Shown here piece after piece: positions 1 to 37,847 of a stretch of DNA of 37,847 bases. The notes beneath the pieces were generated by a model that searched no databases, was not told the origin of the DNA, and saw only the letters and a list, made by a program, of their open reading frames with translations. This DNA is from a virus, in IMG/VR virus record IMGVR_UViG_3300042558_001557, positions 1 through 37,847 of that record, one strand, 5' to 3'. The position numbers were made by a program, and so were the translations under genes. Each line of letters starts with the position of its first letter. Position 1 is the first letter of the stretch.

Positions 1-81
1 TCCAAAGTCTGCGGCGTTTGCCACCTCACGGCCGTCAGGTCCAATCAGTACGGCTATCACGCCTGCTGGTGTTGTGCTCAT
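1..81 (-). CDS. Duplicate partial copy of the 94-aa protein gene at 37517-37801
   Basis: Only the first 27 codons are present here, because the window was cut inside the gene. The same bases occur at 37721-37801, where the gene is complete. The start is the ATG read leftward from 81, preceded by an AGAGGAC Shine-Dalgarno. It should not be counted as a separate gene. Confidence 0.85.
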   Translation of the reverse strand, partial: MSTTPAGVIAVLIGPDGREVANAADFG

Positions 82-127
82 GTCGTCTTTGTCCTCTCAG
101 TTATTCGCTGATACCTTGTAAATCAAC
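1..127. repeat. Terminal direct repeat, left copy (assembly overlap of a circle)
   Basis: These 127 bases are identical to 37721-37847. A 127-base exact overlap is the usual sign of a circular contig closed by a k=127 assembler, so the real molecule is a 37,720-bp circle. A true short terminal repeat of that length is less likely, because it would lie inside the coding region of a small gene. For a P22-like phage, circular permutation with headful packaging is the family expectation. Confidence 0.9.
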
Positions 128-150
128 GGCTTAGGGACGGATGGTCCGGT

Positions 151-177
151 GTTATCCGACAGGGGGTGTCGTATAAC
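151..177. other. Strong hairpin downstream of the 127-aa gene
   Basis: GTTATCCGACA (151-161) pairs with TGTCGTATAAC (167-177) with one mismatch around a 5-base loop. There is no T run after it on either strand, so it is not a standard terminator. It ends 4 bases before GTTAGGC (182-188), which overlaps the stop of the leftward gene and matches the GTTRRRY core of an integron attC site. The left arm shares TTATCCGAC with the candidate operator at 7122-7139 and 36546-36563, possibly by chance. Confidence 0.5.
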
Positions 178-182
178 GTGTG

Positions 183-566
183 TTAGGCGTCCACGTACTT
201 TGTGACGCTGTAATTCAAAACCGTACCCTCTGGCGTGCGTGAAACTGACTTCTGCGATCCCAGGTAGGTACTGACAAGCCAACCCTCCTCCTGCCCGTTC
301 TCTTCCAGCCATGCGGAAAGAGCTTCCTTGTTGTACGTGTCAAGTGGGCAAACAATTCGACGCGGCTCGCTGATGCGCTTTTTGCCAACCCACTGAAGCC
401 CTCGAACCTCAAGGTCTGCCGGCTGTTCGCTCAATCCAGTAACCACATATCCGTACGCCTCAATCGACAACGACACCTCGGCAAACTCAATGCCGGATGC
501 TTCGTCGCGTATGCGAATCCGAACTTTGTCGTCGCTTGCGCGGCTGATAGTGACTTTTGCTTTCAT
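183..566 (-). CDS. Hypothetical phage accessory protein, 127 aa
   Basis: I do not recognise this protein. It starts ATKV-like with a basic beta-strand-rich N-terminus (MKAKVTISRASDDK) and has no signal peptide, membrane segment or cysteine motif. An AAAGGA Shine-Dalgarno precedes the ATG at 566. It lies near the end of the leftward early operon, and unlike most neighbours it is not joined by ATGA overlaps: about 80 bases separate it from the gene upstream. Its last codons contain GACGCCTAA, and the matching inverted sequence GACGCCTAAC lies just upstream of the gene at 593-601. The gene is therefore bracketed by attC-like core sequences and could be a cassette-type insertion in reverse orientation. 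Confidence 0.65.
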   Translation of the reverse strand: MKAKVTISRASDDKVRIRIRDEASGIEFAEVSLSIEAYGYVVTGLSEQPADLEVRGLQWVGKKRISEPRRIVCPLDTYNKEALSAWLEENGQEEGWLVSTYLGSQKSVSRTPEGTVLNYSVTKYVDA

Positions 567-594
567 ACAGAATCCTTTGCTTCGATCAAGAGAC

Positions 595-654
595 GCCTAA
601 CACGTCGTTGCAGGCGCGACGCCTAACGGCGCGGCCTGAACTCATGCGTTATCC
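595..654 (+). other. attC-like (59-base-element-like) recombination site
   Basis: The site reads GCCTAAC (595-601, fits RYYYAAC), a spacer, GTTGCAGGCGCG (607-618), a short GCC-TAAC-GGC hairpin (621-630), GCGGCCTGAAC (631-641), a spacer and GTTATCC (648-654, a 5/7 match to the complement of the first core). The inner arms pair with one unpaired G on the left arm, the asymmetry seen in integron attC sites such as that of aadA1, which it resembles in length and layout. The right core differs from GTTRRRY at one purine position. No integron integrase is in this genome. It could also be a chance hairpin at the end of the small gene on the minus strand. Confidence 0.4.
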
Positions 655-777
655 CGCAATCAGCTTGCGAAGCACCAGCAGCACAGCTTCCTGCATCACT
701 CGCTCAAGGCTTCCTTCGGCGGTAGCAATAGCTGCAAGGTTGTCGTGCGCGGCGGTCAGTTCTTCAATCGTTGGCAT
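649..777 (-). CDS. Small hypothetical protein, 42 aa
   Basis: This is a short leftward gene starting at the ATG at 777, with AAAGGACAAACC just upstream as a good ribosome binding site. The product begins MPTIEELTAAHDNLA and is alanine- and leucine-rich with a likely helical, possibly coiled-coil character; there is no membrane segment. Its TAA stop falls in the right core of the attC-like site. It lies 17 bases after the 216-aa gene in the same operon. The function is unknown. Support comes from the ribosome binding site and from filling an otherwise empty gap. Confidence 0.55.
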   Translation of the reverse strand: MPTIEELTAAHDNLAAIATAEGSLERVMQEAVLLVLRKLIAG

Positions 778-794
778 GGTTTGTCCTTTGGTGG

Positions 795-1445
795 TTACTC
801 TTTGATTCCGTGGTGGCGCTCTGCAAAGCGGACGCCGCGTTCAAAGTCGCGCGGGTCGCAGTCCCCGTCCTCCCTCTCTGCGGTCATCAGTCCTTTGCCT
901 ATCTGCTCATCCGTCATCGGCTTGCTGGCCTGTGGGCGGGTGTAGACGGTCACGCACTCCGATGCGTTGTCGAGATACGGCGGCTGTGGCCACGGGTAGA
1001 ACTCGTAGCGAGTGACGTAATTCGGGTGGGGGCTGCGGTACACGGCCACCTGACCGAACGGCTGCGCATCTGGCACGCTGGGCGCTTGCTGCGCTACCTG
1101 CTGGGCTGGCTGGGGTGCTGCTGAGAGCATGGCGGCAAAGGTATTCCTATCCACCCAGCCCTTGGAATCAATAGGCCCGTTTACAGGCACGGGCTCAAAT
1201 TCCACCAGTACATGGGGTACGTGATGTTGCGCAACGCCATCAAAGCGAAAGCCGCGATCAGCAACACGACATGTAGGCACAGCAGGCACAGGCGCGATGG
1301 CCTGGATAGCTGCACACACTTGCCGGTAAAAATCCTCCAGCGTGTGCGGGAGAAAGGTGTAAGCCACCTTCTCTGGTTCGCTTCGGTGGCTGTACCTGCT
1401 AGCGGTGCGGTGCGCGATGGCTTTGAATTCCTCAAGCGAAATCAT
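795..1445 (-). CDS. Hypothetical phage accessory protein, 216 aa
   Basis: The start overlaps the stop of the upstream gene by 4 bases (ATGA at 1442-1445), showing translational coupling. The N-terminal half is ordinary, residues ~110-130 are a low-complexity stretch rich in Q, A and P, and the C-terminal part has the D/E-rich GDCDPRDFERGVRFAERHHG end common in multi-domain small phage ORFs. There is no signal peptide or membrane segment. I do not recognise a catalytic motif. It probably belongs to the variable accessory proteins of the leftward early operon. Confidence 0.75.
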   Translation of the reverse strand: MISLEEFKAIAHRTASRYSHRSEPEKVAYTFLPHTLEDFYRQVCAAIQAIAPVPAVPTCRVADRGFRFDGVAQHHVPHVLVEFEPVPVNGPIDSKGWVDRNTFAAMLSAAPQPAQQVAQQAPSVPDAQPFGQVAVYRSPHPNYVTRYEFYPWPQPPYLDNASECVTVYTRPQASKPMTDEQIGKGLMTAEREDGDCDPRDFERGVRFAERHHGIKE

Positions 1446-1687
1446 GCTTTCTCTCCCTTCAATGATCGGATAAAGTCAGACACATGCACAAGGCAGTCAA
1501 AACAAGCGGCCTGCTCGTCCGTCCACATGCGCCCGCCGCTTGGCTTCGCGGCGTCGCACACCTTCGCAGCCTCTTCCAGCACCAGGGCGGCGAACGACTG
1601 GAGTTCGGCGGCGGTCACAAGCCATCGTCCAGATGATCCGCGTCCTGCTCCAGCCTCATGGGCCAGCCGTTCAATGTCGAGAGTCAT
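1442..1687 (-). CDS. Hypothetical phage protein, 81 aa
   Basis: The start was set at the ATG at 1687 because it overlaps the previous stop by ATGA (1684-1687), the pattern used throughout this operon. A longer in-frame extension to 1756 lacks a ribosome binding site. The protein begins MTLDIERLAHEAGAG and contains the segment ALVLEEAAKVCDA, which is very common in small uncharacterised proteins of temperate phages. Two cysteines lie around residues 48-65. The molecular role is unknown. Confidence 0.7.
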   Translation of the reverse strand: MTLDIERLAHEAGAGRGSSGRWLVTAAELQSFAALVLEEAAKVCDAAKPSGGRMWTDEQAACFDCLVHVSDFIRSLKGEKA

Positions 1688-2079
1688 GCTTTCTCTCCGG
1701 TTGCTTTGGCTATGACAGCAAAAGCGCGAACCGCATACGGGTCGCTGTTGCCCCAACGTGCCGCGATGTGGACTGCCGCCTCTTGCAGCGCCTCCAGCAG
1801 TTCATCGCGCTGGGCGATGGCCTGCGACCGGATCACATCCAACTCGACGCGTGCGCGGTCGATGGTGCCTAAACGATCCAGCGACTCCGTGCTGATGCCT
1901 TCGCAGGCATTCCAGCAAGCGGCCAGACGGCGGGCGTTGGCAGTGCGTATGCTTCGGTCTTTGTCGTTCGGTTGAGCCTGAGCAACGGCGATGATGTTTC
2001 CGTCTGGCGTTTCGATTGATCCCACTTGCCCAAGATCAGTGGCGTGAATCAGCCGCCCCGGTGTGTGTTTCGTGTTCAT
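1684..2079 (-). CDS. Conserved phage protein of unknown function, 131 aa
   Basis: The product has the layout seen in many phage accessory proteins: an N-terminal HTPGRL motif, a central TANARRLAACWNACEGI segment (residues ~46-62) and a helical C-terminus. These motifs mark a widespread family of unknown function found in early operons of temperate phages. The ATG at 2079 overlaps the upstream stop by 4 bases (2076-2079), and the gene is overlapped in turn by the next one. There are no membrane segments. Confidence 0.75.
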   Translation of the reverse strand: MNTKHTPGRLIHATDLGQVGSIETPDGNIIAVAQAQPNDKDRSIRTANARRLAACWNACEGISTESLDRLGTIDRARVELDVIRSQAIAQRDELLEALQEAAVHIAARWGNSDPYAVRAFAVIAKATGEKA

Positions 2080-2558
2080 GCTTCCTCTCCCATTGCTGGC
2101 GGTGTCGGTAGGGGCTTCCAGTGGGTTGGGCTAACCTCAGTCTCTCGAAACTCGTACTGCTTATCTCGGCCCAAACAATAGAAGCTTGCTGATGCGTAGA
2201 ACTTGTCGCCGTATCGCATGCCAACGCTGGTGCTTTGGTCATGTTCTGGACCCCAAGCCAAATGCATCCACGCATAGCCTTTTGCGCCCCTTGGCGCTGT
2301 CTCAATCGGTTGCCACTCCGCTTCTTTGCGCAGCGCGTCAATCTCTGCCCGCAGACCATCGGCTTCCTTGGCAAACGTAACCGCATCGGCTACACGGTCG
2401 CTGGCTTGCTGCATCCAGCTATCCCGGTCTGCTTTCAGTGCCGCAATCTCTGCGTGCTGTCGGCGAAGTGTGTTCGCCGCGTCGTTTAAATGCGGCCATG
2501 CAAATTCAGCCACACACAAGCCGTTCAGCTTGTCCGCCAGTTCCAATGCCTTGCTCAT
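2076..2558 (-). CDS. DUF551-type phage protein, 160 aa
   Basis: The C-terminal half carries the DUF551 signature: WQPIETAPRGAKG around residue 82, then an aromatic and glycine-rich stretch, ending in THWKPLPTPP. This domain is frequent in phages and prophages of Proteobacteria and has no established function. The first ~80 residues are a charged, probably coiled-coil helix (heptad-like A/L/E/R pattern). The gene overlaps its upstream neighbour by ATGA (2555-2558) and is part of the coupled leftward operon. Confidence 0.8.
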   Translation of the reverse strand: MSKALELADKLNGLCVAEFAWPHLNDAANTLRRQHAEIAALKADRDSWMQQASDRVADAVTFAKEADGLRAEIDALRKEAEWQPIETAPRGAKGYAWMHLAWGPEHDQSTSVGMRYGDKFYASASFYCLGRDKQYEFRETEVSPTHWKPLPTPPAMGEEA

Positions 2559-2779
2559 TTCGATTCCTTAATATCGTTGATCATTCGAGTGAGAAGCTGA
2601 ATCTCTGTCAGATAGTCTGCCAGTACAGACGGCTCCCACATCAAGGAGCTGTCAATGTCGTTAAGCATCCGCGATGCTGAGTCGCGGGCTTTCCTCGCTG
2701 TTTCATCTCTCGCTTTGTACAGCGCAGATAAACGGCCTTTGCGGGCCATTTCTGATTCATCGGTAAGGTCGGGGATCAT
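2555..2779 (-). CDS. Small helical hypothetical protein, 74 aa
   Basis: The start ATG at 2779 overlaps the stop of the membrane protein upstream (2776-2779). The protein is highly charged and alpha-helical throughout, with a central RKARDSASRMLNDID segment, and looks like a short coiled coil. There is no signal peptide or known motif. Its place is between a membrane protein and the DUF551 gene in the leftward operon. Confidence 0.65.
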   Translation of the reverse strand: MIPDLTDESEMARKGRLSALYKARDETARKARDSASRMLNDIDSSLMWEPSVLADYLTEIQLLTRMINDIKESK

Positions 2780-3033
2780 TTCGGAATGCTTTCGCCTGAG
2801 GATTTCTGACGCGGCTCTAAATCGGAATCACGAACCCTGTCATCAGGAACCCACCGACCGTTAGGCGTTTGAACCAAGCAACCCTGAATTGGTCCCCAGC
2901 TTGTCTGCATTCCACTTTTCCCCCATCGGCTTCCACAGCTCCAAGATGAAAAGACAGCCGAAACAATCAGCACAATAACCAAAAGAACTGTGTAAATCAC
3001 AAGCTCTGCATATCCGAGTTGTTTATTCTTCAA
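2776..3033 (-). CDS. Small inner-membrane protein, 85 aa, TTG start
   Basis: One strongly hydrophobic segment (LVIYTVLLVIVLIVSAVF, residues ~11-28) follows a short basic N-terminus, then a polar tail ending in PDDRVRDSDLEP. The best start is a TTG at 3031-3033, preceded by CAGGAG at ideal spacing; no ATG fits as well. It lies directly downstream of ssb (14-base gap). It is probably an N-terminally anchored inner-membrane protein with a periplasmic tail. The function is unknown. Confidence 0.65.
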   Translation of the reverse strand: MKNKQLGYAELVIYTVLLVIVLIVSAVFSSWSCGSRWGKSGMQTSWGPIQGCLVQTPNGRWVPDDRVRDSDLEPRQKSSGESIPK

Positions 3034-3047
3034 TTTGTTCTCCTGAA

Positions 3048-3455
3048 TTAAAACGGGATGTCATCGTCCATATCGTCGAACCCACTAGCCGCTTTTGCTG
3101 CTGCTTGCCTGCGCGGCTCTGCCTGTTGCACAAGCGGGCTATTGCTCACGACCTCACGCTTGCCACCCTGCAAAGCTACGTCCTGAACACGAATCTCCAT
3201 TGCCTTAACCGCGGCGCCGTCCTTCTGATATTCGCGCTCTGTGACGGTGCCGGAGACGGTCACGGCTTGCCCTTTGGTGAGGTACGGCGCCAGCGATTCG
3301 GCACGCTTACCAAACAGCGAACAGCGCCACCAGATAGTGGGCCTTGATTGGCCTTGCGAATCAGCAACCGAGAATGATGCAACTCCGGTTCCGTCTGGCA
3401 TGTAACGTACTTCTGCGTCTTTGCCAAGTTGTCCTGCGATGGTGATGTTGTTCAT
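3048..3455 (-). CDS. ssb: Single-stranded DNA-binding protein (SSB), 135 aa
   Basis: This binds single-stranded DNA during phage replication and recombination. The OB-fold shows the usual strings: NNITIAGQLGKDAEVRY at the N-terminus, then GVASFSVAD, WWRCSLFGKRAESL, LTKGQAVTVSGT and a GAAVKAMEIRV strand. A linker of about 30 residues leads to the acidic tip DDMDDDIPF, the signature tail that recruits partner proteins. The start at 3455 was chosen because it overlaps the annealing-protein stop by ATGA and begins exactly at the conserved N-terminus; a longer frame to 3545 adds a basic stretch foreign to SSBs. Its coupling to the annealing protein suggests co-production in fixed ratio. Confidence 0.95.
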   Translation of the reverse strand: MNNITIAGQLGKDAEVRYMPDGTGVASFSVADSQGQSRPTIWWRCSLFGKRAESLAPYLTKGQAVTVSGTVTEREYQKDGAAVKAMEIRVQDVALQGGKREVVSNSPLVQQAEPRRQAAAKAASGFDDMDDDIPF

Positions 3456-4099
3456 GTTGCTGCTTTCTGTGTTAGTCGTTTGATGATTGGTGTGTAAGCC
3501 TCTGCCGGAACGTCTTTCAATGCTTTGCATTCGACGCCGACACACTTGCTAACCCATGCCATGAATGCTTCAACGTCACGTCCGGCGACAAGCGCGGCAA
3601 TCTCGCTCACTTGATCGTCTGTCAGAACGGGCGCTTCACGGCGGCGGGTTTCCTCTGCGGCCCATTCCACATACTTGGAGTCATCCCATTGGCCGCTGAA
3701 AATGTCGCCAGCAAACCCGGCCATGGAAAAACACTTGACCATTGCATCGGTGACTGACTTTTTCCCGGCGTCTTCATCAACCATCAATCCGCCCTTGCTG
3801 GTCATATAGGCTGCTTTTGTTCCGCCCATCTGGTCCCATGACTCGGATCGCTTTCCATCAAGCACATACCAGACGGAAACAACGGCAACATGGAGCACGT
3901 CTGTTTCTGAAATCCGTTCAAACCGTTCTGATTTGACAGTAATTCCCCAGCCAATACCGACAGGTCCAAACACCTCCGTTGCGCGTTGAATAATCCAGTA
4001 CGGCTTTGGGCTGTTACCCTTGTACTGCTTGCCGGTGATTGGCTTGACCGCTGCCGGGTCGGTTACCTTTACGCTGTTCCAAAGCTTCATGTTTTCCAT
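3452..4099 (-). CDS. Probable single-strand annealing protein (Rad52/ERF-like), 215 aa
   Basis: The likely role is phage homologous recombination by annealing complementary single strands. The N-terminal half carries YWIIQRATEVFGPVGIGWG (residues ~34-52), then beta strands ending in WDQMGGT, then the diagnostic K-SVTDAMVKCFSMAGFAGDIF segment and FSGQWDDSKYV. This order resembles Rad52-superfamily annealing proteins of phages; the assignment is from motif pattern only. The C-terminal third looks like a separate helical partner-binding domain. The gene directly precedes and overlaps ssb, the standard neighbourhood for annealing proteins. An AAGGAC site precedes the ATG at 4099. No 5'-3' exonuclease is seen next to it. 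Confidence 0.6.
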   Translation of the reverse strand: MENMKLWNSVKVTDPAAVKPITGKQYKGNSPKPYWIIQRATEVFGPVGIGWGITVKSERFERISETDVLHVAVVSVWYVLDGKRSESWDQMGGTKAAYMTSKGGLMVDEDAGKKSVTDAMVKCFSMAGFAGDIFSGQWDDSKYVEWAAEETRRREAPVLTDDQVSEIAALVAGRDVEAFMAWVSKCVGVECKALKDVPAEAYTPIIKRLTQKAAT

Positions 4100-4112
4100 G
4101 TGCTGTCCTTAG

Positions 4113-4211
4113 TTACTTGAGCGGGTCCGGCAAGTCGTTGATGCGTTTCTGAATCGCCCATTCACGCCAGAAAGCTCTCCACGCTGCTCGGATTGATTTG
4201 TATAGCGTCAT
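4113..4211 (-). CDS. Very small basic helical protein, 32 aa
   Basis: The start is the ATG at 4211, one base after the stop of the gene upstream. The product begins MTLYKSIRAAWRAFWREWA and continues as a basic amphipathic helix. Similar tiny proteins with an IRAAWRAF-like core are common beside recombination genes of temperate phages. A longer frame to 4397 exists but overlaps a better gene. The function is unknown. Confidence 0.55.
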   Translation of the reverse strand: MTLYKSIRAAWRAFWREWAIQKRINDLPDPLK

Positions 4212-4212
4212 A

Positions 4213-4476
4213 TCAATAGACAATGATAGATACCAGTCCGCGAAGCTCTGGCGTGGCATACCAGACCACAACAGCCAGTGCGCAGACAAGCGCGATAGCA
4301 ACAACCATCGATAGCGCTGAGTAAGGCTCATCTCCGGCGTATTGAACCGGACAATCACGGCCTTCATTGCAGTCGCCGCTACAACACCCGCCAACACTCA
4401 CACCGTCATCTGGTGCAAGCTGCGATGTGTCAACCCTGTGCAAGTTGAGTCTGTCGTCTGTCATGGTGTTTTTCAT
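4213..4476 (-). CDS. Small membrane protein with cysteine motif, 87 aa
   Basis: The N-terminal ~50 residues are polar and hold a cysteine cluster, GGCCSGDCNEGRDCP (residues ~29-43), that could bind metal or form disulfides. A hydrophobic segment follows (SMVVAIALVCALAVVVWYA, residues ~55-73) with a short tail. This gives one membrane span, probably with the cysteine-rich part in the cytoplasm. It lies 3 bases downstream of the 53-aa membrane protein in the leftward operon. I do not recognise the family. Confidence 0.6.
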   Translation of the reverse strand: MKNTMTDDRLNLHRVDTSQLAPDDGVSVGGCCSGDCNEGRDCPVQYAGDEPYSALSMVVAIALVCALAVVVWYATPELRGLVSIIVY

Positions 4477-4479
4477 TCG

Positions 4480-4641
4480 TTATCCCCAAATTGCAACAAT
4501 GATGATCATGGCAATGAAAGCCACGACGCTAGAAACTGTAACGATGGAGCCGGACCGCCTAGCCCGTTCGATTGCGCTGGCATATTCCGCCGTTTGGTGG
4601 AAGGCCTCATTCATTGAGCGCGGGTATTTGCGTGTATTCAT
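4480..4641 (-). CDS. Small membrane protein, 53 aa
   Basis: The gene begins at the ATG at 4641, overlapping the 80-aa gene's stop by ATGA. The N-terminus reads KYPRSMNEAF, a motif repeated at the start of many small phage proteins of unknown role. The C-terminus is a membrane helix (VVAFIAMIIIVAIWG, residues ~39-53). It is likely a tail-anchored inner-membrane peptide. Confidence 0.65.
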   Translation of the reverse strand: MNTRKYPRSMNEAFHQTAEYASAIERARRSGSIVTVSSVVAFIAMIIIVAIWG

Positions 4642-4880
4642 GCTTCCTCCAATCGGCTAACAATCGTGTCTTGCAGACGGTCATACAAGTATTTGCCTGC
4701 GAAAATCTCTGTAACGTTGATCGCTCCAATCCACACTGAATCCCATTCCGCGCTAGGCTGTTCAGGCGGGTCAATCTGAGTGCCTGGGACATAGGGGTAA
4801 AAGATCACGCCTTTAACAGTGATCGGAACACCGCAGTATTCGGTTTCGATTTCGTCAAGCTTTTGGGGGCGGTAGGACAT
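4638..4880 (-). CDS. First gene of the leftward early operon, hypothetical, 80 aa
   Basis: The start is the ATG at 4880 with a CACAGGAG ribosome binding site; an in-frame extension to 4940 has none. The protein (MSYRPQKLDEIETEYCGV...) is soluble and acidic, with conserved-looking aromatic residues, and I do not recognise it. It is the promoter-proximal gene of the leftward operon. Its leader would include the structured block at 5100-5280 if transcription starts near 5550. Confidence 0.65.
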   Translation of the reverse strand: MSYRPQKLDEIETEYCGVPITVKGVIFYPYVPGTQIDPPEQPSAEWDSVWIGAINVTEIFAGKYLYDRLQDTIVSRLEEA

Positions 4881-5099
4881 AAATACTCCTGTGTGGTGAC
4901 AGCCTGCGATAAAGCACGCTTGGGTTTTGGGTTTGGTCAACCTGGGTTAACTGGATCAGGTGGCTAAGGCCTGAGGGCTGTCATAAGGGGTGACCGCTTC
5001 TGGATGCCATCCAGACAAAGCGCTAACAAGCCGTCGCATCGGCCCGTTAGATTGATACGCGAGTTATCGGCACGCGAACCAATGCAAGCGGTCATAAAT

Positions 5100-5280
5100 C
5101 AATTACAGAGTGGTGCCAGTAGTGAATCTCTGGCCCGGTTTAACGTAACGACGGCCTGCATTTCACCGTACATCTAGCAGGACTTTCTACTTAATCCCCA
5201 ATCGCTTTTCAGCGTTACGGCGGGTTTGTCAAACAACGTCGCTGCACGATCACCACTCGCGCATTACCACTCTGTAATTG
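5100..5280. ncRNA. Candidate structured RNA domain closed by a 15-bp perfect helix
   Basis: CAATTACAGAGTGGT (5100-5114) is perfectly complementary to ACCACTCTGTAATTG (5266-5280). Inside, pairings nest without conflict: GCCAG/CTGGC (5115-5119 with 5130-5134), CCCG/CGGG (5134-5137 with 5221-5224, sharing one base), CGTAACG/CGTTACG (5144-5150 with 5213-5219) and CCTGC/GCAGG (5155-5159 with 5177-5181). Such nesting points to a folded RNA rather than protein-binding DNA. I do not recognise an Rfam family. Strand is unresolved. It could be a leader element of the leftward operon or a separate RNA. Confidence 0.5.
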
Positions 5281-5403
5281 CCCTGTTGGCCAGGGCTGCT
5301 GGCATATCCCGGTCTAGCCGGTTCCAGCTAACTACACATCCACCAACCACCACGCAGCGGCCTAGATGCGGAACGGTCTACCGTTCACTGTGTCCGTCTC
5401 ACG

Positions 5404-5417
5404 CCCGGATAAGCGCC
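5404..5417 (+). repeat. Direct repeat CCCGGATAAGCGCC, copy 1
   Basis: This 14-base block recurs at 6016-6029 in the same orientation. Each copy is followed a few bases later by TGTCTGC (5421-5427 and 6038-6044). The pair lies in two separate parts of the gene-free block, so it may mark a duplicated or shared RNA element. Confidence 0.7.
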
Positions 5418-5571
5418 CGCTGTCTGCTTTCGAGAACCACGGGGAAAAGCTTGTTAAGGAACCTGGTGCGCCGCGTCGATCCGGGGCTGCTCCGCTTTGT
5501 TTGCGGCATGTGTGGATTCTAACCCGGTTAGAAGTGCAGTTCAAACAAAATTAGAACGTGACAGCGAGTAG

Positions 5572-5586
5572 CCGACGAACGGTAGT
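5572..5586 (+). promoter_or_regulatory. Candidate operator, copy A
   Basis: CCGACGAACGGTAGT shares 14 bases with sites at 36550-36563 (same strand) and 7122-7135 (opposite strand). The core is CCG-N5-CGG, a partial dyad fitting a helix-turn-helix dimer. It sits 26 bases upstream of the -35 at 5613. A partial copy, ATCCGACGAA, lies at 5664-5673 inside the transcribed hairpin. The likely binder is the XRE repressor at 6713-7108 (inference). Confidence 0.6.
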
Positions 5587-5595
5587 TTTACAAGG

Positions 5596-5604
5596 TTATC
5601 CACA
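5596..5604 (+). other. DnaA box, perfect TTATCCACA
   Basis: An exact match to the strong DnaA consensus. A second site on the other strand, TTATGCACA (5631-5639 read as TGTGCATAA), fits TTWTNCACA. The two are 26 bases apart in a gene-free block, so host DnaA may bind here, for replication or for transcription control. Confidence 0.55.
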
Positions 5605-5612
5605 CTGGGTAC

Positions 5613-5640
5613 TTGCACAGTTCTGAAACCTGTGCATAAT
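5613..5640 (+). promoter_or_regulatory. Sigma70-type promoter, rightward, for the small RNA
   Basis: TTGCAC (5613-5618), a 16-base spacer, then CATAAT (5635-5640). Transcription would start near 5646. The -10 overlaps the reverse DnaA box at 5631-5639 and the promoter lies just downstream of operator copy A. Confidence 0.6.
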
Positions 5641-5645
5641 GTGGT

Positions 5646-5737
5646 CTGTCGCCGTAGGAAGCGATCCGACGAAGCCGTTTACTCATGCGTCTGCCCCTCA
5701 CGGGGTTCCTACCGGGCGCAGTAGTAAACGGCTTTTT
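5646..5737 (+). ncRNA. Candidate ~92-nt small RNA ending in an intrinsic terminator
   Basis: A promoter at 5613-5640 and a terminator-type hairpin at 5672-5737 define a short transcript with no room for a gene. The 5' end carries about 26 bases, GTCGCCGTAGGAAGCG among them, that are free of strong pairing and could be a target-binding region. I do not recognise the RNA. By analogy with lambda oop or P22 sar it could be antisense or regulatory, but no target was identified by eye. Confidence 0.5.
5672..5737 (+). terminator. Long-stem intrinsic terminator
   Basis: AAGCCGTTTACT (5672-5683) pairs perfectly with AGTAAACGGCTT (5723-5734). After a 2x2 internal loop, TGCG/CGCA extends the stem, and CCCC/GGGG forms an inner hairpin. 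A run of Ts at 5732-5737 completes the terminator in the rightward direction only. Confidence 0.75.
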
Positions 5738-5769
5738 TGTTTCCTAGGCGTCACGTCAGGGCGCGTGAG

Positions 5770-5959
5770 CTGGCGTTTTTTAGGTGGTTGAGCAGGGCGC
5801 CTTATGGAGGGCACCGCAAAGGCGGAAATTACGGGTTCGATTCCCGTCCTGCTGGGTTGGTTACCCAAAGGCATGGGCTTGTAAGCGTTGCGGCTTATAA
5901 GAACTGAACGCCTCGCATCAACCCGGGATGACCTCCGGGAGCCACCTAAAAAACGCTAG
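5770..5959 (+). ncRNA. Candidate structured RNA domain closed by a ~20-bp helix
   Basis: GCGTTTTTTAGGTGG (5773-5787) is perfectly complementary to CCACCTAAAAAACGC (5942-5956), and the helix extends to about 5770-5789 with 5940-5959. Inside are the tRNA-like element (5791-5853), CCCA/TGGG (5864-5877), CTTGTAAGC/GCTTATAAG (5878-5886 with 5893-5901, one G-U pair) and CCCGG/CCGGG (5922-5926 with 5935-5939). The + strand is favoured because the T-loop motif reads on that strand. Large phage RNAs of the GOLLD and ROOL kind share the style, but I cannot claim membership. Confidence 0.6.
5791..5853 (+). other. tRNA-like element without an anticodon loop
   Basis: AGCAGG (5791-5796) pairs with CCTGCT (5848-5853) as an acceptor-type stem. 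ACGGG-TTCGATT-CCCGT (5831-5847) is a textbook T arm with 7-base loop. A D-arm-like hairpin can form (GCC 5799-5801 with GGC 5810-5812, loop with GG). The position of the anticodon arm holds only CCGC-AAAG-GCGG (5814-5825), a 4-bp stem with a 4-base loop; alternatively CGCCTT/AAGGCG (5798-5803 with 5819-5824) forms. At 63 bases it is too short to be a decoding tRNA. The first base pair of a 7-bp acceptor (G-G) fails. Confidence 0.55.
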
Positions 5960-6192
5960 GTCTAAGCTAATGGGCCTGCATGGGCCGCACCCAAGATCAC
6001 CGGCACCGGTACACCCCCGGATAAGCGCCGTCTAGCCTGTCTGCGAGGGACTAGGTAAGCCAAGGGCGCAAGTGGTGAGACAAGCCCTTCGGTTAATGAA
6101 TCGCAGCCTCTTTGGATTGCTGAGTACGGGATAGCAGATAGCGCCCGTACCGGGCAGGGAAGAAAGCCTCAGCTTTCACCCTTGGGGTAACT
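5960..6192 (+). other. Gene-free block, right part: hairpin-rich leader
   Basis: No gene is seen. Local pairings include AAGGGC/GCCCTT (6062-6067 with 6084-6089), GTACGGG/CCCGTAC (6124-6130 with 6144-6150, perfect) and GAAAGC/GCTTTC (6162-6167 with 6172-6177, CTCA loop). The repeat CCCGGATAAGCGCC lies at 6016-6029. It leads directly into the 93-aa gene at 6193, so it may be its 5' leader or the 3' domain of the larger RNA. No internal promoter was recognised. Confidence 0.45.
6016..6029 (+). repeat. Direct repeat CCCGGATAAGCGCC, copy 2
   Basis: Same 14 bases and same orientation as 5404-5417, again followed by TGTCTGC (6038-6044). Confidence 0.7.
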
Positions 6193-6474
6193 ATGTCGGT
6201 CAGTAGCAGCGAGAACACAATGCACCTTCGATATGACTGCATGGCGGCAAGCCTTAGCAAAGAAACCCGCCACCCTCAGCAAGTGATGCAAAGCTTGGGC
6301 ATTACTTACAAGCACGCAACCCCGCAAAGCATGGCCGATCAGTGGTGGTTTTGGGGCTGCTCCGGTGTGCCTGACATCCTCCCTCCGTTCCTGGAGGTTA
6401 TGACCATCAATCCCTTGGATCAGGTAGGCAACGGACTAACCCAAGAAGCAGCGGAAAAGATTCTCGCTCAGTAG
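6193..6474 (+). CDS. Hypothetical protein, 93 aa
   Basis: The frame is open from ATG 6193; an alternative ATG at 6220 is equally plausible, and neither has a strong ribosome binding site. The protein has a central DQWWFWGCSGVPD motif (residues ~49-61) with several prolines, and a helical end. Small phage proteins with a W-W/FW-x-C core and a G-L-T-Q-E-A-A C-terminus exist, with no known role. It is convergent with the lipoprotein gene and overlaps its 3' end by 7 bases. It is the only protein gene between the RNA block and the repressor. Confidence 0.55.
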   Translation: MSVSSSENTMHLRYDCMAASLSKETRHPQQVMQSLGITYKHATPQSMADQWWFWGCSGVPDILPPFLEVMTINPLDQVGNGLTQEAAEKILAQ

Positions 6475-6710
6475 CAGTCTGTGTAAGACGTACCACCGAT
6501 GTGCCTAGTGACGCAGCGCACGGGAGAAGTGCTTAAAGGCTGCTGGCGCTGAAACACTGGGTTTGCCTGCATGTTCTGCATCATCGCATTGTTAGCGGCC
6601 TGCTGATTGCCGATCATCTGCAGGACGATAGCTGCCTCTTGCGGCGACATGGGCGGGCCTGATGCGCAGCCAGCCAGGATGATGCTGGCGACAAACATAA
6701 GTGCTTTCAT
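6468..6710 (-). CDS. Small lipoprotein co-transcribed with the repressor, 80 aa
   Basis: A signal sequence with lipobox (MKALMFVASIILAGC, lipidated Cys15) shows export and attachment to a membrane. The mature part is short and rich in Q, N, M and A (residues ~26-55), then has a C-terminal pair of cysteines. The start lies 2 bases after the repressor stop, with AAGGAA as its ribosome binding site inside the repressor end, so the two genes are a coupled unit. Genes placed behind a prophage repressor are expressed in lysogens, so a lysogenic-conversion or superinfection-exclusion role is the natural inference. I recognise no family. Confidence 0.75.
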   Translation of the reverse strand: MKALMFVASIILAGCASGPPMSPQEAAIVLQMIGNQQAANNAMMQNMQANPVFQRQQPLSTSPVRCVTRHIGGTSYTDCY

Positions 6711-6712
6711 TT

Positions 6713-7108
6713 CTATTCCTTTTCGGTCTTGGTCACGGGCATGGCCTGCTCAATTTGGGCATCGGTCGCGGCCTCTTTGACGAACGCCACCCACACCGCC
6801 CGGAATGTGGCTCGCTGCTTTTCTGTCAGCGCATCGAAGTCGGCGGCGAACTTCATCGCATCTGGCGATAGCGAATCCTCCCACAAGATTGCATCGGCGG
6901 CAACGCCGTACAGCTTGGAAATCTCCCTCAAGCGGTAGACGCCTGGGTCTGCTCGCCCCATCTCCCACGCTGAAACCGTAGCGTTACTCACGCCTAGGCG
7001 GTCGGCGACTTCCTGCTGATTCAGGCCCTTTCCCTCTCTAGCGGCCTTCATGCGAAGCCCCAATCCCTGCCGTGTCGGGTCGTTTCTGCGGTCGTCTTGG
7101 GTGGCCAT
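6713..7108 (-). CDS. XRE-family repressor (CI-like), 131 aa
   Basis: A lambda-repressor-type helix-turn-helix spans residues ~15-77 (LRMKAAREGKGLNQQEVADRL, split as helix 1-2, then GVSNATVSAWEMGRADPG as the recognition region). The C-terminal ~50 residues are helical. There is no LexA-type Ser/Lys self-cleavage domain, so induction by RecA cleavage is not expected. The gene points away from the Cro-like gene across a short control region with the candidate operator at 7122-7139, the classic immunity layout. No ribosome binding site is visible before the ATG at 7108, so translation may be leaderless or start is uncertain. It probably keeps lytic genes off. Confidence 0.85.
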   Translation of the reverse strand: MATQDDRRNDPTRQGLGLRMKAAREGKGLNQQEVADRLGVSNATVSAWEMGRADPGVYRLREISKLYGVAADAILWEDSLSPDAMKFAADFDALTEKQRATFRAVWVAFVKEAATDAQIEQAMPVTKTEKE

Positions 7109-7121
7109 AGCAGATCATCGC

Positions 7122-7139
7122 CTACCGTTCGTCGGATAA
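7122..7139 (-). promoter_or_regulatory. Candidate operator in the repressor/cro control region, copy C
   Basis: CTACCGTTCGTCGG (7122-7135) is the reverse complement of the motif at 5572 and 36550. The match to the 36.5-kb copy extends to TTATCCGACGAACGGTAG. It is 13 bases upstream of the repressor ATG and 42 bases upstream of the Cro-like start, so it could control both directions. Confidence 0.65.
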
Positions 7140-7181
7140 CTCTAATCTGGATAGAGTACGTAGTCCAACTAGGATAGAATC

Positions 7182-7433
7182 GTGCTCATGGACAAACACA
7201 CAGAGATTAGAAAGCTTGTGGCGCTGCAGGTGGTTAAGCACTTCGGCACACAAACCCGCGTCGCGCACGCTCTTGGTTACCGCGATTTGCGAAACGTCGC
7301 GCCCTGGACGACTGGCAAGCGCTGGTTTCCTCCAAAGCAATGCGTATTGCTGGAGCAGAAATCGGGCGGCGCATTGCAGCGGCAGATTCTGCGGCCTCAC
7401 GACTTCACCGAACACTGGCCGGAGTTGGCGTAA
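7182..7433 (+). CDS. Cro/YdaS-like DNA-binding protein, 83 aa
   Basis: The N-terminal ~45 residues form a short helix-turn-helix of the Cro/YdaS kind: VVKHFGTQTRVAHALGYRD followed by recognition-type residues and an arginine-rich turn. It faces the repressor gene across the operator region and is the first gene of the rightward early operon, so it probably acts as Cro and lowers repressor synthesis early in infection. GTG 7182 was preferred because AGGA lies 7 bases upstream; ATG 7188 is the alternative. The next gene starts immediately after its stop. Confidence 0.75.
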   Translation: MLMDKHTEIRKLVALQVVKHFGTQTRVAHALGYRDLRNVAPWTTGKRWFPPKQCVLLEQKSGGALQRQILRPHDFTEHWPELA

Positions 7434-7952
7434 ATGGAATGGATTTATGTCTGCCTGTTCAGCAACGGGCATATCAAGGTCGGTCGGTCGATTGACCCGC
7501 AAGCCCGAATTGCTTCGCACGCTGCCCGCGTTGCTTGTCTTGGTGTGACGCTGGAAAGTGACCGCTTCTTCCAGTGCAAAGAAAAAGCCATTGAATGCGA
7601 GCAAGCCCTGATTGATTTTTGTGTTGAGCGTGCGACGCGCAGAAACCACTTTGAATGGTTTGAAGGGCTTTCTTACACAGAAGTCTGTGAAGCCGCAGAC
7701 AGGTTTGCAGGCTTTGACGCTGCGGACCATGCGCCTACGGGGTGGGCTGAATACCTGATTCGCGTTCTGCGCTGCGGATACACGCAAAGCAAGGTTGCCG
7801 AACTGATCGGATGTTCGCAGCCATCCATTGCAAACATTCTGACCGGAAAGACTGGCTCCCTGTCCTTCCGTGTTGGTTACGGGCTTCTTCAGATCGGACG
7901 AACGCACGGGCTTGCTGATCCTGAAGAGCAATTCCCCATAAAAGCCGCCTAA
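7434..7952 (+). CDS. GIY-YIG-type (T5orf172/Mug113-like) domain fused to a helix-turn-helix, 172 aa
   Basis: Residues ~3-90 match the GIY-YIG superfamily variant seen in T5orf172 proteins: IYVCLFSNGHIKVGRSIDPQ, a helix, then strands ending in HFEWFEG. Residues ~115-160 are a second domain with a helix-turn-helix (TQSKVAELIGCSQPSIANIL). The pairing suggests DNA cleavage or binding directed by its own DNA-binding part. The gene starts on the base after the Cro-like stop (TAAATG), so both are made together at the immunity switch. The catalytic state cannot be judged, because variant GIY-YIG proteins are often uncharacterised. It could be regulatory rather than nucleolytic. Confidence 0.7.
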   Translation: MEWIYVCLFSNGHIKVGRSIDPQARIASHAARVACLGVTLESDRFFQCKEKAIECEQALIDFCVERATRRNHFEWFEGLSYTEVCEAADRFAGFDAADHAPTGWAEYLIRVLRCGYTQSKVAELIGCSQPSIANILTGKTGSLSFRVGYGLLQIGRTHGLADPEEQFPIKAA

Positions 7953-7958
7953 TTTTTC

Positions 7959-8050
7959 CCCGCCATGCATTCCCAACAGACGTTCCAACGCTGCCCGTTT
8001 TTCTCCCTGAGCGGGACTAAAGCAGGGACGTTTGTGCATGGCGGGTTTTT
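7959..8050 (+). terminator. Large structured intrinsic terminator after the cro operon
   Basis: CCCGCCATGCA (7959-7969) is perfectly complementary to TGCATGGCGGG (8035-8045) and is followed by TTTTT (8046-8050). The 65-base loop itself folds (ACGTTCC with GGGACGT; GCTGCCCG with CGGG...AGC). It probably separates transcription of the immunity genes from the early operon and could be a site of antitermination. Confidence 0.75.
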
Positions 8051-8106
8051 GTTCCATGACCGCATTTAGCGCGTCATAACTCTGTCAGTCATCCCTCTAA
8101 ATACTT

Positions 8107-8334
8107 ATGTCAAAACATACAGTAACTGATTGGTTCCCTGGTGACGTTAAGCCGGTTCGGCGTGGCGTCTATGAGAGAGATTACGTCGGCGGTAACTGGC
8201 CTGGTTACTCTTTTGCGAGATGGACAGGAACCCGATGGGCGTGGAGGGCTGCAACCCCGCAAGAAGCTGCTTCTGAAAAAGCTATGAGCCTTAACGACGG
8301 ATTGCTCTGGCGCGGCCTTTCTAAAAAGCCATGA
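8107..8334 (+). CDS. Small conserved phage protein, 75 aa
   Basis: The product has the DWFPGDVKPVRRGVYERDY start and YSFARWTGTRWAW middle, ending in WRGL. Short proteins with this W-rich layout are common in phages of Proteobacteria and uncharacterised. It is the first gene after the terminator. The next gene starts inside its stop (ATGA). The ribosome binding site is weak. Confidence 0.65.
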   Translation: MSKHTVTDWFPGDVKPVRRGVYERDYVGGNWPGYSFARWTGTRWAWRAATPQEAASEKAMSLNDGLLWRGLSKKP

Positions 8335-8474
8335 GTAACCCCAAATCAACACAGCCCATGCCCGGGCTATCAAAACGGGCGCAAGAGCTTTTAAAACCCC
8401 GTCCGCATCAGATCGTACTGACGCCGAAAAGTCAGGCCGATAAGACGCGGGCAATTATCAAAGGTGGGATATGA
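8331..8474 (+). CDS. Small basic protein, 47 aa
   Basis: The ATG at 8331 overlaps the previous stop and the TGA at 8472 overlaps the next ATG, an unbroken coupled chain that argues for a real gene. The peptide is basic and proline-rich (MSNPKSTQPMPGLSKRAQEL), soluble, and of unknown role. Confidence 0.55.
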   Translation: MSNPKSTQPMPGLSKRAQELLKPRPHQIVLTPKSQADKTRAIIKGGI

Positions 8475-8779
8475 ACTGCAAGCCCGGTGATTTGGCAGTG
8501 ATTATTAACAATCCATTTCCAGAGAATATCGGAAAGTTTGTCACGGTAATCAAGTTGGCTAATCCAGAGAATTTTTACGGCGGAAAGCCAGGCGATTTTT
8601 GCTGGGAGTGTGAGTCGGCTACTGAGGTCCGGGTTTTCTGTGACGACGAAGGAAAAACCTCAGTTATGGCAAAAGATGAGTTTTGTATGGATGACTTTGA
8701 ATTGAAGCCTATCCGAGACAACGACGGCGAAGACGAAATGATCCGCATTGCTGGCAAACCTGAGAAGGAGATCGCATGA
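8471..8779 (+). CDS. Conserved phage hypothetical, 102 aa
   Basis: The protein starts MNCKPGDLAVIINNPFPENIG, a beta-rich SH3-like beginning repeated in many small phage proteins, followed by a WECESATEVRVFCDD core and an acidic tail. No known activity. It overlaps both neighbours by ATGA. Confidence 0.7.
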   Translation: MNCKPGDLAVIINNPFPENIGKFVTVIKLANPENFYGGKPGDFCWECESATEVRVFCDDEGKTSVMAKDEFCMDDFELKPIRDNDGEDEMIRIAGKPEKEIA

Positions 8780-9024
8780 ACTGCAAACCAGACGCTTACA
8801 CCTTCCTGTGCAGCTTCGCTAAACAAAAGCGAAGCCGTATTGATCCGTGGCCACCGGGACTTGTTATTGATCTTGCGAGGCTGCAAGGAATCGAATTTGC
8901 TGATGATCGCAAGTGGGGGCCGGTATTCGACAGGGCGCGTAAGGATGGCGTGATCAAGCGCGGCGGGCTGTTTCCTCGGGAGAGTTCTAACGGGTCTATG
9001 AGGCCTGGGTGGCTTGGATGTTAA
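8776..9024 (+). CDS. Small helical protein next to the replication gene, 82 aa
   Basis: The product (MNCKPDAYTFLCSFAKQ...) contains a PPGLVIDLARLQGI helix and looks like a compact winged-helix-sized domain ending in PGWLGC. Its end overlaps the start of the replication-type protein. In some phages such a domain and the following one form a single replication protein, so this pair could be a split two-piece initiator (inference). Confidence 0.6.
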   Translation: MNCKPDAYTFLCSFAKQKRSRIDPWPPGLVIDLARLQGIEFADDRKWGPVFDRARKDGVIKRGGLFPRESSNGSMRPGWLGC

Positions 9025-9404
9025 GCGCTGGCTTTGAACAATGGTGGTCAATCTGGCCGAAGAATTCAATTGGCGGTTACCAGCGAAAGGGCGGGAAATC
9101 ACTCTGCCTAAAGCGCTGGGAAAAAGGCTGCTATTGGACTCAGGCCGATACGATCATCAAACACACCGAATGGATGAAAACAACCGCTGATTGGATGAAG
9201 GATCGCGGGATGTTTATTCCGATGCCGATTACCTATCTGAACCAGCAGCGATGGGACGGGGCGGAAATTGAGATTGAAGTGATTGAAAAGCCAAAAGCAT
9301 ACGTTGACCCAGCACTTAAGCGGATTATGGATGACCGGCTAAAGGCTGTGGCGCCGTCTGATGAAATCCGCCAGCGATTGGCAGCACTGAGGGGAAGAGC
9401 TTGA
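9018..9404 (+). CDS. Probable phage replication protein, O-like C-terminal type, 128 aa
   Basis: The protein resembles the C-terminal module of phage replication proteins: FEQWWSIWP, a G-Y-x-R-K-G-G-K-x-x loop, a tryptophan-spaced helix (WMKTTADWMKDRG) and the signature MFIPMPITYLNQQRWDGAE. This module usually follows a DNA-binding domain; here it begins almost at once, and the upstream 82-aa gene may supply that part. No helicase, primase or polymerase gene is present, so host replication proteins must be recruited. ATG 9018 is chosen; a GTG at 9009 is possible. Confidence 0.6.
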   Translation: MLSAGFEQWWSIWPKNSIGGYQRKGGKSLCLKRWEKGCYWTQADTIIKHTEWMKTTADWMKDRGMFIPMPITYLNQQRWDGAEIEIEVIEKPKAYVDPALKRIMDDRLKAVAPSDEIRQRLAALRGRA

Positions 9405-9541
9405 AAGATATCATGATTCCGTTTATTGCCTTGATTCTTGTGGCCGTTATTTTTGGCGGCACCTATTTTAAGGTGTCTGTTTGGAATGAATGCCGCGAGT
9501 CAAATTCATTCCTATACTGCTGGCAATTGATAAACAAATGA
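9401..9541 (+). CDS. Small membrane protein, 46 aa, TTG start
   Basis: A GGGGAAG ribosome binding site precedes TTG 9401. Residues ~5-20 are a membrane helix (MIPFIALILVAVIFGG) followed by a SVWNECRES tail with two cysteines. It is probably an inner-membrane peptide. It is too short for most gene finders, but spacing and signals are good. Confidence 0.55.
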   Translation: MKDIMIPFIALILVAVIFGGTYFKVSVWNECRESNSFLYCWQLINK

Positions 9542-9542
9542 T

Positions 9543-9680
9543 ATGAATCAGCTAAGAACAGACAACGCCATTAAGCAGCGTGCACACAAGATACTGGACG
9601 AAGTAAGGGCAGGAATTCACCACGACAGCAAAGCCGTTAATTGGGCGCTGGCTGTGCTGGGTGAGCCTGTGAATTGGTAA
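9543..9680 (+). CDS. Small hypothetical protein, 45 aa
   Basis: The ATG lies one base after the previous stop. The product is helical (MNQLRTDNAIKQRAHKILDE) and ends in LGEPVNW. No motif is recognised. Support is mainly from tight packing in the operon. Confidence 0.45.
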   Translation: MNQLRTDNAIKQRAHKILDEVRAGIHHDSKAVNWALAVLGEPVNW

Positions 9681-9726
9681 CAACAAGGTCGGCGGCTAAA
9701 AGTCCGCCGCACCGTAACAGTTAACA

Positions 9727-9894
9727 ATGTTTGACATTCTGCGCGAATACGAAGAATCAATGACTCATTACCTATCGTTGGCAAAGTCAGAGGGATGGAA
9801 GCAATACGTATGGCAAAGAGTGCAAGAGATTGACGCAATGCCAGGATTTGCAGGGTTCAAAGATGAATTTTTGAAGCGGGTAAAGAATGACTGA
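9727..9894 (+). CDS. Small hypothetical protein, 55 aa
   Basis: This open frame fills the gap before rusA and overlaps it by 8 bases. The product (MFDILREYEESMTHYL...) is helical and charged, without membrane segments. Ribosome binding signal is weak. The function is unknown. Confidence 0.5.
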   Translation: MFDILREYEESMTHYLSLAKSEGWKQYVWQRVQEIDAMPGFAGFKDEFLKRVKND

Positions 9895-10240
9895 GCTTGT
9901 ATTGCCGTGGCCACCAGCGGAACTAAATCCGAATCGTAAGACGCACTGGCGCCGCGCTGCTCCGATCAAGGCCAATTATCGTGATGCTTGCTACATCCTG
10001 ACGAAACAATCAAGGATTGCGATTGATTGGGAGGGGGATATTCATGTGTGGATTGACTTCTATCCACCGAATCGCAGGCACAGAGACGACGACAACCTCA
10101 TTAGCGCATTCAAGAGCGGGCGGGATGGCGTTGCAGAGGCGTTAGGGGTGAATGACAAGAGATTTAGGATTCACCCGTATATCAAAGGTGAGATTGGCGG
10201 GATGGTTAAGTTAAGGTTTACAAGGGGTCCGGGTGGATAA
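9887..10240 (+). CDS. rusA: RusA-family Holliday junction resolvase, 117 aa
   Basis: It cuts four-way DNA junctions formed in recombination or replication, working as a dimer. The family layout is clear: LPWPPAELNPNRKTHWR at the start, a central strand IHVWIDFYPP, and the catalytic aspartate cluster RHRDDDNLISAFKS followed by RDGVAEALGVNDKR. The length is typical (about 120). It is placed in the early operon after the replication gene, and presumably clears branched DNA before packaging, in line with the annealing protein on the other early operon. Confidence 0.92.
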   Translation: MTELVLPWPPAELNPNRKTHWRRAAPIKANYRDACYILTKQSRIAIDWEGDIHVWIDFYPPNRRHRDDDNLISAFKSGRDGVAEALGVNDKRFRIHPYIKGEIGGMVKLRFTRGPGG

Positions 10241-10562
10241 GAAAGACCCGCACGCCGCAGCGCATTTCATTATTGCCAACGCCAGGAAGTTTGCCGAGGC
10301 AAAAGCGCAGCGCATGTATTTGGAAGAAAACCGTAAGGCACTAAAAGCGCTATTGATGAATGACAGCACCGGTAAGACCGTGGCAGATAGAGAGCAGTAC
10401 GCCTATAGCCACAAAACGTATCAGGAACTGCTGCAATCGTACAAAAACGCTATCTTGGATGAGGAAACGCTAAGGATTCAAATCAGGGGGGCTGAATTGG
10501 CTATCGAGGTATGGCGCTCAGAGCAAGCGACAAACAGGAATCAGGAAAGAACGCTGAGATGA
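10233..10562 (+). CDS. Coiled-coil hypothetical protein, 109 aa, GTG start
   Basis: The GTG at 10233 overlaps the rusA end. The protein is almost fully helical and charged (QRMYLEENRKALKALL and later heptad-like stretches), with no membrane or cysteine motif. A conserved phage protein with a similar MNDSTGKTVADREQ-type loop is often found after rusA. Its role is not known. Confidence 0.65.
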   Translation: MDKKDPHAAAHFIIANARKFAEAKAQRMYLEENRKALKALLMNDSTGKTVADREQYAYSHKTYQELLQSYKNAILDEETLRIQIRGAELAIEVWRSEQATNRNQERTLR

Positions 10563-10750
10563 CGGAAGCAAAACAAGGCCATCGATACAAGCTGGGTGAG
10601 ATTGAAGTTCTGGCGATGGAGAACGGCAGAAAGCCGATGGTGCACAAGATTAACCACGCCGACTTCTGGCCGCTGTCTACATGGGGGCGAGTCGATGCGA
10701 AATACCTTACGCCGCTACCAATGGCTTATTTTCATGGTGAGACGCCTTGA
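10559..10750 (+). CDS. Small hypothetical protein, 63 aa
   Basis: The ATG overlaps the preceding stop (ATGA 10559-10562). The protein has a small beta-rich fold (GHRYKLGEIEVLAMENG...) and ends in a proline-containing tail. No function is known. Confidence 0.6.
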   Translation: MTEAKQGHRYKLGEIEVLAMENGRKPMVHKINHADFWPLSTWGRVDAKYLTPLPMAYFHGETP

Positions 10751-11085
10751 TAGCCTTTCCAAAGGAAAAGCCCCAACGGTCGGAGCCATACCGCCGACTT
10801 GTAGCGTCAATGCCGTGCATCAATTGCGGGAAGCAAGGACGTAGCCAGCATGCCCACACGAATGCAGGTAAGGGTAAGGCAATGAAGAACGACGACAGAG
10901 ACGCTATGCCATTGTGCGCAGACGGACCGTATGGAGTTGGGTGCCATACAAGATTCGACCTGTACCGGCTGATTCCTGGTGGGAGGGAAGCGCATGCAGA
11001 GATTGGCAATCAATGGGCGCGTCAGACAAGATCGCAGATAGAAAGTATGGGCGTTTGGCCGAAGAACCTACCGAAGTGGGAATAA
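10747..11085 (+). CDS. Ref/HNH-like nuclease candidate, 112 aa, TTG start
   Basis: The core reads ASMPCINCGKQGRSQHAHTN (residues ~20-39) with a CxxC pair, then a second cluster DAMPLCADGPYGVGCHTRFD. This is the zinc-binding and His-containing pattern of the RecA-dependent nuclease (Ref) and HNH group found in phage recombination regions. The TTG start overlaps the previous stop. A role in targeted DNA cutting during recombination is likely but unproven. Confidence 0.6.
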   Translation: MIAFPKEKPQRSEPYRRLVASMPCINCGKQGRSQHAHTNAGKGKAMKNDDRDAMPLCADGPYGVGCHTRFDLYRLIPGGREAHAEIGNQWARQTRSQIESMGVWPKNLPKWE

Positions 11086-11093
11086 AGGAACAC

Positions 11094-11429
11094 ATGAAAA
11101 CAGAAATGCCGCCAGAAATGGCAACCGTTCTAAAGCTGGTCTTGTCTAAGCCAGTCACAAAACGAGACGTAGCCGAAGCGATGGGATGGACCGAACAGGA
11201 GGCATACAACATGCTCAAGAGGCTACGGGACACCAGAAAGCTAATCAGCAGCGGGGAGAAAGGAAAGAGAAAGATCGTCTACTTTACCGGGCCAAAAGTG
11301 GAGGCAATCGAGCAAAGACCAATGCGGATATGTAACGGAACATCGCAAGGTGATCTAGTGTTGAGCATGCCAAGCCCATATCGAGCAGGGTCGATGGATG
11401 CATACAATCTCCGGTCAAAAGGCTTTTAA
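11094..11429 (+). CDS. Winged-helix DNA-binding protein, 111 aa
   Basis: An AAAGGA site lies before ATG 11094; the longer frame from 10914 is a shadow of the nuclease gene. The N-terminal ~65 residues form a winged helix (PVTKRDVAEAMGWTEQEAYNML, then KLISSGEKGKRKIVYF as the wing). The rest is basic and unstructured. It sits at the end of the early operon before the packaging genes, where late-gene regulators often lie, so a role in late transcription is possible (inference). Confidence 0.6.
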   Translation: MKTEMPPEMATVLKLVLSKPVTKRDVAEAMGWTEQEAYNMLKRLRDTRKLISSGEKGKRKIVYFTGPKVEAIEQRPMRICNGTSQGDLVLSMPSPYRAGSMDAYNLRSKGF

Positions 11430-11440
11430 GGGGCTAATAA

Positions 11441-11743
11441 ATGAGTTATGCAAGCACAGAGCTAGATGTTGTCAGATGGGCGGAAGAGCGCGGAATCATC
11501 CAAAACAGCAACAGCATGTCTCAAGCCATCAAGACAATGGAAGAGGTTAACGAGCTTTTGGACGCCATTCATAGGGGTGATCGGGCTGCGCAAGCCGATG
11601 CCTACGGGGATATTCTTGTCACGCTCATTGTCGGCTGTGCAGTTGCTGACCTAGACTTAACAGAGTGCCTAGAAGGTGCTTACAACGAAATCAAGGACCG
11701 CAAGGGAACGCTTAGGCCCGATGGTGTGTTTGTGAAGGAATGA
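11441..11743 (+). CDS. MazG-like nucleotide pyrophosphohydrolase, 100 aa
   Basis: The family hydrolyses nucleoside triphosphates to monophosphates. The helical core with the acidic pattern KTMEEVNELLDA (E residues for Mg binding), then ADAYGDILVTLIVGCA, is characteristic of MazG-type proteins. Length fits single-domain phage members. Phage copies are thought to alter the nucleotide pool or host alarmone state during infection. Confidence 0.8.
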   Translation: MSYASTELDVVRWAEERGIIQNSNSMSQAIKTMEEVNELLDAIHRGDRAAQADAYGDILVTLIVGCAVADLDLTECLEGAYNEIKDRKGTLRPDGVFVKE

Positions 11744-11925
11744 AGATGACGGCTAAAGTTTTGGGCTTAGGGGCCTTGTTTGCGGCACTGGCTGGCGTGC
11801 TTTGGTATTTGGCGGTTGATGCGCTTAAATTGAGTGGCGGCATGGCATTTGTTGGCGGAGCGGCTTTAGGTTCTATTGGCGCTCAGTTCGGCATGTGGCT
11901 AGGCTTCAAGTTGCATAAATATTGA
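11740..11925 (+). CDS. Small membrane protein, 61 aa
   Basis: Two hydrophobic helices (VLGLGALFAALAGVLWYL and MAFVGGAALGSIGAQFGM) with a short loop suggest a hairpin in the inner membrane. The ATG overlaps the mazG stop. Such double-span peptides are common before terminase genes in phages; the function is unknown. Confidence 0.6.
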   Translation: MKMTAKVLGLGALFAALAGVLWYLAVDALKLSGGMAFVGGAALGSIGAQFGMWLGFKLHKY

Positions 11926-11969
11926 ACAGCGTTAGAATTAAGCAATTCAATTGTGAGCGAGTGCTAACT

Positions 11970-12248
11970 ATGGAGCCGAAAAAAACGACGCAATTCGGAA
12001 AAGGCAACCCCGGTAAGCCGAAGGGTGCTGTTAATAAGAACACCAAAGAGCTTAAGGAGATGATCCTAGGCGCCTTGGATCAATCGGGAGGGGTAGAGTA
12101 CCTAGTTGAGCGTGCAAACGATCCTAGGACCGCTAGCGCCTTCCTATCGCTAATCGGGAAAGTGCTGCCGATGACGATTGCCGGGGATCATGACAATCCT
12201 TTGGTGATTCAAACTATCCGGCGCGTGATTGTTGACCCGAATAAGTGA
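11970..12248 (+). CDS. Possible small terminase subunit, 92 aa
   Basis: The position immediately before the large terminase and the FGKGNPGKPKGAVNKNT start (residues ~9-25), a feature of small terminase-like proteins, support the call. The rest is helical with a DPRTASAFLSLIGKVLP segment. It lacks a clear helix-turn-helix and is short compared with the 162-aa P22 gp3. A longer TTG start at 11922 would add 16 residues. It could recognise the packaging site together with TerL. Confidence 0.5.
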   Translation: MEPKKTTQFGKGNPGKPKGAVNKNTKELKEMILGALDQSGGVEYLVERANDPRTASAFLSLIGKVLPMTIAGDHDNPLVIQTIRRVIVDPNK

Positions 12249-12346
12249 TGTACGTCATTAAGCTATTCATTGCTGCCATTCTTTATGCGGCGCTTGTCTT
12301 TGGCCTACCGATTGCCGCTGTTGTCGGAACAATACTAAGCAAGTGA
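12248..12346 (+). CDS. Tiny membrane peptide, 32 aa
   Basis: ATG 12248 shares its A with the previous stop, and its end overlaps the GTG start of terL. The whole peptide is one membrane helix (LFIAAILYAALVFGLPIA within it). The double overlap argues for translation. The function is unknown. Confidence 0.5.
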   Translation: MYVIKLFIAAILYAALVFGLPIAAVVGTILSK

Positions 12347-13566
12347 CGACACTCACGATAAAGACGCCCCGCGTATTCCTTCCGCTGCTGCAGGATGGAT
12401 TACGTTACCTAGGTGCTCATGGTGGGCGGGGGTCTGGCAAGTCGCATTTCTTTGCCGAACACGCTATCGAGCGATCATTGATGGGCAAATTCCATCTGGT
12501 TTGCGTCCGTGAGGTGCAAAAGACACTTGACCAGTCGGTTAAGAAGCTGCTAGAGGCAAAGATAGAAGAGTTTGGAGTCGGGCATATGTTCGACTGCCAG
12601 CAAAGCCGCATCATTGGGCCTCATGGAAGCCTGTTCATCTTTCAGGGCATGCAGGATCACACTGCGGACTCGATCAAATCCCTAGAGGGGTTCGATGCTG
12701 CCTGGATTGAAGAGGCGCAATCACTTAGCCAGCGATCCTTAGACCTGCTTAGGCCGACGATTAGAAAGCCAGGGTCGCAGATTTGGGCAAGCTGGAACCC
12801 TAGACAGTCAACAGATCCGATTGATGCGCTGTTGAGGCAGGAAGAGCCGCCGCCGGGTACCGTTGTCGTCGAGGTGAACTGGCGGGATAACCCGATGTTC
12901 CCCGATGTTCTCCGGGTTGAAATGGAGTATGACCGCAGCCGTGATGTTGATAAGTATCAGCACGTTTGGGAGGGCAAGTATCTACAGCGCTCCGATTCCA
13001 AAGTGTTCAAGAACTGGTCAATACAAGAGTTTGACACACCCGCTGACGCTGTCCACCGATTCGGGGCCGATTGGGGATTCTCTGTAGACCCGACGACTCT
13101 TGTGCGCTGTCATATCGTCGGTAGAAAGCTTTACATTGATTACGAAGCCTATCGTATTGGGTGCGAGATTACAGACACTCCAGCGCTGTTTATGACGGTC
13201 CCGGAGTCGGAGAAATACCCAATCGTTGCCGATTCCGCACGACCTGAGACGATTTCGCACATGAGAAAGAATGGGTTTCCCAAGATCATGTCAGCGGTGA
13301 AGGGCGCCAAATCACTAGAAGATGGGGTAGCGTGGCTACAATCGCACGATATTATTGTCCACCCGAGATGCACGCATACAATTGACGAATTGACGCATTA
13401 CAGTTACAAGGTTGACCCATTGACGGATAAGGTTTTACCTGTGTTGTCAGACAAAGATAACCATGTGATTGACGCGCTTAGGTATGCATGCGAAGGCGCA
13501 AGACGTGCTCAGAATGTCCAAAAGCCTGTCGAGGTCCGTTATACATCTGTGAAAGTGAAATGGTGA
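12343..13566 (+). CDS. terL: Large terminase subunit (PBSX-type ATPase and nuclease), 407 aa
   Basis: This motor packs DNA into the procapsid and cuts it. Walker A is GGRGSGKS at residues 27-34, and Walker B lies in AAWIEEA at ~119-125 with the catalytic Glu. The nuclease half keeps three spaced acidic residues: D243 in GADWGF, D297 in VADSARPE and D377 in DNHVIDALRYA. The length is normal. The GTG start overlaps the preceding peptide gene. It leads the structural operon and overlaps the portal start, so the two are coupled. Confidence 0.93.
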   Translation: MTTLTIKTPRVFLPLLQDGLRYLGAHGGRGSGKSHFFAEHAIERSLMGKFHLVCVREVQKTLDQSVKKLLEAKIEEFGVGHMFDCQQSRIIGPHGSLFIFQGMQDHTADSIKSLEGFDAAWIEEAQSLSQRSLDLLRPTIRKPGSQIWASWNPRQSTDPIDALLRQEEPPPGTVVVEVNWRDNPMFPDVLRVEMEYDRSRDVDKYQHVWEGKYLQRSDSKVFKNWSIQEFDTPADAVHRFGADWGFSVDPTTLVRCHIVGRKLYIDYEAYRIGCEITDTPALFMTVPESEKYPIVADSARPETISHMRKNGFPKIMSAVKGAKSLEDGVAWLQSHDIIVHPRCTHTIDELTHYSYKVDPLTDKVLPVLSDKDNHVIDALRYACEGARRAQNVQKPVEVRYTSVKVKW

Positions 13567-15638
13567 TGCGCCAAACTCAGAAGCTTAAAGACTTGCATGC
13601 AAAGTTCATTGCCGAGCTTGATACCGTTTGGGAAGAAGAGCGGGAAGAGCGCAGGATTGCATTGGAGGACCGCCGCTTCCCTGTTGTCCCTGGTGCGATG
13701 TGGGATGGTGAGTTTGGCCAGCAGTTCGAGAATAAGCCAAAAGTAGAGGTTAACAAGCTTCTGCTGGCCTGTACGCGCATTGAGAACGAGTACAAAAACA
13801 ATCGTATTGATGTCGATTTCATCAGTAAGGACGGCGCGAAGAATCCGAAGATGGCAGAGAAATGTGATTCTGTGTACCGGGCAGACCGTCAAGACTCGCC
13901 ATCAAAAGAAGCTGGAGATAACACATTCATTGAGATGCTATACGGCGGCATGGGCGCTGCACGTCTAACTACCTGCTATGAGGACGAGTCGGACGAAGAA
14001 AACGAGCGCCAGCGCATCATGTTTAAGCCGATCTATGATGCTGATCAGTGCGTATTCTTTTCCAAGGATGGAAAGCTAAGGGACAAATCAGACGCAAGCC
14101 GCGCTTATCTTTTGACTCCAATGACGCACGATGCGTTTGTTGAGGAATGGGATAAAGACCCTGTTTCTATGGAACTGGAAAAGACGGCATTCGAGTGGAG
14201 AACTAAAGACGCGGTTTATGTTTGTGAGGCCTACGAAGTTGAAAGAGTGTCAAAGCTGGTTGAAACGTGGGTGCATCCGGTCAGCGATGAAGAAAAGAAG
14301 GTTGACGAAAGTCATTACGAAGATGACCCCGAGCTTCGCCAGACCTTAGAAGATACTGGTTGGAAGATGGTCAAGTCCCGCCGAATCAAAGAGCGCAGAA
14401 TCCATAAATACATCTTTGATGGCGCTGAAATCCTAGAGGATTGTGGATATATTGCAGGCACTGAGATTCCTATCATCCCTGCTTATGCCCGTCGCTGGGT
14501 GATTGAAGGGATAGAGCGCTTTCAGGGTCACGTCCGAGTCGCAAAAGACCCGATGCGGCTAAAGAATGTCCAGCTATCTGGATTGGCGTATGTTGCTTCA
14601 GTCTCTCCAATGGAGGTTCCGATTTTCCTTGCAGAACAAGTTGCAGGGCATGAGGAGCAATGGGAAAAGGCCCACATTGAGAACCCTGCCTTTATGGTCA
14701 TCAACGCTCTTAGAAACAATGATGGCGGCTTAGAGCTGGCGCAACCAGCCGGGTACACAAAGCCGCCCACACTTGCGCCAGCAATGGCGGCATTGATCCA
14801 GCTTACGGAAGTTGATCTATCGGAAATCCTCGGTAAGCCGAACGAGGGTGAAAAGATGGAGGCCAATCAATCCGGCAAGGCTGTCGAGCTTGTCCAAAAG
14901 CAAATCGGAATGCTTGCGCATATCTACTTTGAGGCTATGCGGGTGTTTTATGAGCGGGCCGGTAAAGTTTGGCTGTCAATGGCTAAAGACATCTATGTTG
15001 AAAAAGGCCGAAAGGTAAAGGGCGTGACAAAAGAAGGCGCTCCAGAGCCTGTAGAACTAATGCGCGAAGTGTTGGTCGATGGCGCCATGGTGGTAGAGAA
15101 CGACTTTTCCGGCGTTGATTTAGATGTTGTCGCGACAACCGGACCTTCGAGCGAATCCAAGCGGGCAGCGTCTGTTAAAGCCAAGACCGGCATTGCGATG
15201 ATTACAACCGACGACGAAACGCGCCGCGTTGTTACTCTGTCCGCACTGCGGGATATTGAGGACGAAGGCACATCGGACGTTTCTGAATGGGCGCGGCGCC
15301 AACTGGTATCAATGGGTGTTATTGAACCCACCGACGAAGACAAGCAGCGCATGGATGAAGCTAAACAGGCGCAGCAGCCGGACCCAAATGCTCAATTCCT
15401 GCTGGCAAGCGCTAAGAAAGAGGAATCTGCAGCGCGTAAGGCTGATTCCGACGTCGTTCTGAACATGGCTAAAGCCGCTGATCTTGAGGTTGAAATGCTG
15501 AGCAAGATAACCAGCATTGACATCCAATCAGCACAAGCGCAGGAAGCGCTATTGAATCCGCCCGCTGTGGGCGAGCAGGGACCGGCCCCTATGAATGCCG
15601 AGCAAGGACCGATGAATGCTGAACAGCCCCCTATCTGA
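13560..15638 (+). CDS. P22-type portal protein, 692 aa
   Basis: This forms the dodecameric ring for DNA entry and exit at one head vertex. Size (P22 gp1 is 725 aa), position between terL and scaffold, and the acidic helical layout fit the P22 portal family. Starts at ATG 13560 and 13566 are both possible in the overlap with terL. The C-terminal ~100 residues are alanine- and glutamine-rich helices like the P22 barrel, and the tail repeats NAEQGP.. motifs (residues ~675-690). Confidence 0.85.
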   Translation: MVMRQTQKLKDLHAKFIAELDTVWEEEREERRIALEDRRFPVVPGAMWDGEFGQQFENKPKVEVNKLLLACTRIENEYKNNRIDVDFISKDGAKNPKMAEKCDSVYRADRQDSPSKEAGDNTFIEMLYGGMGAARLTTCYEDESDEENERQRIMFKPIYDADQCVFFSKDGKLRDKSDASRAYLLTPMTHDAFVEEWDKDPVSMELEKTAFEWRTKDAVYVCEAYEVERVSKLVETWVHPVSDEEKKVDESHYEDDPELRQTLEDTGWKMVKSRRIKERRIHKYIFDGAEILEDCGYIAGTEIPIIPAYARRWVIEGIERFQGHVRVAKDPMRLKNVQLSGLAYVASVSPMEVPIFLAEQVAGHEEQWEKAHIENPAFMVINALRNNDGGLELAQPAGYTKPPTLAPAMAALIQLTEVDLSEILGKPNEGEKMEANQSGKAVELVQKQIGMLAHIYFEAMRVFYERAGKVWLSMAKDIYVEKGRKVKGVTKEGAPEPVELMREVLVDGAMVVENDFSGVDLDVVATTGPSSESKRAASVKAKTGIAMITTDDETRRVVTLSALRDIEDEGTSDVSEWARRQLVSMGVIEPTDEDKQRMDEAKQAQQPDPNAQFLLASAKKEESAARKADSDVVLNMAKAADLEVEMLSKITSIDIQSAQAQEALLNPPAVGEQGPAPMNAEQGPMNAEQPPI

Positions 15639-16503
15639 TGAAGACGTGCCCGGTACGGATGTCGAAGAAATGGAGCTTGATGATCAGGGCGAAGTTGAAC
15701 AATTGGACGAAGAGCAGGTTGATGCTGGCGACGATCAGGAAGAGCAAGCAGAGGAAGAGATTGTTGTAACCCTTGATCAGCCGCAGGAAGAGCCAGAGGA
15801 AGGCCAGCACAAGGGTAAGAGCCTTCCTAACGAGCTTCGCCGACTTCTGAGGCAAGAACAAAAGGAAAAGAAGCGCATCGCGGACGAGCTGGAGCGCCTG
15901 AAGGGTGGCGGGCAGCAGTCCAACACGCTGCCAGAAAAGCCGACGCTCGAAAATCCCGGTACTGGCAATTCCGATGATGCATACGATGCCGAAGTTTTCC
16001 AGCGAGAGCTAGATAAATGGTATGCAAAGAAATCCGTCTATGACCGAGAGCAAGACCGGCAGCGAGCTATTCAAGAGGAGGCTAACAAGGAATGGCAATC
16101 GGTTCAAGAGACTTACACAAAGGGTAAAGCACGCTTTGCCCAAGACAAGATGCAAGAAGCGGAGGACGAGGTTGTATCGATCCTTAGCCCGGCACGTCAA
16201 GCCATGCTGCTAGATGTTGCCGACGATTCTGCATTACTGGCCTATGCACTAGGAACCAACCCCGAAACGCTGCGCAAAGTGGCAAACATCAAATCAGACG
16301 CAAAATTCATCAAAGAACTGGCGAAAATCGAAATGAACATCAAGCCGCAACAAAAGAAAGCCGCTCCTCCTCCTGAGCGCACCATTAGCGGTTCAGGCCG
16401 CACGCCGGGTGCTAGTGCGTCGAACCTTAATGCCTTGTACGAAAAAGCGCAGAAGACTGGAGACTACACAGCTTATTACGCGGCAAAACATAAGGCCAAG
16501 TGA
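15616..16503 (+). CDS. Scaffolding protein, 295 aa
   Basis: It guides coat assembly and leaves the head. The first ~60 residues are extremely acidic (D/E in about half of positions), the centre is charged coiled coil (LRRLLRQEQKEKKRIADELE), and the C-terminal end is basic (YYAAKHKAK), which in P22 gp8 binds the coat. Length matches gp8 (303 aa). It overlaps the end of the portal gene by 23 bases in another frame and precedes the coat gene, the standard order. Confidence 0.8.
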   Translation: MLNSPLSDEDVPGTDVEEMELDDQGEVEQLDEEQVDAGDDQEEQAEEEIVVTLDQPQEEPEEGQHKGKSLPNELRRLLRQEQKEKKRIADELERLKGGGQQSNTLPEKPTLENPGTGNSDDAYDAEVFQRELDKWYAKKSVYDREQDRQRAIQEEANKEWQSVQETYTKGKARFAQDKMQEAEDEVVSILSPARQAMLLDVADDSALLAYALGTNPETLRKVANIKSDAKFIKELAKIEMNIKPQQKKAAPPPERTISGSGRTPGASASNLNALYEKAQKTGDYTAYYAAKHKAK

Positions 16504-16532
16504 TTGACAAATCCTATTAGCTGATGTACAAC
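16504..16532 (+). promoter_or_regulatory. Consensus-like promoter before the coat gene
   Basis: TTGACA (16504-16509, perfect -35), a 17-base spacer and TACAAC (16527-16532). It begins immediately after the scaffold stop and would give extra coat-gene transcript with a ~110-base leader. Confidence 0.55.
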
Positions 16533-16587
16533 CGCTAATAAGTCGTCCGGGACTATAAACCGAGTGCATTGATTCGGCTCCACCGCC

Positions 16588-16631
16588 GTAAATGGTGAGT
16601 AAAGCGCGGGTAACCGCAACAACTCATTTAC
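16588..16631 (+). promoter_or_regulatory. Structured leader of the coat gene
   Basis: GTAAATG and GAGT (16588-16600) pair with ACTCATTTAC (16622-16631), enclosing GCGG-GTAA-CCGC (16606-16617). The fold ends 20 bases before the coat ATG. It may stabilise the mRNA or tune translation of the most abundant protein. Confidence 0.45.
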
Positions 16632-16651
16632 ATTTACGAAAGAGCTGAATC

Positions 16652-17878
16652 ATGCCTAACAATCTGGCACGTGCCGTAGAAGTAGCCTTTGAACCAGTTA
16701 TCGAAGGCTTTGACGCTGAATGCGTCATGTCCCGCGAAGTGCAAACGCGCTTCTCGGATCAAACCACCATGCAACGCGCTGGCGATGTTGAGTGGATTTC
16801 CCAAGACTATTCCGCTTCGGTGGTTACTGGTCTTGATTTGTCCGCTGCAACTCGCTCGGATGTAATCGACCGCAAGGTTCCGATCACTTATCGCACTCCT
16901 TCCAACGTCATCTTTGAGCTTGACGCCAAAGAAATGCGCGATCCGCTGCACCTCCAGCGCATGGGTGTTGCCGCCAAGAAAGCCCTTGCGGGTGACATCG
17001 AAACCGCGCTCCTGGCCGAAGTCAATGCCCGCGCTGGCATCGTGATCGCACGAACTGGTGATTACGCATGGGACATGGCTGCGGATGCTGAGGCTTCGCT
17101 GATCGAGCGTGGCGTGACCGCTGGGATGGATCGTAAGCATTTCCTGAATGCCCGCGATGCCGTCAAAGTGTCGAAAGACCTGGGTAACCGTGCATACATT
17201 GGCGACATCAATAAAGGCGCTTATGAGCGCTCCAAGCTGCCTCCTATCGCCAACTTCTCGACCTTCCGCACTGACCAACTGAGCAACAGCGTCATCACTG
17301 GCACTGTGACCTCTACCTTGGTTAACGGCGGATCGCAAGCGCTGACCGTGGCTGCGTTCTCCGGCTCTGCATTGCAGGATAACCGCACGATGGTTCTCAA
17401 CTGCGATGGCGCCAACGTGGCCAACGTCAAGGCGGGCGATTCGTTCACCCTGCCTAACGTGTTCTCGGTGCATTTCGTCACCAAGCAATCGACCGGCCAG
17501 CTTCAGACGTTCCGCGTCTTGGCTAACGCCGCTGGTGCTTTGACGATTACCCCGGCAATCGTGACCACCGGCCCTTACCAGAACGTGACCGCATCGCCTG
17601 CAGATAACGCGCCTTTGACCTTCCTGAACACTGCGACTCGTGCGATCAATCCTTTCTGGAGTGAAGATGCTTGTTTGGTGTCGTTCGGTGAACTGGCCTT
17701 CCCATCGGGCCAAGGCGTTCAAGTGATGAAGTCGCGCACTAAGCAAGGCGTGCCAATCACCGTGTCTTATGGCTTCAACCACATCACCGGCAAGATGACC
17801 GCTCGCTTCACAATCCTGTACGGCGTGGCCGTTCTGCAGCCTGAGAAGGTAGGTTTTATCGTCGCTAATCAGGCCTAA
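16652..17878 (+). CDS. Major capsid protein (P22 coat-like), 408 aa
   Basis: The length is close to P22 gp5 (430). The N-terminus (MPNNLARAVEVAFEPVIEGF) and the following VQTRFSDQTTMQRAGDVEW match the start of P22-type coats, which carry an HK97 fold with an inserted beta-barrel domain; the central SNSVITGTVTSTLVNGG-type strands fit that insert. It follows scaffold with its own promoter and structured leader. Base composition is higher in GC than neighbours, as expected for a highly expressed gene. Confidence 0.85.
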   Translation: MPNNLARAVEVAFEPVIEGFDAECVMSREVQTRFSDQTTMQRAGDVEWISQDYSASVVTGLDLSAATRSDVIDRKVPITYRTPSNVIFELDAKEMRDPLHLQRMGVAAKKALAGDIETALLAEVNARAGIVIARTGDYAWDMAADAEASLIERGVTAGMDRKHFLNARDAVKVSKDLGNRAYIGDINKGAYERSKLPPIANFSTFRTDQLSNSVITGTVTSTLVNGGSQALTVAAFSGSALQDNRTMVLNCDGANVANVKAGDSFTLPNVFSVHFVTKQSTGQLQTFRVLANAAGALTITPAIVTTGPYQNVTASPADNAPLTFLNTATRAINPFWSEDACLVSFGELAFPSGQGVQVMKSRTKQGVPITVSYGFNHITGKMTARFTILYGVAVLQPEKVGFIVANQA

Positions 17879-17879
17879 C

Positions 17880-17912
17880 GACTGACGGGGGAGGGTTAAC
17901 GCCTTCCCCCTG
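17880..17912 (+). other. GC-rich hairpin after the coat gene
   Basis: GGGGGA and TTCCCCC form a strong stem around GGTTAACGCC. There is no T run, so it is more likely an mRNA 3'-end stabiliser or partial attenuator than a full terminator. Confidence 0.5.
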
Positions 17913-17926
17913 TTCAAAGGCTTGAG

Positions 17927-18394
17927 ATGACCACGAAAAGACAAATTATCGAGATGTCATATTCGGCAGTGGGACTGGCCGGATTCATCTATGACATTCA
18001 ACCCGAGCAGATTGAATCAGCACGTCGAATGCTTGATGCAATGATGGCTGGATGGAATGCACGCGGCTTGCGTGTGGGCTGGCCTATTCCGTCAAGCCCT
18101 GACGGTGGCGACGTTGATGAGGAAACGAATCTTCCTGATTCGGCGCTTGAGGCTGTTTATTTGAATCTCGGTCCATTGCTTGCGAACATGCACGGCAAGC
18201 AAGTTACCCCAATGTATTTGGGCATGGCCAGGGCTGCAAAAGACACGATGATGATTTCGCTGGTGAAACCGGCTAAATTGGTAATGCCTGGGGGCCATCC
18301 TTTGGGCGCTGGTCACAAATCGTATTACGGTCCGGCATGGTCTGCTGATCCTGATCCATACATCTCGACCGGAAATGACGAGTTGGAGCTGTGA
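17927..18394 (+). CDS. Head completion/tail accessory factor, P22 gp4-like, 155 aa
   Basis: The gp4 family closes the portal channel and starts tail assembly. Length (166 in P22) and motifs agree: an N-terminal [12 protein letters not shown] helix, [18 protein letters not shown], and the [18 protein letters not shown] helix. The gene follows the coat gene, as in P22-like phages. It overlaps the next gene by GTGA. Confidence 0.85.
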
Positions 18395-18873
18395 AAAAGT
18401 ACCCTATCCGGGATAGCTTCCGAGCGTGGGATTACATTCTTACGCAAGATTCTATTAACGGTGGGCTGGGTCTTATTCCGTTGTCGGCTGTTCTCAAAAA
18501 CCCCGATAACCAATGGGTAATCCGTGGGGATGTTGGCGAGCAAGGCCCAGAAGGTCCGCAGGGTCCTGCAGGCCCGCAGGGATTGACCGGGGCGCAAGGG
18601 TTGCAGGGCGCTACAGGCGCTCAAGGGTCACAAGGGCTGCAAGGCATCCAAGGAATACAGGGATTGACCGGGGCAACCGGAGCGACAGGAAGCCAAGGCC
18701 CAGCGGGTCCAACGGGACCGACTGGCGCAACCGGGGCGACAGGACCAGCCGGAGCAGATGGCGATGGGGTGGTAATTGGAAGCACTGAACCAACGCTTGC
18801 AACAGGCGTTCAGGTTCTTTGGGTCGATACGACAGGCGGAAATGTGAGCCTTAATCTTGTGACGGGCGACTGA
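18391..18873 (+). CDS. Collagen-like protein, 160 aa, GTG start
   Basis: Residues 49-126 are 26 uninterrupted Gly-X-Y triplets, rich in Q, P, A and T, which should form a trimeric collagen-type triple helix. A 48-residue N-terminal head and a 34-residue C-terminal piece (VLWVDTTGG, a trimer-cap-like end) flank it. In phages such proteins are usually virion fibres or connectors. Location after the gp4-like gene suggests a tail or head-surface fibre. The repeat makes the length prone to change by slippage. Confidence 0.8.
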
Positions 18874-19934
18874 TGGCAACGGTAAATCTATTTGGTGAAC
18901 TGGCGACTGAGGCAAAGCTTGAGGCCGCGCGGCTTCTGCTTGCCGATTTAGCCGCTGCCGTTTCAAATCACAGCGCCCCAGCGGTAGATGGACGGCCTGG
19001 GCTTGTTGTGTTCGCCGCCCGTCGCCGTGACAGCGATGCAGTCTCTGGTGTGGCAGATGGCGATTCTGCCTTTCTATCGGTGGACGAAGAAAGCCGACTC
19101 AAGGTTTCCACAAAGCCCGCGAGCTACCCCGACATTACCGGCGACATTACGGCCATTCAGGCAACCATTGGCACGCCTGTTGCTGGTGGCACTGTTGAGG
19201 GGGATGTATCAAGGTCCTCCAATGTCATGGCGTTCTGTACCGGGACGTTTGCAACTGTCAACGTGACGTTTGAGGGGTCGATTGAGGCGTCAGGAAATAC
19301 CAATTGGTTCGGCATTCAGGCTGTGCGCTCGAATGCAAACACGATTGAGACTGCCACTGGAAACCTTTCCGCTCAACCTGTCTATGGATGGGAGTTGTCT
19401 GTCAACGCATTGAAGCGTGTTCGAGTCCGATGTACCGCTCGCGCCAGCGGAACCCAATCATGGCGCTTTGTCCAAGGCACCTACGCCACGGAGCCAATCC
19501 CAGCGGCGCAGGTGAGCGCAACCCAGCCGGTTAGCGGCACAGTGACCGCAACTGTCACGGCTGGCACGGTAAACCCGGTTGTTCCTGCGACTCCCTACAT
19601 CCTCAACAGCGCGGCCAGCACGAACGAAGTGCTGATTCTGACGGGCACCAGCGGCCTACAGGCCTTTTACGCCACGAATACCGGCGCGACAGTGGCCTTT
19701 GTCAAGTTGTACAACAAAGCGACAGCCCCGGCTTCGACAGACATCCCGGCAATGATCCTGCCCGTTCCTGCCGCTGTGTCTGGTGTTCCGGGGGTTCGTG
19801 ATCTGCCGATTGGGTTCTCTGGCTTCCGCTTCTCCTTGGGCCTGGGCATCCGCATTACTGGCGCAGTGGCAGATAACGACACGACCGCCGTTGCAGCCGG
19901 TCAAGTCAAAGTCATGCTTTCAAGGACAATCTAA
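18873..19934 (+). CDS. Probable virion protein, 353 aa
   Basis: The start overlaps the collagen gene stop (TGATGG). The N-terminal ~80 residues look like a helical cap; the rest is beta-rich, with many T, V, A and S and two similar Thr/Val/Ala stretches near residues 215-250 (GTVTATVTAGTVNPV). The pattern fits a fibre or decoration protein. No enzyme motif was found. Related genes follow the collagen-like gene, suggesting a shared appendage. Confidence 0.6.
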   Translation: MATVNLFGELATEAKLEAARLLLADLAAAVSNHSAPAVDGRPGLVVFAARRRDSDAVSGVADGDSAFLSVDEESRLKVSTKPASYPDITGDITAIQATIGTPVAGGTVEGDVSRSSNVMAFCTGTFATVNVTFEGSIEASGNTNWFGIQAVRSNANTIETATGNLSAQPVYGWELSVNALKRVRVRCTARASGTQSWRFVQGTYATEPIPAAQVSATQPVSGTVTATVTAGTVNPVVPATPYILNSAASTNEVLILTGTSGLQAFYATNTGATVAFVKLYNKATAPASTDIPAMILPVPAAVSGVPGVRDLPIGFSGFRFSLGLGIRITGAVADNDTTAVAAGQVKVMLSRTI

Positions 19935-19935
19935 T

Positions 19936-20373
19936 ATGACCACAATCTACACTCTTTCCGAATCTTCAGAACTGTCATTAGGCGACTTGCTTCCCGCTTT
20001 CATCCTAGATGATGGCGATACTCGGAAAGTGTCTTTAAACACGCTTGTAGCCTTTCTGGAGGCAAATCTAAGCCGTGGCACGCTATCTACTCGATACGCC
20101 GCGCCAGCCGCTACCGGATTTAGTGTTACGGCTGTTCAAAACACGCATCTAATCCTCACTCCGCTTGCTGGGTATGCAGCCGGGACGATTGTTCTTCCTG
20201 CATCTCCAACAGACCGTGACGAATTCTTGTGTAATTGCACGCAATCCGTGACGACGTTGACCATTAACGGAAACGGTAAAACCGTGGTTGGTGGCCCTGC
20301 GACGTTGGCTGCTAATGCTTTCTTCCGCCTGAAATATGATGGCGTCCTTTCAACTTGGTTTAGAGTGGGGTAA
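19936..20373 (+). CDS. Probable virion-associated protein, 145 aa
   Basis: ATG 19936 lies one base after the previous stop. The protein has an acidic N-terminal segment (SESSELSLGDLLPAFILDDG) and a beta-rich C-terminus with a conserved-looking LPASPTDRDEFLCNCTQSV stretch. The Gly/Asn-rich TINGNGKTVVGGPATLAA region near the end is typical of small fibre modules (split here at 20 residues). Function is inferred only from the place. Confidence 0.55.
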   Translation: MTTIYTLSESSELSLGDLLPAFILDDGDTRKVSLNTLVAFLEANLSRGTLSTRYAAPAATGFSVTAVQNTHLILTPLAGYAAGTIVLPASPTDRDEFLCNCTQSVTTLTINGNGKTVVGGPATLAANAFFRLKYDGVLSTWFRVG

Positions 20374-20375
20374 TC

Positions 20376-20600
20376 ATGGCTCAAACAGCTAATTTCTTCA
20401 AATCAATTACCCCGTCTGATACGGCGGCGTTTGATCGGTGCGACGCTATTTATGTTGGCGGTGCTGGCACGGTGATTTGCACCAATACCCTAGGCGCTGA
20501 CGTTACGTTTACGGCTGTGGCTGGTGCGGTGATTCCAGTCAAGGCGACTAACGTAAAGGCTGCGTCTACCGCAACTGGCCTAATTGCTTTGTACGGTTGA
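20376..20600 (+). CDS. Small structural protein, 74 aa
   Basis: The sequence MAQTANFFKSITPSDTAAF...IYVGGAGTV is a familiar small phage protein that often lies near the head and tail genes; the residue pattern predicts a beta barrel that could decorate the capsid or cap a fibre. The gene is 2 bases after the preceding stop. I know of no established function for it. Confidence 0.65.
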   Translation: MAQTANFFKSITPSDTAAFDRCDAIYVGGAGTVICTNTLGADVTFTAVAGAVIPVKATNVKAASTATGLIALYG

Positions 20601-20601
20601 T

Positions 20602-22413
20602 ATGCACTTCGGTCTTAATCAGCTTTCCCTAGCGTGGATTGGTTCCCGTGGTGGTGCGTCTGCGCCCGCCTTTGACCCGGCCACGCTGTTTGGTGTCTCT
20701 GACCGTGGCGGCATCTATGACATGTCCAGCAGCGCGAACCTTTTCCAGCTTTCGGGCGGTTCTGGTGCTGTGGCTATCGGCGATCCGATTGGATATGTTG
20801 CTGACCTGGGGCCGATTGTTCGCCCTGCATTGCAAGCCACGGCGGGCAGTCGTCCGGTGTGGTCTGGTGTCCCGCGCACGCTAGGCTCTGAGCTTGTGAC
20901 CAATGGCCGGTTTGCCACTGACACGGACTGGACAAAAGGGACTGGCTGGACGATCAACACGACCACGGGCCGCGCTGAAAAGGTGGCAGGCACTGCGGAT
21001 GTGCTGTCTATCCCGATCACTGTCACGGCTGGCAAGTTCTATTTCCTGCCGTTCTACATCACCCGCACTGCTGGCACAGTCACCGCGCGATTGACGGGAG
21101 GCACCACGGTAGCGGGCACGGCCAGGAGCTATGTCGGTTCCTATCTGGAGGTGTTTCAAGCGCTGACCGGAAACGTGACCTTGGAGTTTTCCGCTGACGC
21201 CGCGTTCGCTGGGTCGGTCGGTAACGTGTCTCTAAAAGAAGTGACCAGCTTCACCAACTTCGGCGCGAAGTTCGACAGTGTTGACGACTTCCTGCAAACC
21301 GCTGCGGTGGATATGTCCAACTCGACGACAGCCACCATGATTGCGTCGTTTCAGCATGGTCAATCCGCAGCGTTTCAGGTGATCGCAGAGTTCGGAAACT
21401 ACAACGGGAGCGTCGCCGGGTCGGGTGAGATTGCGATGAGCAGCGGATGGTTGAGCCGGTTTCGAGGTGCGACAGGAAGCCCAACCACCACGGCACCATC
21501 GACCGAAACGCCGTTGATTGCAAACTACCAAAACAACGTCGTCCTTACCGAGTTTGACTCGGCTGGAGCTGCGATTGCCGATCAGGCGGCGATTGAACTG
21601 CGGGGCATCAAGCCAACGAACACCCCATCGGGCGCTCTAGGTGGTGGCGGCAACATGGCCAACGGCGCCATTACTCTGGGGCGAGCGTTCACAAGTGCGG
21701 GGCGGATGAATGGCATTCTCCACCGCGCCATGGTGATCAATCGAAAGCTGACAACTCAAGAAAAAGCCGATGCGCTTTCGTGGGCAGATCGAGGAATGAT
21801 TTATGCAGCGGTGCTCGGTGATAGCACTGTGTCGAACCTGGGCTCGCCGCAGCTTTTGGGGCAGGCCATGCGGATCAGTTCCCTGGTCGGCGGGCTGGTT
21901 TGTGGCGCGGGAGATTTGGCAGAAGCGGGTGACCGTATCGCGGATCAATTGGCCCTGTGGACAGCATTGCCCAACAAGACCGCACTTCAAGCAGTCATTG
22001 TGCAGATCGGTCTGAATGATGTTAAGGGCCGCGTTGGTGAAAACCTCGCCACCACGGCTCAAGTCATCACCGATTACCAGAACCTGATCAACACGATCAA
22101 CGCCGACAAGCCTGCAGGGTGCAGGGTGTATGTGAGCCAAATGATTCCTTGCCGGACGTGGCTAAACCTTGCAGCCAATCCGACAGCCGCTTATTCCGCG
22201 TGGCAAGACCTCAACACCGCGATTGCTGGTGGCGGTGGGACGCCGATTACTGGGGTTGATGGACGGATCACTTCGCACGTTGCTGCCTTGGCCGGGCCTA
22301 GTGACATTCTCGATTTGAGGTATGACATGGACGGCGTCCACGAAAACAACGAGGGCCGGATGATCATTGCTCAGGCATGGCGCACAGAAATGGAAGCGGA
22401 TGGTCTGCTGTGA
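20602..22413 (+). CDS. Spike-like protein with SGNH esterase domain, 603 aa
   Basis: Residues ~95-215 look like a jelly-roll sugar-binding module (LVTNGRFATDTDWTKGTGW), and ~220-400 like a LamG/concanavalin fold. The C-terminal ~200 residues are an SGNH/GDSL hydrolase: GDST at 406-409 (catalytic Ser), GLND at 470-473 (block III) and DGVH at 577-580 (catalytic Asp/His). Such enzymes remove acetyl groups from surface glycans, so it may process O-antigen or capsule during adsorption. There is no signal peptide. It is located with the fibre genes, well away from the P22-type tailspike, so the virion may have two glycan-binding proteins. Confidence 0.75.
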   Translation: MHFGLNQLSLAWIGSRGGASAPAFDPATLFGVSDRGGIYDMSSSANLFQLSGGSGAVAIGDPIGYVADLGPIVRPALQATAGSRPVWSGVPRTLGSELVTNGRFATDTDWTKGTGWTINTTTGRAEKVAGTADVLSIPITVTAGKFYFLPFYITRTAGTVTARLTGGTTVAGTARSYVGSYLEVFQALTGNVTLEFSADAAFAGSVGNVSLKEVTSFTNFGAKFDSVDDFLQTAAVDMSNSTTATMIASFQHGQSAAFQVIAEFGNYNGSVAGSGEIAMSSGWLSRFRGATGSPTTTAPSTETPLIANYQNNVVLTEFDSAGAAIADQAAIELRGIKPTNTPSGALGGGGNMANGAITLGRAFTSAGRMNGILHRAMVINRKLTTQEKADALSWADRGMIYAAVLGDSTVSNLGSPQLLGQAMRISSLVGGLVCGAGDLAEAGDRIADQLALWTALPNKTALQAVIVQIGLNDVKGRVGENLATTAQVITDYQNLINTINADKPAGCRVYVSQMIPCRTWLNLAANPTAAYSAWQDLNTAIAGGGGTPITGVDGRITSHVAALAGPSDILDLRYDMDGVHENNEGRMIIAQAWRTEMEADGLL

Positions 22414-22874
22414 AAGCCTTCTGCCTCTCTCTCGCCCTGCTGCTGGCCCTGCCCGCCCACGCTGACGACTTCCGAAAGCAGAAGATCGAAGCCGTAGCCG
22501 CGCACGCTGCAGACATTGCGAGCACGGGAGCAGGGCTGGCGCTAGGGGCTGCTGAGGCTAACCCGCTTGGGCTTCTGTTGATCCCAGCAAAGGCTATCAG
22601 CTACCACCGCATAAAGGCGTCACCAGAAGCCGAACAGCCTGCAATGTGGGCGGCTTATGAGGCGATGGGCTGGGGGGCTGCTGCAAACAATATTTGCGTA
22701 ATCGCCGCTGTCTCAACGGGTGGCCCTGCCATCGTGCCATGTCTTGCTGTTGGTGCTGTAGCCGCTGGTGTTAGCTGGGTGATTGACCAGCCAAGACGCA
22801 AGCGCATGGAATTTGATTTGATTTGCGAGCAGGCGAAAGAGAAAAACCCGTTGATCACGTGCGTTTGGAATTGA
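22410..22874 (+). CDS. Exported protein of unknown function, 154 aa, GTG start
   Basis: A cleavable signal peptide is clear (MKAFCLSLALLLALPAHA, cut before DDFRK). The mature protein has an Ala/Gly-rich middle with two weak hydrophobic stretches and two cysteine pairs. GTG 22410 overlaps the previous stop. A periplasmic protein inside the virion gene cluster is odd and suggests an infection or host-envelope role. The family is not recognised. Confidence 0.65.
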   Translation: MKAFCLSLALLLALPAHADDFRKQKIEAVAAHAADIASTGAGLALGAAEANPLGLLLIPAKAISYHRIKASPEAEQPAMWAAYEAMGWGAAANNICVIAAVSTGGPAIVPCLAVGAVAAGVSWVIDQPRRKRMEFDLICEQAKEKNPLITCVWN

Positions 22875-22875
22875 C

Positions 22876-24252
22876 ATGCAAATAAGCATACTCAGCGGTA
22901 CTTATGCCAGTGGGGCCGATTTCCGATCCTCCTACCCCGTTAACATGGTTCCGGTGCCGAAAATGCACGGCCTGTCGATGGGCTATCTTCGACCAGCCGA
23001 AGGCATTAAACAATTCGCTACGGTAACCGGCAAGATTCGGGGCGCCGTCAATTGGAAAAATGAGGCTTACTTTGTCGTCGATGAAAAGGTCTTGAGAGTT
23101 CTGGAGAACGGAACGACGGAGCTTGTAGACACGATTACCGATGATGGCAAGCGGTGTCGATTTGCTTTCTCATTCGACCGTCTGGCTATTGCTTCGGCTG
23201 GCAAGCTGTATTACCTGCTGGCTGGGTCGATTACTCAGGTGACAGATACGGACATTGGAACGGTAAACGATGTTAAGTTTGTCGATGGATTTTTCGTCAC
23301 GACAGATGGTGAATTCATCCTTGCGACAGACTTGATTGATCCGACAAGCATTAACCCGCTTCGTTATGGATCATCGGAGATTGACCCCGATCCAATCGTT
23401 TCTCTAGTTGTCAACAGAAACGAACTGTACGCAATCAACAGGTACACGGTTGAAGTTTTCACAAACAACGGCGGAGCATTCTTCCCATTCAGCCGGATCA
23501 CTGGTGCACACATTCAACGCGGCGCTGTGGGGCGTGACGCTGTTTGTGTGTATAACGAGGCGTTGGCTTTTGTTGGGTCAGCGAGAAACGAATCTCCCGC
23601 TGTCTACCTGGGTGAAAACGCACAAACGCTCAAGCTATCGACGCGCGAAATCGATCAGATTCTCAGTGAATACACAGAAGAACAGCTATCCGAAATCATC
23701 GTTGAAACGCGCACGGACAAAGCGCACAAGTTACTTTACATTCATCTGCCGAATAAGACGCTTGTCTATGACTCTGCGGCTTCCATCGTTATGGAAGTTC
23801 CGGTTTGGCACATCCTGACTAGCTCTCTAGACGGGTTTGCAAAGTATCGGGCGAATAACTTTGTCTGGTGCTACAACAAATGGCTCTGCGGGGATACTTT
23901 AGGAGACAGGATCGGTTATCTATCCGATACGGAAGCTGGACACTTTGGGTCGCCTGTACGGACTGAGTTCGGAACAATCATTACTTGGTCCGAGACTGGT
24001 GGCGCGGTGTTTCACGCTCTTGAATTGCAGGTTTTGTCTGCAGCCTTGACTAAGCAGAAAATCGCAGCCTCTTACACGACCGATGGCGTCACGTGGTCAC
24101 AAGATAGATGGGCGGGTGAATATCAACGCAGAGTTACTTGGCCAACTCAGGGAATCATGCATGGATGGAGGGCCTATCGATTCCGAGGAACATCTGATGC
24201 AATGCTGTCCGTTGCAAGGCTTGATGCGAAGTTAGAGCCGCTGATTCTATGA
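22876..24252 (+). CDS. Packaged-DNA stabilisation/tail protein, P22 gp10-like, 458 aa
   Basis: The start MQISILSGTYASGADFRSSYP and the following PVPKMHGLSMGYLRPAEGI match the gp10 family, which closes the head under gp4 and connects to gp26. The length (472 in P22) and the beta-propeller-like spacing of G-x-Y/F motifs agree. The order gp4-like, fibre genes, then gp10-like differs from P22 by the inserted fibre cassette. Confidence 0.85.
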   Translation: MQISILSGTYASGADFRSSYPVNMVPVPKMHGLSMGYLRPAEGIKQFATVTGKIRGAVNWKNEAYFVVDEKVLRVLENGTTELVDTITDDGKRCRFAFSFDRLAIASAGKLYYLLAGSITQVTDTDIGTVNDVKFVDGFFVTTDGEFILATDLIDPTSINPLRYGSSEIDPDPIVSLVVNRNELYAINRYTVEVFTNNGGAFFPFSRITGAHIQRGAVGRDAVCVYNEALAFVGSARNESPAVYLGENAQTLKLSTREIDQILSEYTEEQLSEIIVETRTDKAHKLLYIHLPNKTLVYDSAASIVMEVPVWHILTSSLDGFAKYRANNFVWCYNKWLCGDTLGDRIGYLSDTEAGHFGSPVRTEFGTIITWSETGGAVFHALELQVLSAALTKQKIAASYTTDGVTWSQDRWAGEYQRRVTWPTQGIMHGWRAYRFRGTSDAMLSVARLDAKLEPLIL

Positions 24253-24773
24253 ACATCAATCGCGCTCAGTTAGCTAAATTCCTGCCTGATAACGAATCGG
24301 TACGGATATTTGAAGAGATTGCATCGACAGCCACGCAGGCAAGCGAAAGCGCTGGTGTGGTTTCTTCTCTTACTAGCCCTGTCACTGCTGTAAATACAAC
24401 GCTTGTTAACTCTGGACTGTCTGCAAGCATTGCGGCCAGGACGGTTTATAAGTTCGAGTTCTTCGGCGTTTATTCCGTTGCTTCCGATGCGATTGGGACC
24501 AGATGGACAATCGACGGGCCTGCTTCCGAGATACTGGCCTACCGTTCGCAATGGGCGCTTACTGCTTCGTCTGAATCCGTGTATCAATCGAGTGCCTTTA
24601 ATCTCCCGGCATCTCCAAATGCGTCTAGCGCTGCGCTCCTAGGGAATACGGTCAAGATTGAAGGGATCATCAAGCCTACAGCTAGCGGCGTGCTGCAAAT
24701 GCGGTTCGCTTCTGGCGGCGTGAGTGATGTAATTTTGCTGGCGGGACTTGTGAGAATTGTTCGCTTGACGTAA
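24249..24773 (+). CDS. Hypothetical virion protein, 174 aa
   Basis: The ATG overlaps the gp10-like stop. The N-terminal 35 residues are helical and the rest is a small beta-rich module of the kind found in fibre tips (RTVYKFEFFGVYSVASDAIG). It lies where P22 has the tail needle gene, but the coiled-coil needle signature is missing, so I do not call it gp26. Confidence 0.55.
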   Translation: MNINRAQLAKFLPDNESVRIFEEIASTATQASESAGVVSSLTSPVTAVNTTLVNSGLSASIAARTVYKFEFFGVYSVASDAIGTRWTIDGPASEILAYRSQWALTASSESVYQSSAFNLPASPNASSAALLGNTVKIEGIIKPTASGVLQMRFASGGVSDVILLAGLVRIVRLT

Positions 24774-24843
24774 TAGCGGGTTTGGTGTAAAAACCTATTC
24801 GCTGAGATTCCGGCCCGCCAGCAGCTAACTCTACGGGGTTTTA

Positions 24844-25701
24844 ATGCTGCCATCGTCGGTTCTTAATCAGCTAGCACAAATCAAGATCAATGCCGACGCA
24901 TTGGCTCTTGTGCTCTTGGAGTATCCGCAGGCTGAATGCCCGGTCACTCACCATTTTGGCCCTGGCGTATACATGCGTACCGTGTCTTTCAGGCCGGGAG
25001 ATGCCATCGTCGGGCATGATCACAAAACGCCACACACTGTAATGGTCTTGGGTGGCCGGGTGGTGATGCTGGGTGAAAACACCAAAGAAATCGATGCTAC
25101 ACAAGGCCCGGTAATCTTCACGGGCGGCCTGGAGAAAAAAGCAGCCATCTGTATCGAGGCATGCAATTGGGTAAACATCTTTCCAAATCCAGACGACGAG
25201 CGCGATATTGAAACGCTTGAGAGTCGATACTTAGAAAAGTCTCCCCTGGCTCTTGATGTTGAAAAACAAGAGCTAGAAGAAAAACACGCATACCACGACT
25301 GTGACCGTGCGGATTATTTCAAGGCTCTTGACGATCTTCGGATTACTCCAGAAGAGGCCCAAAGAATTAGCGACCGTGACGAGCTTGTCAGTATTCCCGA
25401 TGAGTACACATGGCGTCTTTCAATCAGGAATTCGCCGATTCATGGTAAAGGGCTGTTCTTATCCATGAATGCCGCAGAAGGCGAGCTGATCGCGCCTGCT
25501 ACTGTTGGTGGCTATCGGACTGTGGCGGGCAAGTATGTTAATCATTCCGCAACCCCAAATTGTCGATATGAGCGGATCAACGGCGAAACATATTTGGTAA
25601 GCATTAAACCTATCTCCGGGGCCTTTGGTGGCAGTCCTGGAGATGAATTGACGGCGGACTATCGACAGGCCGTAAATCTTTCAATGGAGGCTCTGCAATG
25701 A
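24844..25701 (+). CDS. Cupin-SET fusion protein, 285 aa
   Basis: The N-terminal half is cupin-like (HHFGPGVYMRTVSFRPGD, then GHDHKTPHTVMVLGG as the metal-site His cluster, residues ~35-75). The C-terminal ~95 residues carry SET-domain motifs: SPIHGKGLFL, GKYVNHSATPNCRYE and GDELTADYRQ, the sites that bind S-adenosylmethionine and complete the methyl-transfer centre. A lysine methyltransferase activity on a virion or host protein is possible. It sits between tail-closure and DNA-injection genes and is translationally coupled to the next gene (ATGA). Which half is active cannot be judged. Confidence 0.7.
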   Translation: MLPSSVLNQLAQIKINADALALVLLEYPQAECPVTHHFGPGVYMRTVSFRPGDAIVGHDHKTPHTVMVLGGRVVMLGENTKEIDATQGPVIFTGGLEKKAAICIEACNWVNIFPNPDDERDIETLESRYLEKSPLALDVEKQELEEKHAYHDCDRADYFKALDDLRITPEEAQRISDRDELVSIPDEYTWRLSIRNSPIHGKGLFLSMNAAEGELIAPATVGGYRTVAGKYVNHSATPNCRYERINGETYLVSIKPISGAFGGSPGDELTADYRQAVNLSMEALQ

Positions 25702-26777
25702 GCGGTGTATGGACAGCCGTTGCAACGGTAGCAGTTGGCGCTTATTCTGCGGATCAAGCGCGTAAGGGCGCAAATAATGCAGCGCGGGCAGGGTCAGCGG
25801 CAAATGATGCGGCATTGCGTCAAAATCAGCAGCAATTCGAGGCATCGCAGGCGCTACAGCAACAGCTTGCAGAGATGTCGATTGGCGCTCAGATGGAGAT
25901 TGCCAATCAGCAAATGGGCTTGCAAAGAGACATCGCCAATCAGCAAATCGCAGAAACACAGCGCCAGTTCGGCGAAGTGCAGCGAGTTCTAAGCCCTTTC
26001 ATCACGGCGGGAAATAACGCTCTCGGACCATTGCAACAAATCCAGCAGACCGGGCAAGATTCATTGCAAGGTCAGCGGGCGCTAATTGGTCTAAATGGTG
26101 CTCAAGCCCAGCAGGCAGCTATTCAAGGGCTTTCCAATAGCCCGGAGATGGCGGCTTATTTGCAGCAAGGTGAAAACGCCATCCTGCAAAATGCTTCGGC
26201 GACTGGCGGGCTTCGTGGTGGAAACACTCAAGCTGCGTTAGGACAATTCAGGCCCCAACTATTGGCCGGGATGATTTCCCAGCAATATGACCGATTAGGA
26301 GGCCTAACTGGTTTGGGCGCAAATACTTCGACCATGCTTTATCAGACAGGTCAAAACGCCGCAGCCGGTCAAGCGAGTGCAGGCATGCAGGTGGCTGGAC
26401 AAGTGGGAAGCGCTCTGTCTGGATACTCTCAAGGCATTGGTAATGCTTACGGGCAATTGTCGTCCGGTACAGCCAATGCATATAGCGGACTTGCCAACAG
26501 TTCAGCGGCTAACAATGCCGGGATGGCGGGTGCCTATAACCAGTATTACAACAATCAAGGGTCAATTGCTGCGGGTAATGCTCTTGCACAAAGCCAAGCA
26601 AATATCGGGATGGCTAATTCCATTTCAGGCGCTCTTGGGTCTTATGCAACACTCCAAGCCATTAGAGGCGGCGGGTTTAGTAGCAATCCAAATACCGCAG
26701 CGCTAGCACAAAGTGGAACCAATTACTCACTGGCTTCTGGCGCAAACACTGGTGGCCTTGGTCTTCGTGCCATGTAA
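25698..26777 (+). CDS. DNA ejection protein candidate (gp7-like place), 359 aa
   Basis: It is Gln, Ala, Gly and Asn rich with a hydrophobic N-terminal helix and repeated Q-x-x-N-Q-Q motifs (IANQQMGLQRDIANQQIAE), the style of internal virion proteins that leave the head before DNA. The first of three such genes in a row before the tailspike, matching P22 gp7, gp20 and gp16. Confidence 0.65.
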   Translation: MSGVWTAVATVAVGAYSADQARKGANNAARAGSAANDAALRQNQQQFEASQALQQQLAEMSIGAQMEIANQQMGLQRDIANQQIAETQRQFGEVQRVLSPFITAGNNALGPLQQIQQTGQDSLQGQRALIGLNGAQAQQAAIQGLSNSPEMAAYLQQGENAILQNASATGGLRGGNTQAALGQFRPQLLAGMISQQYDRLGGLTGLGANTSTMLYQTGQNAAAGQASAGMQVAGQVGSALSGYSQGIGNAYGQLSSGTANAYSGLANSSAANNAGMAGAYNQYYNNQGSIAAGNALAQSQANIGMANSISGALGSYATLQAIRGGGFSSNPNTAALAQSGTNYSLASGANTGGLGLRAM

Positions 26778-26785
26778 AGGTAGAT

Positions 26786-28120
26786 ATGCAGCCATTTAAC
26801 TACACAATAAACACTGGCGGGGCTAATGAGGCATTCCAACAAGGAATGAATCAGACAGCCGGGCTAATGGCAACTGCTGCGGATTTCCAGAAATCGCAAG
26901 CAATGATTGTCGCTGCACAGCAAAAAGCAGAGGCAGACGCATATAAACGTCAGCGGTTCCAATCTGTCTCGCAGAATCCTAACTCGAAAGATGTTCAATC
27001 ATTGTTGTTGGAATTCCCGGAATTGCACGAGGGTCTAGGTAAATCGCTTGATTTCATGTCAGCAGACGAGAAAAAGAATACGCAAGCAATGGCGTTTTCT
27101 GTTTTGTCTGCTCTTGAAAATGGTAAAGATGACGCGGCTGTGCAGGTTATTGACCAACAGATAGACGCAGCTAAAAACGCCAAAGATACTGCCAGCGCAA
27201 AACGACTGGAGGTATTGCGCAACTCTGTCATTGCAAACCCGAATGCGGCGCGGTTTTCTCTTGATGGCCTTTTGTTTTCGACAATGGGCAAGGATTACGG
27301 CGACCTTCGTAAAAACACGGAAGCCGCAAAGACCGATGCCGCTACTCGTGGCTCAAAAGTCCGGCAAGGCGAAGCAGAAGCCACAAAGACCGAGGCCGAT
27401 GCCGTCACGGCGCAGGTTAAAGCTAAGTTCGCCGATTCCGATGCAGCGATTGAATTGGAAAAAAAGGGCTGGGACATCAAAAAGATTCAATCAGATATGC
27501 AGATTGCGAAGATGAATTCGCAGATTGCAGCAATGAATGCACAAACCTCGCGCATGAATGTCGGAGTTGCATCTCAGGGTAACAACCTAAAGATGCAGGA
27601 AAATCAAATCAAGTTGCAAGAACTGATTGATAAACGCAATACAACGGTTCGGGAAAAGGCTGCGGAAGTCGAATCGGCACGCTTTAACATTGACAACATG
27701 CTAAACACAGCTAATCGTGTTCTGAACACGCCTAAATCTGTCATTTCCGCTGCTGCTGGTCCGATTTCCTCTCGCATTCCGACGACAAGTTCTAATACTG
27801 CGGATTTTGAGGCGCTTGTATCAACTCTTGGTTCTCAGGCGTTCCTTTCTCAGTTGCCGAACATAAAAGGCATGGGCCAATTGTCGAACGTTGAGGGCGA
27901 CAAGCTGCAGGCAGCATTGCAAAACATGAGCCTCACGCAAAGCCCAGGGCGTCTAATTGAAAACGTCAAAGAAGCACAAAGACTGCTCTTGAAAGTGCGC
28001 CAAAACGTGTCAACGAGATACGGTGTGCCGGATACGGCGCCTGATACTCCAGCAGCTCCGGCGCAACAGACAAAGCAGGCCGATAACATTGATGCTCTTT
28101 TGAAAAAGTACGGGCAATAA
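26786..28120 (+). CDS. DNA ejection protein candidate (gp20-like place), 444 aa
   Basis: The middle is a long charged coiled coil (residues ~165-300, with A-K-T-D-A repeats), the ends are less regular. Size resembles P22 gp20 (471 aa). An AGGTAG site precedes the ATG by a few bases. It is likely carried inside the capsid and injected. Confidence 0.6.
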   Translation: MQPFNYTINTGGANEAFQQGMNQTAGLMATAADFQKSQAMIVAAQQKAEADAYKRQRFQSVSQNPNSKDVQSLLLEFPELHEGLGKSLDFMSADEKKNTQAMAFSVLSALENGKDDAAVQVIDQQIDAAKNAKDTASAKRLEVLRNSVIANPNAARFSLDGLLFSTMGKDYGDLRKNTEAAKTDAATRGSKVRQGEAEATKTEADAVTAQVKAKFADSDAAIELEKKGWDIKKIQSDMQIAKMNSQIAAMNAQTSRMNVGVASQGNNLKMQENQIKLQELIDKRNTTVREKAAEVESARFNIDNMLNTANRVLNTPKSVISAAAGPISSRIPTTSSNTADFEALVSTLGSQAFLSQLPNIKGMGQLSNVEGDKLQAALQNMSLTQSPGRLIENVKEAQRLLLKVRQNVSTRYGVPDTAPDTPAAPAQQTKQADNIDALLKKYGQ

Positions 28121-29998
28121 ATGGCTACCCTGCAACAGCTTGAACAAGCCCTAGTGCGGGCTGATGCTGCCGGAGATATAGACGCGGCTCGGCAACTTGC
28201 TGCCGCTATCAAAGCAGCACGTGCCGAACCTCAAGAGAATCCGGGATTTCTAAACCAAGTCGGGCGACAGGTCGGTTTAACCGGTCGATACGCAATGGAG
28301 GGTGTTGCTAACGCTGTTGGCGTGGTGACGAATCCTGTTACCGCCATGCTTGAGCAAGCAACTGGCCGCGATCTGCAAACCGTGCCCGAAATGGCGTCTA
28401 GGGGCGCTGATGCAATGGGCTTGCCTAAGCCACGTGGGGTAATGGAAAACGTTGTTGGCGCGGCCGCTAGGGGTGTTGCTGGGGCTGTGCCGTTTATGGG
28501 TGCTGGTGCTGCTATGTCTGGCGCGGCTAGCCCTGTCACTCAAGCGGTCGGACGTGGAATGGCTGCACAGCCTACGGCGCAATTGGCATCAGGTGCTGGC
28601 GGGTCTGGCGCTGCTGAGGTGGTCAATCAAGAAGGCGGCGGGCAGGCCGCGCAATTGGCTGCATCGCTTGTCGGCGGCGTGGCTGGCTCTGCGCTGGCGA
28701 ATCGAGCAACGACCCTGGCTCAGGCTCCTAGGTCTGTTCAGCCTCAGATTGTCCAAGACGCACGGCAGGCAAATATTCCGTTGATGACGACTGATGTAGT
28801 TCCGCCTCGGACCTTTATCGGCAAGTTCGCACAAGGCGCAGGCGAAAAGATTCCTTATGCGGGTACGGCTGGACTACGGTCAACCCAGCAAGCTGCGCGG
28901 GTTGACGCGGTCAAGAAGTTGGCCTCTGACCTTGGTGGTGATCTTGATAAATTGCCTGACGATGCCATTGCCAAATCCCTGCGAACGGGCCGCGCTGCTG
29001 AGGTTTCAAAGTACGTAGATTTGAAGCAAAGCGTTTTCGACAAGTTGGACAACGCTGGCGCCATGCCTGCAGCGAATGTCTCAAAGCATGTAGACGATGA
29101 AATACAGCGACTTCAAGCCCTGGGTACAAGGGACTTTGACCCGCTGGTTTCAAAGCTGGATGACTTTAAGACCTCGATTCAGGGTAAGAGCATCAATCAA
29201 GTTGAAATTCTGCGTAAGCAGTTGGGCGAAAAGCTCCAATCTGATGAATTCACCACAATTTCTGGCGAGTCGCAAAAGGTTCTAAGGTCTACTTACGGAG
29301 CGCTTAAATCCGATATTGAATCTTTCATCAAGACATCGGCCAGTGACCGCGATGTAACTAAATGGAAAGTGGCTGATAAGCGCTTGACATCCCTGATTGG
29401 CGAACTTGATTCGACCGCGTTTAAACGCGCCTTGGATAAGGGCGACGTTACACCAGAAGTAGCTCGTGAGCTGCTGTTTGCAAAGAACCGAAGCGATGTG
29501 CAACGTCTGTACAAGACCCTTACCCCTGAGGGTCGATCTGCTGCGCGTACCGCAATCATCCAAGAGGCTGTTGAAAAGGCTGGTGGACTTGAGCAGATTA
29601 GCCCGCAGAAATTCGCCACGCAGTTAGAAAAGCGGTCCAATCAGTTGGGCATTTTCTTTACCAAGGATCAGAAGGCGCAAGCCGACGGGCTTATCCGTGT
29701 GGTGAAGGCCACCCAAAGAGCCAGCGAGGCGGCATCAGCCCCACAAACAGGCTATCAAGCCGTCCCTGTTGTCGGGGCAGCATATCTAACGCAAATGCTT
29801 GGAAGTGCTGGCGCTGGTCTGGCCTCTGGTGCTGGAATCGGCTTGTTTGCCCGCGCCTATGAATCTGCGCCAGTGCGAAACCTGCTAACCCGCATGGCAT
29901 CTGTCAAACCGAATTCGGCGGAAGAAGGCGCAATTGTCCGCAGGATTGTCCCGATGCTGCAAGAAATGACGCAACCGAAGGAAGAAAATAATGACTGA
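28121..29998 (+). CDS. DNA ejection protein candidate (gp16-like place), 625 aa
   Basis: Size is near P22 gp16 (609). Long Ala/Gly-rich hydrophobic stretches near residues 105-135 and 545-575 (VPVVGAAYLTQMLGSAGAG) suggest membrane insertion, needed to carry DNA across the inner membrane. The ATG starts one base after the preceding stop. Its end overlaps the spike gene by 8 bases. Confidence 0.65.
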   Translation: MATLQQLEQALVRADAAGDIDAARQLAAAIKAARAEPQENPGFLNQVGRQVGLTGRYAMEGVANAVGVVTNPVTAMLEQATGRDLQTVPEMASRGADAMGLPKPRGVMENVVGAAARGVAGAVPFMGAGAAMSGAASPVTQAVGRGMAAQPTAQLASGAGGSGAAEVVNQEGGGQAAQLAASLVGGVAGSALANRATTLAQAPRSVQPQIVQDARQANIPLMTTDVVPPRTFIGKFAQGAGEKIPYAGTAGLRSTQQAARVDAVKKLASDLGGDLDKLPDDAIAKSLRTGRAAEVSKYVDLKQSVFDKLDNAGAMPAANVSKHVDDEIQRLQALGTRDFDPLVSKLDDFKTSIQGKSINQVEILRKQLGEKLQSDEFTTISGESQKVLRSTYGALKSDIESFIKTSASDRDVTKWKVADKRLTSLIGELDSTAFKRALDKGDVTPEVARELLFAKNRSDVQRLYKTLTPEGRSAARTAIIQEAVEKAGGLEQISPQKFATQLEKRSNQLGIFFTKDQKAQADGLIRVVKATQRASEAASAPQTGYQAVPVVGAAYLTQMLGSAGAGLASGAGIGLFARAYESAPVRNLLTRMASVKPNSAEEGAIVRRIVPMLQEMTQPKEENND

Positions 29999-31163
29999 AG
30001 TTCGCCCGCCCGCACCACAGTTTTTTGATACTGACGGCAGTCCTTTGGATGCTGGATATATCTACATTGGAACGACTGGCGCAAATCCAGAAACAAACCC
30101 GCAAGCTATCTTTTGGGATAAGGATGGAACTATCCCGGCTGCACAGCCGATTAGAACTCTTAATGGCTACCCATCAAGAGATGGCGCCGTATCCAAGTTC
30201 TACACCTCGACAAAAAACTACTCTATCACCGTAAAGGATAAGCGCGGCCTTCTTGTCGGCGGATTGCTTAACTCTGATTCAGGAGTCTTTGACGAATTGA
30301 CTGCGCTCACGTCGGCGGCTGGCATTGGGTATAACCCCCTTAGCGCAGGGATGGCGTCTAACAATGTCCAGGACGCCATTGAAGAAGTACAAACAAACGT
30401 TGAAGCGGTGGCGGCTGATGTCGCAAGCTTGGCAACAACGTACTCTGGAGTTATCAACCTGTTTGCCAATTCGGCATTTATCATAAACACCCGCGCTTAT
30501 TCATCTGGCACAAATACAGGCGCACCAAATCAATACACGCTGGATAGGCTTCGCGTTGTTGTTTCTGGTCAAAGCGTGATCATGGCTGTGTCTACAACAT
30601 TTGGATTCAGGATAACAGCCCCAGCCGGTGGGCTTGAGCAAGTAATCGAAGGCTCAATGATTACTGGCGGGGATTATGCGTGCTCATGGGTTGGCACTGG
30701 AACTGTGACGGTAAACGGCGGGGCTAGGGCAAAGGGTGAAACCTTTACTTTGGATGCAGCAGCGAATTGCATAGTTCGCCTCGTTGGAGAATTTGAACAA
30801 TTCATGTTCACCCGTCCGAACATGATTGGTCAGTATGAATATGATTACGTTGATGATCTGCTCTATTGTCAACGATATGCTAGGTTAAATTCACCCGGCG
30901 TAGGTTTGTCAATTAGCACGACTGCTGTGCATGGAATCGCGGTTAGCTGGTCGCCGCCAATGAGAGTAGCACCGACAGCCACCCTCTTTAACGCGACAGC
31001 AGCGCTTATTGAGCCTGGGGTTGCGGTTAGGGATGCAACGAGCATTGCACTTTTCAACGGTAACGAAAGCGGCGGCTATCTGGATATAAACGGAACGTCA
31101 ATTGTTAGCGGGAAACCCCATACTCTTGTGCATGGAAAAGTCTTGTTTACGGCTGAATTCTGA
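29991..31163 (+). CDS. Tailspike/fibre with P22-type head-binding domain, 390 aa
   Basis: Residues ~1-105 match the P22 gp9 head-binding fold: PPAPQFFDTDGSPLDAGYIYI, then GANPETNPQAIFWDKDG, AAQPIRTLNGYPSRDG, and YSITVKDKRG. The C-terminal ~280 residues are beta-rich and unlike the gp9 endorhamnosidase, so receptor specificity differs. At 390 aa it is shorter than gp9 (667). No catalytic motif is seen. Confidence 0.8.
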   Translation: MTEVRPPAPQFFDTDGSPLDAGYIYIGTTGANPETNPQAIFWDKDGTIPAAQPIRTLNGYPSRDGAVSKFYTSTKNYSITVKDKRGLLVGGLLNSDSGVFDELTALTSAAGIGYNPLSAGMASNNVQDAIEEVQTNVEAVAADVASLATTYSGVINLFANSAFIINTRAYSSGTNTGAPNQYTLDRLRVVVSGQSVIMAVSTTFGFRITAPAGGLEQVIEGSMITGGDYACSWVGTGTVTVNGGARAKGETFTLDAAANCIVRLVGEFEQFMFTRPNMIGQYEYDYVDDLLYCQRYARLNSPGVGLSISTTAVHGIAVSWSPPMRVAPTATLFNATAALIEPGVAVRDATSIALFNGNESGGYLDINGTSIVSGKPHTLVHGKVLFTAEF

Positions 31164-31165
31164 AT

Positions 31166-31936
31166 ATGGTTGATCTTCGCCAATACTTCCCAGCGGGGAG
31201 TAACACCATTGTTTACAACAGGTCAGATGGCACGCATCATGCAAGATACACATTCACGCGGAATCATCCCGGCTTTATGCCGTTTTATGAGTCGCTATTA
31301 AAGCTTCCAAATCTTGATGGCGAGATTTGTGTATGGCAGAAAGAGTACTTTAACAGTGAGTGGACGACGGCGACTTATGGTGTTTTGTTCTTGGGTGATG
31401 ATTTATCTGTTACGGAAGTCGGAGATTGGCTAAGTCTGGGGAATGGGGATTTTGGGGCCTTTGGTTATCAAAAAGCCAGCGGTGAAAACTGCGGTTTAGT
31501 GTGGTCTCCCGCTGGGGGTCTTTCAGAAGTTCCGCGCTATACGGAAATGCTGACGGTTGCGCAGGCATACCCAAGTGCTGCATATTTGGCAAACGGAGCA
31601 TCTTGTTATGCAGAGTCTGGCCTGATTGACATCGTTCCATCAATGGAGGTCGGTGGACATGTGTTTAATGACGTTGTCCACATGGTGATGTATCACGGGG
31701 TGAACTTACCCGGACAAGTGCCAGTAAAAGCTGACAGCCTACCGCTAACTGCACATGGCGTGTATTATCGCAACCGTTCGGAATGGAATGAATACGCGAT
31801 GGAGCTATGGTTAGCCCCTGGGGTCGGAGTGATTAAAGAGCGCATCCCATTTATTGAGAATGCGGAGTGGTGGGGGCTTCCTAATTTTGTGGGCGATCTT
31901 TTCGGCAATGATTGGATATTTGAGGCGCAGCCATGA
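31166..31936 (+). CDS. Hypothetical protein after the spike gene, 256 aa
   Basis: The gene starts 2 bases after the spike stop. The product is aromatic-rich and globular (YFNSEWTTATYGVLFLG; YYRNRSEWNEYAMELWLAPG), without signal peptide or membrane segments. It could be a spike partner, chaperone or adaptor. The ATG has only a weak ribosome site. Confidence 0.55.
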   Translation: MVDLRQYFPAGSNTIVYNRSDGTHHARYTFTRNHPGFMPFYESLLKLPNLDGEICVWQKEYFNSEWTTATYGVLFLGDDLSVTEVGDWLSLGNGDFGAFGYQKASGENCGLVWSPAGGLSEVPRYTEMLTVAQAYPSAAYLANGASCYAESGLIDIVPSMEVGGHVFNDVVHMVMYHGVNLPGQVPVKADSLPLTAHGVYYRNRSEWNEYAMELWLAPGVGVIKERIPFIENAEWWGLPNFVGDLFGNDWIFEAQP

Positions 31937-32355
31937 TAGTCATCTACACGCTGTTGGTTTGCTGGGTCTTCTGGCATGGGTATATCCACGCAATGGGACT
32001 CTATCGCGCAAGACTTAAAGGCCGTCTTGTCGGGCTTCCTTTGGTGCTGTCCATCCCGGTGATTCTGGTGACGTTCGTTCTTGACGTCATCCTGCAATTT
32101 ACTGTTGCGTCTTTGGTGTTTTGGGAAAAGCCGACGGGCGTCGGATTCGAGAAACGCAAGGTGAAGGGTGTTACGGTTCCTTGGCCTGTCGGTGATTGGT
32201 TTGTCACTGACCGACTTCGCCGATACATCGCTCAGGGGTCCGGGTGGAGATACAAGGTGGCCGATGTGATCTGCTATCGATTGACAGACCCATTTGACCC
32301 AACGGGCGCACATTGCGATTCCGATCCCCCTGTCCTGGCGGAGGCTCCCAAGTGA
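31933..32355 (+). CDS. Membrane protein of the lysis region, 140 aa
   Basis: Two hydrophobic segments lie at the N-terminus (IVIYTLLVCWVFWHGYI and LPLVLSIPVILVTFVLDVI) and a soluble C-terminal half follows. It starts with an ATGA overlap at 31933 and is coupled to the holin-like gene. It may help lysis, but no family was recognised. Confidence 0.55.
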   Translation: MIVIYTLLVCWVFWHGYIHAMGLYRARLKGRLVGLPLVLSIPVILVTFVLDVILQFTVASLVFWEKPTGVGFEKRKVKGVTVPWPVGDWFVTDRLRRYIAQGSGWRYKVADVICYRLTDPFDPTGAHCDSDPPVLAEAPK

Positions 32356-32753
32356 GATGGAAACAAAAAATAGCCATCGCCCTGGCAGCGCTGTTTTCAA
32401 GCAAAGCGGCGTGGTCTGCTGTTGCAGCGGGAGTTGCAGGAACCACGGCGCATCAGCTTGGGCGCGATCCTGTGCCGTGGCTTATCGGGGCTGCTGCGGT
32501 GACTGTGGTCTATGCGTACTTTAGACCCGCTGACAAGCCAAAGGCTATCGCTAATGGCGTCATCTCCGTTCTTCTCGGAGGAATCGGGGCGCCATTCCTC
32601 GGGGCCTACCTCGTTAAATGGGAATGGATCGATCCGGCGCCGATCAACGATTGGGCTTTGGCGTTTGTTCTCGGTGCTGGCTGGCCTTGGCTTGTGCCTA
32701 TTGCCCTTGACCTATTCAAGCGGCGGGCAGGGAGGGCAGCAGATGGGAACTGA
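32352..32753 (+). CDS. Putative holin-like membrane protein, 133 aa, GTG start
   Basis: Several hydrophobic segments are seen, about three or four spans (KIAIALAALF, PWLIGAAAVTVVYAYF, GVISVLLGGIGAPFLGAYL, WALAFVLGAGWPWLVPIAL). A basic C-terminus (KRRAGRAADGN) fits holins. It is two genes upstream of the endolysin. GTG 32352 overlaps the previous stop. Holin identity is inferred from place and topology. Confidence 0.55.
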   Translation: MRWKQKIAIALAALFSSKAAWSAVAAGVAGTTAHQLGRDPVPWLIGAAAVTVVYAYFRPADKPKAIANGVISVLLGGIGAPFLGAYLVKWEWIDPAPINDWALAFVLGAGWPWLVPIALDLFKRRAGRAADGN

Positions 32754-33180
32754 TTCTGATCTGGTGATTCGTGTCGTCGCCTTTGTGATCGGCTTTTGGA
32801 ATGCTGGGCATTACTTCGTTGCAGCGAATCAGCTAAGGAAGGCTGCGCATTGGGAGAAAGTAATTCTCTTTCCTGCGCTGGTGGCTGGTCACATAGGGAT
32901 GTGTTTTTCTGCCGTGTTCTACGGCTCGGGGGTGGTGATGCTTGTCGGCGCCGCGCTGTGGGTTTTGCTGTCGATCAAGGATAAGGTGATCTGGAACGCT
33001 GGCGCCTACATGAGCGAGGTGCTAGACAAACGAGAACGGATGAAAGAGCAGCTACGGCAAGCCTACAACCTGCACAAAAACCAATTGCTCACACCATGGG
33101 AGAACGTGAAGGACTTCATTACACCCAGCGGGTACTCAGAGGTAGCCGAGTCCGAAAGTAAAGAGAAGGAACGGGCGTGA
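32743..33180 (+). CDS. Second lysis-region membrane protein, 145 aa
   Basis: A strong GGAGGG site precedes ATG 32743 and the gene overlaps the holin-like gene by 11 bases. The first ~90 residues hold three hydrophobic spans; the C-terminus is a charged helix (DKRERMKEQLRQAYNLHK). It could be the antiholin or holin partner. The end overlaps the endolysin start. Confidence 0.55.
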   Translation: MGTDSDLVIRVVAFVIGFWNAGHYFVAANQLRKAAHWEKVILFPALVAGHIGMCFSAVFYGSGVVMLVGAALWVLLSIKDKVIWNAGAYMSEVLDKRERMKEQLRQAYNLHKNQLLTPWENVKDFITPSGYSEVAESESKEKERA

Positions 33181-33821
33181 TGCTCCAAAGCGCAGCCCAA
33201 CTGCAAGCAGCTACCGGCTGCACAAAGGATCGCGCCATCCTGTTCCTGCCGTTTCTGCAGGGCGCCATGAAGGCATACGAAATCACGACACCTCGTCGCG
33301 TGGCCGGATTCCTGTCTCAGATCGCCCATGAGTCCGGCAGGCTGGAGACTCTGGAGGAGTCGCTGAACTACTCTGTTGAGGCTTTGCAAAGGTTTGTTCG
33401 GTGGAAGCGCATCAGTGCGGCAGATGCGCAAAAGCACGGACGAGCACCGGGCCAGAAGGCGAACCAAGAGGCTATCGCCAATCTGATTTACGGTGGCCCA
33501 TGGGGAAAGGAAAACCTCGGGAACACGCAATTTGGGGACGGCTGGCGCTTCCGTGGCCGTGGCCTCAAGCAACTGACGGGCCGGGCGAACTACACCCGAT
33601 GTGGCATTGCCATCGGTGAAGACTTGGCGAGCTCGCCTGATCGGCTCTTGATGCCTGTCAACGCGGCTTTGTCTGCGGGTTGGTTCTGGAAAACCCACGG
33701 ACTGAATGACATTGCAGACCGTGGCGATGTGCGCCAGATGACCAAGGTTATCAACGGTGGGGAAATCGGGCTACCCGAAAGAACTGCTTTGTACGGCAAA
33801 GCGATGGAGGTACTGGCATGA
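33180..33821 (+). CDS. Endolysin, glycoside hydrolase family 19, 213 aa
   Basis: It degrades peptidoglycan at the end of infection. The GH19 core is visible: SQIAHESGRLETLEESLNYS (catalytic Glu in HES), then the substrate-loop RGRGLKQLTGRANY and AALSAGWFWKTHGLND. No signal peptide, so it depends on the holin. ATG 33180 is preferred; GTG 33177 is directly upstream. Confidence 0.9.
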   Translation: MLQSAAQLQAATGCTKDRAILFLPFLQGAMKAYEITTPRRVAGFLSQIAHESGRLETLEESLNYSVEALQRFVRWKRISAADAQKHGRAPGQKANQEAIANLIYGGPWGKENLGNTQFGDGWRFRGRGLKQLTGRANYTRCGIAIGEDLASSPDRLLMPVNAALSAGWFWKTHGLNDIADRGDVRQMTKVINGGEIGLPERTALYGKAMEVLA

Positions 33822-33931
33822 ACAGTGAGGACGGACTTTTACCAGACGTTGCCATCGTCATTGTTTTGGTGGCTGCTGTGTGGCTGTTCGGCTCCATCGG
33901 GCCAATTGCATCGGATTGGATTCTCAAATGA
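33818..33931 (+). CDS. Small membrane peptide, 37 aa
   Basis: The ATG overlaps the endolysin stop (ATGA). A single hydrophobic helix (VAIVIVLVAAVWLFG) makes a small inner-membrane peptide inside the lysis cassette. A 15-codon frame follows at 33928-33975 and may only couple translation to the spanin. Confidence 0.5.
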   Translation: MNSEDGLLPDVAIVIVLVAAVWLFGSIGPIASDWILK

Positions 33932-33967
33932 TGTGGCTATCCCTGATCACAAACAAATGGGTGCAGC

Positions 33968-34330
33968 ATGAGTGACGACATCGGCGACGTTGCGGTTGAG
34001 GCCGCAAAGACCGTAGCGAACCCGTACAAGTGGGCCGCAGCCCTTGTGTGCGTGGCGGTAGTTGTAGGTGGATTTCTGTACTACCGGCATAGCCTGATTG
34101 CTCAAGGCCGCGCCGAATGCCAGGAAGCGCAGCGCGTGGCCGCTGCTGAGGCAGAAAAGATCCAGAAAGGCCAGAACGAACAGGCCACCAAAGAAGTGAT
34201 CGTTACCGAGACGGTCACACAAACAAAGTACCGCGACCGAATTCAAGAGGTGATCCGCTATGTTCCTCAAGCTGGCTCTGTCTGTCCTGCTGATCCTGAC
34301 TTTCTCCGGCTGTTCAACGACAAAGGGTGA
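33968..34330 (+). CDS. Inner-membrane spanin (Rz-like), 120 aa
   Basis: It spans the periplasm to fuse the inner and outer membranes in the last step of lysis. The N-terminal anchor (AAALVCVAVVVGGFLYY, residues ~23-39) is followed by a charged coiled coil (QEAQRVAAAEAEKIQKGQ), then a proline-containing end. The outer-membrane partner is encoded inside and beyond its 3' end in another frame. Length is shorter than lambda Rz (153). Confidence 0.85.
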   Translation: MSDDIGDVAVEAAKTVANPYKWAAALVCVAVVVGGFLYYRHSLIAQGRAECQEAQRVAAAEAEKIQKGQNEQATKEVIVTETVTQTKYRDRIQEVIRYVPQAGSVCPADPDFLRLFNDKG

Positions 34331-34595
34331 GCCTGTCAAGCCGGTGATCAGCGATGAAATCCGGGTGGCGTGTGAACCGCTTCCCGATCTGAAAGCAGAG
34401 CTAGGCAAAGACATGCGCCAGGCCCTGCTTCAAAACCGCGCGGAAAGTGTCGCGGTTCACGAAACATGTGCAGCCCGACATCGTGGCGCACTTCGCGCAG
34501 TTGGCGTCGAACCGATTTCCCAAGGGGCCAAGCCTGACCGCTGGGCCGAATTTAACCGACAGCTTGAGCTGTACAAACTGAAAGGCAAACCATGA
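34260..34595 (+). CDS. Outer-membrane spanin (Rz1-like lipoprotein), 111 aa
   Basis: It starts inside the Rz gene in another frame (overlap 71 bases), the classic overlapping spanin layout. The lipobox is LTFSGC (MFLKLALSVLLILTFSGC), giving a lipid-anchored protein at the outer membrane. At 111 residues it is longer than lambda Rz1 (60); the extra part is a helical tail. It overlaps the next lipoprotein gene by ATGA. Confidence 0.85.
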   Translation: MFLKLALSVLLILTFSGCSTTKGEPVKPVISDEIRVACEPLPDLKAELGKDMRQALLQNRAESVAVHETCAARHRGALRAVGVEPISQGAKPDRWAEFNRQLELYKLKGKP

Positions 34596-35077
34596 AACGA
34601 CTGTTTACGGCCCTTGTGGCTTCGCTGACTCTGCTCCTTACCGGGTGCGGCTTCGACTCCGGCAAGTGCATGGACAAGATTGCAGCAGCCAACCAGATGA
34701 CTTATGAGGTCATGCAGAAGCAGGCCGAGGTCATGCTTGCAGCCTTGAACGGTACAGACCAGATGGCGCGAGGGTTCGCCATGGGCTGGTTTGTGAACGC
34801 CGACAAGCGTGCGCAGATGATGGGATACGGTGACTGCAATCGAGACACGGCACTCGCTTGGGCGTCGGTGCTGATTCCTGGAACAACCAATCTCGTCGGC
34901 ATCCTGCAAAACGCCAAGACCGCCCGCCACGCCAGCGACAACGCCTTGGCAACCCAGCAGGTCATTTTTGGGACGCTGGGCGGCATTGCAGGCCAAGGCA
35001 TCGAAGCCGCAAGCAAGCCGCCCGTGATCGTTGAACCGTTCGTGGTTCCTGCCGAACCAGCGCCAGTCACACCGTAA
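34592..35077 (+). CDS. Lipoprotein at the end of the late operon, 161 aa
   Basis: A lipobox is plain (LTLLLTGC, Cys19). The mature part is helical with a conserved-looking NQMTYEVMQKQAEVMLAALNG stretch (split here at 21 or fewer residues) and a proline-rich end (PPVIVEPFVVPAEPAPVTP). It is the last gene before the terminator. Possibly a surface or periplasm-facing lipoprotein made late; the function is unknown. Confidence 0.65.
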   Translation: MKRLFTALVASLTLLLTGCGFDSGKCMDKIAAANQMTYEVMQKQAEVMLAALNGTDQMARGFAMGWFVNADKRAQMMGYGDCNRDTALAWASVLIPGTTNLVGILQNAKTARHASDNALATQQVIFGTLGGIAGQGIEAASKPPVIVEPFVVPAEPAPVTP

Positions 35078-35107
35078 AGGTTGTCTCCTGGGTTGCAAAG
35101 CCCTTTG

Positions 35108-35137
35108 CCCGCTGGCCTAAAAATCAGCGGGTTTTTT
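35108..35137 (+). terminator. Intrinsic terminator of the late operon
   Basis: CCCGCTG (35108-35114) pairs with CAGCGGG (35125-35131), followed by six Ts (35132-35137). It ends rightward late transcription. It overlaps the last bases of the convergent leftward operon. Confidence 0.9.
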
Positions 35138-35384
35138 GCGCTCTGTACACGGCGCATGTTTCGCCTGTCACGGTAAAGCGGTGCTCCGGTGCTCCGTCGT
35201 CAACCTCAGCTACCAACACATCGGCAGGCGTACCGCCAACAATCGTGTAATCCGCGCTGCGGGCGTCATCCCATTGCGCCCAACGCGTTGCCGCTGATTC
35301 GTGGTCAAAGGCGTTGATATGTCGCCCGTCTTCTTTCGTGGCGCCACGGTCAGGGCACCAAACAACGTATTCAGTTGTCATCAT
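35124..35384 (-). CDS. Small phage accessory protein, 86 aa
   Basis: The product starts with two methionines (MMTTEYVVWCPDRG) and has the YVVW...D-x-G...A-D-H-E-S-A-A-x-x-W-A pattern seen in many short phage proteins of unknown role. It is the last gene of the short leftward operon, adjacent to its upstream neighbour, and shares its last bases with the late terminator. Confidence 0.7.
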   Translation of the reverse strand: MMTTEYVVWCPDRGATKEDGRHINAFDHESAATRWAQWDDARSADYTIVGGTPADVLVAEVDDGAPEHRFTVTGETCAVYRAQKTR

Positions 35385-35635
35385 CAGTCCTTTAGTAGAT
35401 CGTTGATGGCGGCGACAGACGCCTTTGACTGCTCCCAGGCAGAGAATCTAGTATCGCTGTCATGGCTTGACGAATAGACGGACACTAGGCGCAACTGAGC
35501 ATCCATCGCCTTCCATAGCGCAGCTTCTAGCGCTTCTATGCGGGTGGCTGCTTCGTCCATTTGTAGCTTCCCGCAAATGTGTTCGGGATACTCAGGCCCA
35601 CTCAGTTTGCGCAGTCTCCTAACAAGATCGTTCAT
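35384..35635 (-). CDS. Small helical phage protein, 83 aa
   Basis: It begins MNDLVRRLRKLSGPEYPEHI with MDEAATRIEALEA further on, a repeated layout of short phage proteins near early operons. ATG 35635 overlaps the previous stop by ATGA. No known function. Confidence 0.7.
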   Translation of the reverse strand: MNDLVRRLRKLSGPEYPEHICGKLQMDEAATRIEALEAALWKAMDAQLRLVSVYSSSHDSDTRFSAWEQSKASVAAINDLLKD

Positions 35636-35889
35636 TTGACCTCCGGGGATACTGAGGACGGGCTTTCCCAATGATCGCCATTCGAGATTGCTTCTGTGCG
35701 TCGCATACCGCCTCCGTCAAACCAAAGCAGCCACTTTACGCACCGCTCACGCTCCGCAGCCATACCAGCCTTATAGGCTTCTTCTTGGATGGCGCGGACG
35801 GTTTCAAGAAAGAACGCACGCCGCTGGTGCCACGACGTGAGTTCTTCGACTTCGATGAAGCCATCAGGCTCGGGCAATTTAGGCATCAT
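35632..35889 (-). CDS. Small phage protein, 85 aa
   Basis: The start is a double ATG at 35884-35889 after GGAAA. The protein has a helical core with AYKAGMAAERERCVKWLLWF (residues ~43-62), a common pattern of unknown role. The acidic N-terminus includes LPEPDGFIEVEELTSWHQRR. It is coupled to both neighbours. Confidence 0.65.
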   Translation of the reverse strand: MMPKLPEPDGFIEVEELTSWHQRRAFFLETVRAIQEEAYKAGMAAERERCVKWLLWFDGGGMRRTEAISNGDHWESPSSVSPEVK

Positions 35890-36041
35890 TTCCGCTTCTC
35901 CAAATAGTCTTTGACCAGTTTCAAAATATCCGAGTGCTGATCCTTGGGCGCAAGGATGCGAAGCCACGACCAGCCGGATAGCTTTAGCCGGTCGCGGCGC
36001 TCTTGCTGGCGTTTGGCGGCTGTTGGGTCTTTGGGGGTCAT
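35886..36041 (-). CDS. Very small basic DNA-binding-like protein, 51 aa
   Basis: The basic stretch KRQQERRDRLKLSGWSWLRI (residues ~10-29) is like the N-terminus of small ribbon-helix-helix regulators. It is short but has good overlaps with the next gene. It may regulate the operon that carries it (inference). A longer frame to 36245 is a shadow. Confidence 0.55.
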   Translation of the reverse strand: MTPKDPTAAKRQQERRDRLKLSGWSWLRILAPKDQHSDILKLVKDYLEKRK

Positions 36042-36048
36042 GATTGAA

Positions 36049-36267
36049 TCAGTATTCAACGCGGGCAAGTTCAAACTCGTGGCCGCAGTGTTCGCATGTG
36101 ATTTCGTGGCCTTCCAGCTTGTCCCATGCGTTCGTGAAGATCGCTTGTGCAATGTTGTTTTCGCTGTCGTGCGCCGGACCTGCGAGGTCGTTGCTTTCTC
36201 TGCACTTCGGACAGTCAACCTGCAAATACCAGACAAGCTGCGCAACTGGCTGAGTGAGTTCTGTCAT
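36049..36267 (-). CDS. Zinc-ribbon-like protein, 72 aa
   Basis: Two cysteine pairs (CPKC near residue 19 and CEHC near residue 60) form a zinc-ribbon layout. The N-terminal start is MTELTQPVAQLVWYLQVD. The gene is 1 base from its upstream neighbour. It may bind nucleic acid or act as an adaptor. Confidence 0.65.
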   Translation of the reverse strand: MTELTQPVAQLVWYLQVDCPKCRESNDLAGPAHDSENNIAQAIFTNAWDKLEGHEITCEHCGHEFELARVEY

Positions 36268-36268
36268 A

Positions 36269-36481
36269 TCAGGCCCCGTAGATGTCGTTGGCGATGGTGG
36301 CGGCAGACTTGCCGCTGGTGCCAGGGTGGCGAGCGCCGATCTGGATTGCTTCGTCTTCTTCAACAGCCCAAACGGTCACAGCGCCATTGTCAGCAACCAC
36401 GTAAAACACATCCGAATCAATCCAAAACTTGTTTGGTGCGTCTGCGGTTTTGATGATGACGTTTGCTGCTGCGATGTTCAT
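36269..36481 (-). CDS. First gene of the second leftward operon, 70 aa
   Basis: The protein (MNIAAANVIIKTADAPNKFW...) is compact and beta-rich, without recognisable motif. It starts 26 bases after the predicted start of transcription from the promoter at 36514-36542, with GGAAAAG as its ribosome binding site. Confidence 0.65.
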   Translation of the reverse strand: MNIAAANVIIKTADAPNKFWIDSDVFYVVADNGAVTVWAVEEDEAIQIGARHPGTSGKSAATIANDIYGA

Positions 36482-36513
36482 TTTTCTTTTCCAATGTGTG
36501 TTGCGATGGATGT

Positions 36514-36542
36514 ACTGTACTGGCGTGATGCGTCACGGTCAA
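36514..36542 (-). promoter_or_regulatory. Leftward sigma70-type promoter
   Basis: On the minus strand TTGACC (36542-36537), a 17-base spacer and TACAGT (36519-36514). Transcription would start near 36507 and run into the 70-aa gene at 36481. The operator copy B begins 4 bases upstream of the -35. Confidence 0.65.
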
Positions 36543-36545
36543 GGG

Positions 36546-36563
36546 TTATCCGACGAACGGTAG
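36546..36563 (+). promoter_or_regulatory. Candidate operator, copy B
   Basis: TTATCCGACGAACGGTAG matches site C (7122-7139) over all 18 bases and site A over 14; A and B also share TTACA 2 bases further on. TTGC (36591) begins 41 bases after the CCG of this copy, exactly the spacing found at site A (5572 to 5613). It could serve the leftward promoter and a rightward one. Confidence 0.65.
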
Positions 36564-36649
36564 TGTTACAGCTTTGCTGCGTCGGTACACTTGCGCTTTC
36601 CCTGGCGCAGGGTTCAGCGTCATGACCATCCCGGGAAAGAAGCGGGAAT

Positions 36650-36772
36650 CATCAACTCAGCGGCGCATGGCGTAAGCGGGACACCGGAGGCGGTCGGTCC
36701 AGTTCAAGGCGAGAGGGCATCCAATGCTAGGCACGACTTCTAACGCAAACGCAACCCGCCGCTGAGTTGATG
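36650..36772. ncRNA. Candidate structured RNA domain closed by a 16-bp perfect helix
   Basis: CATCAACTCAGCGGCG (36650-36665) is perfectly complementary to CGCCGCTGAGTTGATG (36757-36772). Inside, GGAC-A-CCG and CGG-TCG-GTCC form a hairpin (about 36679-36700), and GGCAT/ATGCT (about 36716-36729) another. There is no gene. The strand is unresolved; the rightward direction is favoured by analogy with the 5.6-kb block. Confidence 0.5.
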
Positions 36773-36890
36773 GTGAAAGTAAATGGCTTCATGCCACATC
36801 GCCGGGGAAGCTCCGGCCACTGTCAACTTTGTGCGATCAGCGGCGGGCCATGCTTGAGGCTTGGGCGGCTTGGCTCATGCCCAACTGACC

Positions 36891-37298
36891 TTAGTGAACC
36901 GTGAATCCGCCAGACTTCTCGGCCCATTCTGCGAAGGCCCGCACCTTCTCCACAAAATCGCGACGCACAGGGCACTTATATAGCCTGTTGTCTTGCATGC
37001 GCTGGCGGCTTTCTTCCGGCTCCTTCATCCACTGCGCATATAGGTCGTCTTGGTAGTCAGCCAGCCAGCGGGCCACCTTCGCCATTTCCTTAGCCTCGGC
37101 GGCGGTCACGCGGGCGCCATCGTTGTACCCAATGCACAGACCGTCCGGTCTGGTGCGGTAGATGAACTGTGCCGGAGCAAATCCCGGGCCGTAACCGACC
37201 GGAAGGCCCACCCCGTTCTCCAGCATCCAACTCCAAGAAAAGGCGCCCATGCTGAAACCGTCTGCCTTCTTGTTCCTTGGCCTCAAGTCGTATCCCAT
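36891..37298 (-). CDS. Conserved phage protein of unknown function, 135 aa
   Basis: It begins MGYDLRPRNKKADGFSMGAF, a start shared by many uncharacterised phage proteins, and contains SWSWMLENGVGLPVGYGPG and a helical C-terminal half with CPVRRDFVEKV and WAEKSGGF. It is the last gene of the long leftward operon, before the structured region. Confidence 0.75.
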   Translation of the reverse strand: MGYDLRPRNKKADGFSMGAFSWSWMLENGVGLPVGYGPGFAPAQFIYRTRPDGLCIGYNDGARVTAAEAKEMAKVARWLADYQDDLYAQWMKEPEESRQRMQDNRLYKCPVRRDFVEKVRAFAEWAEKSGGFTVH

Positions 37299-37316
37299 TC
37301 AGTTTCCTTTCTTTGT

Positions 37317-37499
37317 TCAAACATCCACCCCAGCAGCCCGAAGCGTTGACCGCTTCCAGCCGCACGTTTTGCGTGATAGCCGCACATCAAAAGGCGGCAG
37401 CTTTTTATCTCTGATCATTCGGCGCAGTGTTTCACCGCAGACTTTTAGCCGCTTTCGCAGCTCTGGCGGCTTGATGATTTCGTCGGTCTCGTCTGTCAT
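37317..37499 (-). CDS. AlpA-like/excisionase-type DNA-binding protein, 60 aa
   Basis: A MerR-type winged helix-turn-helix is suggested by PPELRKRLKVCGETLRRM and RDKKLPPFDVRLSRKTCGW, with a recognition residue pattern of AlpA/excisionase proteins. Such proteins work as phage excisionases or regulators. Without an integrase in the genome a regulatory role is more likely. The start is the ATG at 37499; the frame to 37571 is a shadow. Confidence 0.75.
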   Translation of the reverse strand: MTDETDEIIKPPELRKRLKVCGETLRRMIRDKKLPPFDVRLSRKTCGWKRSTLRAAGVDV

Positions 37500-37516
37500 A
37501 GCGGGTCTGTGTTGGG

Positions 37517-37801
37517 CTATTCTTCGTATCCAATTGGGACGGTCAAGACACGGCATCCGCCAGTCCTGCACATTTCATCGACAAGACGCTCGGCCTGATA
37601 GGTGTCAATGGCGTTGCTCAGAAGCGGGCTTGACAGCGCTTTCATGGTGGCGCTGGCGAGCCTTTGCTTTGCGCGCCTGGCCTGAGTTTCTTGCTGCGAA
37701 AACCCGGCAGGTCCACCGCCTCCAAAGTCTGCGGCGTTTGCCACCTCACGGCCGTCAGGTCCAATCAGTACGGCTATCACGCCTGCTGGTGTTGTGCTCA
37801 T
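37517..37801 (-). CDS. Hypothetical protein, 94 aa
   Basis: The gene begins MSTTPAGVIAVLIGPDGREVANA and has a Gly-rich loop and a helical, basic middle. It is the complete copy of the partial gene at 1-81. A strong AGAGGAC site lies before the ATG. No function is known; it precedes the AlpA-like gene. Confidence 0.65.
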   Translation of the reverse strand: MSTTPAGVIAVLIGPDGREVANAADFGGGGPAGFSQQETQARRAKQRLASATMKALSSPLLSNAIDTYQAERLVDEMCRTGGCRVLTVPIGYEE

Positions 37802-37847
37802 GTCGTCTTTGTCCTCTCAGTTATTCGCTGATACCTTGTAAATCAAC
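37721..37847. repeat. Terminal direct repeat, right copy (assembly overlap)
   Basis: Identical to 1-127; see the left copy. It shows the molecule is a circle and that the leftward operon is continuous across the window ends. Confidence 0.9.

What the first reader, a model, noticed from the sequence alone, without database searches (positions are those of the whole stretch)
5100..5280. Nested RNA-like domain closed by a 15-bp perfect inverted repeat
Five pairings nest inside one another in 181 bases of gene-free DNA. A protein-binding palindrome or coding region would not show this. No known family came to mind.
Basis: partly seen in the sequence, partly recalled or inferred. Interest (0 to 1): 0.7.

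Follow-up and report, generated by a model that had tools for sequence, protein, structure and literature searches.

The report
Phage RNA clamp beside tRNA genes
The inverted repeat closes a real RNA structure, two hairpins whose loops pair with each other around a variable stretch, and the same structure occurs, unannotated, in many unrelated bacterial viruses, usually beside their tRNA genes.

Summary
A perfect 15-bp inverted repeat (5100-5114/5266-5280) closes a domain that folds better than shuffles. A syntenic relative (L003) has a different, perfectly paired closing helix but keeps two hairpin loops that can pair with each other. A covariance model from seven such elements, plus BLAST, led to 29 elements in Xanthomonadaceae, Enterobacteriaceae and Pseudomonas phages, including HK620, HK629 and P1. 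Covariation is strong: 23 of 27 pairs show two-sided changes (0 of 1000 shuffles match), and one pair of the loop-loop helix flips from G-C to C-G. Architecture: long variable helix P1, AA linker, hairpin P2, unconserved insert of 37-159 nt, 5-bp hairpin P3 directly on P1, and an L2-L3 kiss. In one phage the insert contains a tRNA-like sequence. Of the 29 elements, 17 lie within 180 nt of (or contain) a same-strand tRNA gene. No Rfam family matched it in the loci scanned. Best reading: a co-transcribed RNA clamp with a tRNA-like layout, holding variable cargo, in untranslated phage transcripts. The RNA structure is shown by comparison; its function is inferred.

The parts
5266..5280 (-). P1, 5' arm of the closing helix
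   Evidence: Perfect inverted repeat; P1 covaries across homologues
5264..5265 (-). AA linker between P1 and P2
   Evidence: AA in all 29 elements compared
5243..5263 (-). P2 hairpin TGCGCGA-GTGGTGA-TCGTGCA; loop L2 at 5250-5256
   Evidence: Two-sided changes in its pairs
5135..5242 (-). Variable insert J2/3, 108 nt; 37-159 nt and unrelated in sequence in most homologues
5115..5134 (-). P3 hairpin GCCAG-AGATTCACTA-CTGGC, joined to P1 without linker; loop at 5120-5129 pairs with L2
5100..5114 (-). P1, 3' arm of the closing helix
5412..5462 (-). Conserved upstream segment of the same untranslated region, 80% identical to L003 2467-2516
5516..5544 (-). Promoter-like site TTGAAC-17-TAGAAT overlapping the palindrome TTCTAACCCGGTTAGAA (5517-5533); candidate start of the transcript, inferred only
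   Evidence: one site found where shuffles give 1.9 on average, so weak

Best explanation
A conserved structured RNA module on the minus strand, probably transcribed as part of the untranslated leader of the phage's leftward operon. Shown by comparison: a long sequence-variable helix P1, an AA linker, hairpin P2, an unconserved insert, a 5-bp hairpin P3 joined directly to P1, and a 5-7 bp helix between loops L2 and L3. Inferred: P3 stacks on P1 and the loop-loop helix locks P2 against P3, giving a compact clamp laid out like a tRNA (P1 = acceptor stem, AA = positions 8-9, P2 = D arm, P3 = T arm, L2-L3 = D-loop/T-loop contact) that holds a variable cargo where the anticodon arm would be. It is encoded among phage tRNAs, tmRNA and other stem-capped modules; the long P1 could let RNase III or tRNA-processing enzymes cut it out as a separate stable RNA. 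Most likely function: a stable RNA that engages host factors which handle tRNA-shaped RNAs, or that protects or displays its insert. Separate confidences: conserved RNA of this architecture about 0.95; separate clamp or scaffold about 0.45; action on tRNA-handling factors about 0.25. The figure given here is for the architecture plus its being a co-transcribed module of untranslated phage RNA, not for a molecular target.
For: Covariation of P1, P2, P3 and the loop-loop helix in 7 sequences (94.0% of cells paired, 20 of 32 pairs with two-sided change, 0/500 shuffles on every measure) and in 28 distinct rows with explicit registers (91.1% paired, 23 of 27 pairs, 0/1000). Loop pairs GGUGA/UCACY versus GCUGA/UCAGC; at least 5 contiguous loop-loop pairs possible in 26 of 29. 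A same-strand tRNA within 180 nt or inside in 17 of 29; tRNA-like insert in L087; tmRNA beside L003. Layout P1-AA-P2-insert-P3(5 bp)-P1 seen in the sequences.
Against: No transcript, processing or 3D data. L3 is not a canonical T loop and no tRNA model matches the element itself. Ten elements have no tRNA found in the stretch held and two more have none within 300 nt. Two copies (L161, L162) sit directly before protein genes outside any array. Three elements (L159, L160, PY54) keep only 3-4 contiguous loop-loop pairs. The kiss could be between molecules. Shuffle tests do not correct for relatedness, and element boundaries were chosen knowing the structure.
Confidence: 0.8

Rival explanations
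1. A cis-acting leader element: the fold acts on RNA polymerase, Rho or ribosomes in its own transcript, protecting long untranslated phage RNA from termination or tuning the next gene, in the manner of HK022 put RNA but not as a member of that family.
For: In HK620 it lies between the annotated late promoter/qut and terminator tQ; in HK629 upstream of the holin; in L161 and L162 just before ribosome-binding sites of different genes. In the window and L003 it lies in the untranslated region of the leftward block.
Against: No single position relative to promoter or gene start; often directly before or among tRNA genes, or after tRNAs (ZC03, P1). The long P1 and large variable insert are not needed for such a role.
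Confidence: 0.25
2. A domain of a larger ornate RNA (GOLLD- or ROOL-like): the loops pair within or between molecules and the whole untranslated region of 1-1.4 kb is one RNA, possibly an assembly that holds tRNAs.
For: Untranslated regions of 1-1.4 kb with conserved upstream and downstream blocks in S72, Kintu and CUB19; long-range complementarities in the window. GOLLD and ROOL are encoded near tRNA islands, use kissing loops, and GOLLD linkers sometimes hold tRNAs (PMC12286853).
Against: No Rfam match to GOLLD or ROOL. The element occurs alone in short intergenic gaps (L161, L162, HK620) and is missing from Silvergun although the array blocks are there.
Confidence: 0.2
3. A passive spacer or processing element whose only role is to separate and help mature neighbouring tRNAs.
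For: Often 7-28 nt upstream of a tRNA; P1 of 9 bp to over 20 bp could be an RNase III site.
Against: Conserved loop-loop pairing and hairpins are more than a cleavage stem needs; found without adjacent tRNAs in HK620, L161 and others.
Confidence: 0.2
4. A DNA palindrome (protein-binding or recombination site) or a chance repeat.
For: None beyond the single-sequence view.
Against: Arms 151 nt apart, and compensatory changes in four helices across 29 elements.
Confidence: 0.01

Closest known systems
tRNA (RF00005) and tmRNA (RF01850, RF04321), as architecture
   Same: Closing stem, two-nucleotide linker, hairpin, variable part, 5-bp hairpin joined directly to the closing stem, contact between the two loops; usually encoded beside such genes.
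   Different: No tRNA or tmRNA model match at the element, no T-loop sequence, loops joined by several base pairs, P1 often far longer than 7 bp, no anticodon arm.
GOLLD and ROOL RNAs (PMC12286853)
   Same: Structured phage RNAs near tRNA islands, kissing loops, an unconserved linker that can hold a tRNA.
   Different: Far smaller (about 100-220 nt), different structure, no Rfam match.
Purine riboswitch aptamer, as fold (from memory)
   Same: P1 with two side-by-side hairpins whose loops kiss.
   Different: Junction not conserved and the insert is 37-159 nt, so there is no conserved ligand pocket.
HK022 put antiterminator RNA (from memory)
   Same: Structured RNA in phage operon leaders.
   Different: Sequence and layout differ from what I recall; antitermination was not tested.
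AgvB/EcOnc and Pas sRNAs of lambdoid prophages (PMC4104026, PMC13192938)
   Same: Small RNAs encoded in the PR'/holin neighbourhood. A neighbouring module here contains CACAACA, the motif AgvB uses against GcvB.
   Different: Those are Hfq-associated short sRNAs (Pas end in an intrinsic terminator); this element is closed by a long helix. No direct sequence comparison was made.

Membership tests
tRNA (RF00005) | Match to the tRNA covariance model at the element | tested here: not met
   the only tRNA hit in the window is at 5790-5855, other strand. In L087 the hit is in the insert.
tRNA (RF00005) | T loop of the UUCRANY type and anticodon arm | tested here: not met
   L3 reads AGAUUCACYA or AGAUCAGCA; the place of the anticodon arm is an unconserved insert.
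tmRNA (RF01850, RF04321) | Match to tmRNA models | tested here: not met
   the match in L003 is the neighbouring gene 1352-1628, not the element; none in the window.
GOLLD / ROOL | Match to the Rfam models | tested here: not met
GOLLD / ROOL | Homo-oligomer formed by intermolecular contacts | not testable with these tools
   Needs biochemistry or cryo-EM.
YrlA (Y RNA-like) | Match to RF02553 at the element | tested here: not met
   One weak hit (25.1 bits, gathering 69) elsewhere, at 5813-5897 +.
Purine riboswitch | Conserved three-way junction that binds the ligand | tested here: not met
   J2/3 is 37-159 nt and unconserved, J3/1 is 0-1 nt.
HK022 put antiterminator RNA | Readthrough of terminators in cis | not testable with these tools
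   Needs a reporter assay; the literature search found no held paper.
Hfq-dependent prophage sRNAs (AgvB, Pas) | Intrinsic terminator directly ending the RNA | tested here: not met
   No terminator-like site directly after the window element on its strand; the nearest is 5050-5023 with a weak T run. Feature from PMC13192938.
Hfq-dependent prophage sRNAs (AgvB, Pas) | Hfq binding | not testable with these tools
   Needs binding or crosslinking data.

The most novel reading that the evidence does not exclude
A widespread class of phage RNA cassettes: a tRNA-shaped, loop-locked clamp that carries interchangeable RNA cargo, sometimes tRNA-like, and is exchanged as stem-capped modules between phages of different families. 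It would be a general phage device for expressing and protecting small RNAs, or for mimicking tRNA towards host defence or processing factors.
Probability: 0.3. Interest if true: 0.88.

Novelty: new variant of a known kind. Interest (0 to 1): 0.72.

Why it matters
An RNA with clear covariation is carried by classic coliphages (HK620, HK629, P1) and by E. coli prophages (near-identical DNA in 115 of 5426 complete genomes), yet seems to have no Rfam family and almost no annotation. It would mean that the DNA before the holin gene in such phages, and the spacers of many phage tRNA arrays, hold functional RNA. Because laboratory phages carry it, the question of what these untranslated regions do becomes testable by mutation.

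Tried and rejected
Rfam, gathering and permissive: only a tRNA-like hit on the other strand and weak chance hits. BLAST of the window region against phages and plasmids: nothing. Relatives of the neighbouring recombination protein (L084, L085): no element found. The two-loop pattern in viral contigs gave L087 as the one new true hit; the rest lack the stems. L115 (25 bits) and L180 (34 bits) look like coding sequence and were taken as chance. No hit in 200 Burkholderiales genomes and only that chance-like hit in 229 genomes of the class of a Pseudomonas; these scans scored few candidates per genome, so they are weak negatives. MAFFT misregisters full-length elements and partly the trimmed 29, so pair counts used trimmed segments or explicit per-sequence registers. 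A sequence elsewhere in the window that can pair with P2 (6066-6078) was noted, not pursued. AgvB/EcOnc and Pas papers were checked as possible earlier descriptions: different RNAs.

Full report
Observation. The two 15-nt arms at 5100-5114 and 5266-5280 are perfectly complementary, 151 nt apart. The 191-nt stretch folds better than 200 dinucleotide shuffles on either strand (z -4.4 plus, -4.9 minus). The window is a virus record with terminase, portal, scaffold and head genes, a repressor-like gene at 6713-7108 and a leftward block with exonuclease-like and SSB genes at 3048-4099. The element lies in an untranslated gap of that leftward block.

From one sequence to a family. The best complete terminase relative, L003, has the element in the same place. 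Its closing helix is GGCCATCAACTCAGGGG/CCCCTGAGTTGATGGCC, unrelated to the window's yet perfectly paired. Inside, two hairpins are conserved on the minus strand: TGCGCRA-GTGGTGA-TYGYGCA and GCCAG-AGATTCACTA-CTGGC. Their loops can pair over seven positions with one G-U pair, the last of them at the P3 closing base. BLAST of the L003 element found Stenotrophomonas phage S72, where the element ends a few bases before a cluster of seven tRNA genes and loop 3 reads UCACCAC, fully Watson-Crick with loop 2. From S72 came Xanthomonas phage Kintu, whose loops read GGCUGA and AUCAGCA: the pairing is kept by a G-C to C-G exchange. CUB19 and SOVA965 followed from the surrounding array, and L087 from a two-loop pattern.

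Statistics. On seven trimmed sequences aligned by MAFFT, the named structure with the loop-loop helix has 94.0% standard pairs, 20 of 32 pairs with two-sided changes and a covariation score of 0.515 (shuffled mean 0.178, 0/500; slid structures at most 0.159). A covariance model from these seven scored nine further elements in loci fetched with array or hairpin patterns. BLAST of one of them (L161) opened the enterobacterial phages phiEt88, swi2, SopranoGao, KsaM-C1, HC6, GP-1 and BUCT610. BLAST of the SopranoGao element led to HK620, HK629, P1, T751, ZC03, PY54, FBPa19 and ep3. The model scores these 15 at 28-58 bits. Leaving out two near-duplicates (L153, L169) gives 29 elements. With explicit registers, 28 distinct rows show 91.1% paired cells over 27 pairs, 23 pairs with two-sided changes, and 96 two-sided cells against a shuffled mean of 27 (0/1000). 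Pairing falls off only in P1 beyond position 7, where helix length varies. Caveats: the rows are related, boundaries were chosen knowing the structure, the loop exchange may be only one or two events, and no tree-aware test was run.

Strand. G-U pairs that would be C-A on the other strand occur in P1, P2 and the loop-loop helix, including those of the window and L003; over P1 positions 1-7, P2, P3 and the kiss I count about 11 G-U against 4 C-A cells from the table, which is modest support. The nearest tRNA genes lie on the strand of the element in every case within 320 nt. For the window this means the minus strand, the direction of the leftward genes. Transcription itself was not observed.

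Anatomy. P1 has 6 to more than 20 bp. AA joins P1 to P2 (5-7 bp, loop of 6-7 nt). The insert has 37-159 nt, without conservation beyond a few pairs or trios of phages and without consistent extra stability. P3 has 5 bp and joins P1 directly or with one base. The order matches that of a tRNA with the anticodon part replaced by the insert. This is a likeness of layout, not membership: no tRNA model matches the element. In L087 a tRNA-like sequence (Rfam 39 bits) lies in the insert.

Context. Of 29 elements, 17 have a same-strand tRNA within 180 nt or inside the insert; in 15 it is downstream, several starting 7-15 nt after the model match. L003 has a tmRNA close by. In HK620 the element lies between the annotated late promoter and qut site and the terminator tQ, upstream of the holin; in HK629 between an HNH gene and the holin. 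DNA near-identical to the HK620 region occurs in 115 of 5426 complete E. coli genomes, 88 of them over most of its length, with no feature annotated in nearly all listed rows. L161 and L162 share a copy placed before different genes. Stem-capped modules seem to be exchanged: L003 and L136 share flanks and an outer stem but carry different interiors, and identical inserts occur in HK620, swi2 and SopranoGao.

Mechanism. Shown by comparison: an RNA fold under selection, modular, tied to untranslated phage RNA. Inferred: P3 stacks on P1, the loops kiss within one molecule, P1 is a processing site, the insert is cargo. The leading reading is a stable clamp of tRNA-like layout released from a polycistronic transcript. 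The main rivals are a cis-acting leader element and a domain of a larger GOLLD- or ROOL-like RNA; evidence for and against each is given in the rival section. For the window, a weak promoter-like site overlapping a palindrome (5516-5544) is a candidate start. In L003, TTACCG-N4-CGGTAA repeats occur both upstream of the array (2561) and beside the repressor-like gene (2968, 3002), which suggests repressor control there.

Known or new. No Rfam family matched the element in the window or in Kintu at permissive thresholds, nor in 20 further loci at gathering thresholds. Searches of the held open-access papers found GOLLD/ROOL (PMC12286853), AgvB/EcOnc (PMC4104026) and Pas sRNAs (PMC13192938), none of which is this RNA as far as the text shows. 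Subscription papers are not held, so an earlier description cannot be excluded. I rate it a new variant of a known kind: a new family among the structured phage RNAs of tRNA arrays and operon leaders.

Noticed in passing
window 5767-5962 (+): A second stem-capped module: near-perfect arms of 21 nt, 154 nt apart, around a tRNA-like sequence (Rfam tRNA 33.6 bits at 5790-5855; not called by ARAGORN), on the opposite strand to the element.
   Followed up: partly
window 5612-5740 (+): TTGCAC-16-CATAAT promoter-like sequence followed by a hairpin (5672-5689/5717-5734) and a T run: possibly a short plus-strand RNA diverging from the element.
   Followed up: no
L163-L169, L170, L171, L173, L177, L179 (for example L169 2301-2422 and 2535-2622): Recurrent neighbouring module, roughly CACAACAGGTAAGAGCATTG..insert..AGTGCTCTTTCCGTTGTG, twice in BUCT610. 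Its 3' arm overlaps the P1 5' arm of the element, so the two helices could be mutually exclusive. CACAACA is the GcvB seed target used by AgvB (PMC4104026).
   Followed up: partly
L177 (KT232076, labelled phage lambda), about 1440-1600: The same neighbouring module, then a helix GTTGTGCTG/CAGCACAAC with a different interior, between the Q gene and the holin gene: perhaps a degenerate or swapped version of the element.
   Followed up: no
L003 1325-1629 (-), L136 2440-2744 (+): Phage-borne tmRNA gene with tag ANDSSYLKVA (Rfam beta_tmRNA in L003) in P22-like phages, next to the RNA array.
   Followed up: partly
L122 2550-2840, L083 5440-5740, L141 2480-2800, L142 3500-3910, L143 3360-3680: Strongly conserved untranslated block at the upstream end of these tRNA arrays (85% between Kintu and CUB19 or S72), apparently a further structured RNA; also present in Acinetobacter phage Silvergun, which lacks the element.
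   Followed up: partly
L087 7337-7532 (+): A stem-capped RNA with a T-arm-like hairpin (TTATTTGATGGT..GCTGGTTCGATTCCAGC..ACCATCAAATAA), not called by ARAGORN or Rfam.
   Followed up: no
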